NCBI RefSeq assembly: GCF_002214525.1
Contig: NZ_CP015104.1
Location: forward strand, 248,001 to 312,000
DNA from: Thermococcus sp. P6
Lineage (GTDB): Archaea; Methanobacteriota_B; Thermococci; Thermococcales; Thermococcaceae
Length of the DNA: 64,000 nt
Reading direction: 5' to 3'
In this document: piece by piece, positions 1-64,000 of the stretch
How the letters are laid out: every line of letters begins with the position of its first letter
Position numbering within the stretch: position 1 is the first letter of the stretch
Program-made: the position numbers and the translations under genes
Notes under the pieces: generated by a model
The model's database searches: none
Seen by the model: only the letters and a program-made list of their open reading frames with translations
Told to the model about the DNA's origin: nothing

Positions 1-1495
1 TCAGGTGGAGTTCGGTTAGACGGGCCTCGTAGTAGATGGGAACAACAACGTTGTGCCGTCTGGCTTTGTCCATGGGGTAGGCACTAACGTAATCACCAAA
101 CACCAGAAACGTGGAACGGTCATCGTAGTCAATGGGAGTGGCGGTGAAGGCCAGGAAGGAAGCGTTGGGGATGGCCCTTCTGAGGTTCTGGGCCAGTTGC
201 CCGTACTGGCTCCTGTGGGCCTCGTCCGCTATCACGATTACGTTTCGCCTGTCCGTCAGGAATGGGTACTCCTCGTCCTTTGACTTTCGGCCGAACTTCT
301 GGATGGTGGCGAAGATTATTCCACCGGGAGTTTTCTTGATCGCCTCCTGAAGTTCGGTTATGCTTTCCACATGCTCGGCCTCGGTAAAGACGTTCGCAAA
401 GACCTCATAGAGCTGTTCATCGAGCTCTCGCCGGTCGGTAAGGAAGATGAGAAGCGGGTTATTCAGTTCCCTGACCTTAAGAACCTTTTTGGCGTAGAGG
501 AGCATGGTTATGGATTTGCCCGTTCCCTGAGCGTGCCATACTATGCCTATCCGTCTGTCCTCCGGTTTTTCTCCGTGAAGTACTGCTCGCATCGTCCTTT
601 CAACGGCTTTCTTTACGGTGTAAAACTGGTAGTAGGTGGCGATTATCTTCGAGTAACTCTTTCCTCTCCTGTCGTAGACGATGAAGTCCTCCAGATACTC
701 CAGCAGGTGCTCCCTGCGGAAGAGTCCCATTAGCAGTATATCCAGACTGGTGTACTGTTTGCCGTTGTATTCGTAGGCGAGGGCACCGTGCCCCTCGACT
801 TCTATGGGCCTCACATCGTCATCGCTCATAACCCCCTCCCAGACGAAAAAGCGGTCCCAACCGCTGGTGGGGGAGCCGTAGCGGGTTTCGACTCCATCGC
901 TGGCGACCAGTATCTGGGCGTACTGGTAGAGCTGTGGAATGTCCTTCTTCTTGACGTCGTGGTCGTTGAACGCGTCCTTTGCCGTTTGATTGGAGTTATA
1001 ACCCTTGAACTCGAAGATGGCAATCGGGAGCCCGTTTATGAATACCACCATGTCCGGTCTCCTGAAGCGGTCGTTCTCGTAGTAGTACTCGACGGTGAAC
1101 TGGTTGGACACGAGAAACTCGTTGTTATCCGGATTCTGGAAGTCAACGAGCCTTACGAACCTCGTCTTCTCCTCGCCCCCGGTCTTGAAGGTGAGCTTTA
1201 CGCCCTTTGAGAGCATATCGTAGAACAGCATCCCCCTGACGACGAAGTCCGGATGGTCCGGGTTCCTGACCATCTCGTAAACCTTCAAGGCCAGCTCGTC
1301 GGTTAGCCATGGGTTGAGCCGCTTTACGGCCCTCAGGAACCGGTCCCGCAGGATGACGTCACGGTAGGATTCCCTCTCCCCTTCTTCAGGGGTGAGCTCG
1401 GAGCCGTGGACGTAAGCGTAACCCAGCCCCTTTAGAACGTTGATGGCCGTGTCCTCGACCATGTAACCCTCGTTTAGCCTTGCCCCTTCTCCCAT
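1..1495 (-). CDS. hsdR: Type I restriction enzyme R subunit (HsdR), C-terminus cut by window edge
   Basis: This is the ATP-dependent translocase and endonuclease subunit of a type I restriction system. The reading frame is open from the ATG at 1495 to the left edge, so about 498 N-terminal residues are visible. In order they show a PD-(D/E)xK nuclease core (D148, then E162-F-K164), Walker A AQGTGKS at 322-328, a DEAH box at 424-427 and helicase motif FTATP near 450. These motifs are intact, so the visible part looks functional. It is the last gene of the operon hsdM, unknown gene, hsdS, hsdR, with a 58-base gap after hsdS. The stop codon and the C-terminal HsdM-docking part lie outside the window. 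Confidence 0.95.
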   Translation of the reverse strand, partial: MGEGARLNEGYMVEDTAINVLKGLGYAYVHGSELTPEEGERESYRDVILRDRFLRAVKRLNPWLTDELALKVYEMVRNPDHPDFVVRGMLFYDMLSKGVKLTFKTGGEEKTRFVRLVDFQNPDNNEFLVSNQFTVEYYYENDRFRRPDMVVFINGLPIAIFEFKGYNSNQTAKDAFNDHDVKKKDIPQLYQYAQILVASDGVETRYGSPTSGWDRFFVWEGVMSDDDVRPIEVEGHGALAYEYNGKQYTSLDILLMGLFRREHLLEYLEDFIVYDRRGKSYSKIIATYYQFYTVKKAVERTMRAVLHGEKPEDRRIGIVWHAQGTGKSITMLLYAKKVLKVRELNNPLLIFLTDRRELDEQLYEVFANVFTEAEHVESITELQEAIKKTPGGIIFATIQKFGRKSKDEEYPFLTDRRNVIVIADEAHRSQYGQLAQNLRRAIPNASFLAFTATPIDYDDRSTFLVFGDYVSAYPMDKARRHNVVVPIYYEARLTELHL

Positions 1496-1553
1496 TGTAT
1501 CACCTTGACTCTGAAATTCTTTCTTGTTCAACGATGGAGTCTTCTTTTAACAC

Positions 1554-2771
1554 TCATACCTCCTCCACCCTCAGCCTTCCAAACACCAGCTGTGGAAGGA
1601 GCGCGTCGCGAATCTTTTTCAGGAGCATTATTTCCCTCTGGTTGAGTAGGATTTTCTGGAAAAGGGGCTCTACGAGGGAGTGGAAGCGCTGGAGGATCGG
1701 TTGTGGTGGGATTGGAAATTTAACTGCTTTGAGATTGTTAATATTTATTCCAGGAACTGCAGTATCAGACGATCCTAACTCAGCAAGTGGAATAAGTTTT
1801 AGATGATGGTAAATATAGAATGTTACTGCTGGATTAGTTCCAGTGGTGTAGAATACAGTATCGATAGGGTAAAACGGCTCCAACATTAAATACACGCTCC
1901 CAACATTTCCTTTTCTACCAATAACTACAGAGGGAGCTGTTGCCAAAAATTGAGTGTGATATCCTATGATGCCACTTGAACCCACAACAGGAAAACGTCC
2001 TTTTTCTCTCTTTGATTTTGGTAATCCTTTTCCGTAGAGGATATCAACAGTTTCTCCTATCGGCTTAACCTCCCATCCCTCCGGAATCTCCATGTCCAGC
2101 TCCTCGCTGTAAACGAACTCCTCATCTTTGAAGGGCTCGAAGTCTATAAACCAGCTCTTGAAAATTGCCATTGCCATCTTTTCCAGAATCTCGTTCTGCC
2201 TTCGTTTGTTCTCGATGAGGTCGTCGAACCATGAAAGAACGGTGGCGATGCGGGTTTGTTCTTCTGGGGATGGGTAAGGAACTAATAACTGCTCTAAAGC
2301 ACTTTTAGGCACTCGCTGTCTTCCGCTTGTGCCTGTCATAGTATACTGTAATCCTTTTCTAACAGAGGGAATTTTCAGAAAATAGAACAGATACAGCTTA
2401 TCAATTTTGTTGTTTTTAGGGAGAATGGAGAAGACTTCTGTTGTAGCCATCCATTTGTAGTTGGTATTGTTTGGAACAATACAGCTTTTTCCATGTTCGA
2501 AGGATGGAGTTATTTTTGCCAATAATAATGAATTGGGAGGAACTTCAACCCCGCTTTTTACATTATCTCGATTTTTCACCTCGAATTTTGGGTATAATCC
2601 ATCTTCGGGAATGTTCTCCATGCTTATAAATCCAATTGGTTTATCTCCGTTATTTTCTGGTTTTTTATTAATAAAAATGACCTCTCCAAGCTTCTTAACC
2701 TCCCAATCCTCCGGTATCTCTCCGATTTCAGTTTTCTTGAACCTGCTTTCCCATCTGAACTTTAGGGCCAT
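1554..2771 (-). CDS. hsdS: Type I restriction-modification specificity subunit (HsdS)
   Basis: A 405-residue DNA-recognition subunit that directs both methylation and cleavage. It has the usual two-half layout: target-recognition domain 1 (about 1-165, with IPEDWEVKKLGEV near the start), a central conserved coiled region (about 170-215, EEQTRIATVLSWFDDLIENK), target-recognition domain 2 (about 225-350, opening with IPEGWEVKPIGE), and a C-terminal coiled region (QREIMLLKKIRDALLPQL). The two recognition domains are clearly richer in A+T than the conserved linkers, as expected if recognition domains are exchanged by recombination. The ATG at 2771 follows GGAGGGG and lies 2 bases after the stop of the upstream unknown gene, which suggests coupled translation. 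The recognition sequence cannot be predicted. Confidence 0.95.
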   Translation of the reverse strand: MALKFRWESRFKKTEIGEIPEDWEVKKLGEVIFINKKPENNGDKPIGFISMENIPEDGLYPKFEVKNRDNVKSGVEVPPNSLLLAKITPSFEHGKSCIVPNNTNYKWMATTEVFSILPKNNKIDKLYLFYFLKIPSVRKGLQYTMTGTSGRQRVPKSALEQLLVPYPSPEEQTRIATVLSWFDDLIENKRRQNEILEKMAMAIFKSWFIDFEPFKDEEFVYSEELDMEIPEGWEVKPIGETVDILYGKGLPKSKREKGRFPVVGSSGIIGYHTQFLATAPSVVIGRKGNVGSVYLMLEPFYPIDTVFYTTGTNPAVTFYIYHHLKLIPLAELGSSDTAVPGININNLKAVKFPIPPQPILQRFHSLVEPLFQKILLNQREIMLLKKIRDALLPQLVFGRLRVEEV

Positions 2772-2773
2772 AC

Positions 2774-4432
2774 TTAATCCCCTCCATATTTGGGGATCAT
2801 GTAAACTGCCAGCACCACTCCTCCGTTATGTGGGATTGGCAGAATATGTATTTTGACGCTTTCGTTTGAAAGTTGTTTATTGGCCCTTTTCTCTATTTCG
2901 GTTATCATGTCATTTTTTAGATGCCGGATTGGGGCAATAGTGGAATCATCTTCTATTCCGTAGGTTATACAGTACCTCCTTGTAGGTCCGTCTAAATATT
3001 TTTTAATAGTAGGGACTAATTTCTTTTCTGTGAATCTAGCGGGCTTTCTGAGGATAGAATCATCCGCAGACTTAAACTCTAAAATGTCTTCCTTTTGCAA
3101 GTTTCCCGGGTGTCTAAATTCATATTTAATTTCTTCTATCAGTATGTCATCCATAATAAACTCGAACATGCTTTTAAGGTGTCCGTTTTTAATATTTTCA
3201 CTGTAAACTTTGCACAATAGATATTCCATTAATAATCTGCCTTTTCTGCTCTGGGCATCTTGGATTTGCATCATAAGGTTATTTGAGAAGTCCAAAATTT
3301 CTTCTGGAACCTCAACTTTATTGTATATTTCCAGATTTCCAAGTTTGAATGGCTCTAATGTAGTTTCTTCTCCCGCGTGCCAGACCCTGATTAACTCTCC
3401 GTTCCCATTGAAAATCGAATTGTATAACTTTATTAAAAAGCCCCTCTTAGGATGTATTCCCGGTCTTGCAGTGGTGCAAAAGCATATTGTGTAATTTGGA
3501 TGTTCTTTTTTGAATAGCCTTTCTTCACTATTTTCGGTGACTTTGTAGAGGTATACCTCATCCTCCGTATACTGGTACCTAATGTTAGAATAGTACGTCA
3601 TCAAATTCGTTTGGGATGGAACAATTTTCATGAATTCCTTTTTATAGGAATTGAGTTTCTCAGTCCAAGCCACGAACATATCGTAGAATTCATTATAGTT
3701 ATATGCTTTATTTCGGACGAACACTTTTGTTATTCTCCCTTCATCTTTTCCAATCTTTATTTTTCCAGTTGTGGAAATGACACCTGTACCAATGAGCTCT
3801 TTTAAGTCATCTTGTTCTATGGGCAATAAAATGGGGAAAGAAAAGGTATCAAGCTCAATGTTGAGTTTTATTGATCCTAATGATTCCCACCCTACTTCCT
3901 CGGGCTCTATTCCCCAGAATTTTGCGTGCCCCTTACTGAGTCGCTTACTATATTCAAAGGCCGCAAAGAGCACATCCTTTTGAGTTCGTTTTATGATATC
4001 TGCTCGTATGATGTTTTTTGGATGCAACACCACTCTAACTGAATATAGTCCCTCCTCAATCTCAGCTAAAGAGGGATCTTTCCGACTATGAACTATTACC
4101 AAAACGTCTTTCATCTGAAGAACTCCAACTATGAACTTGTCTGCCTCTTTTGATTTTGTGTTTAGTGATGCCCTAAATGTATCTATCAGATATTCTACTT
4201 CATCGTCCCTTTTATTGGGATAGGAATCCATTATTTTTTTAATCCACTTCTTTACAGAGCTATTTTCTGGTTCAACATCATTTTCAAAGTCTCTCCATAC
4301 TTCAATTTTCTTCTCCAACGCTCTTAATAAACTGTATATATCTTCCTCCACTGTTACCTCCTTGGAATTGAGAATGTCCTTCGTGCTCTTGCTGGGCTTT
4401 GTTGCAGATTTACTCCAAAAATATATTTTCAT
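2774..4432 (-). CDS. Unknown protein inserted between hsdM and hsdS; possible Schlafen/AlbA_2-like C-terminus
   Basis: A 552-residue protein that is not a standard type I subunit. It lies 12 bases after hsdM and 2 bases before hsdS, with its own GAGGGG ribosome site, so it is co-transcribed with the system. There is no signal peptide or membrane segment. About 1-440 are unrecognised, with alternating beta and charged helical stretches. The C-terminal ~104 residues (LEFK at 451-454, then YCITYGIEDDSTIAPI, then GGVVLAVYMIP) resemble the AlbA_2/Schlafen fold, in which E-x-K can be part of a nuclease site; this match is an inference by eye. Base composition is much richer in A+T than neighbours: the 60 bases from 3181 contain 17 G or C. 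It may be a recently acquired defence or anti-restriction-response partner, comparable in position to PrrC in other hsd loci. Confidence 0.8.
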   Translation of the reverse strand: MKIYFWSKSATKPSKSTKDILNSKEVTVEEDIYSLLRALEKKIEVWRDFENDVEPENSSVKKWIKKIMDSYPNKRDDEVEYLIDTFRASLNTKSKEADKFIVGVLQMKDVLVIVHSRKDPSLAEIEEGLYSVRVVLHPKNIIRADIIKRTQKDVLFAAFEYSKRLSKGHAKFWGIEPEEVGWESLGSIKLNIELDTFSFPILLPIEQDDLKELIGTGVISTTGKIKIGKDEGRITKVFVRNKAYNYNEFYDMFVAWTEKLNSYKKEFMKIVPSQTNLMTYYSNIRYQYTEDEVYLYKVTENSEERLFKKEHPNYTICFCTTARPGIHPKRGFLIKLYNSIFNGNGELIRVWHAGEETTLEPFKLGNLEIYNKVEVPEEILDFSNNLMMQIQDAQSRKGRLLMEYLLCKVYSENIKNGHLKSMFEFIMDDILIEEIKYEFRHPGNLQKEDILEFKSADDSILRKPARFTEKKLVPTIKKYLDGPTRRYCITYGIEDDSTIAPIRHLKNDMITEIEKRANKQLSNESVKIHILPIPHNGGVVLAVYMIPKYGGD

Positions 4433-4444
4433 AGTCCATCCCCT

Positions 4445-6115
4445 CTAAATTTTCCACCCTAACGCCTCCATAACCTCCCTGATCTTTCCCGTCAGCTCTT
4501 CCTCCTCCCTGAGCAGCTTCCCCAGCTCTTCGCTGTACTCCCTCATCTTCTCATCAAAGGTTCTCCTGTCGTCGAACTCCAGTTTAACCCCGACGTACCT
4601 TCCGGGTGTTAGAGCGTACCCGTTGGCCGCTATCTCCTCGATGGTGGCGACTTTCGCAAAGCCCGTCTCGTCTATCTCGTCGAGCCTTCCTTCCTCAAAG
4701 AGTTTGAACTTATCGACGACCTTTTTGATGTGCTCGTCCGTCATCACGTTCTGCCGTCTGGAAACCTGAACGTAGAGGTCCTTCGCGTTGATGAAAAGCA
4801 CTTTCCCCTTCATGTGCTTGGGCTTCTCCTTCCTTATGAACCACAGGGACACCGGGAGTGAGACGTTGTAGAACAGCTTCTGAGGCGCGGCCACTATCCC
4901 GTAGATAAGGTCGTTCTCGATTATGGCCTTCCTTATCTCACCCTCAACCCTTCCACCGGTAAGGGCTCCGTTGGCCATGACGAAGCCGGCTTTTCCCGTG
5001 GGCGCGGTGTGATGGATGAAATGGAGTATCCACATGTAGTTGGCGTTGTTGTTAGGGGGCACCGGGAGCCTCTTTCCTCCAAGCCTGAGCCTTGGATCGT
5101 CCGGCCTTATCCTGTCGGCCCCCCACTCACTGTCGTTGAAGGGCGGGTTGGCCACGACGTAGTCAAAGGTCATACCGGCGAATTTATCATCGTGGTAGGA
5201 GTCCCCTATTCTGATGTCCCCCTCGGCACCGCGGATTAGGAGGTTCATCTTCGTGAGCCTGTACGCCATCGGGTCGGAGTCCTGACCGTGTATCGATAAC
5301 GTCAGGGGATCAATGCCGTCGCGCTCGAGCTTCTCAAGGGCCGAGACGAAAAAGCCACCGCTTCCGCAGGCCGGGTCGAGGATGGTTCCTCCCTTCACGT
5401 CGAGGACCTCGACTATTAACCGTGTGAGGGAGCGGGGCGTGTAGAATTTGCCCCCGAGCTTGCCCTCAACCTCCGTGAACTTTCCGAGGAAGTACTCGTA
5501 GATACGACCGAAGATGTCCTTAGCTTTATGGTCGTAGCCGAAATCAATCTCGGAAAACTTGTTGATGAGGTAGGTGTAATCGTGGTGGTCAAGGGGGGAC
5601 TGAGTGTATATCTTCGGAATGACGTTCTTCAACCTGTCGGGGTACTTGTTCTCCAGCACCTCAATGGCGTTATCGATGAGCTCGGCGATGTTCGGCTGGC
5701 TCGCGTTCTTGACCAGATAATCCCATCGGGCCTCGACCGGAATGTAAAGGGCACCTCCGGAAAGGTAGAAGTCCTCATCCTCCAGCATCCGCTCCCGGAG
5801 GTCTTGATCGGGGATGTATAACTCACTTGAAGGGTCGGACATTAACTTCTTCAGCTCTTCCCTCCGCTCATAGAAGCTATAGCTAAGGGCACGGAGGAAT
5901 ATCAACCCCAGAACGACGTATTTATACTGATGAACCTCCATCTTCTTCCTGAGTTTATCCGCCACCTTCCATAGACGGTTTTCGAATTCCGGCGTCAGCT
6001 CGGTTTCAACTTTTGGAGCCTTTTTCTCGGCGTGCCTCTTTGGTTTTCTACCCCTCCTTTTCTTTTCAGCTTTTTGAGTGGGACCTTTTCGCAGGTACTC
6101 ATCGATAGTTGGCAT
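4445..6115 (-). CDS. hsdM: Type I restriction-modification DNA methyltransferase subunit (HsdM)
   Basis: A 556-residue N6-adenine DNA methyltransferase that works with HsdS and uses S-adenosylmethionine. Residues about 10-40 are a lysine/arginine-rich tail, followed by an N-terminal helical HsdM_N region (about 45-190). The Rossmann methylase domain has motif I DPACGSGGF at 247-255 and the catalytic N6-adenine motif IV NPPF at 323-326. The C-terminus is a charged helix that likely contacts HsdS. The ATG at 6115 is preceded by GGGAGGGG. It is the promoter-proximal gene of the operon; a weak TATA-like element (AGCTATTAAGG on the minus strand, about 6153-6163) lies upstream. Composition is GC-rich like the host, unlike the next gene. 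Confidence 0.96.
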   Translation of the reverse strand: MPTIDEYLRKGPTQKAEKKRRGRKPKRHAEKKAPKVETELTPEFENRLWKVADKLRKKMEVHQYKYVVLGLIFLRALSYSFYERREELKKLMSDPSSELYIPDQDLRERMLEDEDFYLSGGALYIPVEARWDYLVKNASQPNIAELIDNAIEVLENKYPDRLKNVIPKIYTQSPLDHHDYTYLINKFSEIDFGYDHKAKDIFGRIYEYFLGKFTEVEGKLGGKFYTPRSLTRLIVEVLDVKGGTILDPACGSGGFFVSALEKLERDGIDPLTLSIHGQDSDPMAYRLTKMNLLIRGAEGDIRIGDSYHDDKFAGMTFDYVVANPPFNDSEWGADRIRPDDPRLRLGGKRLPVPPNNNANYMWILHFIHHTAPTGKAGFVMANGALTGGRVEGEIRKAIIENDLIYGIVAAPQKLFYNVSLPVSLWFIRKEKPKHMKGKVLFINAKDLYVQVSRRQNVMTDEHIKKVVDKFKLFEEGRLDEIDETGFAKVATIEEIAANGYALTPGRYVGVKLEFDDRRTFDEKMREYSEELGKLLREEEELTGKIREVMEALGWKI

Positions 6116-6152
6116 TCTCTACCCCTCCCAATGTGTAATCTGGAGCACTCAC

Positions 6153-6222
6153 CTTAATAGCTTTTCGTACCCCAGTGCGTTCGGGTTCGTTGAAGCTGGC
6201 CTTAATGCTTCGCTCATACGTG
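6153..6222. repeat. Imperfect direct repeat upstream of hsdM
   Basis: The segment CCTTAATAGCTTTTCGTAC (from 6152) is partly repeated as CCTTAATGCTTCGCTCATAC (from 6200). AATCTGGAG flanks both copies (6137 and 6213). The first copy overlaps the presumed hsdM promoter. It could be a remnant of a duplication or an insertion scar, or a regulator binding pair. Nothing else is visible in 6116-6345. Confidence 0.4.
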
Positions 6223-6345
6223 CAATCTGGAGAAGACGGCCGTACTTCCTCAGGACCTTAGAGGAAAGGGATTTGGAGGACTATAAGGCCCTTTATAGAC
6301 TTTTAAAAGCCATTAAAATGTGCAAACAAGCCCGGAAGCGAATTA

Positions 6346-6423
6346 TGGTGCGGTGGCCGGGATTCGAACCCGGGTTACCGGCTTGGAAGGCCGGTGTCCT
6401 GGACCAGGCTAGACTACCACCGC
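6346..6423 (-). tRNA. tRNA-Gly (anticodon TCC)
   Basis: Read on the minus strand, this folds as a complete tRNA: acceptor GCGGTGG pairs with CCACCGC, the anticodon stem CCGGC/GCCGG encloses loop CTTCCAA (anticodon TCC), the T arm is CCGGG-TTCGAAT-CCCGG, the discriminator is A and the 3' CCA is encoded. It lies 8 bases after tRNA-Phe and is probably co-transcribed from the TATA box near 6540. Confidence 0.95.
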
Positions 6424-6431
6424 CCGAGAAG

Positions 6432-6508
6432 TGGTGGGGCGAGGGGGATTTGAACCCCCGACACCCGGATCTTCAGTCCGGCGCTCTCCCAGGCTGAGCT
6501 ACCGCCCC
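6432..6508 (-). tRNA. tRNA-Phe (anticodon GAA)
   Basis: Minus-strand cloverleaf with acceptor GGGGCGG paired to TCGCCCC (one G-T pair), anticodon stem CCGGA/TCCGG with loop CTGAAGA (anticodon GAA), T arm GGGGG-TTCAAAT-CCCCC, discriminator A and encoded CCA. It is the first gene of a two-tRNA unit. Confidence 0.95.
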
Positions 6509-6536
6509 ACGCCCAATGGATAGGGTACGCGGGCAA

Positions 6537-6544
6537 TTTATAAA
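6537..6544 (-). promoter_or_regulatory. TATA box of the tRNA-Phe/tRNA-Gly unit
   Basis: TTTATAAA on the minus strand lies about 30 bases upstream of the tRNA-Phe 5' end, matching archaeal TATA spacing. The same stretch is the only A+T-rich block between the tRNAs and queC. Confidence 0.7.
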
Positions 6545-6574
6545 TCTTGCGGTAGGCCCCCGGGTTCGGGGACC

Positions 6575-7294
6575 TCATAACTCCGGCTCAACCTCGTAAA
6601 CAGTCCTGTCCTCACCAATGCCCTCCATAAGACCCCTGTGACGCCTCACGCAGCTCTCGCACCGCCCGCAGTGGACCGGCTTCCCGTCAGGAGTGAAACC
6701 CCTCGGCATGTAGCAGGAGTTCGAGTACTCGTATTTTGCATTGAGCTCCTTCAGAAGTTTCGCTATGCCCCTCTTGTCGAGGTCTATGAGTGGGGCGACA
6801 ACCCTGACTTCCGCCATCGTGCCGTAGCGGAGCATCTCGTTCATCCTCTCGACGAACTCCCGGGTATTATCTGGAAAGGTGGAACCTTCCTCGGCGTTGA
6901 AACCGGCTATTATATCCCCCCCACCGAGGGCATCGAGAAGGGATGCGGCTGTGGCTATGAGCACGACGTTTCTGGCCGGAACCCAGACGCTCTTTGCCGT
7001 TTCCTTTGCCCTCCCGGTCTCTTCAAGCTCCTGGGCGGTAACCGTGGGAGTTTCCCCACCGACGAGCGTCGTCCCCCTGAGCTTTGAAAACTCCTCGAGG
7101 AAGTCGAGCCTGACGATTTTCAGGGGGACGCCGAGTTCCTTTGAGAAGAACTCCGCCACCCTGTTGGTGACCTTTTCCTCGTTGCTCCCGTAGTTCGCCG
7201 TGAGCATGATAACCTCGTCGTATTCCCTTTTGGCCCAGTAGAGGCAGGCCGTTGAGTCAAGTCCGCCGGAAAAAAGAACCACGGCACGCTTCAT
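6575..7294 (-). CDS. queC: 7-cyano-7-deazaguanine synthase (QueC)
   Basis: A 239-residue ATP-dependent enzyme that converts 7-carboxy-7-deazaguanine to preQ0, the precursor of archaeosine in archaeal tRNA. The PP-loop ATP pyrophosphatase motif SGGLDS is at 9-14. The C-terminal zinc site is intact (CYMP, then HCGRCESC near 210). Length is normal for the family. The ATG at 7294 follows GGAGGGTGG. It lies 21 bases downstream of pyrD on the same strand and may share its transcript. Confidence 0.95.
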
Positions 7295-7315
7295 CTTCCA
7301 CCCTCCTTTTCTCCG

Positions 7316-8221
7316 TTATACTTCAAGGGCCAGCCCGATTATATCCTTAACGCTCGAAAAGCCCTCGCTCTCGAGGTAGGCTTCGATGCCCGCGTTTATC
7401 TCCCGGAACACCCCCCAGCCCCTGAGCCAGATGGCCGTTCCGATCTCCAGAGCCGAGGCGCCCGCCAGCAGGAACTCAACGGCATCCTGCCACGTCGTTA
7501 TCCCGCCCATCCCTATGACCGGAACGTCCAGAACCCTCGCGAGGTCATAGACGGCCCTCAAAGCCACGGGCTTTACCCCGGGTCCCGAGTAGCCCCCAAC
7601 GCGGTTGCTGAGGACGGGCTTTTTTGCGTAGACGTCTATGGCCACCGCTTTCAGGGTGTTTATGGCCGAGACGGCATCTGCCCCGCCCCTTTCCGCGGCA
7701 AGCCCCAGCTTCGTTATGTCGTCCGTGTTCGGGGTGAGCTTCGCTATGACGGGTTTATCCGTCACGTCTTTAACAGCTCTGACCACCTCGTAGACGTTCT
7801 CCGGTTTCTGGCCGATTTCCATACCGTAGCCCTTTGCATGGGGGCAGCTTAGATTGAGCTCAAAGGCGTCTCCAGCATCGCTCAGTTTCTCCGCTAAGAA
7901 GGCGAACTCCTCGCTGCTTCCCCCGAAGATCGAGACCACAACCGGGAAGTCGAAGGTATAACCCTCCACCATCTCGAGGAAGGCCTTCCAGCCGGGGTTC
8001 GGCAGGCCCATCGCGTTTATCAGGCCGTAGGGAAGCTCGACCACCGTGGGATTGTCGTAGCCGGCCCTCGGTTCCATGCCTATGGATTTCGTTACGACGG
8101 CAGCAGCGCCTTCCTCGTGGGCACGTATCCAGAGATCGGGAGTTCTGTCCGCTATGCCCGACGCGAGGATGAGGGGATTCTCAAGCTCAAGACCCGCAAC
8201 CTTAACCGAGAGTTTCGTCAC
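7316..8221 (-). CDS. pyrD: Dihydroorotate dehydrogenase, class 1B-type catalytic subunit (PyrD)
   Basis: A flavin enzyme that oxidises dihydroorotate to orotate in pyrimidine synthesis. About 301 residues form a TIM barrel: substrate loop INAMGLPNPG (about 70), active-site cysteine in NLSCPH (about 126), lysine in AKLTPNTDD, and FMN phosphate motifs GMGGI and GTAIW near the C-terminus. The active-site cysteine places it with class 1A/1B rather than class 2 enzymes. The longer frame would begin at a TTG at 8227; the GTG at 8221 is preferred because GGGGGT sits just upstream of it. No pyrK-like electron-transfer subunit is visible next to it. Confidence 0.93.
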   Translation of the reverse strand: MTKLSVKVAGLELENPLILASGIADRTPDLWIRAHEEGAAAVVTKSIGMEPRAGYDNPTVVELPYGLINAMGLPNPGWKAFLEMVEGYTFDFPVVVSIFGGSSEEFAFLAEKLSDAGDAFELNLSCPHAKGYGMEIGQKPENVYEVVRAVKDVTDKPVIAKLTPNTDDITKLGLAAERGGADAVSAINTLKAVAIDVYAKKPVLSNRVGGYSGPGVKPVALRAVYDLARVLDVPVIGMGGITTWQDAVEFLLAGASALEIGTAIWLRGWGVFREINAGIEAYLESEGFSSVKDIIGLALEV

Positions 8222-8316
8222 TTTCAACCCCCAAGCTAAAAGAGGAAATCCGTTATTAAGATTTTGTCATGTATTATGCTCAGCGCTCCGGCGGGAGCGT
8301 TGAAGGAAATTCTAAT

Positions 8317-8634
8317 GGCGGCGGGCGCGCCCGGGGGTGGGGACCTTCCACCGCTCCCTTCCACCGGGGCTCGCTCACCCCCGCTACCCCACGAGCGCCG
8401 GACGTCCCGCCTACCGCTGCTCCCTTCCGGGCCTGACGGGGTTCGGCGGGCAAAGGGAGTTAGCGGAGCCCTCCAGCTCCGCCCCTCCCACCGCCGGCCC
8501 CGTGGGACGAGGGATCACAGTTGTGCCCCGGCTTCCGGGAACGGCTTCGGGAACCGCCCCCCGGGCTTCGGCCCCGGCATATCGACGGTTTCCGGTTACA
8601 GGGGACGCCGAACCCCCCGGCCTAGCCCGCCGCC
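8317..8634 (-). ncRNA. 7S RNA (signal recognition particle RNA)
   Basis: The minus strand contains the universally conserved SRP S-domain core GTCAGGCCCGGAAGGGAGCA, which binds SRP54. It also has the archaeal 5' region GGGGGGTTCGGCGTCCCC followed by CCGGAAACCGTCGATATGCC. The ends pair: GGCGGCGGGC at the 5' end with GCCCGCCGCC at the 3' end, which sets the limits at about 318 bases. A TATA box at 8656-8663 lies 22-29 bases upstream. Exact ends could shift by a few bases. Confidence 0.95.
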
Positions 8635-8655
8635 GGGTTTATCTTCCCTCCCGGG

Positions 8656-8663
8656 TATATAAA
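8656..8663 (-). promoter_or_regulatory. TATA box of the 7S RNA gene
   Basis: TTTATATA on the minus strand, centred about 26 bases upstream of the inferred 5' end of 7S RNA. Confidence 0.8.
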
Positions 8664-8750
8664 GCTTTGGCATTGAACCAAAGGTTGTTCACCATCGTAT
8701 TGAAAAATTTTCATAAAGAGATGGACAGAGGTATCCACGGGTGACGTAAC

Positions 8751-10187
8751 GTGCGCTTAACTGATCATCCCATTCTACGTTTTGAGCGCGGCAGGGAGGT
8801 TACGATCTACTTCAGGGGTCAACCGATCAGAGCCCACGAGGGGGAGACCGTTGCGGCGGCCCTTCATGCCGCAGGGATCAGGGTTCTCAACCGCTCCCCC
8901 AACAAAAACCGCCCCAGAGGCCTGTTCTGTGCCATAGGCAAGTGCTCCTCCTGCCTCATGGTCGTGAACGGAATACCCAACGTCCGGACGTGCATAACGC
9001 CGGTTAAGGAGGGTATGGTCATAGAACCCCAGCACGGAAAGGCCAGACTGCCGGTCAATGCAAAGCCGCCGGAGTTCAAAGAGGCGAGGAAGGTCAGGGC
9101 GGACATCGTGGTAATCGGCGGGGGCCCCGCGGGGCTTATGGCTGCCATTCACGCGGCCGACGCCGGAGCGAGTGTAATTCTTCTGGACGAAAGCCCGATG
9201 CTCGGCGGCCAGCTCGTCAAGCAGACCCACAAGTTCTTCGGCAAGCGCGAGCAGTTCGCCGGTGTCAGGGGGGTGGAGATAGCCAGATTTCTGACCGATG
9301 AGCTCCGCAAGAGGGAAAACGTTGAGGCCTTTGTGGAAACGTCCGCCATTGGCATCTTTCAGGAAGGGGACGAAAAGCTCGTTCTGGCCGTCAGGAAAAA
9401 CCGCGAACCCATCGAGTTCCGCGGAAGGGCTGTGGTGATCGCCACGGGCGCTATGGAAAAAACCATACCCTTCGAGAACAACGACCTGCCGGGGATCTAC
9501 GGTGCGGGGGCCATTCAGACGCTTATGAACACCTACGGCGTCAAACCCGGCGAGAGGGCTCTCATAGTTGGAGCGGGAAACGTGGGGCTTATACTCGCCT
9601 ACCAGCTCCTTCAGGCGGGCGTTTCTGTTGAGGCCATAGTGGAGGCCATGCCGAAGATCGGGGGCTACTTCGTTCATGCGGCAAAGGTGAGGCGTCTGGG
9701 CATCCCGATACTAACGGGGCATACGATACTGCGCGCCGAGGGTAAGGAGAGGGTCGAGAGGGCGGTCGTGACGAGGATCGACGAAAGCTGGAGACCCGTT
9801 CCGGGAACCGAGAGGGTCTTCGAGGTGGATACGATAGCCCTCGCGGTCGGTTTGAGACCGAGCATTGAGCTCCTCCAGCAGGCCGGCTGTGAAATTCGCT
9901 ACGTCCGTGAGCTCGGGGGGCACGTTGCCGTTAGGGACGAGTGGATGGAGACAAACGTAAGGGGCATCTTCGTGGCCGGCGATTCCGCGGGAATAGAGGA
10001 GGCCACCACGGCAATGCTCGAGGGAAAGATAGCCGGAACTGCCGCCGCCCTGAGGCTCGGCATAGCGGATGAAAGCCGGGTTAAAGAGGTTGAAAAGGCC
10101 CTGAAGGATCTGGAGGAGTTCCGCTCGGGACCTTTCGGCAGGCATGTGCTCGAAGGGATAAGGAAAGCCATGGTGGTGGAAAAATGA
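8751..10187 (+). CDS. pdhA: Dye-linked L-proline dehydrogenase alpha subunit (FAD/NAD(P)-binding oxidoreductase with 2Fe-2S domain)
   Basis: A 478-residue flavoprotein that probably passes electrons from the proline-oxidising beta subunit. Residues about 15-100 form a ferredoxin-like [2Fe-2S] domain (CAIGKCSSC, then TC about 12 residues on). A FAD-binding dinucleotide fold follows (VVIGGGPAGLMAA, about 120) and a second nucleotide fold inside it (IVGAGNVGL, about 275), then the second FAD motif GIFVAGDSAG near 405. The GTG at 8751 is the only good start, with GGTGA 7 bases upstream. It begins a four-gene set (alpha, ferredoxin-like, BFD-like, beta) with 4-base overlaps, the gene order known for the PDH1 complex of Thermococcus profundus and Pyrococcus. 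Related families include sarcosine and opine oxidase subunits, so the substrate is inferred from gene order. Confidence 0.85.
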   Translation: MRLTDHPILRFERGREVTIYFRGQPIRAHEGETVAAALHAAGIRVLNRSPNKNRPRGLFCAIGKCSSCLMVVNGIPNVRTCITPVKEGMVIEPQHGKARLPVNAKPPEFKEARKVRADIVVIGGGPAGLMAAIHAADAGASVILLDESPMLGGQLVKQTHKFFGKREQFAGVRGVEIARFLTDELRKRENVEAFVETSAIGIFQEGDEKLVLAVRKNREPIEFRGRAVVIATGAMEKTIPFENNDLPGIYGAGAIQTLMNTYGVKPGERALIVGAGNVGLILAYQLLQAGVSVEAIVEAMPKIGGYFVHAAKVRRLGIPILTGHTILRAEGKERVERAVVTRIDESWRPVPGTERVFEVDTIALAVGLRPSIELLQQAGCEIRYVRELGGHVAVRDEWMETNVRGIFVAGDSAGIEEATTAMLEGKIAGTAAALRLGIADESRVKEVEKALKDLEEFRSGPFGRHVLEGIRKAMVVEK

Positions 10188-10687
10188 GCGAGATTCCCGA
10201 CTACCTGAAAAGAGGATACCTAACCCCGGAAGAGCTCTTCTCGGTGATCCCGAAGCCGGACGAGGATCGTCTCCGGCAGAGACCCGTCGCCGTCCCGGAG
10301 TGCCCGCAGGAAATTCCCTGTACGCCCTGCATGGAGGTATGCCCCACGGGAGCGATAACCATGCCCACGCCGAATAGCATCCCGGTTGTGGATTACGATA
10401 AGTGCATCGGCTGTTCCCTGTGCGTTCAGGCCTGCCCGGGGCTGGCCTTCTTCATGGTTCACTACACTGGCGATAAGGCCAGAATAACGATGCCCTACGA
10501 GCTCCTCCCGGTTCCTGAAAGGGGTGAGGATGTGGTTCTACTCAACCGTAAGGGGGAGCCCGTTGGCAAAGGTAAGGTCGTCACGGTCGTACCGAGGGAG
10601 AAAAGCAGGGGGGACACGCCCATAATCGTCGTGGAGGTTCCCATTGGTCTGGCATGGGAAGTTAGGGCCGTGAGGGTTGAGAGGTGA
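10184..10687 (+). CDS. pdhF: Ferredoxin-like 4Fe-4S subunit of L-proline dehydrogenase
   Basis: A 167-residue iron-sulfur protein. Two cysteine clusters are visible: CPQEIPCTPCMEVCP at about 37-51 and CIGCSLCVQACPG at about 69-81, enough for two [4Fe-4S] centres. The first has unusual spacing (C-x5-C-x2-C-x3-C). The C-terminal ~75 residues form a beta-rich tail without cysteines. It overlaps pdhA by 4 bases and carries electrons within the complex, probably between the flavin sites and an external acceptor. Confidence 0.82.
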   Translation: MSEIPDYLKRGYLTPEELFSVIPKPDEDRLRQRPVAVPECPQEIPCTPCMEVCPTGAITMPTPNSIPVVDYDKCIGCSLCVQACPGLAFFMVHYTGDKARITMPYELLPVPERGEDVVLLNRKGEPVGKGKVVTVVPREKSRGDTPIIVVEVPIGLAWEVRAVRVER

Positions 10688-10692
10688 TTCGA

Positions 10693-10962
10693 ATGTCCGG
10701 GGAGATAATCTGCCGTTGCAACGACGTAACCCGGGAGGAAATAGAAGCGCTCATCGATTCCGGCGTCACGGAGCTCGAAGAGCTGAAGAGGCTCCTCCGC
10801 GTTGGAATGGGACCCTGTCAGGGGAGGACGTGCCTGCCTCTGGTGGTCAGCATACTCGCCAGAAAGACGGGAAAGAAGCCGGAAGAGATAAGCCTGCCAA
10901 AGGCGAGGGTTCCCGTCCGGCCGGTTAGGGTGGACGCTCTGGTCGGTGGTGACGATGAGTAG
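10693..10962 (+). CDS. pdhX: Small (2Fe-2S)-binding BFD-like subunit of L-proline dehydrogenase
   Basis: An 89-residue protein with the bacterioferritin-associated-ferredoxin-like pattern CRCND near the N-terminus and CQGRTC about 35 residues later, giving four cysteines for one [2Fe-2S] cluster. The frame opens at a GTG at 10684, but that codon is part of a GAGGTGA ribosome site that suits the ATG at 10693. Its end overlaps the start of pdhB. The equivalent Thermococcus subunit is about this size. Confidence 0.82.
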   Translation: MSGEIICRCNDVTREEIEALIDSGVTELEELKRLLRVGMGPCQGRTCLPLVVSILARKTGKKPEEISLPKARVPVRPVRVDALVGGDDE

Positions 10963-12121
10963 GATAGCGGTCATCGGCGGGGGAATAATCGGCGTGGCGA
11001 CGGCCTACGAGCTGGCAAAACTCGGGGAGGAGGTGATCCTCTTCGAGAAGAACTACTTCGGTTCGGGTTCGACCTTCCGCTGCGCCACCGGGATAAGGCA
11101 GCAGTTCACGGACGTGGCGAACATCAGGCTCATGAAGTATTCGGTCGAGAGGTGGAAGGGGCTTGAGGAGGAGCTCGGGTCCGAGACGGGCTTTACCCAG
11201 ACCGGGTACCTGTTTCTGGCGACGGACGAGGAGGAGGTAGAGGCCTTTAAGAACAACATAAGGCTCCAGAACCGCCTTGGGGTTCCAACGAGGCTTATAA
11301 CACCCGAGGAGGCGAAGGAGATAGTGCCCATACTCAACACCGAGCCCTTCGTCGCCGGGGCATGGAACCCCACGGACGGGAAGGCCAACCCCTTCAAAAC
11401 GCTCTTCGCCTACCTCATGAAAGCCCGTGAGATGGGAGTCGATGCGAGGGAGCGAACAGAAGTCACGGGGCTTGAAAGGGAGGGGGAGTCCATAACCTCC
11501 GTGAGGTTTAGAAAAGGAAGCGGAACGGAGAGCGTCAGGGTCGATGCGGTTATCAACGCTACCAACGCATGGGCACCGTTCATCAACGAGATGGCAGGTC
11601 TGAAGAGAAGTCTGGTGCCGATAAAGGCCTACAAGCACCAGCTCATCAAGACGGAGCCCCTTGAAAGGGGTCAGGCCGAGCCTCTGGTCTGCCCGCCAAG
11701 CTGGAAGGACGCGTACATAATTCAGGACGGGGAGGACGGCGGAATAATCTGCGGTGCCGGGATAGAGCATGAGGCGAGCGGTCTGAACGATTACGAACCC
11801 ACCTACGACTTCCTGCGCGGTGTACTGAGGTACGCGGTCAGAATAGCCCCGCCCCTGCGCTACGCCCACGTCATCAGGCAGTGGGCCGGCCACTACGCAA
11901 AGACCCCCGACAGCAACCCGGCAATTGGAAGGCTCCTCGAGAACTACTACGTTGCCGCAGGCTTCTCAGGGCACGGTTTCATGATGGCCCCGGCGGTGGC
12001 CGAGGCGATGGCGGAGCTCGTATCAAAGGGCCGCTCGAAGGTCCCGCTCGACTGGGAGTGGTACGACCCCCTCCGCTTCGAGAGGGGTGAGCTCCGCACG
12101 AGTGCCTTCCAGATCGGTTAA
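10955..12121 (+). CDS. pdhB: L-proline dehydrogenase beta subunit (DAO-family FAD oxidoreductase)
   Basis: The catalytic flavoprotein of the complex, 388 residues, predicted to oxidise L-proline to pyrroline-5-carboxylate. It starts with the FAD dinucleotide motif AVIGGGIIGVATAYELA, followed by the DAO-family segment FGSGSTFRCATGIRQQF, and ends with the FAD-contact motif NYYVAAGFSGHGFMMAPA. The ATG at 10955 follows GGTGGTGA and overlaps the stop of the previous gene. An earlier GTG at 10946 is less likely. The sarcosine/glycine oxidase family is the main alternative; gene order favours proline. Confidence 0.85.
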   Translation: MSRIAVIGGGIIGVATAYELAKLGEEVILFEKNYFGSGSTFRCATGIRQQFTDVANIRLMKYSVERWKGLEEELGSETGFTQTGYLFLATDEEEVEAFKNNIRLQNRLGVPTRLITPEEAKEIVPILNTEPFVAGAWNPTDGKANPFKTLFAYLMKAREMGVDARERTEVTGLEREGESITSVRFRKGSGTESVRVDAVINATNAWAPFINEMAGLKRSLVPIKAYKHQLIKTEPLERGQAEPLVCPPSWKDAYIIQDGEDGGIICGAGIEHEASGLNDYEPTYDFLRGVLRYAVRIAPPLRYAHVIRQWAGHYAKTPDSNPAIGRLLENYYVAAGFSGHGFMMAPAVAEAMAELVSKGRSKVPLDWEWYDPLRFERGELRTSAFQIG

Positions 12122-12200
12122 GAGCGCCGGGTTTTGGCCCCTTCCTTTCAACTCTTTTCATGGTTTTCCGGATCTGTTCCGTTAAGATTCTCGAGAAGTG

Positions 12201-12278
12201 TGGCGCCCGGGTCGGGATTTGAACCCGAGTCACGGGAGTGACAGTCCCGTATGATAGGCCTGGCTACACCACCCGGGC
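12201..12278 (-). tRNA. tRNA-Asp (anticodon GTC)
   Basis: Minus-strand cloverleaf with acceptor GCCCGGG/CCCGGGC, anticodon stem CGGGA/TCCCG with loop CTGTCAC (anticodon GTC), T arm CGGG-TTCAAAT-CCCG, discriminator G as expected for Asp, and encoded CCA. It starts 8 bases after the 5S rRNA 3' end and is likely transcribed with it. Confidence 0.95.
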
Positions 12279-12286
12279 ATTTGAGT

Positions 12287-12410
12287 GGCCGGCGGCGTCC
12301 CCGGGTTCCCGCCCCCTCCCGGAGGGCAGTACAACCGGGATCGCTGGCGGGCTTAACTTCCGGGGTCGAAACGAGACCGGGTGTGACCCCGCCGCTATGA
12401 CCGCCGTACC
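12287..12410 (-). rRNA. rrf: 5S ribosomal RNA
   Basis: On the minus strand the sequence has the archaeal 5S hallmarks: 5' GGTACGGCGGTCATAGCGG, the loop segment TTTCGACCCCGGAAGTTAAG, then GATCCCGGTTGTACTG and 3' ACGCCGCCGGCC, which pairs with the 5' end. Length is about 124 bases. A TATA box lies at 12433-12440. 5S linked to tRNA-Asp but away from 16S/23S is the Thermococcales arrangement. Confidence 0.95.
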
Positions 12411-12432
12411 GCTACAGACCTCCCGAAATGAC

Positions 12433-12440
12433 TTTATAAA
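12433..12440 (-). promoter_or_regulatory. TATA box of the 5S rRNA/tRNA-Asp unit
   Basis: TTTATAAA on the minus strand, about 26 bases upstream of the inferred 5S start. Confidence 0.75.
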
Positions 12441-12562
12441 CTTTGCGGTGCACAGGGAGCTCCCGACGGCCGGTCCGGAAGTTAAGCCAGCCGTCTCGAT
12501 GGTTCCAACGGTCTTCAGAAAATATTATAAATGATTGATCATAGTAATGAGCGGTGAGCTCC

Positions 12563-13534
12563 ATGACGGGATCCGGGCTAAGAGGGACCGTATGGAAAGA
12601 GCGCTTCTTCCTCATCCCCCTAATTGCCTCCGTTCTGCTCCTCTCGAGCATTCCGGGGGTGGCTGCCGACTGCACTCCTGAGAGGGATTACGGTACCTTC
12701 TCCGTTTCCACCGTGGACGGCTGGCTTCTTATTGAAGCCGGAAGCGTGGACTGGACGTGCGAGATAATCGCCGCAGAGATGACCCCCCGCCTCGATCTGC
12801 CGAATTCCAACCGGGATTACTACATCCTCACGGACGGAAGGACGGCCTACCTCCTCGGGAGCTACAACGACCTCCTGGTGGACAATCCACCCGTCGGTTT
12901 CGTCGATGGAAGGCTCCACGTGATTCAGAACTCAACGAGAAAGGAACCCTTCAGGAACTTAACGGTGACCATCAACGGTGAAGCCCGCAACCTCACCCTC
13001 TTGAGGAGCGTAACCGTTTCGAGGGAATACGAGTTTGAAGGCGGTTGCTTCAGGGAAACCGCGAGCTGCAGAAGGGTGGAGTATCCGAACGGAACGACCG
13101 AGAGAAACTGCACCGGGAAAATAGACGCCTCGCTCCTAAAACCTCCCTCGAAGTATGAAAACGGGTCTCCCACGGTTGTTAGCGGTGAAGAGGTCCTCTT
13201 CTTCCTCGGAGGAAGAGAGTACAGGATTAAGATCCCCGAAGGGATTAACGCCTCCACCCTGAACCTCACCGCATTTAAAGCGAAGAACGGGCTGGTTCTG
13301 GTCAACCGGAAACTGTTAAGCCTTCCCGCAGGGACGGGGCTGGATAAAGCTCCACTGCTCTTCACGGTGAGGAACGGAACCCTTGTAATGCTCCCCGTCG
13401 AGGGAGATTTTAGGGAACTCGTATGCAATGGAACCGCAACTTCCTCCGGCAACGGAAGGGGCATCTGCGGGCCCGGGGTTATCGTTCTCCTGCTTATCTC
13501 ACCCCTGATAATCCGGACCTTCGGAGGGAGGTAG
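12563..13534 (+). CDS. Secreted surface protein with CGP-CTERM anchor
   Basis: A 323-residue protein of unknown function. It has an N-terminal signal peptide (basic WKERFF, then LIPLIASVLLLSSIPG, cleavage near VAAD) and a C-terminal CGP-CTERM signal: GICGPGVIVLLLISPL followed by a basic end (RTFGGR). That tail is a Thermococcales sorting signal for surface anchoring. In between are about ten N-glycosylation-type NxS/T sites and six or seven cysteines, suggesting disulfides. The ATG at 12563 is chosen because GGTGA lies 5 bases upstream; the earlier GTG at 12554 is part of that site. A TATA-like AATATTATAAA lies near 12521. It stands alone between the 5S unit and rnp4. Confidence 0.85.
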   Translation: MTGSGLRGTVWKERFFLIPLIASVLLLSSIPGVAADCTPERDYGTFSVSTVDGWLLIEAGSVDWTCEIIAAEMTPRLDLPNSNRDYYILTDGRTAYLLGSYNDLLVDNPPVGFVDGRLHVIQNSTRKEPFRNLTVTINGEARNLTLLRSVTVSREYEFEGGCFRETASCRRVEYPNGTTERNCTGKIDASLLKPPSKYENGSPTVVSGEEVLFFLGGREYRIKIPEGINASTLNLTAFKAKNGLVLVNRKLLSLPAGTGLDKAPLLFTVRNGTLVMLPVEGDFRELVCNGTATSSGNGRGICGPGVIVLLLISPLIIRTFGGR

Positions 13535-13603
13535 CGCACCTCCCGGACCCCCGCTTTTATAAACCCCTCCGTAGTGCTAAGGACGTCAGGGGGAGATGAT
13601 GGC

Positions 13604-13960
13604 ATGTCCAAAAAGTTCATCCGCCAGAAGGAGCAGAGGGAGAAACGCAGGATAGCCCGCCAGAGGATAAACATCCTCTTCACTCTTGCGGAGAGGGTCT
13701 TTGAGTACGAACCCGAGCTCGCGAACAGGTACGTCGAGATAGCCCTCGCCGTTCACCAGAAGGCAAGGGTGAGGATTCCCCGGAAGTGGAAGCGCCGCTA
13801 CTGTAAGAGGTGCCACTCCTTTCTCGTTCCGGGGGTTAACGCACGCGTAAGGCTAAGGGAGAGGCCCTATCCCCATGTTGTCATCAAGTGCCTCAGCTGT
13901 GGTCATGTCATGCGCTATCCCTACCTGAGGGAGCAGAAGGAAAGGCGGAGGAAAGGTTAG
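13604..13960 (+). CDS. rnp4: Ribonuclease P protein component 4 (Rpp21)
   Basis: A 118-residue protein subunit of archaeal RNase P, which trims the 5' leader of pre-tRNA. The N-terminus is a very basic helix (KKFIRQKEQREKRRIARQR). The zinc ribbon is formed by CKRC and CLSC separated by about 30 residues. Size is normal for the family. The frame begins at 13574, but the ATG at 13604 with an upstream GGGGGAGA gives the conserved N-terminus. A TATA element (CTTTTATAAA, about 13552-13561) lies about 25 bases before the expected transcript start. Confidence 0.93.
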   Translation: MSKKFIRQKEQREKRRIARQRINILFTLAERVFEYEPELANRYVEIALAVHQKARVRIPRKWKRRYCKRCHSFLVPGVNARVRLRERPYPHVVIKCLSCGHVMRYPYLREQKERRRKG

Positions 13961-13965
13961 CGGGT

Positions 13966-14535
13966 TCACTCCACTACGGCAATCGCCCTCACGGGGCTTC
14001 CCGAACCGCCCTCTATCTTCAGGGGGAGCGCCACGAAGGTGAACTGCCTGTCTAAAAGGGACTCCAGATTCGTGAGGCCCTCGAAAATGGGCACCTCCTC
14101 GCTGAGGAGTATCCTGTGAACCGCCTCGTCGCCGATGCTCAGGGAATCGATTCCCACCGCCCTTATCCCTTCGGCAACCAGGAACAGCGCCACCTCCGGC
14201 GAGAGGTCCCTGCCGCCCGTCAGGAAGAGCACTACCCTGTCGTAGTAACCTTCGTCCGGTATCTCCTCGAGCTTCACGCTCCCCGTGCCCCCGCGGACGT
14301 CAAGAACGAGGCCCTTCCCGATGAACTTCTCGAGGGGCATCTCGTCTATCGTCTTCCCGCCGGGGATGAAGTGGGCCGGCGCATCGACGTGCGTGCCCGA
14401 GTGCTCCCCGAGCTTCAGGGCGTTCATGTAGTAGCCGTCCCTTTCGATGACGGCCCACAGCTTTACGTCGATCGGCGGATCCCCCGGGTAGACGGGCGTT
14501 TCCTCGGACAGGGAAAGGGAAAGGTCCACTATCAT
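13966..14535 (-). CDS. Cyclase-family metal hydrolase (kynurenine formamidase-like)
   Basis: A 189-residue member of the swivelling beta/alpha/beta cyclase family. The signature metal motif HSGTHVDAPAHF is at about 45-56 and fits zinc or manganese binding; the conserved DSLSIG element follows near 130. The family includes KynB (N-formylkynurenine formamidase) and polyketide-type cyclases, and no tryptophan catabolic genes are nearby, so the substrate is unknown. It converges on rnp4 with 5 bases between the stops. Confidence 0.85.
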   Translation of the reverse strand: MIVDLSLSLSEETPVYPGDPPIDVKLWAVIERDGYYMNALKLGEHSGTHVDAPAHFIPGGKTIDEMPLEKFIGKGLVLDVRGGTGSVKLEEIPDEGYYDRVVLFLTGGRDLSPEVALFLVAEGIRAVGIDSLSIGDEAVHRILLSEEVPIFEGLTNLESLLDRQFTFVALPLKIEGGSGSPVRAIAVVE

Positions 14536-14630
14536 GCAAACACCGTACGTCCTTGATGCATCACCCTAAAAACCTTTTCGAAAACCCAAGGATTTTAAGG
14601 GATGGGCCGAAGCCTTAACGGGTGACCGCT

Positions 14631-15896
14631 GTGGACTGCACTAGGGAGTATTGCGTTAGGGACATCTCGCTCGCCCCGGAGGGGGAGAAGAAGATAGACT
14701 GGGTTTCCCGGTTCATGCCCGTTCTCCAGAGCATCGGGCGGGATTTCGAGGGGAGAAAACCCTTTAAGGGCGTCAGGATTGCGGCAACCCTCCACCTCGA
14801 GATGAAGACGGCTTTTCTGCTCCTCACCCTGAAGGCCGGGGGCGCGGAGGTTTCGGCAGCAGCCAGCAATCCATTGAGCACGCAGGATGACGTTGTGGCG
14901 GCTCTGGCAAAAAACGGGGTTAAGGTGTACGCCATCAGGGGGGAGAACAGGGAGGAGTACTACGAGTTCATGCACAGGGCTCTGGACATAGAGCCGAACG
15001 TCATCATAGACGACGGTGCCGACATGATAAGCACCCTGATGAGGGAAAGGGAAGAGCTCGTGGAAAACGTGTGGGGGGCAAGCGAGGAAACCACGACCGG
15101 CGTTGTAAGGCTGCGCGCCATGGAGAGGGAGGGCTTACTAAAGTTTCCGGTCATAGCTGTGAACGATTCCCTGACGAAGTACCTCTTCGACAACCGCTAC
15201 GGAACCGGCCAGTCAACGTGGGATGGGATAATGAGGAGCACGAACCTTCTCATCGCCGGAAAGAACGTCGTTGTGGTCGGCTACGGCTGGTGCGGTAGGG
15301 GAATAGCGATGCGTGCGAAAGGTCTCGGCGCCACGGTCACCGTAGTGGAAGTGGACCCCATCCGGGCCCTCGAGGCGAGGATGGATGGCTTTAACGTTAC
15401 GAACATGCTCGATGCCGCAAAAATCGGCGACATCTTCATCACCGCAACGGGGGACGTTAACTGCATCCGGAGGGAGCACTTCGAGGTCATGAAGGACGGC
15501 GTCATACTCGCAAACTCGGGGCACTTCGATGTCGAGATAAGCAAGCCCGACCTCGAGGCTCTGGCGGTGGAGATCAGCAGGCCGAGGCCGAACGTCACCG
15601 AATACAGGATGGCCGACGGAAGGAGGCTCTACCTCCTCGCCGAGGGCAGGCTCGTCAATCTGGCTGCCGCCGATGGTCATCCCGCGGAGATAATGGACAT
15701 GAGCTTCGCCCTTCAGGCCAAAGCGGCTGAATACATCATGGAGAACAGGGGGAAACTCGAGCCGAGGGTTTACGTCCTCCCGCGGGAGATCGACGAGAGG
15801 GTGGCGAGGATCAAGCTCGAGGCGATGGGGGTAAGGATCGAGGAACTGACCGAGGAACAGAGGAGGTACCTTGGGAGCTGGGAGCACGGCACTTAA
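14631..15896 (+). CDS. ahcY: S-adenosyl-L-homocysteine hydrolase (adenosylhomocysteinase)
   Basis: A 421-residue NAD-dependent enzyme that splits S-adenosylhomocysteine to homocysteine and adenosine, removing the inhibitor left by methyltransferases. Visible landmarks are [10 protein letters not shown] (substrate domain, about 80), [10 protein letters not shown] (about 145), the NAD fold [12 protein letters not shown] (about 210), and the C-terminal segment [17 protein letters not shown]. The GTG at 14631 has GGTGA 5 bases upstream and gives the family N-terminus [24 protein letters not shown] at 14622 is the alternative. It converges on wtpC, overlapping by 4 bases. Confidence 0.95.
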
Positions 15897-16913
15897 AAGA
15901 CGTGAAGGGCGCTCGCCTTGAAGCTCACGTAGAGTTCCTTTCCCTTTTCCACGCCCATTTCAAGCATGGAGGAGCGGGTTGTGAAGGCCCTCAGGTAGAG
16001 CCCCCCGGCCCTCAGGTGAACCCTCACGAGGGGGCCGAGCTCCTCCACGGACTCGACAACGGCCCTCAGGCTGTTTCTGGCGGAGCTTTTAAGGGGCTCG
16101 AGGGAGAGGATTATGTCCTCCGGTCTCAGGCCCACGCGCGTTCTGCCTCTGACTTCAACCGGAAGCTCTATCTCGGCACCGTTGGCCCTGAGAACCCGTC
16201 CCTCGGCGATCCCCTCGATGATGTTCTCGAAACCGAGGAAGCGTGCGACTTCTTCGCTGGCAGGTCTTGAGAACACCTCCCGAACCGAGCCCACCTGAAC
16301 GAGCCTCCCGTTCAGCATCACCCCGACCCTGTCGCCAAGGCTTACCGCCTCCTCGAAGGAATGGGTAACGTGCAGGGCCGTGAAGTCCAGCTCCTTCCTC
16401 CATCGCTTCATCTCGTCCATCAGCTCCGATCTCTTCCTCACGTCGAGGTTGGCGAAGGGCTCATCGAGCAAAAGAAGCTCGGGCTCGATTACGAGGGCCC
16501 TTGCTATGGCCACCCTCTGGGCTTCCCCCCCGCTCAGGGTCCTCGGCTTCCTGTGGAGCAGGTGGTCTATCCCGAGCACTTCGGCCGTTTCTCCGACCTT
16601 CTTTTTGATTTCCCGCTCCGGGAGCTTCCTGAGCCTCAAACCGAAGGCGATGTTGTCGTAGACGTTCATGTTCGGAAAGAGGGCGTAGTTCTGGGGAATG
16701 TAGGCCAGACCCCTCCGTTCAGGAGGCCACTCCGTGACGTCCTTTTCGCCTAAAACGATTCTCCCGGAGTCGGGAGCTATTATGCCCGCTATTATCTCGA
16801 GGAGAACGGTCTTCCCCGCACCGCTCGGACCGAGGATTATGAAGTACTCGCCGGATTTAACGTCGAAGGTTATCCCCCTGAGCCTGAAGTCCTTCCAGTC
16901 CTTGGAGAGGGAT

Positions 16914-16927
<14 letters not shown>
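15893..16927 (-). CDS. wtpC: Tungstate/molybdate ABC transporter ATPase (WtpC)
   Basis: A 344-residue ATPase that powers tungstate and molybdate import. Walker A GPSGAGKT lies at about 33-40, the signature LSGGEAQR near 130, Walker B LLLLDEP near 150 and the switch histidine in THSFEEA near 185. The C-terminal ~110 residues look like a TOBE oxyanion-binding domain. It overlaps wtpB by 14 bases. Tungsten matters here because Thermococcales use tungsten aldehyde:ferredoxin oxidoreductases. Confidence 0.93.
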
Positions 16928-18721
<1,794 letters not shown>

Positions 18722-18753
18722 TCAGACCCACCGATCCTGTACCCGGAAGCGGA

Positions 18754-18798
18754 TACTTAAACATTTTGGTGAAATAAACACGTTTGAGTTAACATTTT
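18754..18798 (-). promoter_or_regulatory. wtpA promoter with two copies of AACATTTT
   Basis: A TATA-like TTTAAGTA (minus, 18754-18761) lies about 35 bases upstream of wtpA. The octamer AACATTTT (plus strand) occurs at 18760-18767 and again at 18791-18798. The spacing of 31 bases is close to three helical turns. One copy touches the TATA/BRE region and the other is upstream, as a dimer-binding regulator might require. No known regulator is assigned. Confidence 0.45.
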
Positions 18799-18831
18799 TG
18801 TTTATACTCCACCCGGCTCGATGGAACGCCC

Positions 18832-19146
18832 CTATTCCTCCGTCGTGAAGAGGGCCTCTTCGGTCTCGATGGCGCTGGCCATTATGCAGTTCCCGAGGAA
18901 CCTTCCGTAGACCCGGGCACGTTCGCCCTTCCTGAGGCAGGGGGCCCCGGAGAACTCGATCCTGAGACCCTGAATCCTGAAGGTCGTCCTGTAACCGGGG
19001 AGCTCCATGGGGAAGAACTCCACCCGCGGTTTGTCCTCTATTGGGCCTTCTATGACGACGTTCTTACCCCGAAAACCGCCGGAATTCAACTCATCAACCG
19101 TAACTTTGTAATAGTAATGATGACCAAACTTAACCCACCCGGGCAT
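18832..19146 (-). CDS. Conserved hypothetical protein, beta-rich
   Basis: A 104-residue soluble protein I do not recognise. Predicted strands alternate through the chain (KNVVIEGPIED, RTTFRIQGLRIEF, RARVYGRFLGN), which suggests a small OB-like barrel, but no family motif is clear. Two cysteines only. The ATG at 19146 follows GGTGATG; the frame itself opens at 19155. It is divergent from the GTPase gene, with 47 bases between the starts. Confidence 0.7.
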   Translation of the reverse strand: MPGWVKFGHHYYYKVTVDELNSGGFRGKNVVIEGPIEDKPRVEFFPMELPGYRTTFRIQGLRIEFSGAPCLRKGERARVYGRFLGNCIMASAIETEEALFTTEE

Positions 19147-19193
19147 GTTCATCACCTTTATAGCTCCGGATGATAGTTAAGTGGGGTGATGGT

Positions 19194-19751
19194 ATGATAA
19201 AGGTTGCGATCATCGGTGCCGAGAACGTCGGCAAGTCCACCCTGATGAACGCCCTCATAGGAGGCAGGGTCTCGGAGGTGGAGAACCTCCCGGGGACCAC
19301 CAAGGGCGTCATAAGGAAGCGCTTCGGAAAGCTCAAGATAGAAAAGAGCATGAAGAACCCCCTCGGCGGTGCCGATGAGTTCGTTGTCGTAGACACCGCG
19401 GGCCTCTTCGATCCCCGAAGGGAGCTCAGGGGCAAAGCTCTAAGCGAGGAGCGCTTCAGGAAGGTCCTCAACGAGATAGTATCATCTGACGTGGTTATTC
19501 ACATGATAGACGCCACCGTTGGCCTTCACAGGGGCATGGAAAAGCTTCACCACATGCTAAAGTTCCGCTACGGGAAGCCGATAATAGTGGTTATAAACAA
19601 GGTGGACCTCGTCCCACCGGAGAGGGTGGAGGAGATAAGGGAGATCGTGAGGAAGCGGCTTGAACAGGATGCCTTACCGCTCTCCCTCGTGACCTACGAA
19701 GGGTTCGATGAATTGATAAAAAAGCTGGCCCATTACGCGCAGTACGTCTAA
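19194..19751 (+). CDS. Small Era/Der-like GTPase
   Basis: A 185-residue GTP-binding protein of the TRAFAC class. The G1 motif is GAENVGKST (about 8-16), G2 is the threonine in LPGTTKG, G3 is DTAG (about 71) and G4 is NKVD (about 139). There is no room for an added RNA-binding or membrane domain, so it is a stand-alone G domain. The ATG at 19194 has GGGGTGA upstream. A ribosome or RNA role is likely from family relatives but not shown by context. Confidence 0.88.
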   Translation: MIKVAIIGAENVGKSTLMNALIGGRVSEVENLPGTTKGVIRKRFGKLKIEKSMKNPLGGADEFVVVDTAGLFDPRRELRGKALSEERFRKVLNEIVSSDVVIHMIDATVGLHRGMEKLHHMLKFRYGKPIIVVINKVDLVPPERVEEIREIVRKRLEQDALPLSLVTYEGFDELIKKLAHYAQYV

Positions 19752-20152
19752 CACCCGCAGACCTTTACCAGAACCCTCCTGTGCCTCGGCCCGTCGAGTT
19801 CGATGAAGAGGATCCTCTGCCATGCTCCGAGCGTTAGCTCACCGTCCTCCACCGGGACCACAACCTCGGGGTTCAGCAGAAGGGTCGCCCTCAGGTGGGA
19901 GTGGGCGTTACCGTCAAGCCTGTTGTGGGCGTAGTTACCTTCCTCTGGAATTAGCTCCTTTATCTTGGCCCTGATGTCCTCAATGAGTCCGCTTTCGTTC
20001 TCGTTTATCGCCAGACCCGTGGTGGTGTGGGTGGTGAAGACGACGGCAACGCCGTGTGTAACATCGCTCCTCCAGACGAGGTGCTGGACCTCGTCGGTTA
20101 TGTCCACCACCTGAAATCTCTCCTCAGTCGGAACCGTTATCTCGAGGAGCAC
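19748..20152 (-). CDS. YjbQ/UPF0047 family protein
   Basis: A 134-residue protein of the UPF0047/YjbQ family, whose bacterial members show weak thiamine-phosphate synthase activity. The conserved metal-site histidines are visible in FTTHTTTGLAINE and GNAHSHLRA, and the family motif LGAWQRILFIELDGPR lies near the end. The GTG at 20152 is preferred over the GTG at 20161 because GGGAGGTG sits 7 bases upstream. It converges on the GTPase gene with a 4-base overlap. Confidence 0.88.
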   Translation of the reverse strand: MLLEITVPTEERFQVVDITDEVQHLVWRSDVTHGVAVVFTTHTTTGLAINENESGLIEDIRAKIKELIPEEGNYAHNRLDGNAHSHLRATLLLNPEVVVPVEDGELTLGAWQRILFIELDGPRHRRVLVKVCGC

Positions 20153-20157
20153 AAACT

Positions 20158-20445
20158 TCACCTCCCGAGCTTCTTCTTCACCTCGCGTAAGAGTTCATCG
20201 GGAGAGGAAATAGTGCTGAAGACGACCGCCCTGAGGAGAACGGCCGTCTCGTAAGCGTCCACAAGCTCCCTTCTGTTTTTCCCCACGACTTCCTCCCTGA
20301 GGGTTTTGTATATCTCCTCAACGGCGTCCCTGAAAAGGACCTCGTCCGAGTAAAGCTCCTCGTTGGTCAGGAGAACGGTTATGAGGTACCTCACGAAATC
20401 GACCTTATCCTCCTTCTTACCTATGAGCTCTTTGAGTCTTTCCAC
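20158..20445 (-). CDS. Small helical protein of unknown function
   Basis: A protein of about 95 residues, almost entirely predicted alpha-helix and rich in E, K, L and V. No recognised motif. The frame extends to 20475, but the GTG at 20445 has GGAGGG upstream. It overlaps the end of the helical-repeat gene by 29 bases and ends 6 bases before yjbQ, so the three are probably one transcript. Confidence 0.65.
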   Translation of the reverse strand: MERLKELIGKKEDKVDFVRYLITVLLTNEELYSDEVLFRDAVEEIYKTLREEVVGKNRRELVDAYETAVLLRAVVFSTISSPDELLREVKKKLGR

Positions 20446-21706
20446 GACTAACCCTCCCTGGAAGCTCTTTTTCAAGGGCCTTAATCAGTATCTCGGAGAC
20501 GAGGATGGATGAGAACTTCGGGTCTTTAACCTCAAGCGCCACGTCTATGGCATCCTCCACCTTCCCGCTTTTAACGAGATGGTGAGCAACGTCGGCCAGT
20601 ATTATGGAACGCAGCCTTTCATCCCGTATCATCCTGACTACAGTCATGGCCCCCTCGAGATCTCCTCTGAGGACGTAGTAGCGGGCTATCTTGGTCCAGA
20701 CCTCTTCGTTGGCCGTACCCCGTCCGATTGCCCCCACGATCTCCCAGCTCCCCTTTTCTGGATTTTCGAGGAGCCTGTTCATCAGGGCTTTTCCAACGAG
20801 GACAACTTCCTCCTCGTTCATGGCCGCTATGAAGCCGGGCAGAATGTCGTTGTCCCTCTCGAGAAGCTCCATGGCCATCTCTACAAGCACGCTCCCGCTG
20901 TTCTCGAGGCGTCTGATCAGTTCGAGGGCGGAAACGCTCTCACCCCCGAGGACGAGGGCGAAGGCAAGCTCCACCACGAAATCGCTCCCGAACCTCTCTA
21001 TGAGCCCATCCGCCAGCGCCCTGAGGTTGCCTATGTAATGGCCGAGGACTTCCTTCTCCTTCAGGTAAAAGGCGACTTCCTTGAAGGCCTGCTTCGCCCA
21101 CACCCTCGAACCCATCTCCCCGATGAGGGATATGGCCTTCTCGTAGCTTTCCATGAGGAGGTAGGCTTTTATGAGCTCCAGCAGGGCCTTCGAACGATCC
21201 GGTTCGGAAGTTATTTGTTCGAGGATCAGTTTGCTCTTCCTGAGCCTGTAGGCCATCTTCAGACGTTCCGTTCCCATCCTGTGGGTGTTTACCTTAAGGA
21301 TCTCGAGGAGCGTCTCGTTTCTGAGCTTTTGATCCTCTATCTCAAGGGCGTAGGTTATGGCCTCGTTCACCTCCCCGAGGCCCAGCATGTAGAGTGCGGC
21401 GCTCTCCATGAGACGGTCCCTCTGCGGGGCCGCCAGCATCCTTGAGTCCTCCATCACGCTCCGGTATATCTTCTTGGACGACTTCAGGCCGGCCTTCCCC
21501 ATGGAGTAGCCCACGGACAGAAGGGCCCGAAACATGGTAAAAGGATCCCCTATCTCCCGGGCCGTTTCGATGGCACGCAGAAAGGCATCCCTGTAGAGGC
21601 CGTTCTTGGCCCTGAAGAGCCTTTCTCCGATTTTAGCGTAGGTTACGGATTTTATGTAAGGGTCCCGGATAACCCCGGCGGATGCAAGCACCTCCCTGGC
21701 GAGCAT
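20417..21706 (-). CDS. TPR-like helical-repeat protein
   Basis: A 429-residue soluble protein made of repeated paired helices about 30-35 residues long. The units share a pattern like AGKVEDAIDVALEVKD, LRGDLEGAMTVVRMIRDE and LGEVNEAITYALEIED, which fits tetratricopeptide-type scaffolds. No catalytic motif, signal or membrane segment. Such proteins usually mediate protein binding; no partner can be named. The ATG at 21706 follows GGGGGGAT. It leads a three-gene unit with a small helical protein and yjbQ. Confidence 0.8.
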   Translation of the reverse strand: MLAREVLASAGVIRDPYIKSVTYAKIGERLFRAKNGLYRDAFLRAIETAREIGDPFTMFRALLSVGYSMGKAGLKSSKKIYRSVMEDSRMLAAPQRDRLMESAALYMLGLGEVNEAITYALEIEDQKLRNETLLEILKVNTHRMGTERLKMAYRLRKSKLILEQITSEPDRSKALLELIKAYLLMESYEKAISLIGEMGSRVWAKQAFKEVAFYLKEKEVLGHYIGNLRALADGLIERFGSDFVVELAFALVLGGESVSALELIRRLENSGSVLVEMAMELLERDNDILPGFIAAMNEEEVVLVGKALMNRLLENPEKGSWEIVGAIGRGTANEEVWTKIARYYVLRGDLEGAMTVVRMIRDERLRSIILADVAHHLVKSGKVEDAIDVALEVKDPKFSSILVSEILIKALEKELPGRVSRGKTQRAHR

Positions 21707-21811
21707 AAGATCCCCCCATAGTTACAGACAATTCCGGTGTTAATTTAATTACCTCCATCTTATTAACCTAACCCTCGGAACGTTTTTAAGGGGGTTATCG
21801 AGGGGATGGGC

Positions 21812-22909
21812 ATGTATGCCGTGGTGTTCGGGAAGAATCCCGGCTTAAGCCGTGCTGAATTTCACGCTTTCGTGAAAAGATTCGGCCTGAGGGTTGAGGT
21901 AATCGAGAGTGCTCATAACTGGATGTTATTTGAGTCAGACCCCGCGGTGGAGAGGTACTTCCACAGGCTCGGGGGTGCCCTGAAGCTTGTGAGGATCGCC
22001 GGAGAGGGGGAGAGCGCGATAGGAGAGCTCGAATACGCGAGGCTTTTCACTGTGAGCCTCTACAACCGGAATGACTGGAGGTTCTGGAGGAAACTCGGAA
22101 GCAGGATAAAGAGGAGGTTTAAAAGGGAAGGCCCCTCCAAGTTCTTCAAGCCCGCTAAGACCTACGCCATGCCTTCAGAACTCATCCTGAAGGGCTTTCC
22201 AGAGGTTAAGGACTTCGTCTTTCTGTTCCGGGAGGGAAACTTTCTCGTCGGTGAGACCGTTAAGATTACGGACCCCTTTGAGCTGAAGAAACTCGACGTT
22301 GGGAGGCCTGTTCAGAGGCCCATCCTTTCCATCCCCCCGCGGCTCGCGAGGATAATGGTCAACCTGACGGAAGTTCGAGAGGGCAGGTTTCTCGATCCCT
22401 TCTGTGGCATTGGTACCGTACTCCAGGAGTTCGTCCTTCAGGGGTTAAAGGCCTTCGGGAGCGACAGGGATCCGGAAAGGGTGCGGGAGGCGGTGAGGAA
22501 CATCTCGTGGCTCCGGAGGGAGTTCCACCTTAAAAACACGGCCAGAATAGAGGTCTGCGACGCGAGAAAACTGAGGCGTTGCTTCCGCGGTAGGTTCGAC
22601 GCGATAGTTACCGAGCCCTACCTCGGAAAACCCCTCAGACGAAATCCTTCCCGGGAGGAGGCCATAAAACTCGCGAACGAACTCGATGGATTTTACCATC
22701 AGGTCTTCGAGAGCTTTGGGGACGTCCTGAAAAGGGGAGGAAAGGTTGTATTCGTCTTCCCGGCCTACAGGCTGAAGGATGGGAGCCTTTACAGGAAGGA
22801 CCGGAAGTGGCTGGCCAAACTCGGCTTCGAGGTAAGGGGCAGCTACACGGACTACGATGCCAGACACAGGCTCGTCCGGGACGTTCACGTGCTGGAGTAC
22901 AGGGGTTAG
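21812..22909 (+). CDS. Trm11-like RNA methyltransferase
   Basis: A 365-residue methyltransferase, related to archaeal tRNA guanosine-10 N2-methylases. The N-terminal half (about 1-175) is THUMP-like, and the Rossmann half has motif I LDPFCGIGTVL (about 193-203) and an acidic loop DRDPERV. The catalytic motif IV reads TEPYLG rather than the usual DPPYG, so the methylated base or activity may differ. The ATG at 21812 is chosen from the GAGGGGATG ribosome site just upstream; 21806 is the alternative. A TATA-like TTTTTAAG lies near 21783. Confidence 0.82.
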   Translation: MYAVVFGKNPGLSRAEFHAFVKRFGLRVEVIESAHNWMLFESDPAVERYFHRLGGALKLVRIAGEGESAIGELEYARLFTVSLYNRNDWRFWRKLGSRIKRRFKREGPSKFFKPAKTYAMPSELILKGFPEVKDFVFLFREGNFLVGETVKITDPFELKKLDVGRPVQRPILSIPPRLARIMVNLTEVREGRFLDPFCGIGTVLQEFVLQGLKAFGSDRDPERVREAVRNISWLRREFHLKNTARIEVCDARKLRRCFRGRFDAIVTEPYLGKPLRRNPSREEAIKLANELDGFYHQVFESFGDVLKRGGKVVFVFPAYRLKDGSLYRKDRKWLAKLGFEVRGSYTDYDARHRLVRDVHVLEYRG

Positions 22910-23337
22910 TAACTCACGAGCCTCTCGTGTTCCTTCTTCATGCACCTGTGGGCCACGACGACCAAACCCGCTTCCTTCGCCCTTTTGAAGGCCTCCCGGT
23001 TGTAGGTGTTGAACTGAAACCAGACCACTCTGGCCCCCTTCTCTATCGCCTGCTCAACGTACTCCACGGTGAATTCAGGCCTCACGAAGAGGTCAACGAT
23101 CTCCACATCGTCGGGTATGTCGAGGAGACTCGAATAGCACTTCCTCCCGAGGACCTCCCCGTACCTTGGGTTCACGGGGTAGACTTCGTAACCGTGTTCG
23201 AGGAGGTAGCGCATAACGTCGCTGGCATCACGCTCGGGTTTCGGTGAGGCCCCGACGAGGGCCACCTTCCTGTATCGGGTCAGGATCTCCCTGACGTCTT
23301 CGTCACTCAACCTATCAACGGGCATTATCCTTACCAT
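22906..23337 (-). CDS. CoA-binding domain protein (YccU-like)
   Basis: A 143-residue stand-alone CoA-binding Rossmann domain like the N-terminal domain of succinyl/acetyl-CoA synthetases. Typical elements are VALVGASPKPERDA (about 29), YPVNPRYGEVLG (about 57) and VVWFQF near 107. The catalytic histidine domains of CoA ligases are absent. Function of these short proteins is not established. It converges with a 4-base overlap on the methyltransferase gene. Confidence 0.88.
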   Translation of the reverse strand: MVRIMPVDRLSDEDVREILTRYRKVALVGASPKPERDASDVMRYLLEHGYEVYPVNPRYGEVLGRKCYSSLLDIPDDVEIVDLFVRPEFTVEYVEQAIEKGARVVWFQFNTYNREAFKRAKEAGLVVVAHRCMKKEHERLVSY

Positions 23338-23390
23338 TCTACCACCGCAGGATCATTGAATCGAAGCTTAAAGCTTTAACCCGGAAGGGT

Positions 23391-24719
23391 CTAAGGTTCC
23401 TCCGGGGGTTCTGGAATCACCGCCACTATGAGGGAGTTAACGTTCGTTCCCGTGGGACCGGTCTTAAGGAGCGCCCCGACCTTTTCGAGGGCGTGGTAAC
23501 TGTCGTGGTTCTTCAGGGCCGTTTCCACGTCCACCCCGGCTTCCCTGAGTCTTTCAAGGGTTTTCCCGTCGACCAGTCCTCCGGCGGCATCCGTTGGCCC
23601 GTCCGTTCCGTCTGTGTCGACCGCCAGAACAACTGCCTTAAGCTTGTCTATCTTCCTCGCCACGCTCAGGGCAAACTCCTGATTCGGCCCCCCGAGACCT
23701 GCCCTTTCACCTATCGTTACCGTCCACTCCCCCCCGGCTATTAAAACCGCGGGTCTCGGGACGGGGCGGTCGTGTCCGGCTATCTCCTGAACTATGGAAC
23801 CCAGAGCCAGTGCTATCTCCCGGGCCTCGCCTTCAAGGGTCGTCGTGAGGAGGAGGGAGTTGTAGCCGAGTTCCCCTGCCTTTGAGAGGGCTGACTCGCA
23901 GGCGATGGCGTTGCTCCCGACTATGAAGTTGTGAACGTTCGGGAGATCCTCCTTCAAAGTTTCCTCGACCTTTCCCTCCAGTCCGAGCTCGAGGTGCCTC
24001 CTAACGCTCTCGGGAAGCCTGTCCCAAAGACCATAGAACCTCAGGATCCTGAAGGCATCCGCAAAGGTGGTGGGGTCCTTCACGGTTGGGCCCGAGGCTA
24101 TGGCCTCGAGGGGATCGCCGACAACGTCCGACAGGATAAGGCTTATGAGGGTGCCCTTCACGCGCTTCGCCAGTTTGCCACCCTTTACCTTTGATATGTG
24201 TTTTCTGACGGTGTTTATCTCGTGTATCCTCGCCCCGCTTTTGAGGAGAAGCTCGTTCGTTCGGATCTTGTCCCTCAGGCTTATCCCTTCCTCAGGATGT
24301 AGAAAGAGAGCGCTCCCACCACCGGAGATGAGAACCACGAGGAGGTCATTCTTCCCGACCTTTTCGGCCAGTTCGAGGCCAAGCTTTCCTCCCAGAAGGG
24401 AGTTTTCGTCGGGCACGGGATGCCCTGCCTCGATAACCTTCAGTCCCTCCAGTTCCGGACAGCCCCTGGCGTAGCCGTATTTGGTGACAATCAGCCCCTC
24501 CTCGATCCTTTCCCCAAGGATCTCAACGACGGCCTTCGCCATCGAGCAGGCGGCCTTTCCAAAGGCCAGAAGGTAGACCCTTCCCCCTATCGGAAATTCC
24601 TCCCCCTGAACCATCAGGCGGTTTTCCTCCACCTTCAGGGTTCGTCTTACCGCGGCGTAGGGATCGGCGCTTTCGATTGCAGTTTGCATGATCTCAAGGG
24701 CGTCCTCTCTGGCGTTCAT
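23391..24719 (-). CDS. Glycerate 2-kinase (MOFRL family)
   Basis: A 442-residue kinase predicted to make 2-phosphoglycerate from D-glycerate and ATP. Family features are LLAFGKAACSMAKAV (about 47), VLISGGGSALFLHPEEGISL (about 130), the LSDVVGDPLEAIASGPT segment, and the MOFRL domain with GGPNQEFALS and AVDTDGTDGPTDAAGG near 360-390. The ATG at 24719 follows GGAGATG. It sits 16 bases after the TrmB-like regulator and the ABC importer operon on the same strand, which links glycerate to that pathway. Confidence 0.92.
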   Translation of the reverse strand: MNAREDALEIMQTAIESADPYAAVRRTLKVEENRLMVQGEEFPIGGRVYLLAFGKAACSMAKAVVEILGERIEEGLIVTKYGYARGCPELEGLKVIEAGHPVPDENSLLGGKLGLELAEKVGKNDLLVVLISGGGSALFLHPEEGISLRDKIRTNELLLKSGARIHEINTVRKHISKVKGGKLAKRVKGTLISLILSDVVGDPLEAIASGPTVKDPTTFADAFRILRFYGLWDRLPESVRRHLELGLEGKVEETLKEDLPNVHNFIVGSNAIACESALSKAGELGYNSLLLTTTLEGEAREIALALGSIVQEIAGHDRPVPRPAVLIAGGEWTVTIGERAGLGGPNQEFALSVARKIDKLKAVVLAVDTDGTDGPTDAAGGLVDGKTLERLREAGVDVETALKNHDSYHALEKVGALLKTGPTGTNVNSLIVAVIPEPPEEP

Positions 24720-24735
24720 CCAATCATCTCCAGAG

Positions 24736-25746
24736 TTATTCCAAAAGGATTATCCTATCGGCCTCAACGTCCTCAAGGGAAGCGTTCCAGCCCCCAACAA
24801 CGTACCTTTTGCCCCCGGTTTCCACGGTGATGTTGGAGATAACCTTCCCTTCATCCTCGTAGAACTCCACGACCCTCCCAACGAGATGAACGGGCTTTCC
24901 GGAGCGGACGAAACGGCCGAAAACCTCCACCCGGGGATTTTGAATTCCAAAGTGCCTTAAATCCGAAATGAACTCCCGGATGTGTATGTATTCCTCGGGA
25001 AGCTGCAGGGATCTTTCTTTCCTGTAAACGACCCTTCCCGTTGGCCAGAGGGCGTGATAGAAGTAGCGGTCAAGTATAAAGAGGAGGTTGTTGTCGTGTA
25101 TTATCAGGGCGTAGCCCCGGAGGGAACTGCTTCCGGTGAGGGCCTCGTGGGGGAGGTACACGCCGGCGTTCCTGTCCTTTATCACGATTACCGGATCGGG
25201 AACCTTGCGCATCCGCACCTCCCTCGCAACCTCGGGCACGTCGCCCTCACCGTAGACGAAGAGGTTTATCCTGACTTGATCGTTCTTCCTTTTGAGCTCA
25301 TCCTTGATTCTCTCGAGAAACTCGATGGGAACCGCGATGCTCAGATGGTTCCTGCAGTTTCTTATCATCCGCCTGATGTATTCCTCAAGGGTTATCCGGC
25401 TCTTAACGATCGTAATGCTACCGGTTTCTTCCTTTGGATTGTAGAGCTTTTCGAGGGCGGATTTCAGGGTATCTATCCTCTCGTCATAATACCTCTTCAT
25501 TGAATCCATGACGCTCTCAGGGCTGAGGGGGACGACCTGCTTTGGCCGTCCCTGAGTTGTCGTTACGAATCCCTTGGCCATCAGGGTCCTTATCACGTCG
25601 TAAATCCTTGGCTGGGGCACCTTGGAGAGCGTCGCCAGCTCCCCTGCCGTGAGCGGGCCGTTCTTAAGGAGGGTAAGGTACGCCCTAACCTCGTACTCAT
25701 TCAGACCGAGTTCCCTGAGCAGCGACCTTACTTCCTTCTCCTCCAT
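24736..25746 (-). CDS. TrmB-family transcriptional regulator of the sugar locus
   Basis: A 336-residue regulator. The N-terminal winged helix (LGLNEYEVRAYLTLL, then KVPQPRIYDVIRTLMAKGF) is the TrmB DNA-binding domain, followed by a coiled linker (about 80-105) and the TrmB sugar-binding domain (about 110-336). The ATG at 25746 is chosen because the longer frame from 25788 runs into the upstream ATPase gene; the chosen start still overlaps the previous stop region by fewer than a dozen bases. Being last in the ABC-importer operon, it probably senses the imported sugar and acts on the palindromes at 29943 and 32050 (inference). Confidence 0.88.
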   Translation of the reverse strand: MEEKEVRSLLRELGLNEYEVRAYLTLLKNGPLTAGELATLSKVPQPRIYDVIRTLMAKGFVTTTQGRPKQVVPLSPESVMDSMKRYYDERIDTLKSALEKLYNPKEETGSITIVKSRITLEEYIRRMIRNCRNHLSIAVPIEFLERIKDELKRKNDQVRINLFVYGEGDVPEVAREVRMRKVPDPVIVIKDRNAGVYLPHEALTGSSSLRGYALIIHDNNLLFILDRYFYHALWPTGRVVYRKERSLQLPEEYIHIREFISDLRHFGIQNPRVEVFGRFVRSGKPVHLVGRVVEFYEDEGKVISNITVETGGKRYVVGGWNASLEDVEADRIILLE

Positions 25747-25756
25747 AGGCAGGACC

Positions 25757-26857
25757 TCAGAGTATTGCCTTTTCGGTTTTGGGATCAAAGACGTGGATGT
25801 TATCGAGGTCTATCTCTATTTTAATCTTTTCTCCGATCGGGATGGGTATGTGGCCCGGAAGCTTTACCTTTATGATTTTCTCCCCGACCTTTGCGTGAAC
25901 TATGGTATCCGTGCCGAGGGCTTCAATGAAATCCACGCTTCCTTCTATCTCTGCACTTCTGGTCACGTGTTCCAGCGTGGATACCCCCTTAACGGTCATG
26001 TGTTCGGGCCTTATACCAACAAGGACGTCCTTGCCCGAGTAATCGAGCAGTATCTCCCTGAAATCCCCGGGTAGGGGTATCCTGAAACCGTCGCCCTCAA
26101 TGGTCGTACCATCCCCGGCAAGGGTGGCCTTTAGGATGTTCATCTCAGGGGCACCTATGAACGTCGCCACGAAGAGGGAGTTGGGTTTCAGGTAAACTTC
26201 CGTTGGCGGTCCGACCTGAAGGAGCCTCCCCATGTTCATAACCGCTATCCTATCGCCCATCGTCATGGCCTCGACCTGATCGTGAGTAACGTAGACGGTG
26301 GTAACCCCCAGCTTCGTCTGGAGCTTCTTTATCTCGGCGCGCATCGTTACCCTGAGCTTCGCGTCAAGGTTGCTCAACGGCTCGTCCATGAGCAGGACGT
26401 CGGGTTCAACCACTATTGCCCTCGCAACGGCAACCCTCTGCCTCTGACCCCCGCTGAGCTGACCCGGGTATCTATCCAGAAGGTTCCCTATCTGGAGGAG
26501 TTCCGCCGCCCACTTTACCTTCCTCTCGATCTCCTCTCTGGGATATTTTTTGATCTTCAGGGGAAAGGCTATGTTGTCGTAAACCGTCATATGGGGCCAG
26601 ACCGCGTAGCTCTGGAAGACCATCGAGATGTTCCTGTCCTTTGGGGGGAGATACGTAACGTCCCTGTCCCCGAAGTATATCCTCCCCTCCGAAGGCTCTT
26701 CTAAACCTGAGATCATTCTGAGCGTCGTTGTCTTACCGCAACCGCTCGGCCCGAGGAGGACCAGGAACTCGCCGTCCTTTATGGTGAGGGACAGCTCCTT
26801 AACCGCCTCAAAATTCCCGAACCTTTTCGTTATCCGATCAAGCCTAACTTCCACCAT
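25757..26857 (-). CDS. Sugar ABC transporter ATPase (MalK/UgpC-like)
   Basis: A 366-residue ATPase with Walker A GPSGCGKTT (about 37), signature LSGGQRQR (about 133), Walker B VLLMDEP (about 153), D-loop SNLD and the switch histidine in VTHDQVEAM. The C-terminal ~130 residues form the TOBE/MalK regulatory region (VLVGIRPEHM). It is fourth in the importer operon after binding protein and two permeases. Length and motifs are normal for CUT1 carbohydrate importers. Confidence 0.93.
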   Translation of the reverse strand: MVEVRLDRITKRFGNFEAVKELSLTIKDGEFLVLLGPSGCGKTTTLRMISGLEEPSEGRIYFGDRDVTYLPPKDRNISMVFQSYAVWPHMTVYDNIAFPLKIKKYPREEIERKVKWAAELLQIGNLLDRYPGQLSGGQRQRVAVARAIVVEPDVLLMDEPLSNLDAKLRVTMRAEIKKLQTKLGVTTVYVTHDQVEAMTMGDRIAVMNMGRLLQVGPPTEVYLKPNSLFVATFIGAPEMNILKATLAGDGTTIEGDGFRIPLPGDFREILLDYSGKDVLVGIRPEHMTVKGVSTLEHVTRSAEIEGSVDFIEALGTDTIVHAKVGEKIIKVKLPGHIPIPIGEKIKIEIDLDNIHVFDPKTEKAIL

Positions 26858-26866
26858 ATTAACACC

Positions 26867-27700
26867 TCACTTCAGACTTATACCCCACATAGTCACCAGG
26901 TACTTTCTTGCGAAGAATATGAATATCATAGCGGGTAGGGTCATTATGAACGCCGCTGCGAACTTGTAGTAATCCGGAGCGGCACCTCCGGCGGAACCCG
27001 CCATTATCGAGAGTATCTGCGCCGGTAGGGTCCTGTTGCTTAGCGTCAGTATGGATGCCACGAAAACCTCGTTCCAGCTCATGACGAAGGTGAACATTGC
27101 TGCGGCCGCAAGGCCCGGTGCCGCCAGAGGCAGGGTGATCTTTCTGAAGGAGCCGAAACGCGTGAGACCAAAGACCATCGCTGCCTCTTCGTACTCTTTG
27201 GAGACTCCCGCGAATATGCTCGATGTTATGAGAACCACGAAGGGAAGCGCCATTGCCGTATGTGCCAGAGCGACGCCCAGAAGGGTATCGACCAGGTTCA
27301 ACCTTATGTAGAGGACTATGAGGGGTATTGCCATTACCGGAATTGGGAACATCCTCAGTGCCACTATAGAGAGCTTTATCTGGTCCTTTCCCGGGAACAT
27401 GTACTTGGCTATCGAGTAACCCGCCGGAACGCCGAGGATAAAGCTTATTACAATCGTCAGGGTTGCTACTATAACGCTGTTCTTTATCCCGTCCCATGCC
27501 CCAAGGTTGAAGAGTATTACCCTAACGTACTCTCCCGTGAAGCTCGTCGGGATCACCTTGGAGGGATTGTAGTAGTCCATCTTGGTCGAAAAGGCGTAGA
27601 GGAAGGACACTATGATGGGCAGTACTATCCAGACGACGGCGGTGAAGACGGCTGTGTAAAATCCGATCTTTTTGAGGGCGTACCTGGTTTCGTCGTTCAC
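26867..27700 (-). CDS. Sugar ABC transporter permease (MalG-like)
   Basis: A 277-residue inner-membrane permease with six predicted helices. The ATPase-coupling EAA loop reads EEAAMVFGLTRFGSFRKITL. The GTG at 27700 has GGAGGTGG upstream and overlaps the previous permease stop by 4 bases. Confidence 0.93.
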   Translation of the reverse strand: MNDETRYALKKIGFYTAVFTAVVWIVLPIIVSFLYAFSTKMDYYNPSKVIPTSFTGEYVRVILFNLGAWDGIKNSVIVATLTIVISFILGVPAGYSIAKYMFPGKDQIKLSIVALRMFPIPVMAIPLIVLYIRLNLVDTLLGVALAHTAMALPFVVLITSSIFAGVSKEYEEAAMVFGLTRFGSFRKITLPLAAPGLAAAAMFTFVMSWNEVFVASILTLSNRTLPAQILSIMAGSAGGAAPDYYKFAAAFIMTLPAMIFIFFARKYLVTMWGISLK

Positions 27701-28548
27701 CTTCCCACCTCCAGGTATTCAGCCTTCAGAAACTTGATGTAGAGAGCACCCAGGAGGATTGAGAGACCGGCTATCACCAGCGCGTAAACGGAAGCCACAC
27801 CGGTATCCTTTATCACCGTTAGCTGGTAGTAACCCTCGCCTGCCAGAACTGGGATGTCCCTGCCCGCGAGAATCCAGACGACACCGAATACCTGCATTGC
27901 GAAGAGCGTCCTTATTATGAGGGCACTCTGGATGCTCGGCTTCAATAGGGGAAGCACTATTTTCCTGAGCTTTGTCCAGTAACTCGCCCCAAAGACCTCC
28001 GCAGCCTCGAGGTAATCTCTGCTTATCATCTGGAGGCCCGCAAGGACTATCACGAAGACTATCGAAGTGGAACGCCACAGCTCGGCGAGGACTATGGCGA
28101 GGAACTCCCTGGCGCGGTACTGGTAGCCGAAGAAGTAGATGGGGTTGTTTATAAGCCCCACGTTGAGGAGGAGCTTGTTGAGGAAACCATAGGGCGAGAG
28201 CATCGAGTACCATATTAAACCGGCCGCCACATCGCTTATCGTGAGGGGGATTATAAGGGCGTAAAGGGCGGCATCCTTGCCCTTAAAGATTCGATTCATC
28301 ATAAGCGCAAGAACCACAGCAAGAGCAACCTGAGTCGGAACTATAACGGCCGCGAGGGAGAGGGTGTATTTGAAGGCACTCCAGAAGTAGTAATCGCTAA
28401 AGGCCCGTTTCCACACCTCTAAGGAAAAGCTCCCGTCGTGAACGAAGGCCAGATAAAGGGCCTGCACGAGGGGGTAGCCCACGAAGAACATCAGATACAG
28501 AAAGGCAGGTAAAATTAAAAGATAAGGAACAAGAGAGCTCCGTTCCAT
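27697..28548 (-). CDS. Sugar ABC transporter permease (MalF-like)
   Basis: A 283-residue permease with six predicted helices and the EAA loop LEAAEVFGASYWTKLRKIVL near 205. It lacks the large periplasmic insert of E. coli MalF, as usual in archaea. The ATG at 28548 follows GGAGGAAG, 13 bases after the binding-protein stop. Confidence 0.93.
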   Translation of the reverse strand: MERSSLVPYLLILPAFLYLMFFVGYPLVQALYLAFVHDGSFSLEVWKRAFSDYYFWSAFKYTLSLAAVIVPTQVALAVVLALMMNRIFKGKDAALYALIIPLTISDVAAGLIWYSMLSPYGFLNKLLLNVGLINNPIYFFGYQYRAREFLAIVLAELWRSTSIVFVIVLAGLQMISRDYLEAAEVFGASYWTKLRKIVLPLLKPSIQSALIIRTLFAMQVFGVVWILAGRDIPVLAGEGYYQLTVIKDTGVASVYALVIAGLSILLGALYIKFLKAEYLEVGR

Positions 28549-28561
28549 AGGGCTTCCTCCT

Positions 28562-29875
28562 TCACGGCACTTGGATTCCAGCGTCGGTGAACAGCTGGAT
28601 CAGCTTGGGCTTGATCTCCTTGGTAACGCTCGCCGGGTCCTCGTTGTTGAGGACTATCCTTTCGAACGCCTGCTTGTAGTACTCCTTGAACTGCCCGCCC
28701 TTGCTTCCGAGGTTCGGTATCATAACCACCAGTGCATCGGAGGTGCTGGACTGTGCCGTCACGCCTTCGGCGAGAATCTTTAGCGGTCCCTCGGGTAAAG
28801 CTCCACTGGCTTCCTTAACGGTCGGGAAGAATCCAACCTTTTCGAGAACTTTGACCTGCGTTTCAGGCCTTGTGAGGTAGTCTATGAGCTTCCATGCCTC
28901 GTCTTTGTGGGGTGCTCCCTTTGGAATGGCCAGACCCGCGAGAACAACGATGAAGCCCCTTCCCTTCGGTCCCCTGGGAACGGGAACGACGACGAACTGG
29001 TCGGGCTTTGTCTCTATGGCGTTCTTAATTCTCGCCGTGTGATCCCACGCTATAAGGACCTCACCCTTCAGGAGGGAATCGGCCATGGCATCCCAGGTTG
29101 TGCTCGAGGGGTGCACGTAGGGCCAGAGGTCCTTTAGGTAGTTCCACATCTTCACAGCATCCGGGCTGTCGAACTCCTTTGCCTCGTATCCGGTGTAGGA
29201 CGGATAGATGTAGCCGTGGAGGAACCTGACGAAGAGTCCCTTGGGTCCGGCCGGGAAGCCGAGCTGGGGTCGTCCCGTTGCCTCTTTGAGGTTCTTTGCC
29301 CACTGGAGAAGGGCATCGTACGTCCACTTGTCGGTTCCCTTCATGACGTCCTCTTTCGTTAGCCCATCGGGAAGGTACTTGAAGGCATCCTTGTTGACCA
29401 CCATAACGTAGGTGGCGCTCATCCACGGGACGTAGACCTTCTTTCCGTTTATCTTGGAGTACTCCTCGAAGGTGCTTATGAAGGTTCTATTCTTGAGTTT
29501 GGGCATGTTACTTAGATCCTCGAGCCATCCCTTTGAGTTCATGTAATCCATACCACCGTGTAAATCGCCTATCACATCTATGGTGACCTTCCCGGTCTTC
29601 TCCTCACCCTCAAGCCTCGTAACCATGTCACTGTAGGATATGGGCACGAAGTTCACCTTTATTCCGGTCTCACTCGTAAAGTCCGGCAGAAGCTGGTCCT
29701 TAACAAAATTCTGCTCTTCCGGAGGGTTCAGCTGGGTCGAAAGCCAGTTGAGTGTTACCTCCGTCTTCGTGGTTTGCGTCGGACTCGATGTCGTTCCACC
29801 GCCACTTATGCATCCGCTGGCCGCTACACCGAAGAGCACCACGGCCACCAACAGAGCTCCAAACAGCTTCCTCAC
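28562..29875 (-). CDS. Extracellular sugar-binding lipoprotein of ABC importer
   Basis: A solute-binding protein of about 437 residues. It has a signal peptide ending in a lipobox (GVAASGC) followed by a Gly/Ser/Thr linker, then a family 1 carbohydrate-binding fold (VTLNWLSTQLNPPEEQNF, FTSETGIKVNFVP, LIAWDHTARIKN, AHKDEAWKLIDYLTRPE). The GTG at 29875 fits GGGGTGA upstream; ATG codons at 29881 and 29902 are alternatives. It is the first gene of a five-cistron operon. The TATA box is at 29922-29929 and a palindrome lies just upstream. The ligand is unknown. Confidence 0.92.
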   Translation of the reverse strand: MRKLFGALLVAVVLFGVAASGCISGGGTTSSPTQTTKTEVTLNWLSTQLNPPEEQNFVKDQLLPDFTSETGIKVNFVPISYSDMVTRLEGEEKTGKVTIDVIGDLHGGMDYMNSKGWLEDLSNMPKLKNRTFISTFEEYSKINGKKVYVPWMSATYVMVVNKDAFKYLPDGLTKEDVMKGTDKWTYDALLQWAKNLKEATGRPQLGFPAGPKGLFVRFLHGYIYPSYTGYEAKEFDSPDAVKMWNYLKDLWPYVHPSSTTWDAMADSLLKGEVLIAWDHTARIKNAIETKPDQFVVVPVPRGPKGRGFIVVLAGLAIPKGAPHKDEAWKLIDYLTRPETQVKVLEKVGFFPTVKEASGALPEGPLKILAEGVTAQSSTSDALVVMIPNLGSKGGQFKEYYKQAFERIVLNNEDPASVTKEIKPKLIQLFTDAGIQVP

Positions 29876-29921
29876 GAACATCACCCCATATAAGTACTTC
29901 ACGTAACCTATGTGGACTTTG

Positions 29922-29929
29922 GTATATAA
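29922..29929 (-). promoter_or_regulatory. TATA box of the sugar ABC importer operon
   Basis: CTTATATA on the minus strand within ATCTTATATACC, giving an expected transcript start near 29897, about 20 bases before the preferred GTG. Confidence 0.7.
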
Positions 29930-29942
29930 GATTTGTGCTTAA

Positions 29943-29959
29943 AACCACTTGAAGTGGTT
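29943..29959. promoter_or_regulatory. Perfect 17-bp palindrome, probable operator of the sugar importer
   Basis: AACCACTTGAAGTGGTT is a perfect inverted repeat of eight bases around one central base. It lies immediately upstream of the TATA/BRE of the importer operon. A variant of it occurs at 32050-32066. It is unlike the known Thermococcales glycolytic motif TATCAC-N5-GTGATA. By analogy with that system, a site upstream of TATA suggests activation. Confidence 0.7.
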
Positions 29960-29979
29960 GTATTAAAAAGTAAAAGTTA

Positions 29980-30993
29980 TCAGAGGTCGAGCTTTATCGC
30001 TTTCCCCAGCCTTGAGGACTCGTAGGCTGAAAGTATTATCGCGAGGTTCCTTCTGGCATCTTCACCGGTAACCGGTGGTTCCTCGTCCTTTAGGACGGCA
30101 TCGGTGAAGGAATTCACTATCCCCCTGATGTCCGGCCGGTCCCAGTATATCTTCTCAGCCCTCTCCTGATAGACTGTGAAGTCCGGATAGGCCGTTCTGA
30201 CGTCGAGGAAGCCCTCCCTACCAACGAGGTAGTACTTCATCTCCACACCGTAGGAGTACCCCCGTGGATTGCCCCAGCCTGCCGTTAGAACCGCCAGAAC
30301 ACCCCTTCTGAACTCGAGGATTGCCGTTCCGATGTCGTCCACCGGAAAACCGTACACCTTGGAACCTATGTCTGCATGGACTTTTTTTGGAAGGTCTCCG
30401 GTCAGCCAGAGCAGGGAGTCAACGCCGTGGGGTGCCGTGTCCATGAAGCCCCCGCCCCCGGACTTTTCCCTGTCCAGAAACCAGCTCATGTCAAGCCCTT
30501 CCAGAAATATCGGTGGCTTCACGTTTTCGGAAATCGCCTGTATGTACTCAAGAAGACCTATTTCACCGTTGTCTATCATCTCCTTGGCCTTTCTCAGGGG
30601 ACCCGTGAAGCGTGGATTGAAGGGTAGCATGAGCTTGACACCGGCCCTTCTCGCGGCCTTTATTATCTCGTCCGCGTCGTCGAGCGTTAGTGCAATTGGC
30701 TTCTCGAGGAGTATGTGCTTGCCTTCCTCCGCTGCCCTGATGGCTATTTCTTTGTGTCTGTAGGTTTCAACACCGATGTAAACCGCCTCCACCTTTTCGT
30801 TCTTCAGAAGGCCCTCGTAAGTCCTGTAAAACTTCGCCCCGTACTTCTTTGCCTCGGCCCTGGCAACGTCTGAATTCGAACCGTCTCCCGAGATGGCAAC
30901 GAGCTTCGTCCTCCTTCCACCGGCGATCATCGAGGCAAAGCGGAGGGCATGAGGATGGGCGTAGCTTATGATTCCGAAGTTGAGCTTCTTCAT
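29980..30993 (-). CDS. Gfo/Idh/MocA-family oxidoreductase (distal copy)
   Basis: A 337-residue NAD(P)-dependent dehydrogenase of the glucose-fructose oxidoreductase/inositol dehydrogenase family. The N-terminal Rossmann fold is at about 1-125, with the catalytic EKPIALTLDDAD motif (about 97). The C-terminal alpha/beta domain has the SGGGGFMDTAPHGVDSLLW segment with the likely catalytic histidine. It overlaps the second Gfo/Idh gene by 4 bases. The N-terminal nucleotide motif is unusual (GIISYAHPHALRF instead of GxGxxG), so cofactor binding may differ. The substrate is unknown. Confidence 0.88.
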   Translation of the reverse strand: MKKLNFGIISYAHPHALRFASMIAGGRRTKLVAISGDGSNSDVARAEAKKYGAKFYRTYEGLLKNEKVEAVYIGVETYRHKEIAIRAAEEGKHILLEKPIALTLDDADEIIKAARRAGVKLMLPFNPRFTGPLRKAKEMIDNGEIGLLEYIQAISENVKPPIFLEGLDMSWFLDREKSGGGGFMDTAPHGVDSLLWLTGDLPKKVHADIGSKVYGFPVDDIGTAILEFRRGVLAVLTAGWGNPRGYSYGVEMKYYLVGREGFLDVRTAYPDFTVYQERAEKIYWDRPDIRGIVNSFTDAVLKDEEPPVTGEDARRNLAIILSAYESSRLGKAIKLDL

Positions 30994-31997
30994 AACTCAA
31001 CCACCTCCCCCTTCCGGGCGCTCTCTCCTGCACTCTCCGCCATCCTCAGGGCGACGAGTGCATCCTCAGCGGTAACCACGGGCTCTTCCTTTTCCCTGAT
31101 GCAGTTGAAGAAGTGCCTCAGTTCCCGTTCAAAGGCCTCGGGAAACGTCGAAAGGAGCGGTGAGAACCGGGGCATCTCGAACTCCGCCTTGGCAACGCCG
31201 ACCATCGGAGTGTCCATGGGGGTGTAGCGTATCCTGCCGTTCTTGCCTATCACATCAACGTGATGGTAGAACACCCCGTAGCGACTGGGATAGGGATAGG
31301 CCCAGCTCACCTCCGCTATCCCGGTTTTGTCGCCCTCGAATCTTATCATCATGACGACGTGATCAAAGGTTCCGTTCGCCTTTGCCTCATTCTTTATCGC
31401 CTTTCCAACGGCGTAAACGCTCATCGGTTCGCTTTCAAAGAACCAGCGCAGGAAATCGGTAACGTGAACGCCGAGGTCGATGGTGACACCGCCGCTCTTG
31501 CTCTCATCCCAGTACCAGTAGTCCGATGGGAAGGGAAGGTTCTGGACCTCCGTCTTTCTGATGTGAACAGGCAGTACGTTGCGCTTCCTTATGATCTCCT
31601 TCATCTGAACCCAGCGCGGGTCAAAACGCCTCACGTGGCCGACGAAGAGATGGAGGCCTTCCTTCTCTGCGGTTCTTATCATCTTCTCGCCCTCTTCGGG
31701 GGTGCGGGCTATCGGTTTCTCCACTATCACGTGCTTTCCGGCTTTGAGGGCCGAAATGGTTAGCCCGGCGTGGGTGTAGGTTGGGGTCAGCACTTCGACC
31801 ACATCCAAGTCCATACCAAGGAACTCGTCGAGGTCCGTGAAGGCCTTTGCCCCAAACTCTCTGGCACCCTCCTCGGCCCTTGAGGGATCCACGTCCATGC
31901 AGGCTACAACCTCAACCCCCTCGATCTTCTTCAGTGCGTTTTTGTGGGCGAGGTTGAATATGTTTCCACAGCCTATCACTCCCACCTTCAGCCTCAC
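30990..31997 (-). CDS. Gfo/Idh/MocA-family oxidoreductase (proximal copy)
   Basis: A 335-residue paralogue with the standard Rossmann motif VGVIGCGNIF, the lysine motif EKPIARTPEEGEK (about 90) and the GGVTIDLGVHVTDFLRW segment carrying the catalytic histidine. The GTG at 31997 is preferred because GGTGA lies 5 bases before it; the frame itself opens at an ATG at 32015. It is first of a two-gene dehydrogenase operon transcribed divergently from the glycosyltransferase. Tandem Gfo/Idh genes often act in sequence, for example oxidation and later reduction of the same sugar. Confidence 0.88.
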   Translation of the reverse strand: MRLKVGVIGCGNIFNLAHKNALKKIEGVEVVACMDVDPSRAEEGAREFGAKAFTDLDEFLGMDLDVVEVLTPTYTHAGLTISALKAGKHVIVEKPIARTPEEGEKMIRTAEKEGLHLFVGHVRRFDPRWVQMKEIIRKRNVLPVHIRKTEVQNLPFPSDYWYWDESKSGGVTIDLGVHVTDFLRWFFESEPMSVYAVGKAIKNEAKANGTFDHVVMMIRFEGDKTGIAEVSWAYPYPSRYGVFYHHVDVIGKNGRIRYTPMDTPMVGVAKAEFEMPRFSPLLSTFPEAFERELRHFFNCIREKEEPVVTAEDALVALRMAESAGESARKGEVVEL

Positions 31998-32028
31998 GGG
32001 ATTCACCCGTTTCATTAAGGTCGAAAGG

Positions 32029-32036
32029 TATATAAC
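32029..32036. promoter_or_regulatory. Shared near-symmetric TATA element between divergent genes
   Basis: GTATATAA within AGGTATATAACC reads as a TATA box on both strands. Plus-strand spacing predicts a start near 32058, before the glycosyltransferase ATG at 32087. On the minus strand it predicts a start near 32005, just before the dehydrogenase GTG. Confidence 0.55.
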
Positions 32037-32049
32037 CTTTTTCAGGATA

Positions 32050-32066
32050 AACCACTTTGGATGGTT
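32050..32066. promoter_or_regulatory. Imperfect copy of the 17-bp palindrome, probable operator
   Basis: AACCACTTTGGATGGTT keeps the left half-site AACCACTT of the 29943 palindrome and a degenerate right half. It overlaps the expected transcript start of the glycosyltransferase gene, a position that suggests repression. It also sits behind the divergent dehydrogenase promoter. Confidence 0.6.
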
Positions 32067-32086
32067 GTAAGTTAGGAGGGAAAGGT

Positions 32087-33229
32087 ATGAGGGTGATCGT
32101 TGGAATTCCCAGCTACAACAACGCGGAAACCATTTCCTTCGTTGTGAAACAGGCCGCCGAAGGGCTGAAGAGGTACTTCGGTGGAGGGATGGTGGTCAAC
32201 GCCGACGGGGGAAGCAGGGACGGCACGAGGGAAGCGGTTCTAAAAACCAGAGTCCCCGAAGGGGTGGAAGTCCACAGCTTCGTTTACAGGTGGCCCATTC
32301 CCGGGAAGGGAAGTGCCATGAAGGAGCTCATGGAGTTTGCACGTGAGAGAGAAGCGGATGTCCTCGTTTTTGTTGACAGCGATTTGAGGAGCATAACCCC
32401 TGAATGGATATACAAGTTTGCCAGGCCGATTGAGGAGGGTTACGATTTTGTCGCCCCCTACTACATAAGGCACAAATACGATGGAACCATAACCAACAAC
32501 ATAGCCTACCCCATGACAGCTTCCCTCTACGGGAAGAACATAAGACAGCCGATAGGGGGCGATTTTGGGGTGAGTGCAGGGCTCTTCGAGGTGTATCTCG
32601 GAGACGAGGATGTATGGAAGACAAACGTAGCCCGGTTTGGGGTGGACATATTTTTGACAACAACGGCAATAGCCGAGGGTTTTAAAGTCACACAGGCCGC
32701 CCTTGGGATGAAGATACACGACCCCAAGGATCCCGCCGCCTCTCTGGGTCCGATGTTCAATCAGGTGGTTGGAACTCTGTTCATGCTCATGGAGAAATAC
32801 GAGGACAGGTGGAAGGACGTTAGAAAAATCGAAGAGGTTCCCCTGTGGGGGGAAGCCATGAAGGGGGAGCCGGAGCCTGTGAAAGTAACGGTGGAGCTGC
32901 TCAAAATAAGGGCAAAAGAGCTCTTCATGCAGAAAGAGCAGGTTTTAAAGAGGGCACTCTCAGAGGAAACCTTTGAGGGCATTAAAAAGGCTTTAAAGAC
33001 TTTTGACTTCGATGATATCCTCTGGAGCCACGTCCTCTACGACGGAGCGGTGGCGTATAAGAATAGAATCCTCGGGGAGGCGGAGCCACTCGTTCCACTC
33101 TACTTCGCAAAAACGGCCGATTTCGTTAGAAAAACGATGGACATGAGCACTCTCGAAGCCGAAAAACTGATAGAGGAGAGGGCAAAGGTCTTTCTCGAGG
33201 AGAAGGACTATCTTCTGGAGCGCTGGTAG
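32087..33229 (+). CDS. GT81-like glycosyltransferase (glucosyl(phospho)glycerate synthase-like)
   Basis: A 380-residue GT-A fold transferase. It starts IVGIPSYNNAETISFVV, has NADGGSRDGT (about 37), then GKGSAMKELM, the DxD-type metal motif VDSDL (about 94), and RQPIGGDFGVS followed by FGVDIFLTTTAIAEGF. This order matches glucosyl-3-phosphoglycerate synthases and glucosylglycerate synthases of family GT81, although the C-terminal ~130 residues are extra helical sequence I do not recognise. The ATG at 32087 follows GGAGGG. It converges on the PfkB gene with a short overlap. A glycerate-linked product would fit the nearby glycerate kinase, but this is inference. Confidence 0.78.
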   Translation: MRVIVGIPSYNNAETISFVVKQAAEGLKRYFGGGMVVNADGGSRDGTREAVLKTRVPEGVEVHSFVYRWPIPGKGSAMKELMEFAREREADVLVFVDSDLRSITPEWIYKFARPIEEGYDFVAPYYIRHKYDGTITNNIAYPMTASLYGKNIRQPIGGDFGVSAGLFEVYLGDEDVWKTNVARFGVDIFLTTTAIAEGFKVTQAALGMKIHDPKDPAASLGPMFNQVVGTLFMLMEKYEDRWKDVRKIEEVPLWGEAMKGEPEPVKVTVELLKIRAKELFMQKEQVLKRALSEETFEGIKKALKTFDFDDILWSHVLYDGAVAYKNRILGEAEPLVPLYFAKTADFVRKTMDMSTLEAEKLIEERAKVFLEEKDYLLERW

Positions 33230-34158
33230 ATTTCTTCCACCTCTTCCATTGACTTTATCTCCTCCAGTTTTGGAACGCTCCATGCCCCCCTCTTCAGGGT
33301 TGAGAGGGCCGCCACAAGGTTCGCGAAACGGCCCATTCTGTAAAGCTCCCCTTCATCGAGCTCAAAATTCCCCATTTTGCCCGTGTGATTGAGTGAAGCT
33401 AAAAGGGCAGCCATAAAGGCATCCCCAGCTCCGGTAGTGTCCACGGGCTCGACCCTGTAGGCCGGAACTTCAACTTTAATCCCCTCGTGGACCAGCTCGC
33501 TCCCCTTACCACCGCGCGTGATCGCGAGGAGCCTGAAGTCAAAATCCAGAACGTCAACCCCGTTCCTTTCGAGAAATTCGAGCTCCTCATCACCGATCTT
33601 AACTATATCGGCCAGCTCCAGTGCCCTCTCAATGTCCTTAAGCGGCTCCTCCCTTCCTCGCCAGAGGTCGGGCCTTACGTTAACGTCGTAGCTCAATGGA
33701 ATCTTCCCTTTAAGTTCCTTCAAAACCCGGAACAGCGTTGAACGGGACGGCTCCCGGGCGAAGAGCACGCTTCCAAAGTGAACGCCCTCTGCTTTCTCAA
33801 GGAGCGAAACGTCAACGTCCTCCGGTTTCAGGTTGAAGTAGGCAACGCCATCGTAGAGGATGAACTCGGGCTTTGCACCCATCAGCTGGACGAAGACAAC
33901 CCCGGTGTGCTTTTCCCCATCGACGGCAACATGGGATGTATCCACTCCCTCCCTGCGAAGTTCCTCGAGCAGAAAAGCCCCGAAGGGATCATCACCGACC
34001 TTGCTTATCAGAGCACTCCCCACACCCAGACGGGACAGCCCAACGAGAACGTTGGCGGGGGCGCCACCGGGATGCTTCTCGAAGCTCGCAACGCCCTTTA
34101 ACGGGCCCTCCTCCACGGCAATAAAATCGATGAGGACCTCACCTATCGCAAATATCAT
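33208..34158 (-). CDS. PfkB-family sugar kinase (fructokinase-like)
   Basis: A 316-residue ribokinase-family kinase. The N-terminal signature is HPGGAPANVLVGLSRLG (about 30), and the C-terminal catalytic signature is DTTGAGDAFMAALLA with the base aspartate (about 250). Sequence style is closest to fructokinases, but KDG and other ketose kinases share it. The ATG at 34158 with AGGGGTG upstream is chosen; the frame extends to 34245 through the divergent promoter. It is divergent from the isomerase gene, which fits an isomerase-kinase pair. Confidence 0.88.
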   Translation of the reverse strand: MIFAIGEVLIDFIAVEEGPLKGVASFEKHPGGAPANVLVGLSRLGVGSALISKVGDDPFGAFLLEELRREGVDTSHVAVDGEKHTGVVFVQLMGAKPEFILYDGVAYFNLKPEDVDVSLLEKAEGVHFGSVLFAREPSRSTLFRVLKELKGKIPLSYDVNVRPDLWRGREEPLKDIERALELADIVKIGDEELEFLERNGVDVLDFDFRLLAITRGGKGSELVHEGIKVEVPAYRVEPVDTTGAGDAFMAALLASLNHTGKMGNFELDEGELYRMGRFANLVAALSTLKRGAWSVPKLEEIKSMEEVEEIYQRSRR

Positions 34159-34226
34159 AGACACACCCCTACGTAGTTCAACGACAAGCGTTATATGCTT
34201 TTTTGAGTACCCTCTACGGTGATGGC

Positions 34227-35705
34227 ATGCTGGCTGTTGCAACATTCACGGATCCAAGAAAAACCTCCCTTTCCACGGAGAGAGAAAGGGCACTCCTTGT
34301 GAAGCATGGGGAACTGGTCGATGCCCTTGGAAAAGGGGGATTCGATGTTCTCGATGTTAACGAAAAGCTGGGCAAAGTGGAAAGCTTCCATAACGGGGGC
34401 AACTTCGGTATTGAGAGCAAGGATGAGGTCGTTGAGGCTTCGAAAATCATAAACTCAAAAGATGTGAGCGGCGTGATTATCGGTCTCTGGCACTGGACGG
34501 AGAGCAACCTCGTAACGCTCCTTGCAAAGGAGGTGAACAGGCCGTTGCTCCTCTACGCTGACGACGACATGTCATGGGCCGGAACGACGTGCATAACCTC
34601 CGTCGGTGCATCCCTCTGGGAAAGCGCCCTTAACCACCACGCGGTTCACCACACGAGGATTAAGGGGGATGTGGAAAAGGTCAAAGCGTGGGGGAGGGCT
34701 GCAGAGGCCGTTTCAAAGCTCTCAAGGAAGTCTATTCTCCTCTGGGGAGCACCGTACACCCTCGGAATGGAGCACCTCATGGATGATCTCCCGGGACTTA
34801 AAAGGATGGTCGGCGACTTCGTGATGGTCGATCAGTACGTTCTGGTGAGGAAAGCGGAGTGGATCCTCTCGGAGGAACCGGCACGCGTGGATGGGTTTTA
34901 CGACTGGCTGAAAGAGAAGACCGGTGTGAAGTTCGACGGTCGTATGCTGACGCCTGAAGTGCTTAGAAGGCAGATAGCCCTTTATCTGGCGGCGAAGGAT
35001 ATCTACGGGGAGTACGGGGATGTCTCGGCCGTCTCCATAAAATGCCAGCCGGAGCTGAGCGAGGTATACGGAACCACCGCATGTCTGATCCCTGCGTTCT
35101 TTCCCTTCAACCTCGACGCCGAAGGGAAGAAGGAGATAATCCCCGCGACGTGTGAGGGAGACGTTAAGGGCACCGTAAGTTCGGCCCTCCTCTTCTATTT
35201 AAGCGGAAAGCCACCCCTCTTCGGGGACATAAAGTACGTTAACGACGATCTCGTGCTCATAGCCAACTGCGGTGCATCTTCCCTCTACTACGCGAGGCTG
35301 AGCGAGAATCCCGAGGAAAATCTGGGAGCCACTTTAATTCAGGGACAGTGTCAGGGAAAGAGCGGGGGCGCGCTGACCTACAGAACCCCTCCCGCCCAGT
35401 TCACCGTGGCCCGGCTCGTGCGTCGTGCCGGGAAGTATTACCTGCTCTACTTCCTCGGTGAGGGGGTTGAGATAGGTGAAGGGATCGAGAGGGCTCTTAA
35501 GTGGGGCAAACAGTGGCCTCACACGGCCATAAGGAACCCCCTCGACGGAGAAACCTTCATCTCGGCTATGGGCTCCAACCACCTATCGCTGGTTCCCGGG
35601 GATTACAGGAAGGAACTGGAGTTCGTTGCGAGGCTCTGGGGAATAAGGGCCGTAAACCTCGGGGATGAAGGGGAGGTAAGGTCCTTCCTTGAGGGATATC
35701 CATGA
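34227..35705 (+). CDS. L-fucose/L-arabinose isomerase-family sugar isomerase
   Basis: A 492-residue aldose-ketose isomerase relative. The C-terminal half carries the family's metal-site pattern: the glutamate in KCQPELSEVYG (about 282), the aspartate in PATCEGDVKGTVSSALLFYL (about 316), and the histidine in GSNHLSLVPGD (about 458). The N-terminal half is a Rossmann-like substrate domain (VSGVIIGLWHWTESN). The ATG at 34227 is preceded by GGTGATG; the frame opens at a TTG at 34203. A TATA element GTTATATG lies near 34191. It overlaps the glycosidase gene by 4 bases. The exact sugar is unknown. Confidence 0.82.
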   Translation: MLAVATFTDPRKTSLSTERERALLVKHGELVDALGKGGFDVLDVNEKLGKVESFHNGGNFGIESKDEVVEASKIINSKDVSGVIIGLWHWTESNLVTLLAKEVNRPLLLYADDDMSWAGTTCITSVGASLWESALNHHAVHHTRIKGDVEKVKAWGRAAEAVSKLSRKSILLWGAPYTLGMEHLMDDLPGLKRMVGDFVMVDQYVLVRKAEWILSEEPARVDGFYDWLKEKTGVKFDGRMLTPEVLRRQIALYLAAKDIYGEYGDVSAVSIKCQPELSEVYGTTACLIPAFFPFNLDAEGKKEIIPATCEGDVKGTVSSALLFYLSGKPPLFGDIKYVNDDLVLIANCGASSLYYARLSENPEENLGATLIQGQCQGKSGGALTYRTPPAQFTVARLVRRAGKYYLLYFLGEGVEIGEGIERALKWGKQWPHTAIRNPLDGETFISAMGSNHLSLVPGDYRKELEFVARLWGIRAVNLGDEGEVRSFLEGYP

Positions 35706-37453
35706 GGACGGTTCTCGGAAGCAACGGGGCCTTCGTTTTGACGGATGAATCCGGGGACATGCACTCCACTTACGACGGCTTTTACCTCCTCGATACCCGG
35801 TTTGTAAGGAAGATCAAGCTGGAGGTACTGCCCAGAGTGAAGCTCATCGGAACATCGTCGACCTTCAACCGGGCGGTTTCGTACTTTTCCCTCGGTGAAA
35901 AGGGAGTTCTGGTAAGATCGAGAAGACTCAACCGGACTTACGAGGAGAGGTTTACCTTCTACAACGCATCCGGCGAACCGCTTGAGGTCCGGGTGGGCTA
36001 CTCCTACGAGGCACCGATCGAGGACGTGTTTCAGGTGAGGGGATTCATGGGGCTTAAGGGCGGAGAGGCTATAGCTCCCGTCGATGGAGTTCATTCAAGG
36101 GGAAGCCCCGGTGAAGGGAGAACCCTCAAAGTCGAGACCAACATGTCAAGGCGGGGAAGCGTTCTCACCCCGGAATTAAAGATACCCCCAGCCGAAAAGG
36201 CCGTTCTCCACGTTAGATTCGTTCCTGAAATCGAGGCTAATGAGGTACTCCTCGATGGTGGGAAGGCCATAGAGAACCCCATCTCGACCGGTTCTCCGAA
36301 GATTGACGTAATAATCGAGAAGGCCGTGGAGAACATCAACGCGCTCACCCTATTCACGCGTTTTGGACCCGTTCCCCTCGCCGGGATCCCCTACTTTGCC
36401 TGTCCCTTCGGAAGGGACGCCATAATAGCCTCCCTCTTCCTCCTGCCCTACTATCCCGAATATGCCGCCGGAACGCTCAGGTTCTTTGGATGGCTGCAGG
36501 GAAGGAGGAACAACCCGGAGAACGAGGAGGAACCCGGAAAGATACCCCACGAGTTCCGCTTCGGGGAGCTTGCCCGGTCCGGGAAGGTTCCCTTTGCGCC
36601 CTACTACGGTGCGGTGGATACAACGCCCCTGTACGTTGTACTCGCGGGCGAATACTTGCTCCAGACCGGAGATAGGGGACTCATCGAGGAGCTGAAGCCG
36701 GAGCTTACCGCCGCTCTGGAATGGATCATTAAAAAGCTCGAAAAGGGCTACGTAACCTACGTTCCGGGAATACTCGGCAACAAGGGATGGAAGGACTCGA
36801 GGGATGGCATAGTTGATGAAAAGGGGAATGCCCCCAAGCCACCGATAGCGCTCGTTGAGGTGCAGGGCTATGCCTACAGGGCCCTCAACCTTGCCGGGGA
36901 GCTTGAACTGACGGAGTTCGATAGGGATAAGTTAATGGACATGGCGGAGGAGCTGGGGGAGAGGTTCAATCGCGACTTCTGGCTCGGATCTCACTACGCC
37001 CTCGCGCTCGACGGGGACGGAAGGCCCCTTCGACCGGTATCGTCCAACATGGGGCATCTTCTACTAACGGGCATAGCGGAGGAGCAGGAGAAGATCGCGG
37101 AGAGGTTATTCCAGAGGGACATCCTGTCCAGATACGGGATAAGAACGCTGAGCTCAAAGGAAGAAGCGTACGATCCATTCAGTTACCACCGTGGAAGCGT
37201 ATGGCCCCACGACAACGCGCTCATAGCCCTTGGACTCGCGAGGATTGGAAGGGTCGATCTCGCTGAAGAACTCGCGAACAGGGTTTTGAATGCCGCAAGG
37301 CTCATGCCCGGAAGGGAGCTTCCCGAGCTGTACAGCGGGCTTGACGAACTCGTTCCCGTCCCGAGGGCCAACTCCCCTCAGGTCTGGAGTGCTGCGAGCG
37401 TCTTCGCGTTCCTAACGGCATCGGTTCGCGGACTGGGGAAGATCAGGGAGTAA
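35702..37453 (+). CDS. Amylo-alpha-1,6-glucosidase/glycogen-debranching-like glycosidase
   Basis: A 583-residue intracellular glycoside hydrolase. The N-terminal beta-sandwich (about 1-185) resembles the GDE_N_bis domain, and an (alpha/alpha)6 barrel follows. Its conserved segments are PYFACPFGRDAIIASLFLLP (about 225), APYYGAVDTTPLYVVLAGEY, and the C-terminal YHRGSVWPHDNALIALGLAR. No signal peptide, so the substrate is imported or made inside. The family includes debranching enzymes and GH63-type glucosylglycerate hydrolases, which would suit the GT81-like neighbour. Starts at the ATG at 35702 within the end of the isomerase gene. Confidence 0.85.
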   Translation: MRTVLGSNGAFVLTDESGDMHSTYDGFYLLDTRFVRKIKLEVLPRVKLIGTSSTFNRAVSYFSLGEKGVLVRSRRLNRTYEERFTFYNASGEPLEVRVGYSYEAPIEDVFQVRGFMGLKGGEAIAPVDGVHSRGSPGEGRTLKVETNMSRRGSVLTPELKIPPAEKAVLHVRFVPEIEANEVLLDGGKAIENPISTGSPKIDVIIEKAVENINALTLFTRFGPVPLAGIPYFACPFGRDAIIASLFLLPYYPEYAAGTLRFFGWLQGRRNNPENEEEPGKIPHEFRFGELARSGKVPFAPYYGAVDTTPLYVVLAGEYLLQTGDRGLIEELKPELTAALEWIIKKLEKGYVTYVPGILGNKGWKDSRDGIVDEKGNAPKPPIALVEVQGYAYRALNLAGELELTEFDRDKLMDMAEELGERFNRDFWLGSHYALALDGDGRPLRPVSSNMGHLLLTGIAEEQEKIAERLFQRDILSRYGIRTLSSKEEAYDPFSYHRGSVWPHDNALIALGLARIGRVDLAEELANRVLNAARLMPGRELPELYSGLDELVPVPRANSPQVWSAASVFAFLTASVRGLGKIRE

Positions 37454-37493
37454 CTTTAAAAGATGGGAACCCTAAGTGAGAATGGGAGAGCCT

Positions 37494-38408
37494 ATGGACA
37501 CGGACATCTACAACCTATGGGGCCTCCTCATGGGTGCCTCCCTGCTGTTCATCTCAACCGTCGCGGCCTACAGGTCATATTACTACCTCAGGTACTCTAA
37601 ACTCCCGCTCTCGAGAAGAATCGCCCGTCTCACGCTCATCTCAAGCGTCTTTTCCATGCTGGGATGCGTGGGGGTGATGGTGGATTCGCTAACGGAGCGC
37701 AAACTGTGGTGGACCATGGCAATCTTCTTCCCCCTCGCTTACTTCTCCCTCCTTTCGGCCATCTTCTTCCTCCTCAGGCTTCTCCGTAACCAGATCTACT
37801 CAACGGCTTCCAAAAAATCTGCACCTTCTGTGGAACCCCCCGAGAAAGGGGAGAATCCCTTGCCCGCGGGCGGTTTTACGATCTCCGTCTCGGATCTTTC
37901 AAGGATAGCCCCACTGTGCAGGCTCGCCACAACGACCCTTTACGTCGGAAGGGATCATACTGCCAAGGGATGCGAAAGGTTCGACGGGAGGATATGGGTA
38001 ACCAGAATAGACGCCCCGGGCTCCGTCGATCCCGCCAAGCTCCACGTCCTCCAGAGCGAGATAATGAACTTCATTTCTGGAAAAAGAGGCGCGCTCGTGA
38101 TCGTTGACGGAATCGAGCACTTCCTGCTCTACAACGACTTCAGGAGCGTTATGAAGTTCCTCTCCACCCTGAAGGATTATATGGTAATGAACGGGTCCAC
38201 GCTTGTGGTTGTAATCGATGAGGAGGCCCTTGAGAAAACCCAGCTTTCGATTCTAAGGAGGGAACTGCCTCCCCTGAACGTTGAGAAAGCACTATCAAAG
38301 GCAGATGTGGCCCTCTTCGGTGTCATTTCAAAGAAGGAATTCACGGAAGGGACGGATGGAGAAAAAGCGAAACGGGAAGGAAAAAAGAACGATCAACCTA
38401 AAGGATAA
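37494..38408 (+). CDS. Membrane protein with C-terminal DUF835 domain
   Basis: A protein of about 304 residues. Three membrane helices lie in the first ~105 residues (LLMGASLLFISTVAA, LTLISSVFSMLGCVGVMV, IFFPLAYFSLLSAIFFLL). A cytoplasmic DUF835 domain follows (about 120-280), recognisable from LVIVDGIEHFLLYNDFRSVM and LKDYMVMNGSTLVVVIDEEA. DUF835 is an archaeal domain thought to be sensory or ATPase-like but unproven. A charged tail ends the protein. The ATG at 37494 follows GGGAGAG; the GTG at 37476 is an alternative. A TATA-like ACTTTAAAAG lies at about 37453. Confidence 0.8.
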   Translation: MDTDIYNLWGLLMGASLLFISTVAAYRSYYYLRYSKLPLSRRIARLTLISSVFSMLGCVGVMVDSLTERKLWWTMAIFFPLAYFSLLSAIFFLLRLLRNQIYSTASKKSAPSVEPPEKGENPLPAGGFTISVSDLSRIAPLCRLATTTLYVGRDHTAKGCERFDGRIWVTRIDAPGSVDPAKLHVLQSEIMNFISGKRGALVIVDGIEHFLLYNDFRSVMKFLSTLKDYMVMNGSTLVVVIDEEALEKTQLSILRRELPPLNVEKALSKADVALFGVISKKEFTEGTDGEKAKREGKKNDQPKG

Positions 38409-38814
38409 TGAGCTCCACTTCGACCTCCGTTTCTGGCCTTTTTAGAAGGGCCACGAGTTTTCTGTTTATGTCCCTTGCGGCTTTGTTGGATCTCACCGCG
38501 ATGGTTCTGGCATCCACGTAGTCGCTCTTCCTGACGACCATGGAATACTCGTGATCAAGGATCAGGTCGGGGCTCCCCTCCGCGAGGACCTCATCCACCA
38601 TATTCCCGGCCTTTATCCTTATCAAAAGCTTCCTCCCGGTTTTTAAGGCCCTTTTAAAGTCATCGCTGAACTCTTTTATCCCCCTATCGGCTCCAACGCA
38701 CAGTATGCAATCTCCCCTCGGGGTGAGGTAATCCTCCTTCGTGAACTCCAGGGTGGACCCGTGGATCGCCCTGACGTTCCTGTGACCGCGGCAGTGGATG
38801 ACCTCCCTCAGCAT
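38398..38814 (-). CDS. DUF371 family protein
   Basis: A 138-residue soluble protein of the archaeal DUF371 family. Typical features are the N-terminal IHCRGHRNVRAIHGSTLEFT and the DCILCVGADRG segment, then IRSNKAARDINR-like sequence near the end. Function unknown. It converges with the DUF835 gene (11-base overlap). A TATA box GTTTATAAAC lies at about 38837-38846. Confidence 0.85.
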   Translation of the reverse strand: MLREVIHCRGHRNVRAIHGSTLEFTKEDYLTPRGDCILCVGADRGIKEFSDDFKRALKTGRKLLIRIKAGNMVDEVLAEGSPDLILDHEYSMVVRKSDYVDARTIAVRSNKAARDINRKLVALLKRPETEVEVELIIL

Positions 38815-38943
38815 GCCTGAGCTTAAAACGTGATTGTTTATAAACCCCTACTTCGGAAGCCTCCCCCTCCCCCGGGAAAACCTTTAAAAGGCTTTAAATG
38901 ATGTGGGTTACGGTCTTTAGAGTTGGACCAAGGAGGGATGATT

Positions 38944-39147
38944 ATGGGAAACATCAAGCAGATGTTCATCAAAAGGACTGCCCGCGAGCTGTTTAACCGG
39001 TATCCCCACGAGTTCAGCAGGGATTTCGAGCACAACAAGAAAAAGGTCGAGGAGCTGACCAACGTCACGAGCAAGACCATCAGAAACAGGATAGCGGGTT
39101 ACATAACCAAGCTCGTGAGGATGAAGGAAGAGGGCAAGATGCTCTGA
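38944..39147 (+). CDS. rps17e: 30S ribosomal protein S17e
   Basis: A 67-residue archaeal/eukaryotic-type small-subunit protein. The conserved core [20 protein letters not shown] is followed by [19 protein letters not shown]. The ATG at 38944 follows GGAGGGATG. A TATA-like CTTTAAA lies near 38890. Confidence 0.95.
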
Positions 39148-39169
39148 TCCCTCTCACTTTTGCCCTTTC

Positions 39170-39766
39170 CTAAAAGCCCTCGAGATCTTCGAGTACCTTC
39201 TTCGGGAGTTTGGAGTGTAACTCCTTAATGAGTCTCTCAAACTCCCTCTCGTTCTCCTGAGCAACGCGCCTGAGGAGGTTCTCGATGTAGGTCTCGGTGA
39301 GGAGACGAACCTCCTCCAGCTCCCGCTTCATCCTAGTGAGCTCGGCTATCCTCTCCCGCGTCTCCGCGAGGAAGTCAAGAAGTTCGTCCATCTTCGTCTC
39401 GATGGGTTCTGTGGACTTTATGAGCCTCCTCGCACGATCGTACTCTTCCCCCTTTCCCGGGGTTTTTGGTTCGTACATCTCCGTACCGAAGGCGTAGGGC
39501 GTGAGCAGGACCTCAAGTCGGAAGCCGCCCTTTATTGCGTAGTACTTCCTCGGTCTGCCCCGGGGTATCCTCTCGATCCTCGACTCTATGAGACCGGCGT
39601 TCTCGAGTATCCTGAGGTGCTCGAGCACGGCCTTCTGTCCGATTCCGAGTTCCTGACTGAGCTCGCTCACGTAATAGGGCCTCCGGGTAAGGAGGACGAG
39701 TATGCGCCTTCGGGTTTCGTTTCCAAGTACATCGAGCAGTTTTCCCATGCGCTTATTTGATTCCAT
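39170..39766 (-). CDS. phr: Heat-shock transcriptional regulator Phr
   Basis: A 198-residue ArsR-type winged-helix repressor that represses heat-shock genes in Thermococcales. The DNA-binding domain is at about 8-70 (LLDVLGNETRRRILVLL, ELGIGQKAVLEHLRILENAGL), followed by the basic wing PRGRPRKYYAIK and a long C-terminal coiled coil (about 115-190) for dimerisation. It matches Pyrococcus furiosus Phr closely in sequence pattern and length from memory. The ATG at 39766 follows GGGGGTGAG. Confidence 0.9.
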   Translation of the reverse strand: MESNKRMGKLLDVLGNETRRRILVLLTRRPYYVSELSQELGIGQKAVLEHLRILENAGLIESRIERIPRGRPRKYYAIKGGFRLEVLLTPYAFGTEMYEPKTPGKGEEYDRARRLIKSTEPIETKMDELLDFLAETRERIAELTRMKRELEEVRLLTETYIENLLRRVAQENEREFERLIKELHSKLPKKVLEDLEGF

Positions 39767-39778
39767 GGTCTCACCCCC

Positions 39779-39798
39779 TTTACCTAACCTAATGTAAA
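39779..39798. promoter_or_regulatory. Inverted repeat at the phr start region, possible autoregulatory operator
   Basis: TTTAC-N10-GTAAA sits 13 bases upstream of the phr ATG, between the likely TATA (AAGCTTAAAGGG, about 39808-39819 minus) and the start codon. Phr is known in Pyrococcus to repress its own gene by binding near the transcription start; this repeat is in the right place. Which sequence Phr reads here is inference. Confidence 0.5.
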
Positions 39799-39940
39799 AA
39801 AATATCCCTTTAAGCTTTTCGGTCAGTCCGGGATTAACCCTTCGACAAAAATGGAGAACGTGGGAATCCAGGGAGAAAGTGCCAACGGTTGAAAAAGCAG
39901 ATTACTTCAACACTCAAAAAGAAACGGAAGAACGGCCGGC

Positions 39941-41275
39941 TCAGACGGGCGTCACGTGGCCCCACTTTTCCAGGGCCCTTGCAAGTTCCCTGTGGGTCTT
40001 TGCGTACTCGTCGAGGGGTATTCCCTGCATGATGGCATCTATCGCCTGTCTTGCCGCTCTGGCTCCAGCTGCTGGTCCGTCTGGATGGCCTATCGTTCCA
40101 CCGCCGAGCTGTAGAACGATGTTCTTTCCAAGGGCCTCGATGACCGGCTCGATGTTGCCGGGGTGCAGTCCACCTGAGCTAACCGGAAACGCGGGCTTTA
40201 TGCTGTAGAACCTCTGCTCCATGTGGAAGACGTCGTTCTCATCGGGCCTGTAGTGCTTCTCCCTCAGTATCCTCGCGTTCTGTATGACGTCCCACCTTCC
40301 GCCTTCGAGCTTTCCGGCTCCAGCGGTTCCAACGTGAAGCTGGTCGACGCCGGTGAGCCTGAAAAGCTTTGCCAGGACGAACATCGATATTCCATGGTAG
40401 GGATTCCTGTCTAAGGCCGCGTGCATCGCCCGGTGGGCGTGAACCGCCAGACCGTAATCGGCCGCGAGGTCCGTTATGTACTCCAGCGCGCCCCAGCCGG
40501 TAATCACGACGTCAACCATAGCGTGCTTGAGACCGAGATCGGCCAGAACCTCGAGCCTGCGTTCCATCTCAAGGAGCGGGGCGGTTACGTTGGCGAACCA
40601 CGTCTTCCTCTCGCCGGTCTCGTTCTCGACCCTCTCGATCACATCCGCCATTATCTCGGCCCTACGGTCGAAGCGGTTGTACCATGGACTTGTGAGGTTC
40701 TCGTCGTCCTTTATGTAATCGGCACCGTTGGAGAGCAGGTCGTAGGCGAGCTTCTCGAACTCCTCGGGGGAATAGCCGACCTTTGGCTTTGGAACCACGC
40801 CGTAGAGAGGCCTATCCTTGATTTCGAGCATTTTTCTTACTCCTTCGATACCGAACGCCGGGCCCTGAAACTCCCTGATGAGTTTCTCGGGGAAGTAGAG
40901 ATCCTCGAGGCGGAGCCCTTTGACGCGCTTCATCCCGAAGACGTTTCCGGCTATGCTCGCGAGCAGTCCGGGAAGGTTGCCCTCCTCAAAGGCGTGGAAG
41001 GGATAGGCTATCCTCACGACCCAGCTCCCGTCACCCATGTCGTGAAAGTCGTAAGCTTTGGCTGAAAGATCGGCCCATCTTTCCTCCTCGTACCACGGGT
41101 AGAGCGTTGTCCAGGTTCCAGTGGAACTTTCAGCAGCGACACCGCCAGCAGCAGCCTCTATGGTGTACCCTTCAGCTGGAGTAACCCGGAAAACGGCCAC
41201 GATGTCCCTTTTCCTGTTGGGTTCATAGCTTTTGTCAACGTAGTAGTCGTATATCTTATCGAACTTTTCACCCAT
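39941..41275 (-). CDS. rbcL: Form III ribulose-1,5-bisphosphate carboxylase (RuBisCO)
   Basis: A 444-residue archaeal RuBisCO that acts in the AMP/nucleoside salvage pathway, making two 3-phosphoglycerate from ribulose-1,5-bisphosphate and CO2. The catalytic lysine is in GVVPKPKVG (about 160). The carbamylated lysine and metal ligands are in GADYIKDDEN (about 185-194), loop 6 in HVGTAGAGKLEGG (about 315), and phosphate-binding SSGGLHPGN and GGGTIGHPDG near 370-395. Length is normal. The ATG at 41275 has GAGGTGAAA upstream. TATA is at about 41313-41321 (minus). Confidence 0.97.
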   Translation of the reverse strand: MGEKFDKIYDYYVDKSYEPNRKRDIVAVFRVTPAEGYTIEAAAGGVAAESSTGTWTTLYPWYEEERWADLSAKAYDFHDMGDGSWVVRIAYPFHAFEEGNLPGLLASIAGNVFGMKRVKGLRLEDLYFPEKLIREFQGPAFGIEGVRKMLEIKDRPLYGVVPKPKVGYSPEEFEKLAYDLLSNGADYIKDDENLTSPWYNRFDRRAEIMADVIERVENETGERKTWFANVTAPLLEMERRLEVLADLGLKHAMVDVVITGWGALEYITDLAADYGLAVHAHRAMHAALDRNPYHGISMFVLAKLFRLTGVDQLHVGTAGAGKLEGGRWDVIQNARILREKHYRPDENDVFHMEQRFYSIKPAFPVSSGGLHPGNIEPVIEALGKNIVLQLGGGTIGHPDGPAAGARAARQAIDAIMQGIPLDEYAKTHRELARALEKWGHVTPV

Positions 41276-41321
41276 ACTTTCACCTCCCTATGAACGTTGA
41301 ATGAACGCCGGCATATAAAAA

Positions 41322-41642
41322 GCCTATGGTGCAAATCCGGGTGTTTCATCCTTAGGGGTCTTCTCCGGGGTGCTTTTTCGGAGAAAGCCCGGAATCTTCG
41401 CTACCTCTCAAGGCCCATGAGTTAAATTTCGGTTATCTACAGGAGGCTTTCAAAAACCCCTCTAAAGCTGGCACTGAACTTTCGGTAACTCATCACCTGA
41501 GGAATGCTGGAGTTCTCAAGGACATACCCAAAAAAGGTCGATTACCGTCTTTAGAATGTCCCGTTTCCGAAAGGTTTAAATAGGCCTTCCTTCATAGAAT
41601 AAAACGCAGATATCTGCAGACAACGTTATGGAGGTGTTGTGG
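41322..41642. other. Gene-free divergent region between rbcL and histone with nested inverted repeats
   Basis: No open reading frame or known RNA is supported here. A 7-bp hairpin, TTCTCCG/CGGAGAA, occupies 41361-41385. Inverted octamers ATGAGTTA (41417-41424) and TAACTCAT (41486-41493) enclose a smaller GCTTT/AAAGC pair, which could fold as a nested stem. The histone TATA box (GGTTTAAATA) is at about 41574-41582, and its ribosome site GGAGGTG lies just before 41643. Confidence 0.5.
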
Positions 41643-41846
41643 ATGGCTGAGTTGCCGATTGCTCCGGTGGACAGGTTGATTAGGAAGGCTGGTGCTGCCC
41701 GTGTTAGTGAGGATGCTGCCAGGGTTCTTGCCGAGCACCTTGAGGAGCATGCTATTGAGATAGCCAGGAAGGCTGTGGACTTTGCCCACCACGCTGGCAG
41801 GAAGACCGTCAAGGCCGAGGACATAAAACTCGCCCTCAAAGCCTGA
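41643..41846 (+). CDS. Archaeal histone
   Basis: A 67-residue histone-fold protein that wraps DNA as dimers and longer polymers. It has the three-helix fold with conserved [20 protein letters not shown], the [20 protein letters not shown] end, and no tails. The ATG at 41643 follows GGAGGTG; the frame opens at 41628. The gene uses more T-ending codons at the start than its neighbours, perhaps reflecting high expression. Single-gene transcript with TATA near 41576. Confidence 0.97.
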
Positions 41847-41909
41847 AAGCCCTTCTTCTCCTTTTTGTAATTCGTCAGATTTTTATACCTGCCTTCCGCG
41901 TGCATATCC

Positions 41910-43184
41910 ATGCCCGAGATAGCTGTCCGACTGACGAAGCGCAATCACAACGCCTTCGTGCACCTTCTTGGGGCCCTCGAGGGTCAGGGTTTCGATCTGA
42001 GCGACCTCCTCATAACCCGGGATTTCAGGGAGATACTCCGGGCAAAACCCAGAGTTGTCCTCTACTCCTTCTTCACCGAGGAGATATGGGGACCCCTGGC
42101 CGAGGAGGTCAGGCTCCTCAAGGGGCAGGGTGCGGTTCTCGTGGCGGGAGGTTATCATGCCATAGCGATGCCAAGGCATACCCTGAACCGGCTCGGCTTC
42201 GACATCGCGGTAATCGGGGAGGGGGAGGAGGTTATACACCATCTCCTGACCACGCTCAGAGGGACCGGTTACAGGATTACAAAGGAACTCCTCGGGGTTA
42301 AGGGGCTGGCCTTTTATCTCAACGGCCGGTTCGTCTTTACCGGATTCGCCAGAGTTGAGGATTTCTGGCGTTTTCCCCCATACCCGGAAAGCCTTCGCCT
42401 GATATCGCCGATTGAAATAAGCCGGGGATGTCCCTTCAGCTGTTACTACTGCCAGACGCCCTACGTCAAGGGTTTCAGAATGAGACACCGGCCGATAGAC
42501 CAGATCGTAAAGTACTCGCACAGGATGAGGGACATGCGCTACATAACACCAAACGCCTTCGCTTACGGAAGTCCCGGGGCTATTCTAAAGCTCAACAAAC
42601 TCGAGGCCCTCCTCAGGGCACTCCAGCCTTTGAGGAAAGAGGGCAGAAGGTTATTCTACGGCACCTTTCCGAGCGAGGTCAGACCTGAGTTCGTGATACC
42701 GGAAACCCTCGAACTGCTCATAGACTACGCCGACAACAGGAGGCTGGCCATCGGAGCACAGAGCGGTGACGATGCCATGCTGAAGGCCATGCACAGGCTT
42801 CACGGGATTGAGGAGGTTATGCGGGCGGTTGATTACATGGTGGAGTACGGCTTCGAGCCCGTTGTGGATTTCATCGTGGGCCTGCCCAACGAAACCGAAG
42901 AGGCCCAGCGCAGGAGCATTGAACTGATGAGGTGGATACTCTCAAGGGGCGGGAAGGTCCGGGCGCACTACTTCATGCCCCTCCCGGGAACCCCGTGGGC
43001 ACGCTGCAGACCAAGCCCCCTGAGCGATGAGATGAAGCGCTTCCTCGGAAGGATGGCTTCAAAGGGCAGGATCGAGGGTTCGTGGGGGATGCAGATGGAA
43101 CTTTCCAGAAAGCTCCAGAAACTCATCGAGGAGTTTTACGAAGAACCCATGAGTCGTACGGTGCCGGTAAGGAACGTTTGTTGA
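41910..43184 (+). CDS. B12-binding/radical SAM protein (MJ1487-like family)
   Basis: A 424-residue predicted iron-sulfur enzyme. An N-terminal Rossmann-like B12-binding domain (about 1-140, with VLVAGGYHA and VIGEGEE) precedes a radical SAM barrel with the cluster motif CPFSCYYC (about 175-182) and the GAQSGDDAML strand. The combination is typical of family TIGR04013 but substrate is unknown. A TATA (TTTTTATACC, about 41879) lies ~30 bases before the ATG, so the mRNA is probably leaderless. Confidence 0.88.
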   Translation: MPEIAVRLTKRNHNAFVHLLGALEGQGFDLSDLLITRDFREILRAKPRVVLYSFFTEEIWGPLAEEVRLLKGQGAVLVAGGYHAIAMPRHTLNRLGFDIAVIGEGEEVIHHLLTTLRGTGYRITKELLGVKGLAFYLNGRFVFTGFARVEDFWRFPPYPESLRLISPIEISRGCPFSCYYCQTPYVKGFRMRHRPIDQIVKYSHRMRDMRYITPNAFAYGSPGAILKLNKLEALLRALQPLRKEGRRLFYGTFPSEVRPEFVIPETLELLIDYADNRRLAIGAQSGDDAMLKAMHRLHGIEEVMRAVDYMVEYGFEPVVDFIVGLPNETEEAQRRSIELMRWILSRGGKVRAHYFMPLPGTPWARCRPSPLSDEMKRFLGRMASKGRIEGSWGMQMELSRKLQKLIEEFYEEPMSRTVPVRNVC

Positions 43185-43251
43185 CTCCCGCGGGCTCTTG
43201 AAGTTCGTCCAATAGATTTATAACCACTTCCTCAGGTCATCAAGCAGGCCC

Positions 43252-43653
43252 ATGTACGCCGAAAACTATAAAAGATTCCTGGAGCTTATAGATAAACTGC
43301 GAGAGTTTGAGGGAGCCCTCATAGTTGAGGGCCTGCGAGACGAAGTGGCTCTGAGGAATCTGGGGGTCAGATCGGAGATAATAAGGCTCTCACGCCTCCC
43401 GCTAACGGAAGTCGCGCTCATCGCGTCATCTCATAAAGAGGTCATGATACTTACGGACTTCGACAGGAAGGGCGAGGAACTCGCGGGGAAGCTCCTCAGG
43501 TATCTGGAGGGTTACCCCTGCAGGGTTGACTCAGAAACGCGCAGGGAACTCAAGAGAATACTAAAGAAGGACATCAAGGGGATCGAGGAGCTTTACAGCC
43601 TCTACCTTAAGGTCGTCTCCGTTTCTGGCCCCCGTCCGGAGGGGTTTCGATGA
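43252..43653 (+). CDS. Toprim-domain protein (UPF0292)
   Basis: A 133-residue stand-alone Toprim fold. Conserved acidic residues are visible in ALIVEGLRDEVAL (about 22) and MILTDFDRKGEEL (about 65), the metal-binding pattern of topoisomerases, primases and OLD nucleases. It overlaps the possible long start of dnaG and shares its strand. TATA GATTTATAACC is at about 43215. The role is unknown; the context suggests nucleic-acid metabolism. Confidence 0.87.
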   Translation: MYAENYKRFLELIDKLREFEGALIVEGLRDEVALRNLGVRSEIIRLSRLPLTEVALIASSHKEVMILTDFDRKGEELAGKLLRYLEGYPCRVDSETRRELKRILKKDIKGIEELYSLYLKVVSVSGPRPEGFR

Positions 43654-43727
43654 AGAGAAAGAAAGCGGTGTTACATCAGGTTTTGACGGAAAAGCGGAAG
43701 TTTGAAAAAAGGAAGGATGGTGATGGT

Positions 43728-45029
43728 ATGTCAGCCAAGGATGAATTTGGAACCACCAAATACGTAATCTACGCAGAGTTTGAAGCAAACGGTGTTGTTG
43801 AAAGACCTGACGTTGTTGGCGCCATTTTTGGCCAGACCGAGGGCCTTCTTGGTGACGATCTCGATCTCAGGGAGCTTCAAAAAACGGGCAGGATCGGAAG
43901 GATAAGGGTTGAGGTTCACACCAAAGCGGGAAAAACCTACGGAACTATAACTGTACCCTCGAGCCTTGACAGGATTGAAACGTCGATACTCGCGGCGACC
44001 CTCGAGACCATTGACCGCGTCGGACCAGCGGAGGCCAGAATAAAGGTTCTCCGCATCGAGGACGTCCGCGCGACCAAGAGGAAGTACATCATAGAGAGGG
44101 CCAAGGAGATACTCGAGAACCTCATGGATCAGGAGATACCCGAAACTCAGGAGCTCACCGAGGAGGTCAAAAAGGCGGTACGGGCAAAGGAGCTGATCGA
44201 GTACGGTCCCGAGAAGCTTCCGGCCGGCCCGCACGTGCCCTTCTCAGACTCGATAATCGTGGTCGAGGGACGGGCCGACGTCCTTAACCTGCTCAAGCAC
44301 GGCATAAAGAACGCGATAGCCGTCGAGGGGACTTCGGTTCCTGAAACGATCATAAAGCTCAGCAAGGAGAGGATAGTCACGGCCTTTACCGACGGCGATC
44401 GCGGCGGGGAGCTCATACTCAAGGAGCTCCTTCAGGTTGCCGACGTTGATTACGTGGCCCGTGCGCCGGAGGGCAAGGAAGTCGAGGAGCTCACAAAGAA
44501 GGAGCTGGTTAAGGCCCTCAGGAGCAAGGTTCCGGCCGAGCAGGTCATAACCGAGATATTCTACAAGGGAAGGAACTTCTACGACGTAGTCAGGGAGAAA
44601 GAGAGGGCGAACTCAGGGGAGAAAGAGCGGGAGGAAAAATCCGCTCCGGAGCGAAGAATTTCAGAAACGGGAAAGAAGCCTGAAGAGAAACCCGAAACCG
44701 CGGAAAGGGTCATCAAACCCATACAGCCCTCATCCTCCGGCAGGCTGGATGAGTTCAAAGGTTTCATAGAGAAGGTTAAATCCGCAAGGGAATCGACCGC
44801 ACTTCTCCTCGATAAGGACAGGAACGTCGTTGCCGAGGTACCCGTCAGAGAGCTCACCAGCCAGCTCAAGAAGCGCAAAGACGTCCACGCGGTTGTTTTC
44901 AACGGTGTTATAACCCAGCGCCTCATCGACATCGTCAGCGAGGGCAACGTTAATTACCTCGTCGGGGCGAGGAAATACAACGTCGTCAGGAGACCGGTCA
45001 ACCTGAAGATAATCACCTTCGCGGAGTGA
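43728..45029 (+). CDS. dnaG: Archaeal DnaG primase-like protein (exosome-associated)
   Basis: A 433-residue Toprim protein. Archaeal DnaG is found in the RNA exosome and has primer-synthesis activity in vitro. The N-terminus DEFGTTKYVIYAEFEANGVV is family-specific. The Toprim core has IVVEGRADVLNLL (about 183) and VTAFTDGDRGGELI (about 225). A low-complexity charged linker (about 300-350, rich in E, K, R, P) leads to a C-terminal domain. The ATG at 43728 has GGTGATG just before; an upstream ATG at 43650, overlapping the Toprim gene by 4 bases, would add 26 basic residues and is possible. Confidence 0.93.
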   Translation: MSAKDEFGTTKYVIYAEFEANGVVERPDVVGAIFGQTEGLLGDDLDLRELQKTGRIGRIRVEVHTKAGKTYGTITVPSSLDRIETSILAATLETIDRVGPAEARIKVLRIEDVRATKRKYIIERAKEILENLMDQEIPETQELTEEVKKAVRAKELIEYGPEKLPAGPHVPFSDSIIVVEGRADVLNLLKHGIKNAIAVEGTSVPETIIKLSKERIVTAFTDGDRGGELILKELLQVADVDYVARAPEGKEVEELTKKELVKALRSKVPAEQVITEIFYKGRNFYDVVREKERANSGEKEREEKSAPERRISETGKKPEEKPETAERVIKPIQPSSSGRLDEFKGFIEKVKSARESTALLLDKDRNVVAEVPVRELTSQLKKRKDVHAVVFNGVITQRLIDIVSEGNVNYLVGARKYNVVRRPVNLKIITFAE

Positions 45030-45100
45030 AGCTCTCCCTTCTTATCTTCTTTAGGGACAACTTTATAACCGGCTTTTCCCTTCTCTTCCCGGTGAGGAGA

Positions 45101-46819
45101 ATGAACCTGGAGGAGCTCATACTGAAATACGCGCTCATAAACGCTTACACCCACGGGGGAAAGGCCAATCCCAAAGCCGTTATGGGAAAGGTTCTGGGCG
45201 AAAATCCCGGGTTGAGGTCCCGGGCGAGGGAGCTGATTCCCCTCGTCGGGGAGATCGTTGAGAAGGTTAACGCTATGAACTTAAGAGAGCAGGAAGCCCG
45301 GCTGAGGGAACTTCACCCGGAGTTTTTTGAATCAAAGGAGGACAGGAAGGAAGAGAAAAAGGGCCTTCCGCCCCTTCCAAAAGCTGAAAAAGGAAAGGTC
45401 GTCACCCGTTTTGCCCCCAATCCTGACGGCGCCTTCCATCTCGGAAACGCCAGAGCCGCTATCCTGAGCCACGAGTACGCGAGGCTCTACGGAGGAAAGT
45501 TCATACTCCGCTTTGATGATACGGATCCGAAGGTCAAAAGGCCCGAGCCGAAGTTCTACGACTGGATAATTGAGGACCTCAGATGGCTCGGCTTTAAGGT
45601 GGACGAGGTGCACATGGCCAGCGACAGGCTGGAAATCTACTACAAATACGCGGAAGAGCTCATAAGGGACGGAAAGGCCTACGTCTGCACCTGCAAACCG
45701 GAGGAGTTCCGGGAGCTGCGCAACAGGGGCATAGCCTGTCCCCACAGGGATGAACCGGTGGAGGTTCAGCTCGAACGCTGGAGGAAAATGCTCAACGGTG
45801 AATATCGTGAGGGAGAAGCCGTCGTCAGGATAAAAACTGATCTGAACCATCCGAATCCAGCCGTGAGGGACTGGCCGGCCCTGAGAATAATAGACAACCC
45901 CAACCATCCACGCACCGGGAACAGATACCGCGTCTGGCCCCTCTACAACTTCGCTTCGGCCATAGACGACCACGAGCTCGGGGTTACCCACATATTCCGC
46001 GGTCAGGAGCATGCCGAGAACGAAACGAGACAGCGCTACATCTACGACCACTTTGGATGGGAGTATCCCGTCACGGTCCACCACGGAAGGCTCAGCATTG
46101 AGGGGGTTGTGCTGAGCAAGTCAAAGACGAGGAAGGGAATTCAGGAAGGCAAATACCTCGGCTGGGACGATCCGAGGCTTGGAACCATCCGTGCCTTAAA
46201 ACGGCGCGGAATAAGGCCCGAGGCCATAAGGGAGCTTATCGTGAAGGTTGGGGTTAAGAGGAGCGACACCACCGTGAGCTGGGACAACCTCGCGGCCATC
46301 AACAGGCGCATCGTCGAGCCGCTGGCCAACAGGTACTTCTTCGTTGCAGATCCGGTGGAGATGCACGTCGAGGGTTACGACGAGGGCTTCACCGCCGAGA
46401 TACCCCTTCACCCGGACCATCCGGAGAGGGGAGTGAGGAGGCTGAGGTTCGAACCCGGAAAGCCGCTTTACGTCTCCAGAGACGACATGGAGCTCTTTAA
46501 ACCCGGATCCTTCGTTCGCCTGAAGGATCTCTTCAACGTTGAGATCACCGAAGTAGAAGGGGGAAGGATCAGGGCGAGGTTCCACAGCATGGACTACGAG
46601 GTGGCCAGAGAGAACCGCTGGAGGATGGTTCACTGGGTCCCCGAAGGAAAGCCCTGTGAGGTTATCGTTCCGGAGGGGGATGAACTGCTGATCAGGAAGG
46701 GCCTCCTGGAGAAGGACGCTGATGTCAGGGTTGATGATATCGTTCAGTTCGAGCGCTTCGGCTTCGTAAGAATCGACGAGGTCGGGGAAAAGGTCGTGGG
46801 GATCTTTGCCCACAGGTGA
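45101..46819 (+). CDS. gltX: Glutamate--tRNA ligase
   Basis: A 572-residue archaeal-type class I synthetase that charges tRNA-Glu, and probably tRNA-Gln, in archaea that then transamidate. Class I signatures are RFAPNPDGAFHLGNA (HIGH-type, about 103-117) and VLSKSKTRKG (KMSKS-type, about 346). A CTCKPEEF/CPH cysteine region lies near 200, and a beta-barrel anticodon-binding C-terminus occupies about 400-572. The ATG at 45101 follows GGTGAGG; the frame opens at 45026. A TATA element CTTTATAACC is at about 45061-45070. Confidence 0.96.
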   Translation: MNLEELILKYALINAYTHGGKANPKAVMGKVLGENPGLRSRARELIPLVGEIVEKVNAMNLREQEARLRELHPEFFESKEDRKEEKKGLPPLPKAEKGKVVTRFAPNPDGAFHLGNARAAILSHEYARLYGGKFILRFDDTDPKVKRPEPKFYDWIIEDLRWLGFKVDEVHMASDRLEIYYKYAEELIRDGKAYVCTCKPEEFRELRNRGIACPHRDEPVEVQLERWRKMLNGEYREGEAVVRIKTDLNHPNPAVRDWPALRIIDNPNHPRTGNRYRVWPLYNFASAIDDHELGVTHIFRGQEHAENETRQRYIYDHFGWEYPVTVHHGRLSIEGVVLSKSKTRKGIQEGKYLGWDDPRLGTIRALKRRGIRPEAIRELIVKVGVKRSDTTVSWDNLAAINRRIVEPLANRYFFVADPVEMHVEGYDEGFTAEIPLHPDHPERGVRRLRFEPGKPLYVSRDDMELFKPGSFVRLKDLFNVEITEVEGGRIRARFHSMDYEVARENRWRMVHWVPEGKPCEVIVPEGDELLIRKGLLEKDADVRVDDIVQFERFGFVRIDEVGEKVVGIFAHR

Positions 46820-46861
46820 TAAGCTTTTTTACTTCTTCTAAGGGAATAGAAAAAAGACGCC

Positions 46862-48151
46862 TCAGGTTTCCTCCGGCGAAGTCGGGAGCAGTTCGTCCCC
46901 GAGGAACCCAAAGCCGATGATGATTATGGCGAGTATCCCCGAGACGATGTAGATCCCCCCGTGTCGGAAGGTAGCTATCAGGGCGTAGAGGCCCCCTGCT
47001 GCAAATATCAAAGCCGCAAGAATGCCTGCTCCCCTTGTCAGGGACGCTTCCCCCGAGGTCAGCACCGGCCAGAGCTCGTATATCGCCGTGAAGAACAGCG
47101 ACACCGTCACGGCCTGAAGGGCCATGTCGGCTATTGAGGGTGGTGAATCCAGAATCCCAACGGCAAGGGCTATCCCAAGGAGATAGGTCGTTGCCCTGTT
47201 CCTCCCCATCCTGAACAGCGATTGGGTTATCTGAAGCCCCACTTCCGCTATGGGCAGGATGCTCGTCAGTCCTGCGAAGAAAACCGAGATGCCTATCAGG
47301 ATCAGGAGCGTCGGGTAATCCTTGAGGATGTTCGGCAGGTCCCCCATCAGGGCGATTGATCCCTCCTCTCCGCCGTAAACGTATGTCAGAAGCCTTTCGG
47401 GGCTTGCCGGCGCTATGGAGTAGACCACCGCGAGCGTCGAGAGCAACCCGATCAGGAGCTGGAGCAGAACCCCGGCACCTACGATCAGCCTGGCGTTGAA
47501 CCTCTCGTTGAGGAAGCTTCCTATCATGAGGTAGAAGGCGAATCCAAGGCCGACCGCGTAGACCGCCCTCTCTGCGGTGTCCTTTATGAGGTTCATGCTC
47601 AACGGTTGCCTCTCAACGAGCATATGCTTGGCCAGTCCCAGATAGGTGGCGTTTTCAGGTATCTGGACTTTAAACTCCACAGCCGTCACAATTACGGCGA
47701 TCACAAGAATCAGCGAGCCGACGGCCATTATGGCGAAGGACTTCTCCTTAGCACGTGTTAGGACGAGGAGGATCAGTAGGATCATGAGTATCTTTGCAAT
47801 TAGCCTTCCAACCGTTCCGGTTCCCAGCAGTGGTGACAGTATGGAGAGCATCGTGTTGGCCGTGTAGTAGGACAGAAAGATGATGATGGTCATTAGTATG
47901 GAGATGATCATCGCCCTTCTCCTTGCCAGCTTGGTGTACAGCTCCACGAAGTGGTAGCCGGACTTCAGGGCCCTCTCCGTTTCCGCTACGGCCACGTAGG
48001 TGAACAGCCCGAGGAACAGCAGGTGCACCACCAGTCCCGTCAGACCGTACCTGAGCCACATCTGTGGAAACAGGCCTATACTTCCGATTCCGGTGGCGAA
48101 ACCTCCAACCAGAAAGATCAGGTAGACCGTCCACTTTTTGACATCGTCCAT
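46862..48151 (-). CDS. Sodium-dependent transporter-like membrane protein (NSS/SNF family)
   Basis: A 429-residue integral membrane protein with about 11-12 helices. The first helix GGFATGIGSIGLFPQMW resembles the NSS family's sodium- and substrate-binding unwound helix 1. Another conserved feature is the EFKVQIPENATYLGLA loop. Substrates in the family are mostly amino acids; none can be named here. The ATG at 48151 follows GGGAGGGTG. It converges on gltX with 42 bases between the stops. Confidence 0.75.
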   Translation of the reverse strand: MDDVKKWTVYLIFLVGGFATGIGSIGLFPQMWLRYGLTGLVVHLLFLGLFTYVAVAETERALKSGYHFVELYTKLARRRAMIISILMTIIIFLSYYTANTMLSILSPLLGTGTVGRLIAKILMILLILLVLTRAKEKSFAIMAVGSLILVIAVIVTAVEFKVQIPENATYLGLAKHMLVERQPLSMNLIKDTAERAVYAVGLGFAFYLMIGSFLNERFNARLIVGAGVLLQLLIGLLSTLAVVYSIAPASPERLLTYVYGGEEGSIALMGDLPNILKDYPTLLILIGISVFFAGLTSILPIAEVGLQITQSLFRMGRNRATTYLLGIALAVGILDSPPSIADMALQAVTVSLFFTAIYELWPVLTSGEASLTRGAGILAALIFAAGGLYALIATFRHGGIYIVSGILAIIIIGFGFLGDELLPTSPEET

Positions 48152-48241
48152 GTTTCACCCTCCCGAATCCATCGGACCGGGTAAGTGCCGGGTCCTAAAA
48201 AACTATTTTGGATCAGCTAATGGGGAAAAACAAAAAGGATT

Positions 48242-50734
48242 TCACCCGAGATCCGCCCATTTGACCAGACCGAGGAGGAACCTGTGGGGGAGCTTCTCGT
48301 GATGTGGATAGACCCTTACCGAATAATGCCAGCACTCCTCACCGAAGTGCCTTAACGCGCTCCCCTCGTAGGTGTAGAGCCATCTGTCTCCCTCGAGCCT
48401 CTTTGGATGCCTGAGCTCTATGATGTGCGGCCTCTCCACAGGCTGACCATTGACGCTGACACCGTAGTAGAGTTCAACCTTAACGTCCTCGGGGTTCAGG
48501 CCGTCGAGGTACAGCGAGACCTCGAGGACGTTCCCCTCCTTCACCCTGACCTCCTCGATCTTCACCTTGTCCCACGATGCCGTGACTCGGTCCTTCCACG
48601 CGGCTATCTCCCGGGCTCCCTGATAGTTCTCCCTCGTCAGCCAGATGTAGTTGCTCATGGCCTTCGAGTAGAACCTGTCCATGTACTCCTTTACCATCCT
48701 GTGGGTGCTGAAGAGGGGCGCTATGCTCTTGATGCTCTCCTTCATCATGTAAACCCATCTGTCACGGTTGGAGTAGTAGACCGGCACTATCTCCCGCTCA
48801 AGCAGGTTGTAGAGGGACTGTGCGTCCTTGGGGTCGTCCTCTTCCGTCTCGGGTTCCGTTGTTTCCTCCCCCACGACCCAGCCGTTCTTGCCGTTGTAGC
48901 CCTCGACCCACCATCCATCGTAGATGCTCGCGTTGAGGACGCCGTTAAGGCCCGCCTTCATGCCGCTCGTTCCGCTGGCCTCCATGGGCCTCCTCGGGGT
49001 GTTGAGCCAGACGTCAACGCCCGCCACCATGAGCCTCGCGGTCCCCATGTCGTAGTTCTCCACGAGGAATATCTTCCCCTTGAACCCGGGCATCTGGCTG
49101 ACCTCGTAAACCCTCCTCAGGAACTCCTTACCCGCCTCGTCCATGGGGTGGGCCTTTCCACCGAAGATCAGGTAAACGGGTCTTTCGGGGTTGTTGAGAA
49201 TCCTCTTCAGCCTCTCGAGATCGGTGAAGAGGAGGGTGGCCCTCTTGTAGGTTGCGAAGCGTCTGGCAAAGCCAATTATAAGGGCGTTCTCGTCGATCTC
49301 GGGCAGGGGATCGTTTGTTCCAAGGCGTTTGTTCCTTTCGATGGCCTTCTTCCTGAGCAGGTTTACCAGCTCCCTCTTGGCCTCGAGATGTGTCGCCCAG
49401 AGCTCCTCGTCCGGAATCCTCTCAACCGCGTACCAGATGCCTTCGATGTTCGTGTGCTCCCTCCAGACCCGCCCGAGGTAGCGGTCGAAGAGCTTCTTAA
49501 TCTCGTTGTGAACCCACGTCATGGTGTGGATACCGTTGGTTATTCCCTCTATGGGTATCTCGTCTATTGGAACCCCCGGCCAGAGGTCCTTCCACATCCT
49601 CTTGCTGACCTCCGCGTGAAGTTTGCTTACGCCGTTGACGTAGCTCGAAGTCCGTATTGCAAGGAGGGTCATGTTAAGCTGATCTCCCTCCCTTCCGAGC
49701 TCCAGAAGTTCTTCCCTTCCGGCTAGGAAGCCTGAGAGGCGCTTTTTAACCTCCTCCATCGGAAACCTGTCGTGGCCTGCAGGAACGGGTGTGTGGGTTG
49801 TGAAGACCGTCGTTCCCCGTACTATGCTGAGGGCCTCGGTGAAGGTTAACCCTTCCTCCATGTACCACGCCATCCTCTGGAGGTTCGCAAAGGCGGGATG
49901 TCCCTCGTTGAGATGAACTACGCCCGGTTCTATTCCAAGGCTTTTGAGGAGTCTCATACCCCCGATTCCGAGGAGTATCTCCTGCTTGATCCTCCTGTCC
50001 ATCTCGGCGTTGTAGAGGTAGTCGCATATGCTCCTGTCCCCGGGACTGTTCTCGGGCACGTCCGTATCGAGAAGGTACATCTTCACCCTGCCAACGGTGA
50101 CCTCAAAGGCCCTCGCGTAAACGACTCTGTCCTCTATCGGAACCTCTATCAGGAGGGGTTTTCCCTCCCCGTTAAGGACGGGCTTCAGGGGCATCTCCTC
50201 GGGCCTGTAGTCGGGGAACACTTCAATCTGCCTTCCGTTTTTATCGATCTCCTGTCTGAAGTAGCCGTGCTTGTAGAGGAGGCCAACGGCTATGAAGGGG
50301 AGTCCGAGATCGCTCGCCGTCTTCACGTGGTCCCCGGCAAGGATTCCGAGGCCGCCCGAGTAGATGGGAAGGCTCCTGCTTATACCGTACTCCATGCAAA
50401 GGTAAACTATGGGTTTGTCCCACTTCGGGTAGTTCGTGGAGAACCATGTTGAGGCGGGGTTCATGTAGTGCTCAAACTGGTCCATAACAAGCTCGTGCAG
50501 GTTCATGAAGTTGTCGTCGTTGATGAGCTCTTTGAAACGGGCTCTGGGGACCTCGAGAAGGAGTTTAACAGGGTTCTTATACTCGGCCCAGAGCTCGGGG
50601 TCGATGTACTCCCAGAGTTTCGTGGCGCGCCTGTTCCAGCTCCACCAGTAGTTGTAAGCCAGCTCCGCCAGATCCCTCAGCGGGTAAGGCAGTTTCTCCC
50701 TGATTACATCTTCCGTCCTGAAACCTTCGCTCAT
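48242..50734 (-). CDS. glgP: Alpha-glucan (maltodextrin) phosphorylase
   Basis: An 830-residue enzyme of the shorter glucan-phosphorylase type that splits maltodextrin with phosphate to glucose-1-phosphate. Landmarks are YSGGLGILAGDHVKTASDLG near 110, VHLNEGHPAFA near 280, FARRFATYKRA near 500, and the pyridoxal-phosphate region EASGTSGMKAGLNGVLN near 600-620. The ATG at 50734 has GGTGATG upstream; the frame opens at 50797 through the promoter. A Thermococcales glycolytic motif lies on the expected transcript start. Confidence 0.96.
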   Translation of the reverse strand: MSEGFRTEDVIREKLPYPLRDLAELAYNYWWSWNRRATKLWEYIDPELWAEYKNPVKLLLEVPRARFKELINDDNFMNLHELVMDQFEHYMNPASTWFSTNYPKWDKPIVYLCMEYGISRSLPIYSGGLGILAGDHVKTASDLGLPFIAVGLLYKHGYFRQEIDKNGRQIEVFPDYRPEEMPLKPVLNGEGKPLLIEVPIEDRVVYARAFEVTVGRVKMYLLDTDVPENSPGDRSICDYLYNAEMDRRIKQEILLGIGGMRLLKSLGIEPGVVHLNEGHPAFANLQRMAWYMEEGLTFTEALSIVRGTTVFTTHTPVPAGHDRFPMEEVKKRLSGFLAGREELLELGREGDQLNMTLLAIRTSSYVNGVSKLHAEVSKRMWKDLWPGVPIDEIPIEGITNGIHTMTWVHNEIKKLFDRYLGRVWREHTNIEGIWYAVERIPDEELWATHLEAKRELVNLLRKKAIERNKRLGTNDPLPEIDENALIIGFARRFATYKRATLLFTDLERLKRILNNPERPVYLIFGGKAHPMDEAGKEFLRRVYEVSQMPGFKGKIFLVENYDMGTARLMVAGVDVWLNTPRRPMEASGTSGMKAGLNGVLNASIYDGWWVEGYNGKNGWVVGEETTEPETEEDDPKDAQSLYNLLEREIVPVYYSNRDRWVYMMKESIKSIAPLFSTHRMVKEYMDRFYSKAMSNYIWLTRENYQGAREIAAWKDRVTASWDKVKIEEVRVKEGNVLEVSLYLDGLNPEDVKVELYYGVSVNGQPVERPHIIELRHPKRLEGDRWLYTYEGSALRHFGEECWHYSVRVYPHHEKLPHRFLLGLVKWADLG

Positions 50735-50746
50735 GCACATCACCTG

Positions 50747-50763
50747 TATCATTGTGGGTGATA
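50747..50763. promoter_or_regulatory. Thermococcales glycolytic motif (TGM) at the glgP promoter
   Basis: TATCAT-TGTGG-GTGATA matches the consensus TATCAC-N5-GTGATA with one mismatch. It lies downstream of the glgP TATA box (TTTTTAA, minus, 50781-50787) and over the likely transcript start near 50757. In Thermococcales, TrmBL1/Tgr bound downstream of TATA represses sugar-degrading genes when sugars are absent. Confidence 0.75.
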
Positions 50764-50896
50764 AAGGATCGGGGGTGGACTTAAAAAGTCTTGCCAATCG
50801 TCATCTGACGAAAAAAAGATTATCGTTCGGGAACGGGTTTCTATCCCGGCGTAAACTATATTAACAAACCGGTTATGATTCTTATCGGTGCTCGCA

Positions 50897-51015
50897 GTGA
50901 AGGCGGTCATTCTGGCCGGGGGCAGGGGTTGTTACGGAACCCGGTAGAGTTGTTCCAGCGTCGGGATCTGGCCGGAATCCGGACCGGTAAGGAGAGCATG
51001 ATACTCCCTGATTGA
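50897..51015 (+). pseudogene. Decayed nucleotidyltransferase gene (N- and C-terminal scraps)
   Basis: A GTG at 50897, with GGTG six bases upstream and a TATA element (ACTATATT, 50855-50862) at proper distance, starts MKAVILAGGRG, the classic N-terminus of sugar-phosphate nucleotidyltransferases. The frame then reads CYGTR and stops at TAG 50945. A second piece in another frame (50947-51015) reads ELFQRRDLAGIRTGKESM... and ends at TGA directly before the ribosome site of the next gene, as a C-terminus would. A large internal deletion with loss of frame explains this. Assignment of the second piece is inference. Confidence 0.65.
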
Positions 51016-51019
51016 GGTG

Positions 51020-51733
51020 ATGAAGGTGGAAGTGTATCATTCCAAGAGTTTTAACCCCGAGGAGCTCGCCCTTCTCGGAAGGGCCATGGGGACGATATCC
51101 CAGGGAACGATAATAGTCGGAAGGGACGGTAGGGCCATATCCAGATACGGAAAGCGGGCCATGGTGGTTGGGATAGTCAGCACGGGCTCGACCATAATGG
51201 ACGTCCGTCTAATACCCCTGATAGCCCTCAGGGACTTTGCCATGGGAAAGGGTCTTCCTTTTGCCTACGTTTACTATCACAACGGTGTCAGGGTCCACGT
51301 GAGCGGGTTCGATGTCGATGAGATCGAGGCCATACTCGAGAGTAGGAACTTCATAGAGGCGCAGCCCAACGATATCGGGGCAACGGTTTACTATCCAAAC
51401 GCCCTCGACGACTTTCTCCACGAGATCTTCAAGCACTACAGCTTCAGGGTGAAGGGCAGGGCCCTCGTCGATGCCATGAACACCCCCGCAGTTCTCTTCT
51501 TCCCGCGCATGAGCGACCACTTTGGCTTTGAGGTTGAGCTCATAAACGACATGATGACGAGTTACCTTCCTCCAAAGCCGAAGGAGGTATTCCTCCACAA
51601 GCTCGTGAAGGGCGATTACGACTTCGGAATGCGCTTCAGACCCGAGGGCATCGTGGAGTTCCACAAAGACGGTGAGGAGCTCGAGTTCAGTAACATGTGG
51701 AAGCTCCTCGACCACATGAAGAAGAACCTTTAA
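51020..51733 (+). CDS. Phosphohexomutase-like protein, short and lacking the catalytic serine motif
   Basis: A 237-residue protein that resembles domain I of phosphoglucomutase/phosphomannomutase: GTISQGTIIVGRDGRAISR matches the GRDxR strand, followed by MVVGIVSTGSTIMDV and LIPL. Where the family has the phosphoserine loop TASHNP, this protein has YVYYHNG, so the phosphorylated serine is missing. A weak GDxDxG-like stretch (KGDYDFGMRF) is near 200. Length is about half the family's ~450. It is probably non-catalytic or repurposed. The ATG at 51020 comes just after the nucleotidyltransferase remnant; a GTG at 51017 is in the ribosome site. Confidence 0.72.
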   Translation: MKVEVYHSKSFNPEELALLGRAMGTISQGTIIVGRDGRAISRYGKRAMVVGIVSTGSTIMDVRLIPLIALRDFAMGKGLPFAYVYYHNGVRVHVSGFDVDEIEAILESRNFIEAQPNDIGATVYYPNALDDFLHEIFKHYSFRVKGRALVDAMNTPAVLFFPRMSDHFGFEVELINDMMTSYLPPKPKEVFLHKLVKGDYDFGMRFRPEGIVEFHKDGEELEFSNMWKLLDHMKKNL

Positions 51734-51827
51734 ATTTTTACGCCTCTTTTTAAATCCTTTAAAAAATTTTAGAGGAAAGTGTTAAAAGAGCGTATCCCCC
51801 ACCCGGGTCATATCGGAGGTGGCGTCT

Positions 51828-52451
51828 GTGGGATCTTTCATCGTCATTGAGGGCATCGATGGTGCGGGTAAATCAACTCAGGCAAGGCTTCTGGCGGAAT
51901 GGTTCAGGCATAGGGGCCGGGAAGTTGTTCTGACCAAAGAACCGACCGATACCGCCTTTGGAAAACTGATAAGGAAGCTCGTTCTCACCGGTGGCAGGGA
52001 GGGAATAATAGATGGTGCTAAAATAAGCCACGAGGCGGAGGCGCTTCTGTTCGCTGCTGACAGGGCGGAACACGTTGCAAAGATCATAAAACCCTCCCTT
52101 AAGGCGGGAAAGGTTGTCATATCGGACCGTTACTTCTACTCCTCCCTCGCCTACCAGTGGGCCCGCGGACTGGACCTTGAGTGGCTGGTGGACCTGAACC
52201 GCTTTGCGGTACGGCCGGATCTTGTGATACTCCTCGACCTGCCGGTTAAGGAGAGCATAAAGCGCATCAACGGAAGGAGCATAAGGACGGAGTTCGACAG
52301 AATAGTGGAGCTCCAGAGGAAGGTGCGTGAGAATTACCTCCAGCTGGCAGAGCGCTTCCCCGAGATCAGGATAGTGAACGCCCACGCCGGGGTTGAAGAC
52401 GTTCACAGGGATATAGTGGCTCTGGTCGAACACGAGCTCTTCGGAAAATGA
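51828..52451 (+). CDS. tmk: Thymidylate kinase
   Basis: A 207-residue kinase that phosphorylates dTMP to dTDP. The P-loop is [12 protein letters not shown] (about 6-17). The substrate motif [11 protein letters not shown] with the conserved DR(Y/F) lies near 102-112, and a lid-like region with basic residues ([14 protein letters not shown]) near 150. The GTG at 51828 is preferred because GGAGGTGG lies 5 bases upstream; GTG at 51819 falls in that site. A T-rich stretch after 51733 may terminate the upstream gene. Confidence 0.95.
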
Positions 52452-52530
52452 GGGGGTCGGCCAGTGCCAGTCTCTTCATCGATCTCCGACCGGTAAACGC
52501 TCTTCATCCCCCGTAAACCTTTTGCGGATT

Positions 52531-52540
52531 CTTTTTAAAA
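52531..52540 (+). promoter_or_regulatory. TATA box for the candidate sRNA
   Basis: CTTTTTAAAA lies about 21-30 bases before 52561, matching archaeal TATA-to-start spacing for the predicted small RNA. No coding gene begins downstream on this strand for several kilobases. Confidence 0.55.
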
Positions 52541-52560
52541 CCTTGGGGTTTAACGTTTTC

Positions 52561-52618
52561 GGCCGATGACGAGCGTTAGCCACGCTGAGCGGTGAGGAGA
52601 AGAGGGTTAGCCGAGGCC
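52561..52618 (+). ncRNA. Candidate C/D box guide sRNA
   Basis: A 58-base segment whose ends GGCC and GGCC can pair. Next to them are a C-like box GATGA (52565-52569) and a D-like box CCGA (52611-52614; the usual D box is CTGA), able to form a kink-turn. Internally are D' CTGA (52585-52588) and C' GTGAGGA (52592-52598). The spacer before D is exactly 12 bases (52599-52610), as in archaeal C/D sRNAs; that before D' is 15. Both internal boxes are near canonical; the outer D box deviates by one base. Targets were not identified. Confidence 0.5.
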
Positions 52619-52680
52619 GTTTTGACTCGGGTCCGGGGGATGGCCGCGACTCCGCCCGGGATTGGAGTAAAAGCAGGAAA

Positions 52681-53550
52681 CTAAGCCATGAACCGGTCGA
52701 GGAAGTCCCCGACTTTCTTTTTCCACTCCTCCGGATGGAGCTTCAGCGTTCTGACGTGGGGGGCGTCGGTTACCCAGAGCTCCACGTTCCCGTTTACCCT
52801 TTTGTTCCTCTCGTAGAACTCCCTCACCTCATCGACCTTTACGAGGGGGTCCTTCTCCCCGGCAATGAGGAGCAGCGGCTTTTTAACGCGATCCGAGTAG
52901 GCCATAACGTCCACCACCTTGCCCCCGCTGAAGAGCTTCGTGAAGGGTTTAACGAAGTAATAGAGCCATTCCGGAAGGTTTGCGAAGTACTTCAGCCCCC
53001 GCGCACCGGTTCTGTCGGCGTAGATCGGAGGCGAATCAGCCACCCCGCAGCAGACTCCCCCGGCTTCCGCCAGTGCCCTTATCGTAACCATGGCCCCCAT
53101 TGAGAAACCGATCAGTGCCGTTTTCCGGGCCCTTTCCGGGTGCCTTTCGGTGAGCCACCTCAGGGCAGCCTCAACGTCCATGAGCTCTCTATCCCCAACG
53201 GTCGTGTAGGTTCCCTCGCTCTCCCCGTGCCCCCTGAAGTCGAAGGTCAGGACATTGTAACCCTTCTTGAGGAGGAACTCTACGGTGTCCTTCATGTAAA
53301 CCTCGTCCCACCTGCTCCTCGTGTAGCCGTGGAGGGGGATGACGGTTCCCTCGCTTCCCCTGTCTATCCACCAGCCCCTGAGCCTCAGCCCGTCCTCGGT
53401 TGTGAACTCAACATCCTCGTAATCAAAACCGAGGTCCTTAGGTGTCCATTCTCTGATGAAACGGTCGGGTTTGACCATCTTATACCCGACGAAGACTGAA
53501 AAGCCGATAAAGGCCAGAAGGAGAAAGATCAGAATGTAAAGCCAGACCAT
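52681..53550 (-). CDS. Membrane-anchored alpha/beta hydrolase
   Basis: A 289-residue serine hydrolase with an N-terminal membrane helix (LYILIFLLLAFIGFSVFVG). The catalytic triad is visible: nucleophile serine in GFSMG (about 150), aspartate in GEKDPLV (about 235) and histidine in DAPHV (about 265). The lid segment after DSPPIYADR is helical. The ATG at 53550 follows GAGGAGG; the frame opens at a TTG at 53556, overlapping the MFS transporter stop. Substrate unknown; esterase, lipase or peptidase are possible. Confidence 0.87.
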   Translation of the reverse strand: MVWLYILIFLLLAFIGFSVFVGYKMVKPDRFIREWTPKDLGFDYEDVEFTTEDGLRLRGWWIDRGSEGTVIPLHGYTRSRWDEVYMKDTVEFLLKKGYNVLTFDFRGHGESEGTYTTVGDRELMDVEAALRWLTERHPERARKTALIGFSMGAMVTIRALAEAGGVCCGVADSPPIYADRTGARGLKYFANLPEWLYYFVKPFTKLFSGGKVVDVMAYSDRVKKPLLLIAGEKDPLVKVDEVREFYERNKRVNGNVELWVTDAPHVRTLKLHPEEWKKKVGDFLDRFMA

Positions 53551-53552
53551 CC

Positions 53553-54863
53553 TCAACCCTCCTCGACGTCAAGGTTCTTCATGAGCCATATCATGGGCAT
53601 CGCGAGCAGGACGAGCAGGGCTCCGATTGGGAAGAGCACGCGGTAGTTCCCGCCGGCCATGTCAACTATCGCACCGCCGATGGTCCCCGCAAGGAGAACC
53701 GGGAGGGATCTCGTGGCCTCAAAGAAGCCGTAGTAACGCCCCGTAAAGGCTTCCCTCTCGAATTTCGTGAGCAGGTCGCCTATCACGGGGTAGGAAGCGG
53801 CCATCAGGATTCCCCATCCCACTCCCGCGATTCCGAGGGCCACCACTATCTGGGTCTCGGTCGTTATGAACCATCCCCAGAGCTGGGGGAGGGCGAAGGT
53901 AAGGCCACCGAGGACTATGCTCAGCCTCCTCCCGAGTTTGTCGTAGATTATTCCCCCGGGGAGAGCGCCGAGGAGCACTGTAACGTTGAAGAGGGCCATG
54001 AGGTAGAGCCCGAGGGAGGTAACGGCCTTCACGTTCTCCTCCGTGGCCGAACCGTGGAGTATGTAGGCCAGTATGCCGTAGAGGAAGATTCCTATGAACT
54101 CGAAGCTCATCCACCAGAGGGTCTGGGCGGTGTAGAACTTGAGGAAATCGCGCTTTCTGACTATGCTCCAGAGGTACTCCCCAAGGCTCTCGTTTTCCTC
54201 GATCTCGGGGCTTTCCGGTTCCCTGACAATGAAGTACACGAAGAGGGCCGCCCCTATCAGGAAGAGCGCCGTCAACAGGAAGGGCATCTTGAGGTAAGGC
54301 GTCTGGGTAAGGGCCTTTATACCCTCGCTCTCCCCCGTGGCTTCTACCGCCTTGGCTATCAGAAAGCCGGCGAGGCCGAAGAGGAACAGGTTGCCCGCCC
54401 ACTCGAGGAGGGTTATTACACCGCTCGCCTTTCCCCTCTGCCCGCTCTCGATCGTGTCCGGCATCAGGGCCCTGTACTGGGCAGTGTAGATGTGCATCGA
54501 GAAGTAGAACAGGGCGAGGGTCAGGGCAAAGCCCCACAGGGGGAGGCCCGCGGCGTAGCTCACGTATATCATCAGGGCCATTATTCCGGCAAGAAGCCCC
54601 CCGATCATTATGAAGGGTCTCCTCCTGCCGTACCTTGATTTGAGCGTATCGCTGTAATAACCGAGGAGGACGGGCACGAAGAGGCCGATCAATCCCTCGG
54701 TTGCCAGTATGGTTCCCTTAACGAAGGCAGAACCGGTGTAGGTGGACAGCAGCGGGAACGAGAGCCCCTTGTTGAGGGCCCAGCCGACGCTCCTGCTGAA
54801 GCCAAGCAGTGCAATACCCAGAACGACACCCCAGCTGAATCCCTTACGCTCCAACCTTTTCAC
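53553..54863 (-). CDS. MFS transporter (sugar-type, first of tandem pair)
   Basis: A 436-residue secondary transporter with 12 predicted helices. The MFS loop 2-3 signature appears as GYYSDTLKSRYGRRRPFIM (about 70), and a second symmetrical copy as IIYDKLGRRLSIV near 305. The frame opens at a GTG at 54863. A TTG at 54854 with GGAGGTG upstream would fit better and start MERKGFSW. It overlaps the hydrolase start by a few bases, so the pair is probably co-expressed. Sequence style is like the glycoside/SLC45-type symporters. Confidence 0.85.
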   Translation of the reverse strand: MKRLERKGFSWGVVLGIALLGFSRSVGWALNKGLSFPLLSTYTGSAFVKGTILATEGLIGLFVPVLLGYYSDTLKSRYGRRRPFIMIGGLLAGIMALMIYVSYAAGLPLWGFALTLALFYFSMHIYTAQYRALMPDTIESGQRGKASGVITLLEWAGNLFLFGLAGFLIAKAVEATGESEGIKALTQTPYLKMPFLLTALFLIGAALFVYFIVREPESPEIEENESLGEYLWSIVRKRDFLKFYTAQTLWWMSFEFIGIFLYGILAYILHGSATEENVKAVTSLGLYLMALFNVTVLLGALPGGIIYDKLGRRLSIVLGGLTFALPQLWGWFITTETQIVVALGIAGVGWGILMAASYPVIGDLLTKFEREAFTGRYYGFFEATRSLPVLLAGTIGGAIVDMAGGNYRVLFPIGALLVLLAMPMIWLMKNLDVEEG

Positions 54864-54937
54864 CTCCAGTTTTCAGGTTTATTTATGTTGAAGGAAAGTT
54901 TTTACGCTTTCGGTTGCGGGATAAAAAATGAAAGGAT

Positions 54938-56269
54938 TCAGTCCACGTCCGGGACGTAGTCCAGCGCCTCTCCCTTCCGCGCGACGATGTCCCCCCTTCT
55001 GACGAACTGCATAGCAATCGCCGACAGCAGAAAGAAGGTTATCGAAAAGGGCAGCAGGGTGGTGTAGCCTATGACGTCAAGGAAGGCCCCCGCCAGCGGT
55101 GGCGCTACGAGGTTCGCCGCCTGACTGGAGAAGTAGTAGAGTCCGGTGTAGCCGCCGAGCTTCTCCTCCGTGGTCATGTCCACGACCATGGGCAGGGAGT
55201 TTACGTTAACCATGGCCCACCCTATGCCACCGATGAAAAACAGCCCCATGAATGTCATCACCACGGGATCGTTCAGGGAGCTGGAGGCCGGGTGCTGGCT
55301 CTCCCCGATGTAATAGGCCGCCACGAGTATGGCCACCACCACTGCGAGCCCGAGGGTTATCGTCTTCCTCCTGCCTATCCTCGCACCGAGGAACCCCGCG
55401 GGAATAGCGAATATCATGAAACTCAGGGAGAACATACCGATCATGAAGGCGCCGGTGCTCTCCTCTATCCCGAGGTGGTACTTGGCGTAGCTCGTGAAGA
55501 AGGTCTCCAGGGAGTTAAAGGCCACGAACCAGAGGAAGATGGCAAGTAGAATGGCCAGCAGGCTTTTCTCGTGGCTCGCAAACACCTCCCTGAGGTTCTC
55601 CCCGAGCTCCCCGAAGCTCTTTCTGGACGTCTCCGATAGGAGCTTTCCTATCTTCATCTTCTCTCCCGGAACGCGGTATTCCTCGGGCTCGGGAACGAGG
55701 AGAACCACCAGCAGGTTGGCGAGGAGCATCAACGCGGCGCCCACGTAGAAGGGATAGGCGTAGTTCATGTCGTAGAGGAACTTGCCCCCGAAGTAGGCCA
55801 GCAGAGCCCCGAGACCGCCCATGAAGTTGATTATCCCGTTCGCCTGACTCCTCTTCTCGCTCGGTGTTATATCGGGCATAAAGGCGATGACCGGGGAGCG
55901 GAAGAGGGCCATGAAGAAGTTCATGAAGACGATGGTTCCCATGAAGAGGGCGAGGCTCTCGTGGGCCCTTGCAACGGGTATCAGGGCGAACATTATCGCC
56001 GCCGACGGTGCGCCGAGGAGTATGTAGGGCTTCCTGCGGCCGAGTCTCGTCCTCGTCATGTCACTGAGCGCCCCGAGGAAGGGAAGCAGCAGGACGGCGA
56101 AGAGGTTGTCTATCGTCATCACGAAGCCCGTCACGGTTCTGCTTAGATGGAAGGTATCCTGAAGGAATATAGGCACGTAAGCGTTGTAAAGGGCCCATAT
56201 TATGCTTATCCCGAAAAAGCCAAAACCGAGAAGGAATATCCTCGAATATTTGAACTCCAAAGATTTCAC
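54938..56269 (-). CDS. MFS transporter (second of tandem pair)
   Basis: A 443-residue paralogue with 12 predicted helices, GALSDMTRTRLGRRKPYIL as the loop 2-3 signature (about 66) and ARIGRRKTI in the second half. A long cytoplasmic loop (about 190-240) is charged. As in the first copy, the listed GTG at 56269 may be part of the ribosome site for a TTG at 56260. The two genes are 74 bases apart, and divergent from the glycerophosphodiesterases. Confidence 0.85.
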   Translation of the reverse strand: MKSLEFKYSRIFLLGFGFFGISIIWALYNAYVPIFLQDTFHLSRTVTGFVMTIDNLFAVLLLPFLGALSDMTRTRLGRRKPYILLGAPSAAIMFALIPVARAHESLALFMGTIVFMNFFMALFRSPVIAFMPDITPSEKRSQANGIINFMGGLGALLAYFGGKFLYDMNYAYPFYVGAALMLLANLLVVLLVPEPEEYRVPGEKMKIGKLLSETSRKSFGELGENLREVFASHEKSLLAILLAIFLWFVAFNSLETFFTSYAKYHLGIEESTGAFMIGMFSLSFMIFAIPAGFLGARIGRRKTITLGLAVVVAILVAAYYIGESQHPASSSLNDPVVMTFMGLFFIGGIGWAMVNVNSLPMVVDMTTEEKLGGYTGLYYFSSQAANLVAPPLAGAFLDVIGYTTLLPFSITFFLLSAIAMQFVRRGDIVARKGEALDYVPDVD

Positions 56270-56348
56270 CCCCGGGATTTCGTTAACGGGGAAGATACAC
56301 GGGGGAAACTTTTAAGACTTTTGAGTTCACTTTTGAGCGGTGGGGCGG

Positions 56349-57074
56349 GTGGCACGTGTGTACAGGGAAGGCCCGGTGATTCTGGGCCACAGGGGGTTCA
56401 GGGGGCGCATTGAAAACACCCTGCCCGCCTTCAGGAGGGCCCTGAAATACGCGGACGGGATAGAGTTCGACGTGAGGCTCACGGGCGATGGAAAGGTCCT
56501 CGTTCACCACGACGATTCCTTTGTCGCCGACGGTTTTTCCCACAGTTTGAGGGACCTCAGTCTGGTGGAGCTCAGGAGACTGCACCCGATGGGAAGGCTG
56601 GTCCCCACCCTCGGGGAGGTTGTGAGGGAGTTCAAAGGGGTTAGGATGGACGTTGACGTCAAGGAGATCGAGACCGTTGAAGAAACCCTCCGGCTGGTTG
56701 AAAGGTACAATGCCCTCGAGAAGGCGGTGTTCTCCTCGGAGGATCCGGAGATAGTGCGGACCGTCCTCCGGGAGTGTCCCGAATGCAGGGTCGGGTTCTC
56801 GATAGTGGGCTACTCTTCCGTTCCCCGGCTGCTTCGCCTGAAAGGTATCCACTCCGTCCACGTGCCGATCGATGCCGTCTCCTACATAGGCTACAGGCCC
56901 CTGATGACCATCCTGAGGGCCCTTCGACGGCGCGGTCTTGCAGTTTACCTCTGGAACTACCGCATGGACGAGATGTTCTGGGTTCCAAGGCTCATCTCTG
57001 TTACGGACGTTTTGATATCCGACGACCCTGCGAGGCTGAGGAAAAGCTTTTTACCTCAGGGCGCCACCGAATGA
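56349..57074 (+). CDS. Glycerophosphodiester phosphodiesterase (first of pair)
   Basis: A 241-residue TIM-barrel hydrolase that releases sn-glycerol phosphate or glycerol-1-phosphate from lipid head groups. GDPD motifs are [20 protein letters not shown] (about 10), [20 protein letters not shown] (about 36-55), and VDVKEIE (metal glutamate, about 104). The GTG at 56349 has GGTGG upstream; GTG codons at 56340 and 56358 are alternatives. It overlaps the next GDPD gene by 4 bases. No signal peptide. Confidence 0.88.
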
Positions 57075-57832
57075 AGGCGATGTCCATGTGGGAAAGGAAG
57101 GGAGTTATCGTCCTCGGACACAGGGGTTACTCCTCCAAATACCCCGAGGACAGTCTTCTGGCCTTCAGGAAGGCGATAGAGGCGGGAGCGGATGGAATCG
57201 AGCTGGACGTGTGGCTGACCCGGGACGGGGAAGTCGTGGTGATGCACGACGAGACCATCGACAGAACGAGCGACATGACCGGAAGGCAGAAGGACATGAC
57301 CCTGAAGGAACTCAAAGGGGCCGACTTGGGGATGGGGGAGCGCATTCCAACGCTCGAGGAGGTTTTCAGGGTTCTTCCTGAAGGGGTCCTCGTCAACGTC
57401 GAACTCAAGGATCCCGATGCCGTCGGAAGGGTCGTTGAAATCGTTGCCGAGAACAACCCCGGGAGGGTGATGGTCTCTTCCTTCAGCGTTGATGCCCTGA
57501 GGGAATACCGGAGACAGGGTGGAAAGGCCAGAATGGGCCTCCTCATAGGAAGCGAGGACGCTGTTCCCCTGGTACCGAAGCTGAAGGAGGAGCTCGGCCT
57601 CTGGTCGATAAACGTGCCCGTGGATGCCCTACCCCTGCTCGGGCTCGAGAAGACTCTGGGGGCCCTGAGGTGGGCGCGCTCCCTGGGACTCAGGGTTGTC
57701 CTATGGGCCGGAAACGATTCCCTGTTCTACGAAAACGGGAACCTTGAAAAGCTTAAGGGGCTGTTCGACGTTGTGATAACCAATGACGTGGAAAGGATGC
57801 TCGAACGGCTCAAAAGCATGAGGCTCAGATGA
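57071..57832 (+). CDS. Glycerophosphodiester phosphodiesterase (second of pair)
   Basis: A 253-residue paralogue with [20 protein letters not shown] (about 13), [20 protein letters not shown] (about 40-59), VNVELKD (metal glutamate, about 115) and the closing [10 protein letters not shown]. The motif ENT of typical GDPDs is EDS here. The ATG at 57071 overlaps the preceding stop as ATGA; ATG codons at 57080 and 57086 are alternatives. Confidence 0.9.
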
Positions 57833-57873
57833 TACTGGCCCTTTCCTCTGCATCTTCTCGGGATGGAGAAAGG

Positions 57874-58074
57874 TCAGAGGGACCGGAACTTCTGGAGGAA
57901 TATCCTGAGATCGGTTTTAAAGGGCTCCTCCGAGCGGGCTATCTCCCTCTCCACGAGCCGGACGAAGTTTTCCCCGTCCTTTGACTCCTCCCACAGGCGT
58001 TTTACGGTCCTCTCAAGCCTTTTGTAGTACTCAACGTAGGGCCTCGCCTCGAAGAGCGCCTCCTCCAGCTTCAC
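57874..58074 (-). CDS. Small helical protein downstream of PrsW-like gene
   Basis: A 66-residue, highly charged, all-helical protein with no recognised motif. The GTG at 58074 has GGAGGGG upstream and overlaps the stop of the PrsW-like gene by 4 bases, which supports it as a real co-translated gene. Confidence 0.6.
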   Translation of the reverse strand: MKLEEALFEARPYVEYYKRLERTVKRLWEESKDGENFVRLVEREIARSEEPFKTDLRIFLQKFRSL

Positions 58075-58778
58075 ATTCCACCCCTCCTTTTGAACCAGTA
58101 GTAGAAGCGGCGGGAGGCATCCTCGGCCTCACCTATAATCATGAAGTAGCGGAGTATGGCGAGGTTGAGGAGTATCAGCAGTATCAGGAGAACGTTGTAG
58201 GCCGGGATACTCACGCTCAGGAAGGCGAAGTAATCCCATGTCATGTGGAGCAGTATCGCGAGGCTGAAGTAGGGTTCGAGGGTGTGCACCCTTCCCTCGG
58301 CCTTCAGGCCGTAGCCAACGCCGATTATGGCACTCCATGTTGCGTGGGCAAGGGGCGTCAGGAGCCCCCTCACGAGCGTCACGGCAACGCCGTAGCCCAT
58401 TCCGTAGAGGAAATTCTCGGTGGCTGCAAAGCCCAGACCGGCCGCAACGCCGTAAACGAGGCCGTCCATTATGCCGTCCATCTGACCGGCCCTGAAGGGC
58501 CACCGCAGGGCGAGGGCCTTGGCCGGTTCCTCAACGATACCCGCAACGAGTGCAACGTAGAAGGCTGTCAGCGGGAGAATCGGCTTTACAATGCCCCCGA
58601 GGGTCAGGAAGCTCTCAACTACGTAGGCGATAAGGACGGAGAGCGTTCCCCCCAGCAGGAACGTTCCCAGCACGTATCTCCTTGGCTCGGGCTCGTACCT
58701 GTCGGCGTGGTAGAAGTACCAGAGTATAACGAGGGCAGGCCCGTAGGCGAAGAACACCAGCAGGCTTAACACGTTCAT
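58071..58778 (-). CDS. PrsW-like intramembrane protease family protein
   Basis: A membrane protein of about 235 residues with about eight helices. Conserved polar motifs in helices match the PrsW/CAAX-protease-like superfamily: VEEPAKAL (double glutamate, about 82), ATENFLYGMGYG (about 120), and HATWSAIIGVGYG (about 145). Family members cut membrane-bound substrates such as anti-sigma factors; archaeal roles are unknown. The ATG at 58778 follows GGAGAG; the frame extends to 58832 into the lipoprotein gene. Confidence 0.85.
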   Translation of the reverse strand: MNVLSLLVFFAYGPALVILWYFYHADRYEPEPRRYVLGTFLLGGTLSVLIAYVVESFLTLGGIVKPILPLTAFYVALVAGIVEEPAKALALRWPFRAGQMDGIMDGLVYGVAAGLGFAATENFLYGMGYGVAVTLVRGLLTPLAHATWSAIIGVGYGLKAEGRVHTLEPYFSLAILLHMTWDYFAFLSVSIPAYNVLLILLILLNLAILRYFMIIGEAEDASRRFYYWFKRRGGM

Positions 58779-58821
58779 GGTCATCTCTCCAGAAGAAAAT
58801 TGAAGGAGGGGATTTAAAGTT

Positions 58822-59589
58822 TTAGCATCCATCGAAGAGTTCTTCCAGAGTAAAACCCTTCTCCTTCAGGTAATCCACGAGGGGGCGCGGGGGCGTTACA
58901 GAGGTCGAGTTGATTTCCTCTATCTCCACCCTCACCTCATCGACCCACCTCTCACCGTCCCTTTCGTAGTAGGCCTTCTGCACGATCTCAACGGGTACGA
59001 GATCTCCGGTCAGCTTTACGGTTACCGTCCCGTCGTAGTCCTTCCCGTTGCCCTCGTTCCAGAGGGTTCGGTTAACGGTCAGGAGGTAGTAATCTCCTTC
59101 GGTTGTTAGGGTTGCGTTTTCAAGCGGGAAGTCCTTCCAGAGGTTGTCGAGAAGGGTGGACCCCGTGGACCGGTTATCGGCCCCGTTGCACGAGAACTCC
59201 CAGCTCACGAGACCGCTCCTGTTGGTGAGGGTGACCGAGCCGAGTTTGTTGGTGTAGTAGTAAACCGCGTACAGCAGCCTGCCCGTTCCGTTGACCGGTA
59301 TCCTTTCGCCTATCGTGCTGGAGGCTCTCTCTCCGTTCTTTTTGTCCACGGAAACTGTGGAGTGGAGCGTTGCAACCAGCTCGGTCCCGTTGTAGGTTTT
59401 GACGTCCATAACGTATCTGTAGCTCTCTATCCGGGAGGCAACGTCCTCAAGTTTCTCCTTCGTGAAGGGCAGGTTCTTGGCTGGACTCTCTGTTGAGGTT
59501 CCCGTGGGACCGCCCCCTCCAGAGATGCAGCCCGACAGCAGGAGGGTAATCATGAGTAACGCACCCGTTATAGCTATGCGACCTTTCAT
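58822..59589 (-). CDS. Predicted lipoprotein of unknown function
   Basis: A 255-residue exported protein with a signal peptide and lipobox LLLSGC (cysteine at about 21), then a Gly/Thr/Ser linker. The mature part is beta-rich with several NxS/T sites (NGTEL, NRSGL, NRST, NATL, NRTLW), resembling the LolA/LppX-like lipoprotein style seen in archaea, though no motif is decisive. It ends 44 bases before the PrsW-like start on the same strand. A TATA-like element is not clear between 59590 and 59635. Confidence 0.78.
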   Translation of the reverse strand: MKGRIAITGALLMITLLLSGCISGGGGPTGTSTESPAKNLPFTKEKLEDVASRIESYRYVMDVKTYNGTELVATLHSTVSVDKKNGERASSTIGERIPVNGTGRLLYAVYYYTNKLGSVTLTNRSGLVSWEFSCNGADNRSTGSTLLDNLWKDFPLENATLTTEGDYYLLTVNRTLWNEGNGKDYDGTVTVKLTGDLVPVEIVQKAYYERDGERWVDEVRVEIEEINSTSVTPPRPLVDYLKEKGFTLEELFDGC

Positions 59590-59635
59590 TTCACCACCTC
59601 GAGAGGGTTGAACTGGTGGTATTAAAAGGTTGGCA

Positions 59636-60316
59636 TCAGAGCGAGTTCATCACCCTCACGAGATCCCCCAGCCTGCCGAAGTCGAGGAGCTCCCTCTCCA
59701 GAGGAACCAGAACCCTCATATCCAGCGGATCGTACCTGCGCAGGAAGGGGGAGACTATCTCCCTGAGCACGTCGTTTCCGTAGGCCCATGGGCTGAACGC
59801 CGGGAGGACTACAAGGCTCTCCCCCACCAGAAAGACGGGAACCTTGACGAGGGCCCCCACTTCATCCCTGAGCCTTACCGCCGGGTGCTCGTGCCCTATG
59901 ATGAACCTCTCATCCTCAAGGAGTTTATGGCCGTGGACCAGCTTCCATCCCCCGATCTCGAGTTCGTCGACGATCTCAACACCCAGTTCCCTGAGCCAGA
60001 GGATTCCGACGTCGTGGTTGCCCCTGACGAGGATAATCTCCTCGACCATGGGCGATATCTCGTCCACGAAGGCCTTCAGTTCCTTCCTCTCCCTCCACTC
60101 CGGGACAAAGGAGTGCTTGAGGTCACCGTTAACGATGAGCCCCTTCGGTTTCTCCCTTTTGAGGAGCCCCTTCAGCTTCCCCACGACTTCGTGGAACACC
60201 CTCGGGAGGTAAAAGCCTTCCCGGGCCATGCTGACCTCGTAGCCGAGATGCAGATCCGCCACGATGAGGTAACTCCCGAGCTTCAGGGCCTTTTCGGGAA
60301 GGGGCTTGAAGTTCAT
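59636..60316 (-). CDS. Metallophosphoesterase (MJ0037-like)
   Basis: A 226-residue calcineurin-type phosphoesterase. All metal-binding motifs are present: DLHLG (about 20), GDLKH (about 66), GNHD (about 100), HGHK (about 130) and GHEHP (about 142). The spacing fits the archaeal/bacterial YkoQ-MJ0037-like group, often found near helicases; substrate unknown. The ATG at 60316 follows GGAGG. Confidence 0.92.
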   Translation of the reverse strand: MNFKPLPEKALKLGSYLIVADLHLGYEVSMAREGFYLPRVFHEVVGKLKGLLKREKPKGLIVNGDLKHSFVPEWRERKELKAFVDEISPMVEEIILVRGNHDVGILWLRELGVEIVDELEIGGWKLVHGHKLLEDERFIIGHEHPAVRLRDEVGALVKVPVFLVGESLVVLPAFSPWAYGNDVLREIVSPFLRRYDPLDMRVLVPLERELLDFGRLGDLVRVMNSL

Positions 60317-60407
60317 GTATCAACCTCCGGTCTGGGACTTTTAAACTTTGTTAGGGTGGCCGAAAACATTTTTAAGTTCCCCACTGAATGGAGGCTGGTG
60401 AGTAGAA

Positions 60408-60692
60408 ATGCCCTACGTTGGTTTTGCAAGGAGCCCCTACGGGCCGGCAGAAACCTACAGAATTATACTTGAGGAGCTCGGGCGGAGGGGCTTCTCCGTG
60501 GGTTTCTCCAAGCACCACTGGGCCGGGGATCTTCCCTTCGGTCTGATAGTGGCCGAAACGGATTCGGGCGAGGTTGCCGTAAGGTGGTCACTCGGCGGGA
60601 AGTTCGAGCTGAAGCTTGAAGAGGTGGATAAAGAAACCTACGATGAGTTCGTCGAGGACACGCTTGAATACACGAACGCCGACTCAGGATGA
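60408..60692 (+). CDS. Small conserved hypothetical protein
   Basis: A 94-residue soluble protein not recognised. It has an alternating alpha-beta pattern (helix TYRIILEELGRRGF, strands FGLIVAETDSG and EVAVRWSL) and an acidic tail. The ATG at 60408 has GGTGAG upstream and a TATA element (ATTTTTAAG) at about 60368. It converges on the HAD gene with a 9-base overlap. Confidence 0.72.
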   Translation: MPYVGFARSPYGPAETYRIILEELGRRGFSVGFSKHHWAGDLPFGLIVAETDSGEVAVRWSLGGKFELKLEEVDKETYDEFVEDTLEYTNADSG

Positions 60693-61361
60693 GCGCTCCC
60701 TTCTTACCCTTTCTATCACGTCCAGCACGCTCCAGAGGTCCCTTATCACGTGGAGCCTCGATATGGATTCGAGCATCCCGGGGTTCTTCTCAACGAACCT
60801 CGCCGTGAAGGGGAAGTAGTACCACACGTACTCCGTGTTCTCGTCCCCGTGGCCCACGAATCGCCATGGCTTATCGTCCACCCATACAAAGGTCTCCCCT
60901 CCGTACTTACGGCGGACGAGTTCGAAGGCTTCATCCAGCGTCATCTCCCGCCCGAAGACCACAACGTCGTCAAAGAGATCGTAGATTCCCATCGCCCTGA
61001 GCCTTCTGACCTTCATGCCGTCTATGGAATCTTCGGCGGAAAAGGATATCACGACGTGCCCCTCCTCCCTCAGTTTCCTCAAAAGCTCCGGAGCGTTGTC
61101 TATGGGTTCGCTTAACCTTGCCCTCTCCTCGAACCACGTTTCGAAGAGCCTTCCCCTGAGGAAGAAGGGTGGCTTCGAGGTCCCCCTATGGCTTCCAAAC
61201 CTCGGCCTTTCGAAGTGGCTCTCCACCCTCGTGAGGAGTTTCGCCCAGAGGCCCTTGAATGGCAGCCAGCCGTAGCGTCTCTCCAGAGCCCTTCGGAAGG
61301 CTTCCTCCATGCAGGAATACGTATCTGCGAGCGTTCCGTCGAAATCAAAGGCGACTATCAT
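60684..61361 (-). CDS. HAD-family phosphatase
   Basis: A 225-residue HAD hydrolase. Motif I is FDFDGTLADT (about 5-14), with nucleophile aspartate and its partner. Motif II serine is in VISFSAEDS (about 95), and motif IV is the VWVDDKPWRF segment (about 168-177). A helical cap lies between motifs I and II. The substrate is unknown. The ATG at 61361 with GGGGGAT upstream is chosen; the frame opens at 61442 inside the gcvPA start. Confidence 0.88.
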   Translation of the reverse strand: MIVAFDFDGTLADTYSCMEEAFRRALERRYGWLPFKGLWAKLLTRVESHFERPRFGSHRGTSKPPFFLRGRLFETWFEERARLSEPIDNAPELLRKLREEGHVVISFSAEDSIDGMKVRRLRAMGIYDLFDDVVVFGREMTLDEAFELVRRKYGGETFVWVDDKPWRFVGHGDENTEYVWYYFPFTARFVEKNPGMLESISRLHVIRDLWSVLDVIERVRRERSS

Positions 61362-61440
61362 GGCGATCCCCCTTGGCCCATCACAAAGCATATATTTATC
61401 ACCCGTTAACTCCCGGTGAAGCGTTTTAAAGGTGATGGAC

Positions 61441-62781
61441 ATGGCGAAACACTACATCCCGAACTCCGCCGGTAAGGAGGAGATGCTGAAGGAGATGGGC
61501 CTGAGATCCATTGAAGATCTCTTCTCGGACGTTCCCGGTGGAATGGTCAAGGAGTTCAACCTTCCCACAGGAAAGAGCGAATACGAGGTCTTCCTTGAGC
61601 TCGGTGAAGTCCTCTCGAAGAACAGGACGTTTCTGGAGATGCCGTCCTTTCTCGGGGCAGGGACGTACTTCCACTACATCCCGGCGCACGTCAGATACCT
61701 CATCGAGCGGAGCGAGTTTCTGACTTCCTACACCCCCTACCAGCCCGAGATAAGTCAGGGAATGCTTCAGGCCCTCTTTGAGTACCAGAGCCTGATAGGG
61801 GAGCTCGTCGGGTTGCCCGTGGTGAACTCCTCGATGTACGACTGGGGAACGGCCGTGGCTGAGGCGGCCCTGATGAGCGCCCGCGTGACGAGAAGGAAGA
61901 GGTTCGTGGTGCCGAAGCACCTCAGCCCGGAAAGGAAGAGGGTCCTCAGCACCTACACCTCCGGTCCGGGAATTGAGGTCGTTGAAGTTCCATGGGACGA
62001 AAGAGGGCAGCTCGACCTCGAAATTCTCAGGAAGGAGGCGGATGGCTCCGCGGGCGTCTACGTGGAGGTTCCCAACTTCTTCGGAATACTCGAGGAAAAC
62101 CTGAGGGAAATCGGCGAAGTGGCCCACGATGCCGGGGCCCTCTTCGTGGTGGGCGTTGATCCGACGGTACTCGGAGTGGTCGAGGCTCCCGGCGAACTCG
62201 GTGCCGATGTGGTCGTTGGGGAGGCCGCGTACTTCGGCAGCCCGATGAACTTCGGCGGACCGAGGGCGGGCATCTTTGCAACAAGGAACGACAGGAAGCT
62301 CATCCGCCAGATGCCCGGGAGGATAATCGGCATGACGGAAAGCAGGGACGGGGAGAGGGCCTTCGTTATGACGCTCCAGACGAGGGAACAGCACATAAGA
62401 CGGGCAAAGGCAACCTCGAACATATGCTCCAACGAGGCCCTCGTTGCCGTCGCTGCCGCGATACACCTCGCCAGCCTCGGGCCGGGGGGACTCAGGGAGC
62501 TTGGAGAGGTCATACTTAAAAACACAGCCTACCTTAAGAAACGCCTCTCGGAAGTCGCAGAAATCCCCTTCGAGGGAATCAACTTCAAGGACATCCCGGT
62601 GCGGTTCGAAAAGCCCTATGGGGAGATACACGAGGCCCTCCTCGAGAGGAACATCCACGGCGGGTATTACCTAAGGCCTCACTTCCCGGAGCTGGGCGAA
62701 AGCGCCCTCTTCGCCGCCACGGAGACCACGAGGAGGGAATGGGTCGATGCTCTGATAGAGGTACTGAGGGAGGTGGCCTGA
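61441..62781 (+). CDS. gcvPA: Glycine dehydrogenase (decarboxylating) subunit 1
   Basis: A 446-residue pyridoxal-phosphate-fold subunit of the split glycine-cleavage P protein. It begins [19 protein letters not shown] and has [32 protein letters not shown], and [21 protein letters not shown]. The subunit pairs with GcvPB, which carries the cofactor lysine. The ATG at 61441 follows GGTGATG; the frame opens at 61432. A TATA (ATATATTTATC) near 61390 precedes it. Confidence 0.95.
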
Positions 62782-64000
62782 ATGTTCAGGCAGGCGAAAT
62801 GGGATGAACCGCTCATCTTCGAGCTCTCACGTGAGGGTAGAATCGGCTACACCCTCCCCCGGCCGATCGAGGACGTTAACGTCGAGATCCCCGAGAAGCT
62901 GAAGAGGAAGAGCCCGCTCAACCTTCCGGAACTCAGCGAGCCCGAGGTGGTCAAACACTACACCCGCCTGAGCGAGATGAACTACGGGGTTGACAGCGGC
63001 ATCTACCCCCTCGGCTCGTGCACCATGAAGTACAACCCGAAGATAAACGAGGAGATAGCCGGGCACCCGAAGGTGGCCTATGTTCACCCGTATCAGGACG
63101 AGAGAACCGTTCAGGGAGCACTCCGGATAATGTGGGAGCTCGAGCAGTGGCTCAAGGAGATAACCGGAATGGATCGCTTCACCTTACAGCCGGCGGCTGG
63201 AGCAAACGGCGAGTTCACGGGCGTTTCGATAATAAGGGCCTACCACCTCGACAGAGGGGATACAAAGAGGGACGAGATCCTCGTGCCGGATTCAGCCCAC
63301 GGGACGAATCCCGCAAGTGCCGCAATGGCGGGCTTCAGGGTCGTTGAGATACCCTCAAACGAGGAGGGAACCGTTGACCTTGAGGCACTCGAAAACGCGG
63401 TGAGCGATAGGACGGCGGGGCTTATGCTCACCAACCCCAACACCCTCGGCATCTTCGAGGATGAGATACTGGAGATAGCGAGGATAGTGCACGAGGCCGG
63501 GGGGTTGCTCTACTACGACGGTGCAAACCTCAACGGGGTGCTCGGTAAGATCAGGCCCGGGGATATGGGCTTTGACGTGGTCCACCTGAACCTCCACAAG
63601 ACCTTCTCCACGCCCCACGGTGGCGGCGGTCCGGGAAGCGGTCCCGTTGGTGTGAAGGACTTCCTCAGGGACTACCTGCCGGTACCCCTCGTAGGGTATG
63701 ATGAAGAAAAGGATCGCTATTACCTCGACTACGACGTTCCAAAGAGCATAGGTAAGGTAAAGGAATTCTACGGGAACTTCGCCGTCATGGTGAGGGCACT
63801 CGCTTACCTGAAGATCATGGGGCGGGAGGGCCTCAAGGAGGCCAGCGAAGTGGCGGTGCTCAACACCAACTACCTCGCCCGCAAACTCGAGGGCACGAGG
63901 GGCTACGAACTGCCCCACAAGAAGCTCAGGAAGCATGAGGTGGTATTCTCTGCGGAGCCAATGAAGAGGGAGACGGGCGTCAGTACCCTCGACGTGGCCA
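62782..64000 (+). CDS. gcvPB: Glycine dehydrogenase (decarboxylating) subunit 2, C-terminus cut by window edge
   Basis: About 406 residues of the pyridoxal-phosphate-binding subunit are visible and the frame is still open at the window end. The cofactor lysine is in [20 protein letters not shown] (about 272-291), preceded by [12 protein letters not shown] (about 171) and [10 protein letters not shown]. The ATG at 62782 begins just after the TGA of gcvPA (the stop's A is at 62781). The pair decarboxylates glycine and passes the aminomethyl group to GcvH, which is not in the window. Confidence 0.96.

Follow-up and report, generated by a model that had tools for sequence, protein, structure and literature searches.

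It is already known that type I restriction-modification (R-M) loci can house extra or toxin genes (PMC3506569; PMC5183652). In the type IC hsd locus EcoprrI, the embedded gene encodes PrrC (PMC3874165; PrrC is also treated in PMC12707154), an anticodon nuclease composed of an ABC-ATPase and a HEPN-type RNase, whose role as a guard of restriction is proven. The repeated displacement of toxins in R-M loci has been discussed together with the hypothesis that immunity and suicide are coupled (PMC3506569), and PMC5183652, relaying Miller et al. 2005, describes the rlo/mlo open reading frames (ORFs) that intervene in Campylobacter hsd loci. A second body of knowledge concerns the Schlafen/AlbA_2 domain. 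In SLFN14, the glutamates of the ExxxxExK motif bind metal and are required for cleavage, the aspartates of the GVDD motif matter less, and SLFN5 is without nuclease activity (PMC12215978); AlbA_2 domains, as exemplified by SAMD9, bind both DNA and RNA (PMC11221667).

The window, a 64,000-nucleotide stretch of DNA from Thermococcus sp. P6, contains most of a type I operon in the order hsdM-X-hsdS-hsdR, which is complete in the genome of this member of the Thermococcales (1.52 Mb, single contig), and in which X is a single-copy gene of 552 codons (Table 1). The initial annotation had recognized an intact reading frame between hsdM and hsdS that was not a restriction subunit. That description holds: the frame is unbroken, the gaps are again 12 bp from hsdM to X and 2 bp from X to hsdS, and X, which is missing from the sister operon L087, has no R, M, or S domain by Pfam. 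The junction of X and hsdS reads AAATATGGAGGGGATTAAGTATG, with the Shine-Dalgarno sequence GGAGGGG of hsdS falling in the last codons of X, and the two genes are therefore probably translationally coupled. As in EcoprrI, an extra non-Hsd gene thus lies within a type I operon. Unlike PrrC, X has neither an ABC nor a HEPN domain by Pfam, carrying a Schlafen-like C-terminus instead, and its identification as a PrrC was rejected. X is also AT-rich in its surroundings, at 37.1% GC compared to 53.7% for hsdM, 41.9% for hsdS, and 52.2% for hsdR. A GC content of 34-40%, likewise below that of the adjoining methyltransferase (MTase) gene, is found in the other copies checked. Such AT-richness relative to neighbors is common for mobile cargo.

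Table 1. Features of the type I operon in the window and of its accessory protein X (all on the minus strand; aa, amino acids)
Feature	Position	Strand	Basis or remark
hsdR, 5′ part (HSDR_N, SWI2/SNF2)	1..1531	-	extends beyond window; full ORF 1043 aa in genome (L002:6400-9531)
hsdS, specificity subunit, 405 aa	1554..2771	-	Methylase_S 1.5e-27
X, 552-aa accessory protein, cargo of the hsdM-hsdS slot	2774..4432	-	intact ORF, ATG start; family alignment
X C-terminal divergent Schlafen/AlbA_2-type domain, about residues 430-552	2774..3145	-	PF04326, PDB, and hhalign evidence
hsdS Shine-Dalgarno GGAGGGGAT, within final three codons of X	2777..2785	-	sequence read
E494-D495-D496, acidic residues where the Schlafen GVD(D) strand ends	2945..2953	-	alignment
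E448-x3-E452-x-K454, candidate metal-binding/catalytic motif, equivalent of Schlafen ExxxxExK	3071..3091	-	alignments
X N-terminal conserved region, residues 1-235, invariant H115; candidate sensor or partner-binding part	3728..4432	-	alignment
hsdM, type I DNA adenine methyltransferase subunit, 556 aa	4445..6115	-	Pfam N6_Mtase E=1e-105, HsdM_N 8.5e-24
BRE/TATA-like CGAAAAGCTATTAA, ~40 bp before hsdM, candidate single operon promoter	6154..6167	-	consensus resemblance only

Judged by its sequences, the X family is real, and the window's copy is not a chance ORF, since homologues of similar length (~20-45% identity) are conserved. A single-sequence search located X in 4 of 94 Thermococcales genomes and a search with the family alignment in 10, comprising eight intact copies, one broken copy (G073), and one remnant (G012). 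The broken copy (L013:7414-9017) has in-frame stops and split ORFs and is distant from any hsd gene. Outside the Thermococcales, X has members on a single Woesearchaeota contig (45% identity) and on a pair of plasmids from haloarchaea, the matches among 72,556 plasmid records being confined to archaeal plasmids. No relatives appeared in the phage records or the viral contigs scanned, and no further copies among 279 genomes of a phylum sample around the Woesearchaeota genome; NCBIfam, PHROGs, and PADLOC returned nothing credible.

The C-terminal ~110 residues of X appear to form a divergent Schlafen/AlbA_2-type domain, as supported by Pfam, PDB profile, and hhalign comparisons, which agree with the initial annotation in its reading of an AlbA_2/Schlafen-like C-terminus bearing an LEFK motif (residues 451-454) while staying below curated thresholds. 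PF04326 (SLFN_AlbA_2) is the one Pfam family with matches in two or more X members: three members match, at 12-18 bits over their full length, short of the gathering threshold of 25.3, and with E-values of 0.0005-0.07 for the C-terminal domain alone (0.07 in the window). When the C-terminal profile was compared to the whole PDB, the five best matches were all Schlafens (among them SLFN14, E=0.011; SLFN11, 0.036; Schlafen 8, 0.15). A reversed-alignment control produced one match at E=0.009, to unrelated families, so that a single PDB E-value near 0.01 means little and the Schlafen E-values are insufficient alone. Against Thermococcus AlbA_2 domains, hhalign gave a score of 26.4, compared to a maximum of 19.0 among 200 column-permuted controls and 14.1 for a reversed control, and its alignment lays the X motif on the start of AlbA_2 and a GI(D/E) strand on GVD. 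With a local AlbA_2 HMM, however, only 3 of 11 X members beat nearly all shuffles at the expected place. X thus shares with the Schlafen/AlbA_2 proteins (PF04326; SLFN11/13/14, SAMD9/9L) a stretch of ~110 residues whose alignment covers the GVD strand and the motif with its acid-x-K. It differs from them in scoring below the Pfam threshold and in the absence, on alignment comparison, of the FAN-x-GG and C-terminal Y-x-R-x-G signatures of prokaryotic AlbA_2. For these reasons we do not file X as a Pfam AlbA_2 member and regard it as a divergent relative by profile comparison.

A further difference lies in the N-terminal ~400 residues, which are without sequence similarity to Schlafen/SAMD9 proteins, have no detectable relatives, and gave no match as a profile against the PDB. 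AlphaFold models, with a pLDDT of 38.7 for X (from a two-sequence alignment) and 45.7 for the C-terminal part alone, were too poor for a reading of the fold.

Across the family, the motif takes the form E-x(3-6)-[ED]-x-K. Its [ED]-x-K is kept in nine of nine diverse members, and the spacing of the upstream glutamate varies, with ExxxxExK exact in L004, L005, and L010 and one residue shorter in the window. The third acid is kept in seven of the nine and replaced by Asn in two. The alignments nominate E448, E452, K454, and E494 as candidate active-site residues. Since [ED]-x-K is likewise the core of PD-(D/E)xK enzymes, a resemblance remarked upon by the SLFN14 authors (PMC12215978), the EFK of X might instead belong to such a fold and X serve the restriction system as an additional DNA nuclease; this is very improbable, considering that all profile evidence points to Schlafen/AlbA_2 and that Pfam, even at relaxed E-values, returned no PD-(D/E)xK family. 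The incomplete acids of some members, together with the nucleic-acid binding of AlbA_2 domains (PMC11221667) and the nuclease-free SLFN5 (PMC12215978), raise a different prospect, in which the domain binds without cutting and X is an accessory or regulator, for example a DNA-binding gate of restriction or methylation. We consider such a role improbable, given the retention of [ED]-x-K in all nine of those members, the sister operons that manage without X, and the company that X keeps in its genomic position, described below, where the nameable exchange partners are defense effectors and not regulators.

Seven of the intact Thermococcales loci can be assessed for their genomic setting, and in every one of them X comes immediately after a DNA-adenine MTase gene, at a gap of 1-99 bp; the MTase is of type I in four and Eco57I-like in three, and the eighth intact copy (L031), which starts near a contig end, falls outside this count. 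Four of the eight intact copies, those of the window, L011, L012, and L028, lie between hsdM and hsdS, and the initial annotation's proviso that X might be absent from all other hsd loci has thus been answered by its recurrence there. Three others (L027, L029, L030) lie directly behind a large Eco57I/MmeI-like MTase of 988-1283 aa, assigned by Pfam in L027 and by similarity in L029 and L030. Around L027 (4865-18411), which is on a Thermococcus profundus plasmid, and in L029 and L031, an Eco57I-like MTase and X are accompanied by an AbiEi/AbiEii-like pair and a PLD-helicase, which in L027 and L029 lie downstream, with a coiled or membrane protein in addition in L029 and L031; these loci look like a composite restriction-type defense system. 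On the Woesearchaeota contig, X is two genes behind hsdM, in the order hsdM, DUF3800, membrane protein, X. No annotated MTase was found near the two haloarchaeal copies, which limits any claim of a strict coupling between X and an MTase. On one of these haloarchaeal plasmids, phalar01, a canonical AlbA_2 protein (PF04326 E=4e-18; L010:7976-8887) is encoded just downstream of X.

Within this lineage of archaeal type I operons, the junction between hsdM and hsdS serves as a cargo slot. We compared 39 complete junctions drawn from the regions around hsdM genes in Thermococcales genomes. Extra same-strand genes, of 15 families (17 including the Woesearchaeota locus), are present at 20 of them, hsdM and hsdS overlap at 18, and a single junction (L098) has a 402-bp gap without an ORF of 80 aa. 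A tree of HsdM places the operons with cargo in three groups, all well supported: the window with G069 and the Woesearchaeota operon; three Kiwa-bearing operons; and a set of 16 operons, 15 of them with cargo, in which the end branches of HsdM are short (about 0.006-0.1) despite repeated change of cargo. X is present in the first and third of these groups. In G069, the window's nearest sister operon (identities of 63% for HsdM, 44% for HsdS, and about 60% for HsdR), the place of X is taken by cargo unrelated to it, a 102-aa membrane protein and a 317-aa DUF5677-like protein. The absence of X from sister operons indicates that it is dispensable for the restriction enzyme. The initial annotation, which had taken X to be built as part of the system, was right as to its integration in the operon; X is, however, no fixed part but one of many exchangeable cargo modules at the junction, and it also occurs behind the Eco57I-like, non-type-I MTase and on haloarchaeal plasmids that have no annotated MTase nearby.

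Among the recognizable cargo is a known defense system. In three Thermococcales genomes, Kiwa (KwaA-KwaB) occupies the same slot between hsdM and hsdS (L090:3516-5254, L091:3457-5219, L092:3664-5426), with KwaA identified by PADLOC (E=6.5e-19) and KwaB by Pfam (6.7e-7, above the cut-off). Of the four KwaB-like genes that the order yielded at E up to 0.01, two exceed the cut-off, and three of the four are in the slot. In L091 and L092, a 156-aa membrane protein precedes Kiwa. Also recognizable are a weakly HEPN-like DUF4145 protein and proteins of the PIN and PIN_2 families, some of which include membrane segments. For X itself, kinship with KwaB, suggested by similar N-terminal strand patterns, was rejected: the hhalign E-value was 0.52, X has no PF16162 match, and no KwaB similarity is detectable in it. 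The archaeal cargo resembles the Campylobacter rlo/mlo genes in consisting of variable ORFs between type I hsd genes, and differs from them, as PMC5183652 describes them, in that they are bacterial and the archaeal cargo includes Kiwa and X.

Since other defense genes fill the slot in sister operons, the restriction system probably carries X as a back-up immune effector, and because the slot demonstrably carries Kiwa, an effector role is the leading reading for X. The main rival is that X uses the operon merely as a landing site: a stand-alone defense module parked in a tolerated insertion site, borrowing promoter and translation and having no functional link to restriction. Kiwa is elsewhere known as a stand-alone system, and a slot that houses unrelated modules including Kiwa, AT-rich cargo that is swapped while HsdM barely changes, and haloarchaeal copies without an annotated MTase would all suit such a module. 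An association with adenine MTases of two kinds in every assessable Thermococcales locus, however, exceeds what one insertion hotspot would account for, and between the window and the Woesearchaeota contig X (45% identity) and HsdM (41%) are about equally conserved. On balance, an independent module is the less likely reading.

We instead favor, at a probability of roughly 0.5, the reading of X as an exchangeable immune effector of the hsdM-hsdS slot, with a C-terminal Schlafen/AlbA_2-type RNase and PrrC-like logic. By analogy with EcoprrI, where a latent RNase effector is coupled to the restriction enzyme and the guard role of PrrC is proven, X is most likely a PrrC-like guard that would act through RNA cleavage; we infer its nuclease activity, its RNA target, and its gating by the Hsd complex. 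X would be co-expressed with the subunits for methylation and specificity. The sensing of infection, or binding to the methyltransferase complex, would probably fall to its N-terminal ~400 residues, and its C-terminal domain would likely be the effector, most probably cleaving RNA in a metal-dependent manner via E448, E452, and K454. X would stay latent while the restriction enzyme is intact or a trigger is lacking; infection, or a block or failure of restriction, would release it to cut RNA and shut down translation. A more specific version, which we advance only tentatively, is that a Schlafen-type RNase guards archaeal type I restriction, being held inactive by Hsd and released by anti-restriction to cut tRNA or rRNA.

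If this is true, archaeal DNA restriction would be coupled to a Schlafen-like translation shut-off, and the operon slot would exchange this effector for Kiwa or PIN modules. Archaea would then have their own form of the link from DNA restriction to dormancy or suicide effectors, one with swappable cargo. The initial annotation had suggested that an archaeal guard with a Schlafen-like effector would be a new defense arrangement. Extra and toxin genes in type I loci are known, and the newness would lie in the X effector family, which is unnamed in Pfam, NCBIfam, and PADLOC, and in the archaeal slot, both of which appear undescribed in the literature searched. Searches of the open-access literature, where an absence is weak evidence, for Schlafen genes or accessory genes accompanying type I R-M turned up no paper that describes this arrangement, and no account of the X family, of the archaeal slot, or of Kiwa lying between hsdM and hsdS was found. 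The slot further serves as a discovery tool for archaeal defense genes, since the recognizable Kiwa makes the unnamed cargo families there strong candidates for new ones, which are testable in Thermococcus genetics.

The diversity of such cargo extends over L089, L093-L097, L099, L100, L102, L105, L106, and L108, which carry a 346-351-aa membrane protein, a pair formed by a PIN protein and a 117-aa membrane protein, a PIN_2 protein with a membrane segment, a DUF4145/HEPN-like protein, and proteins of 595 and 762 aa that gave no match. In a different operon lineage (L109-L114), with an HsdM of 619-623 aa, hsdM and hsdS overlap and variable genes lie instead between hsdS and hsdR, an interval that is a second cargo slot.
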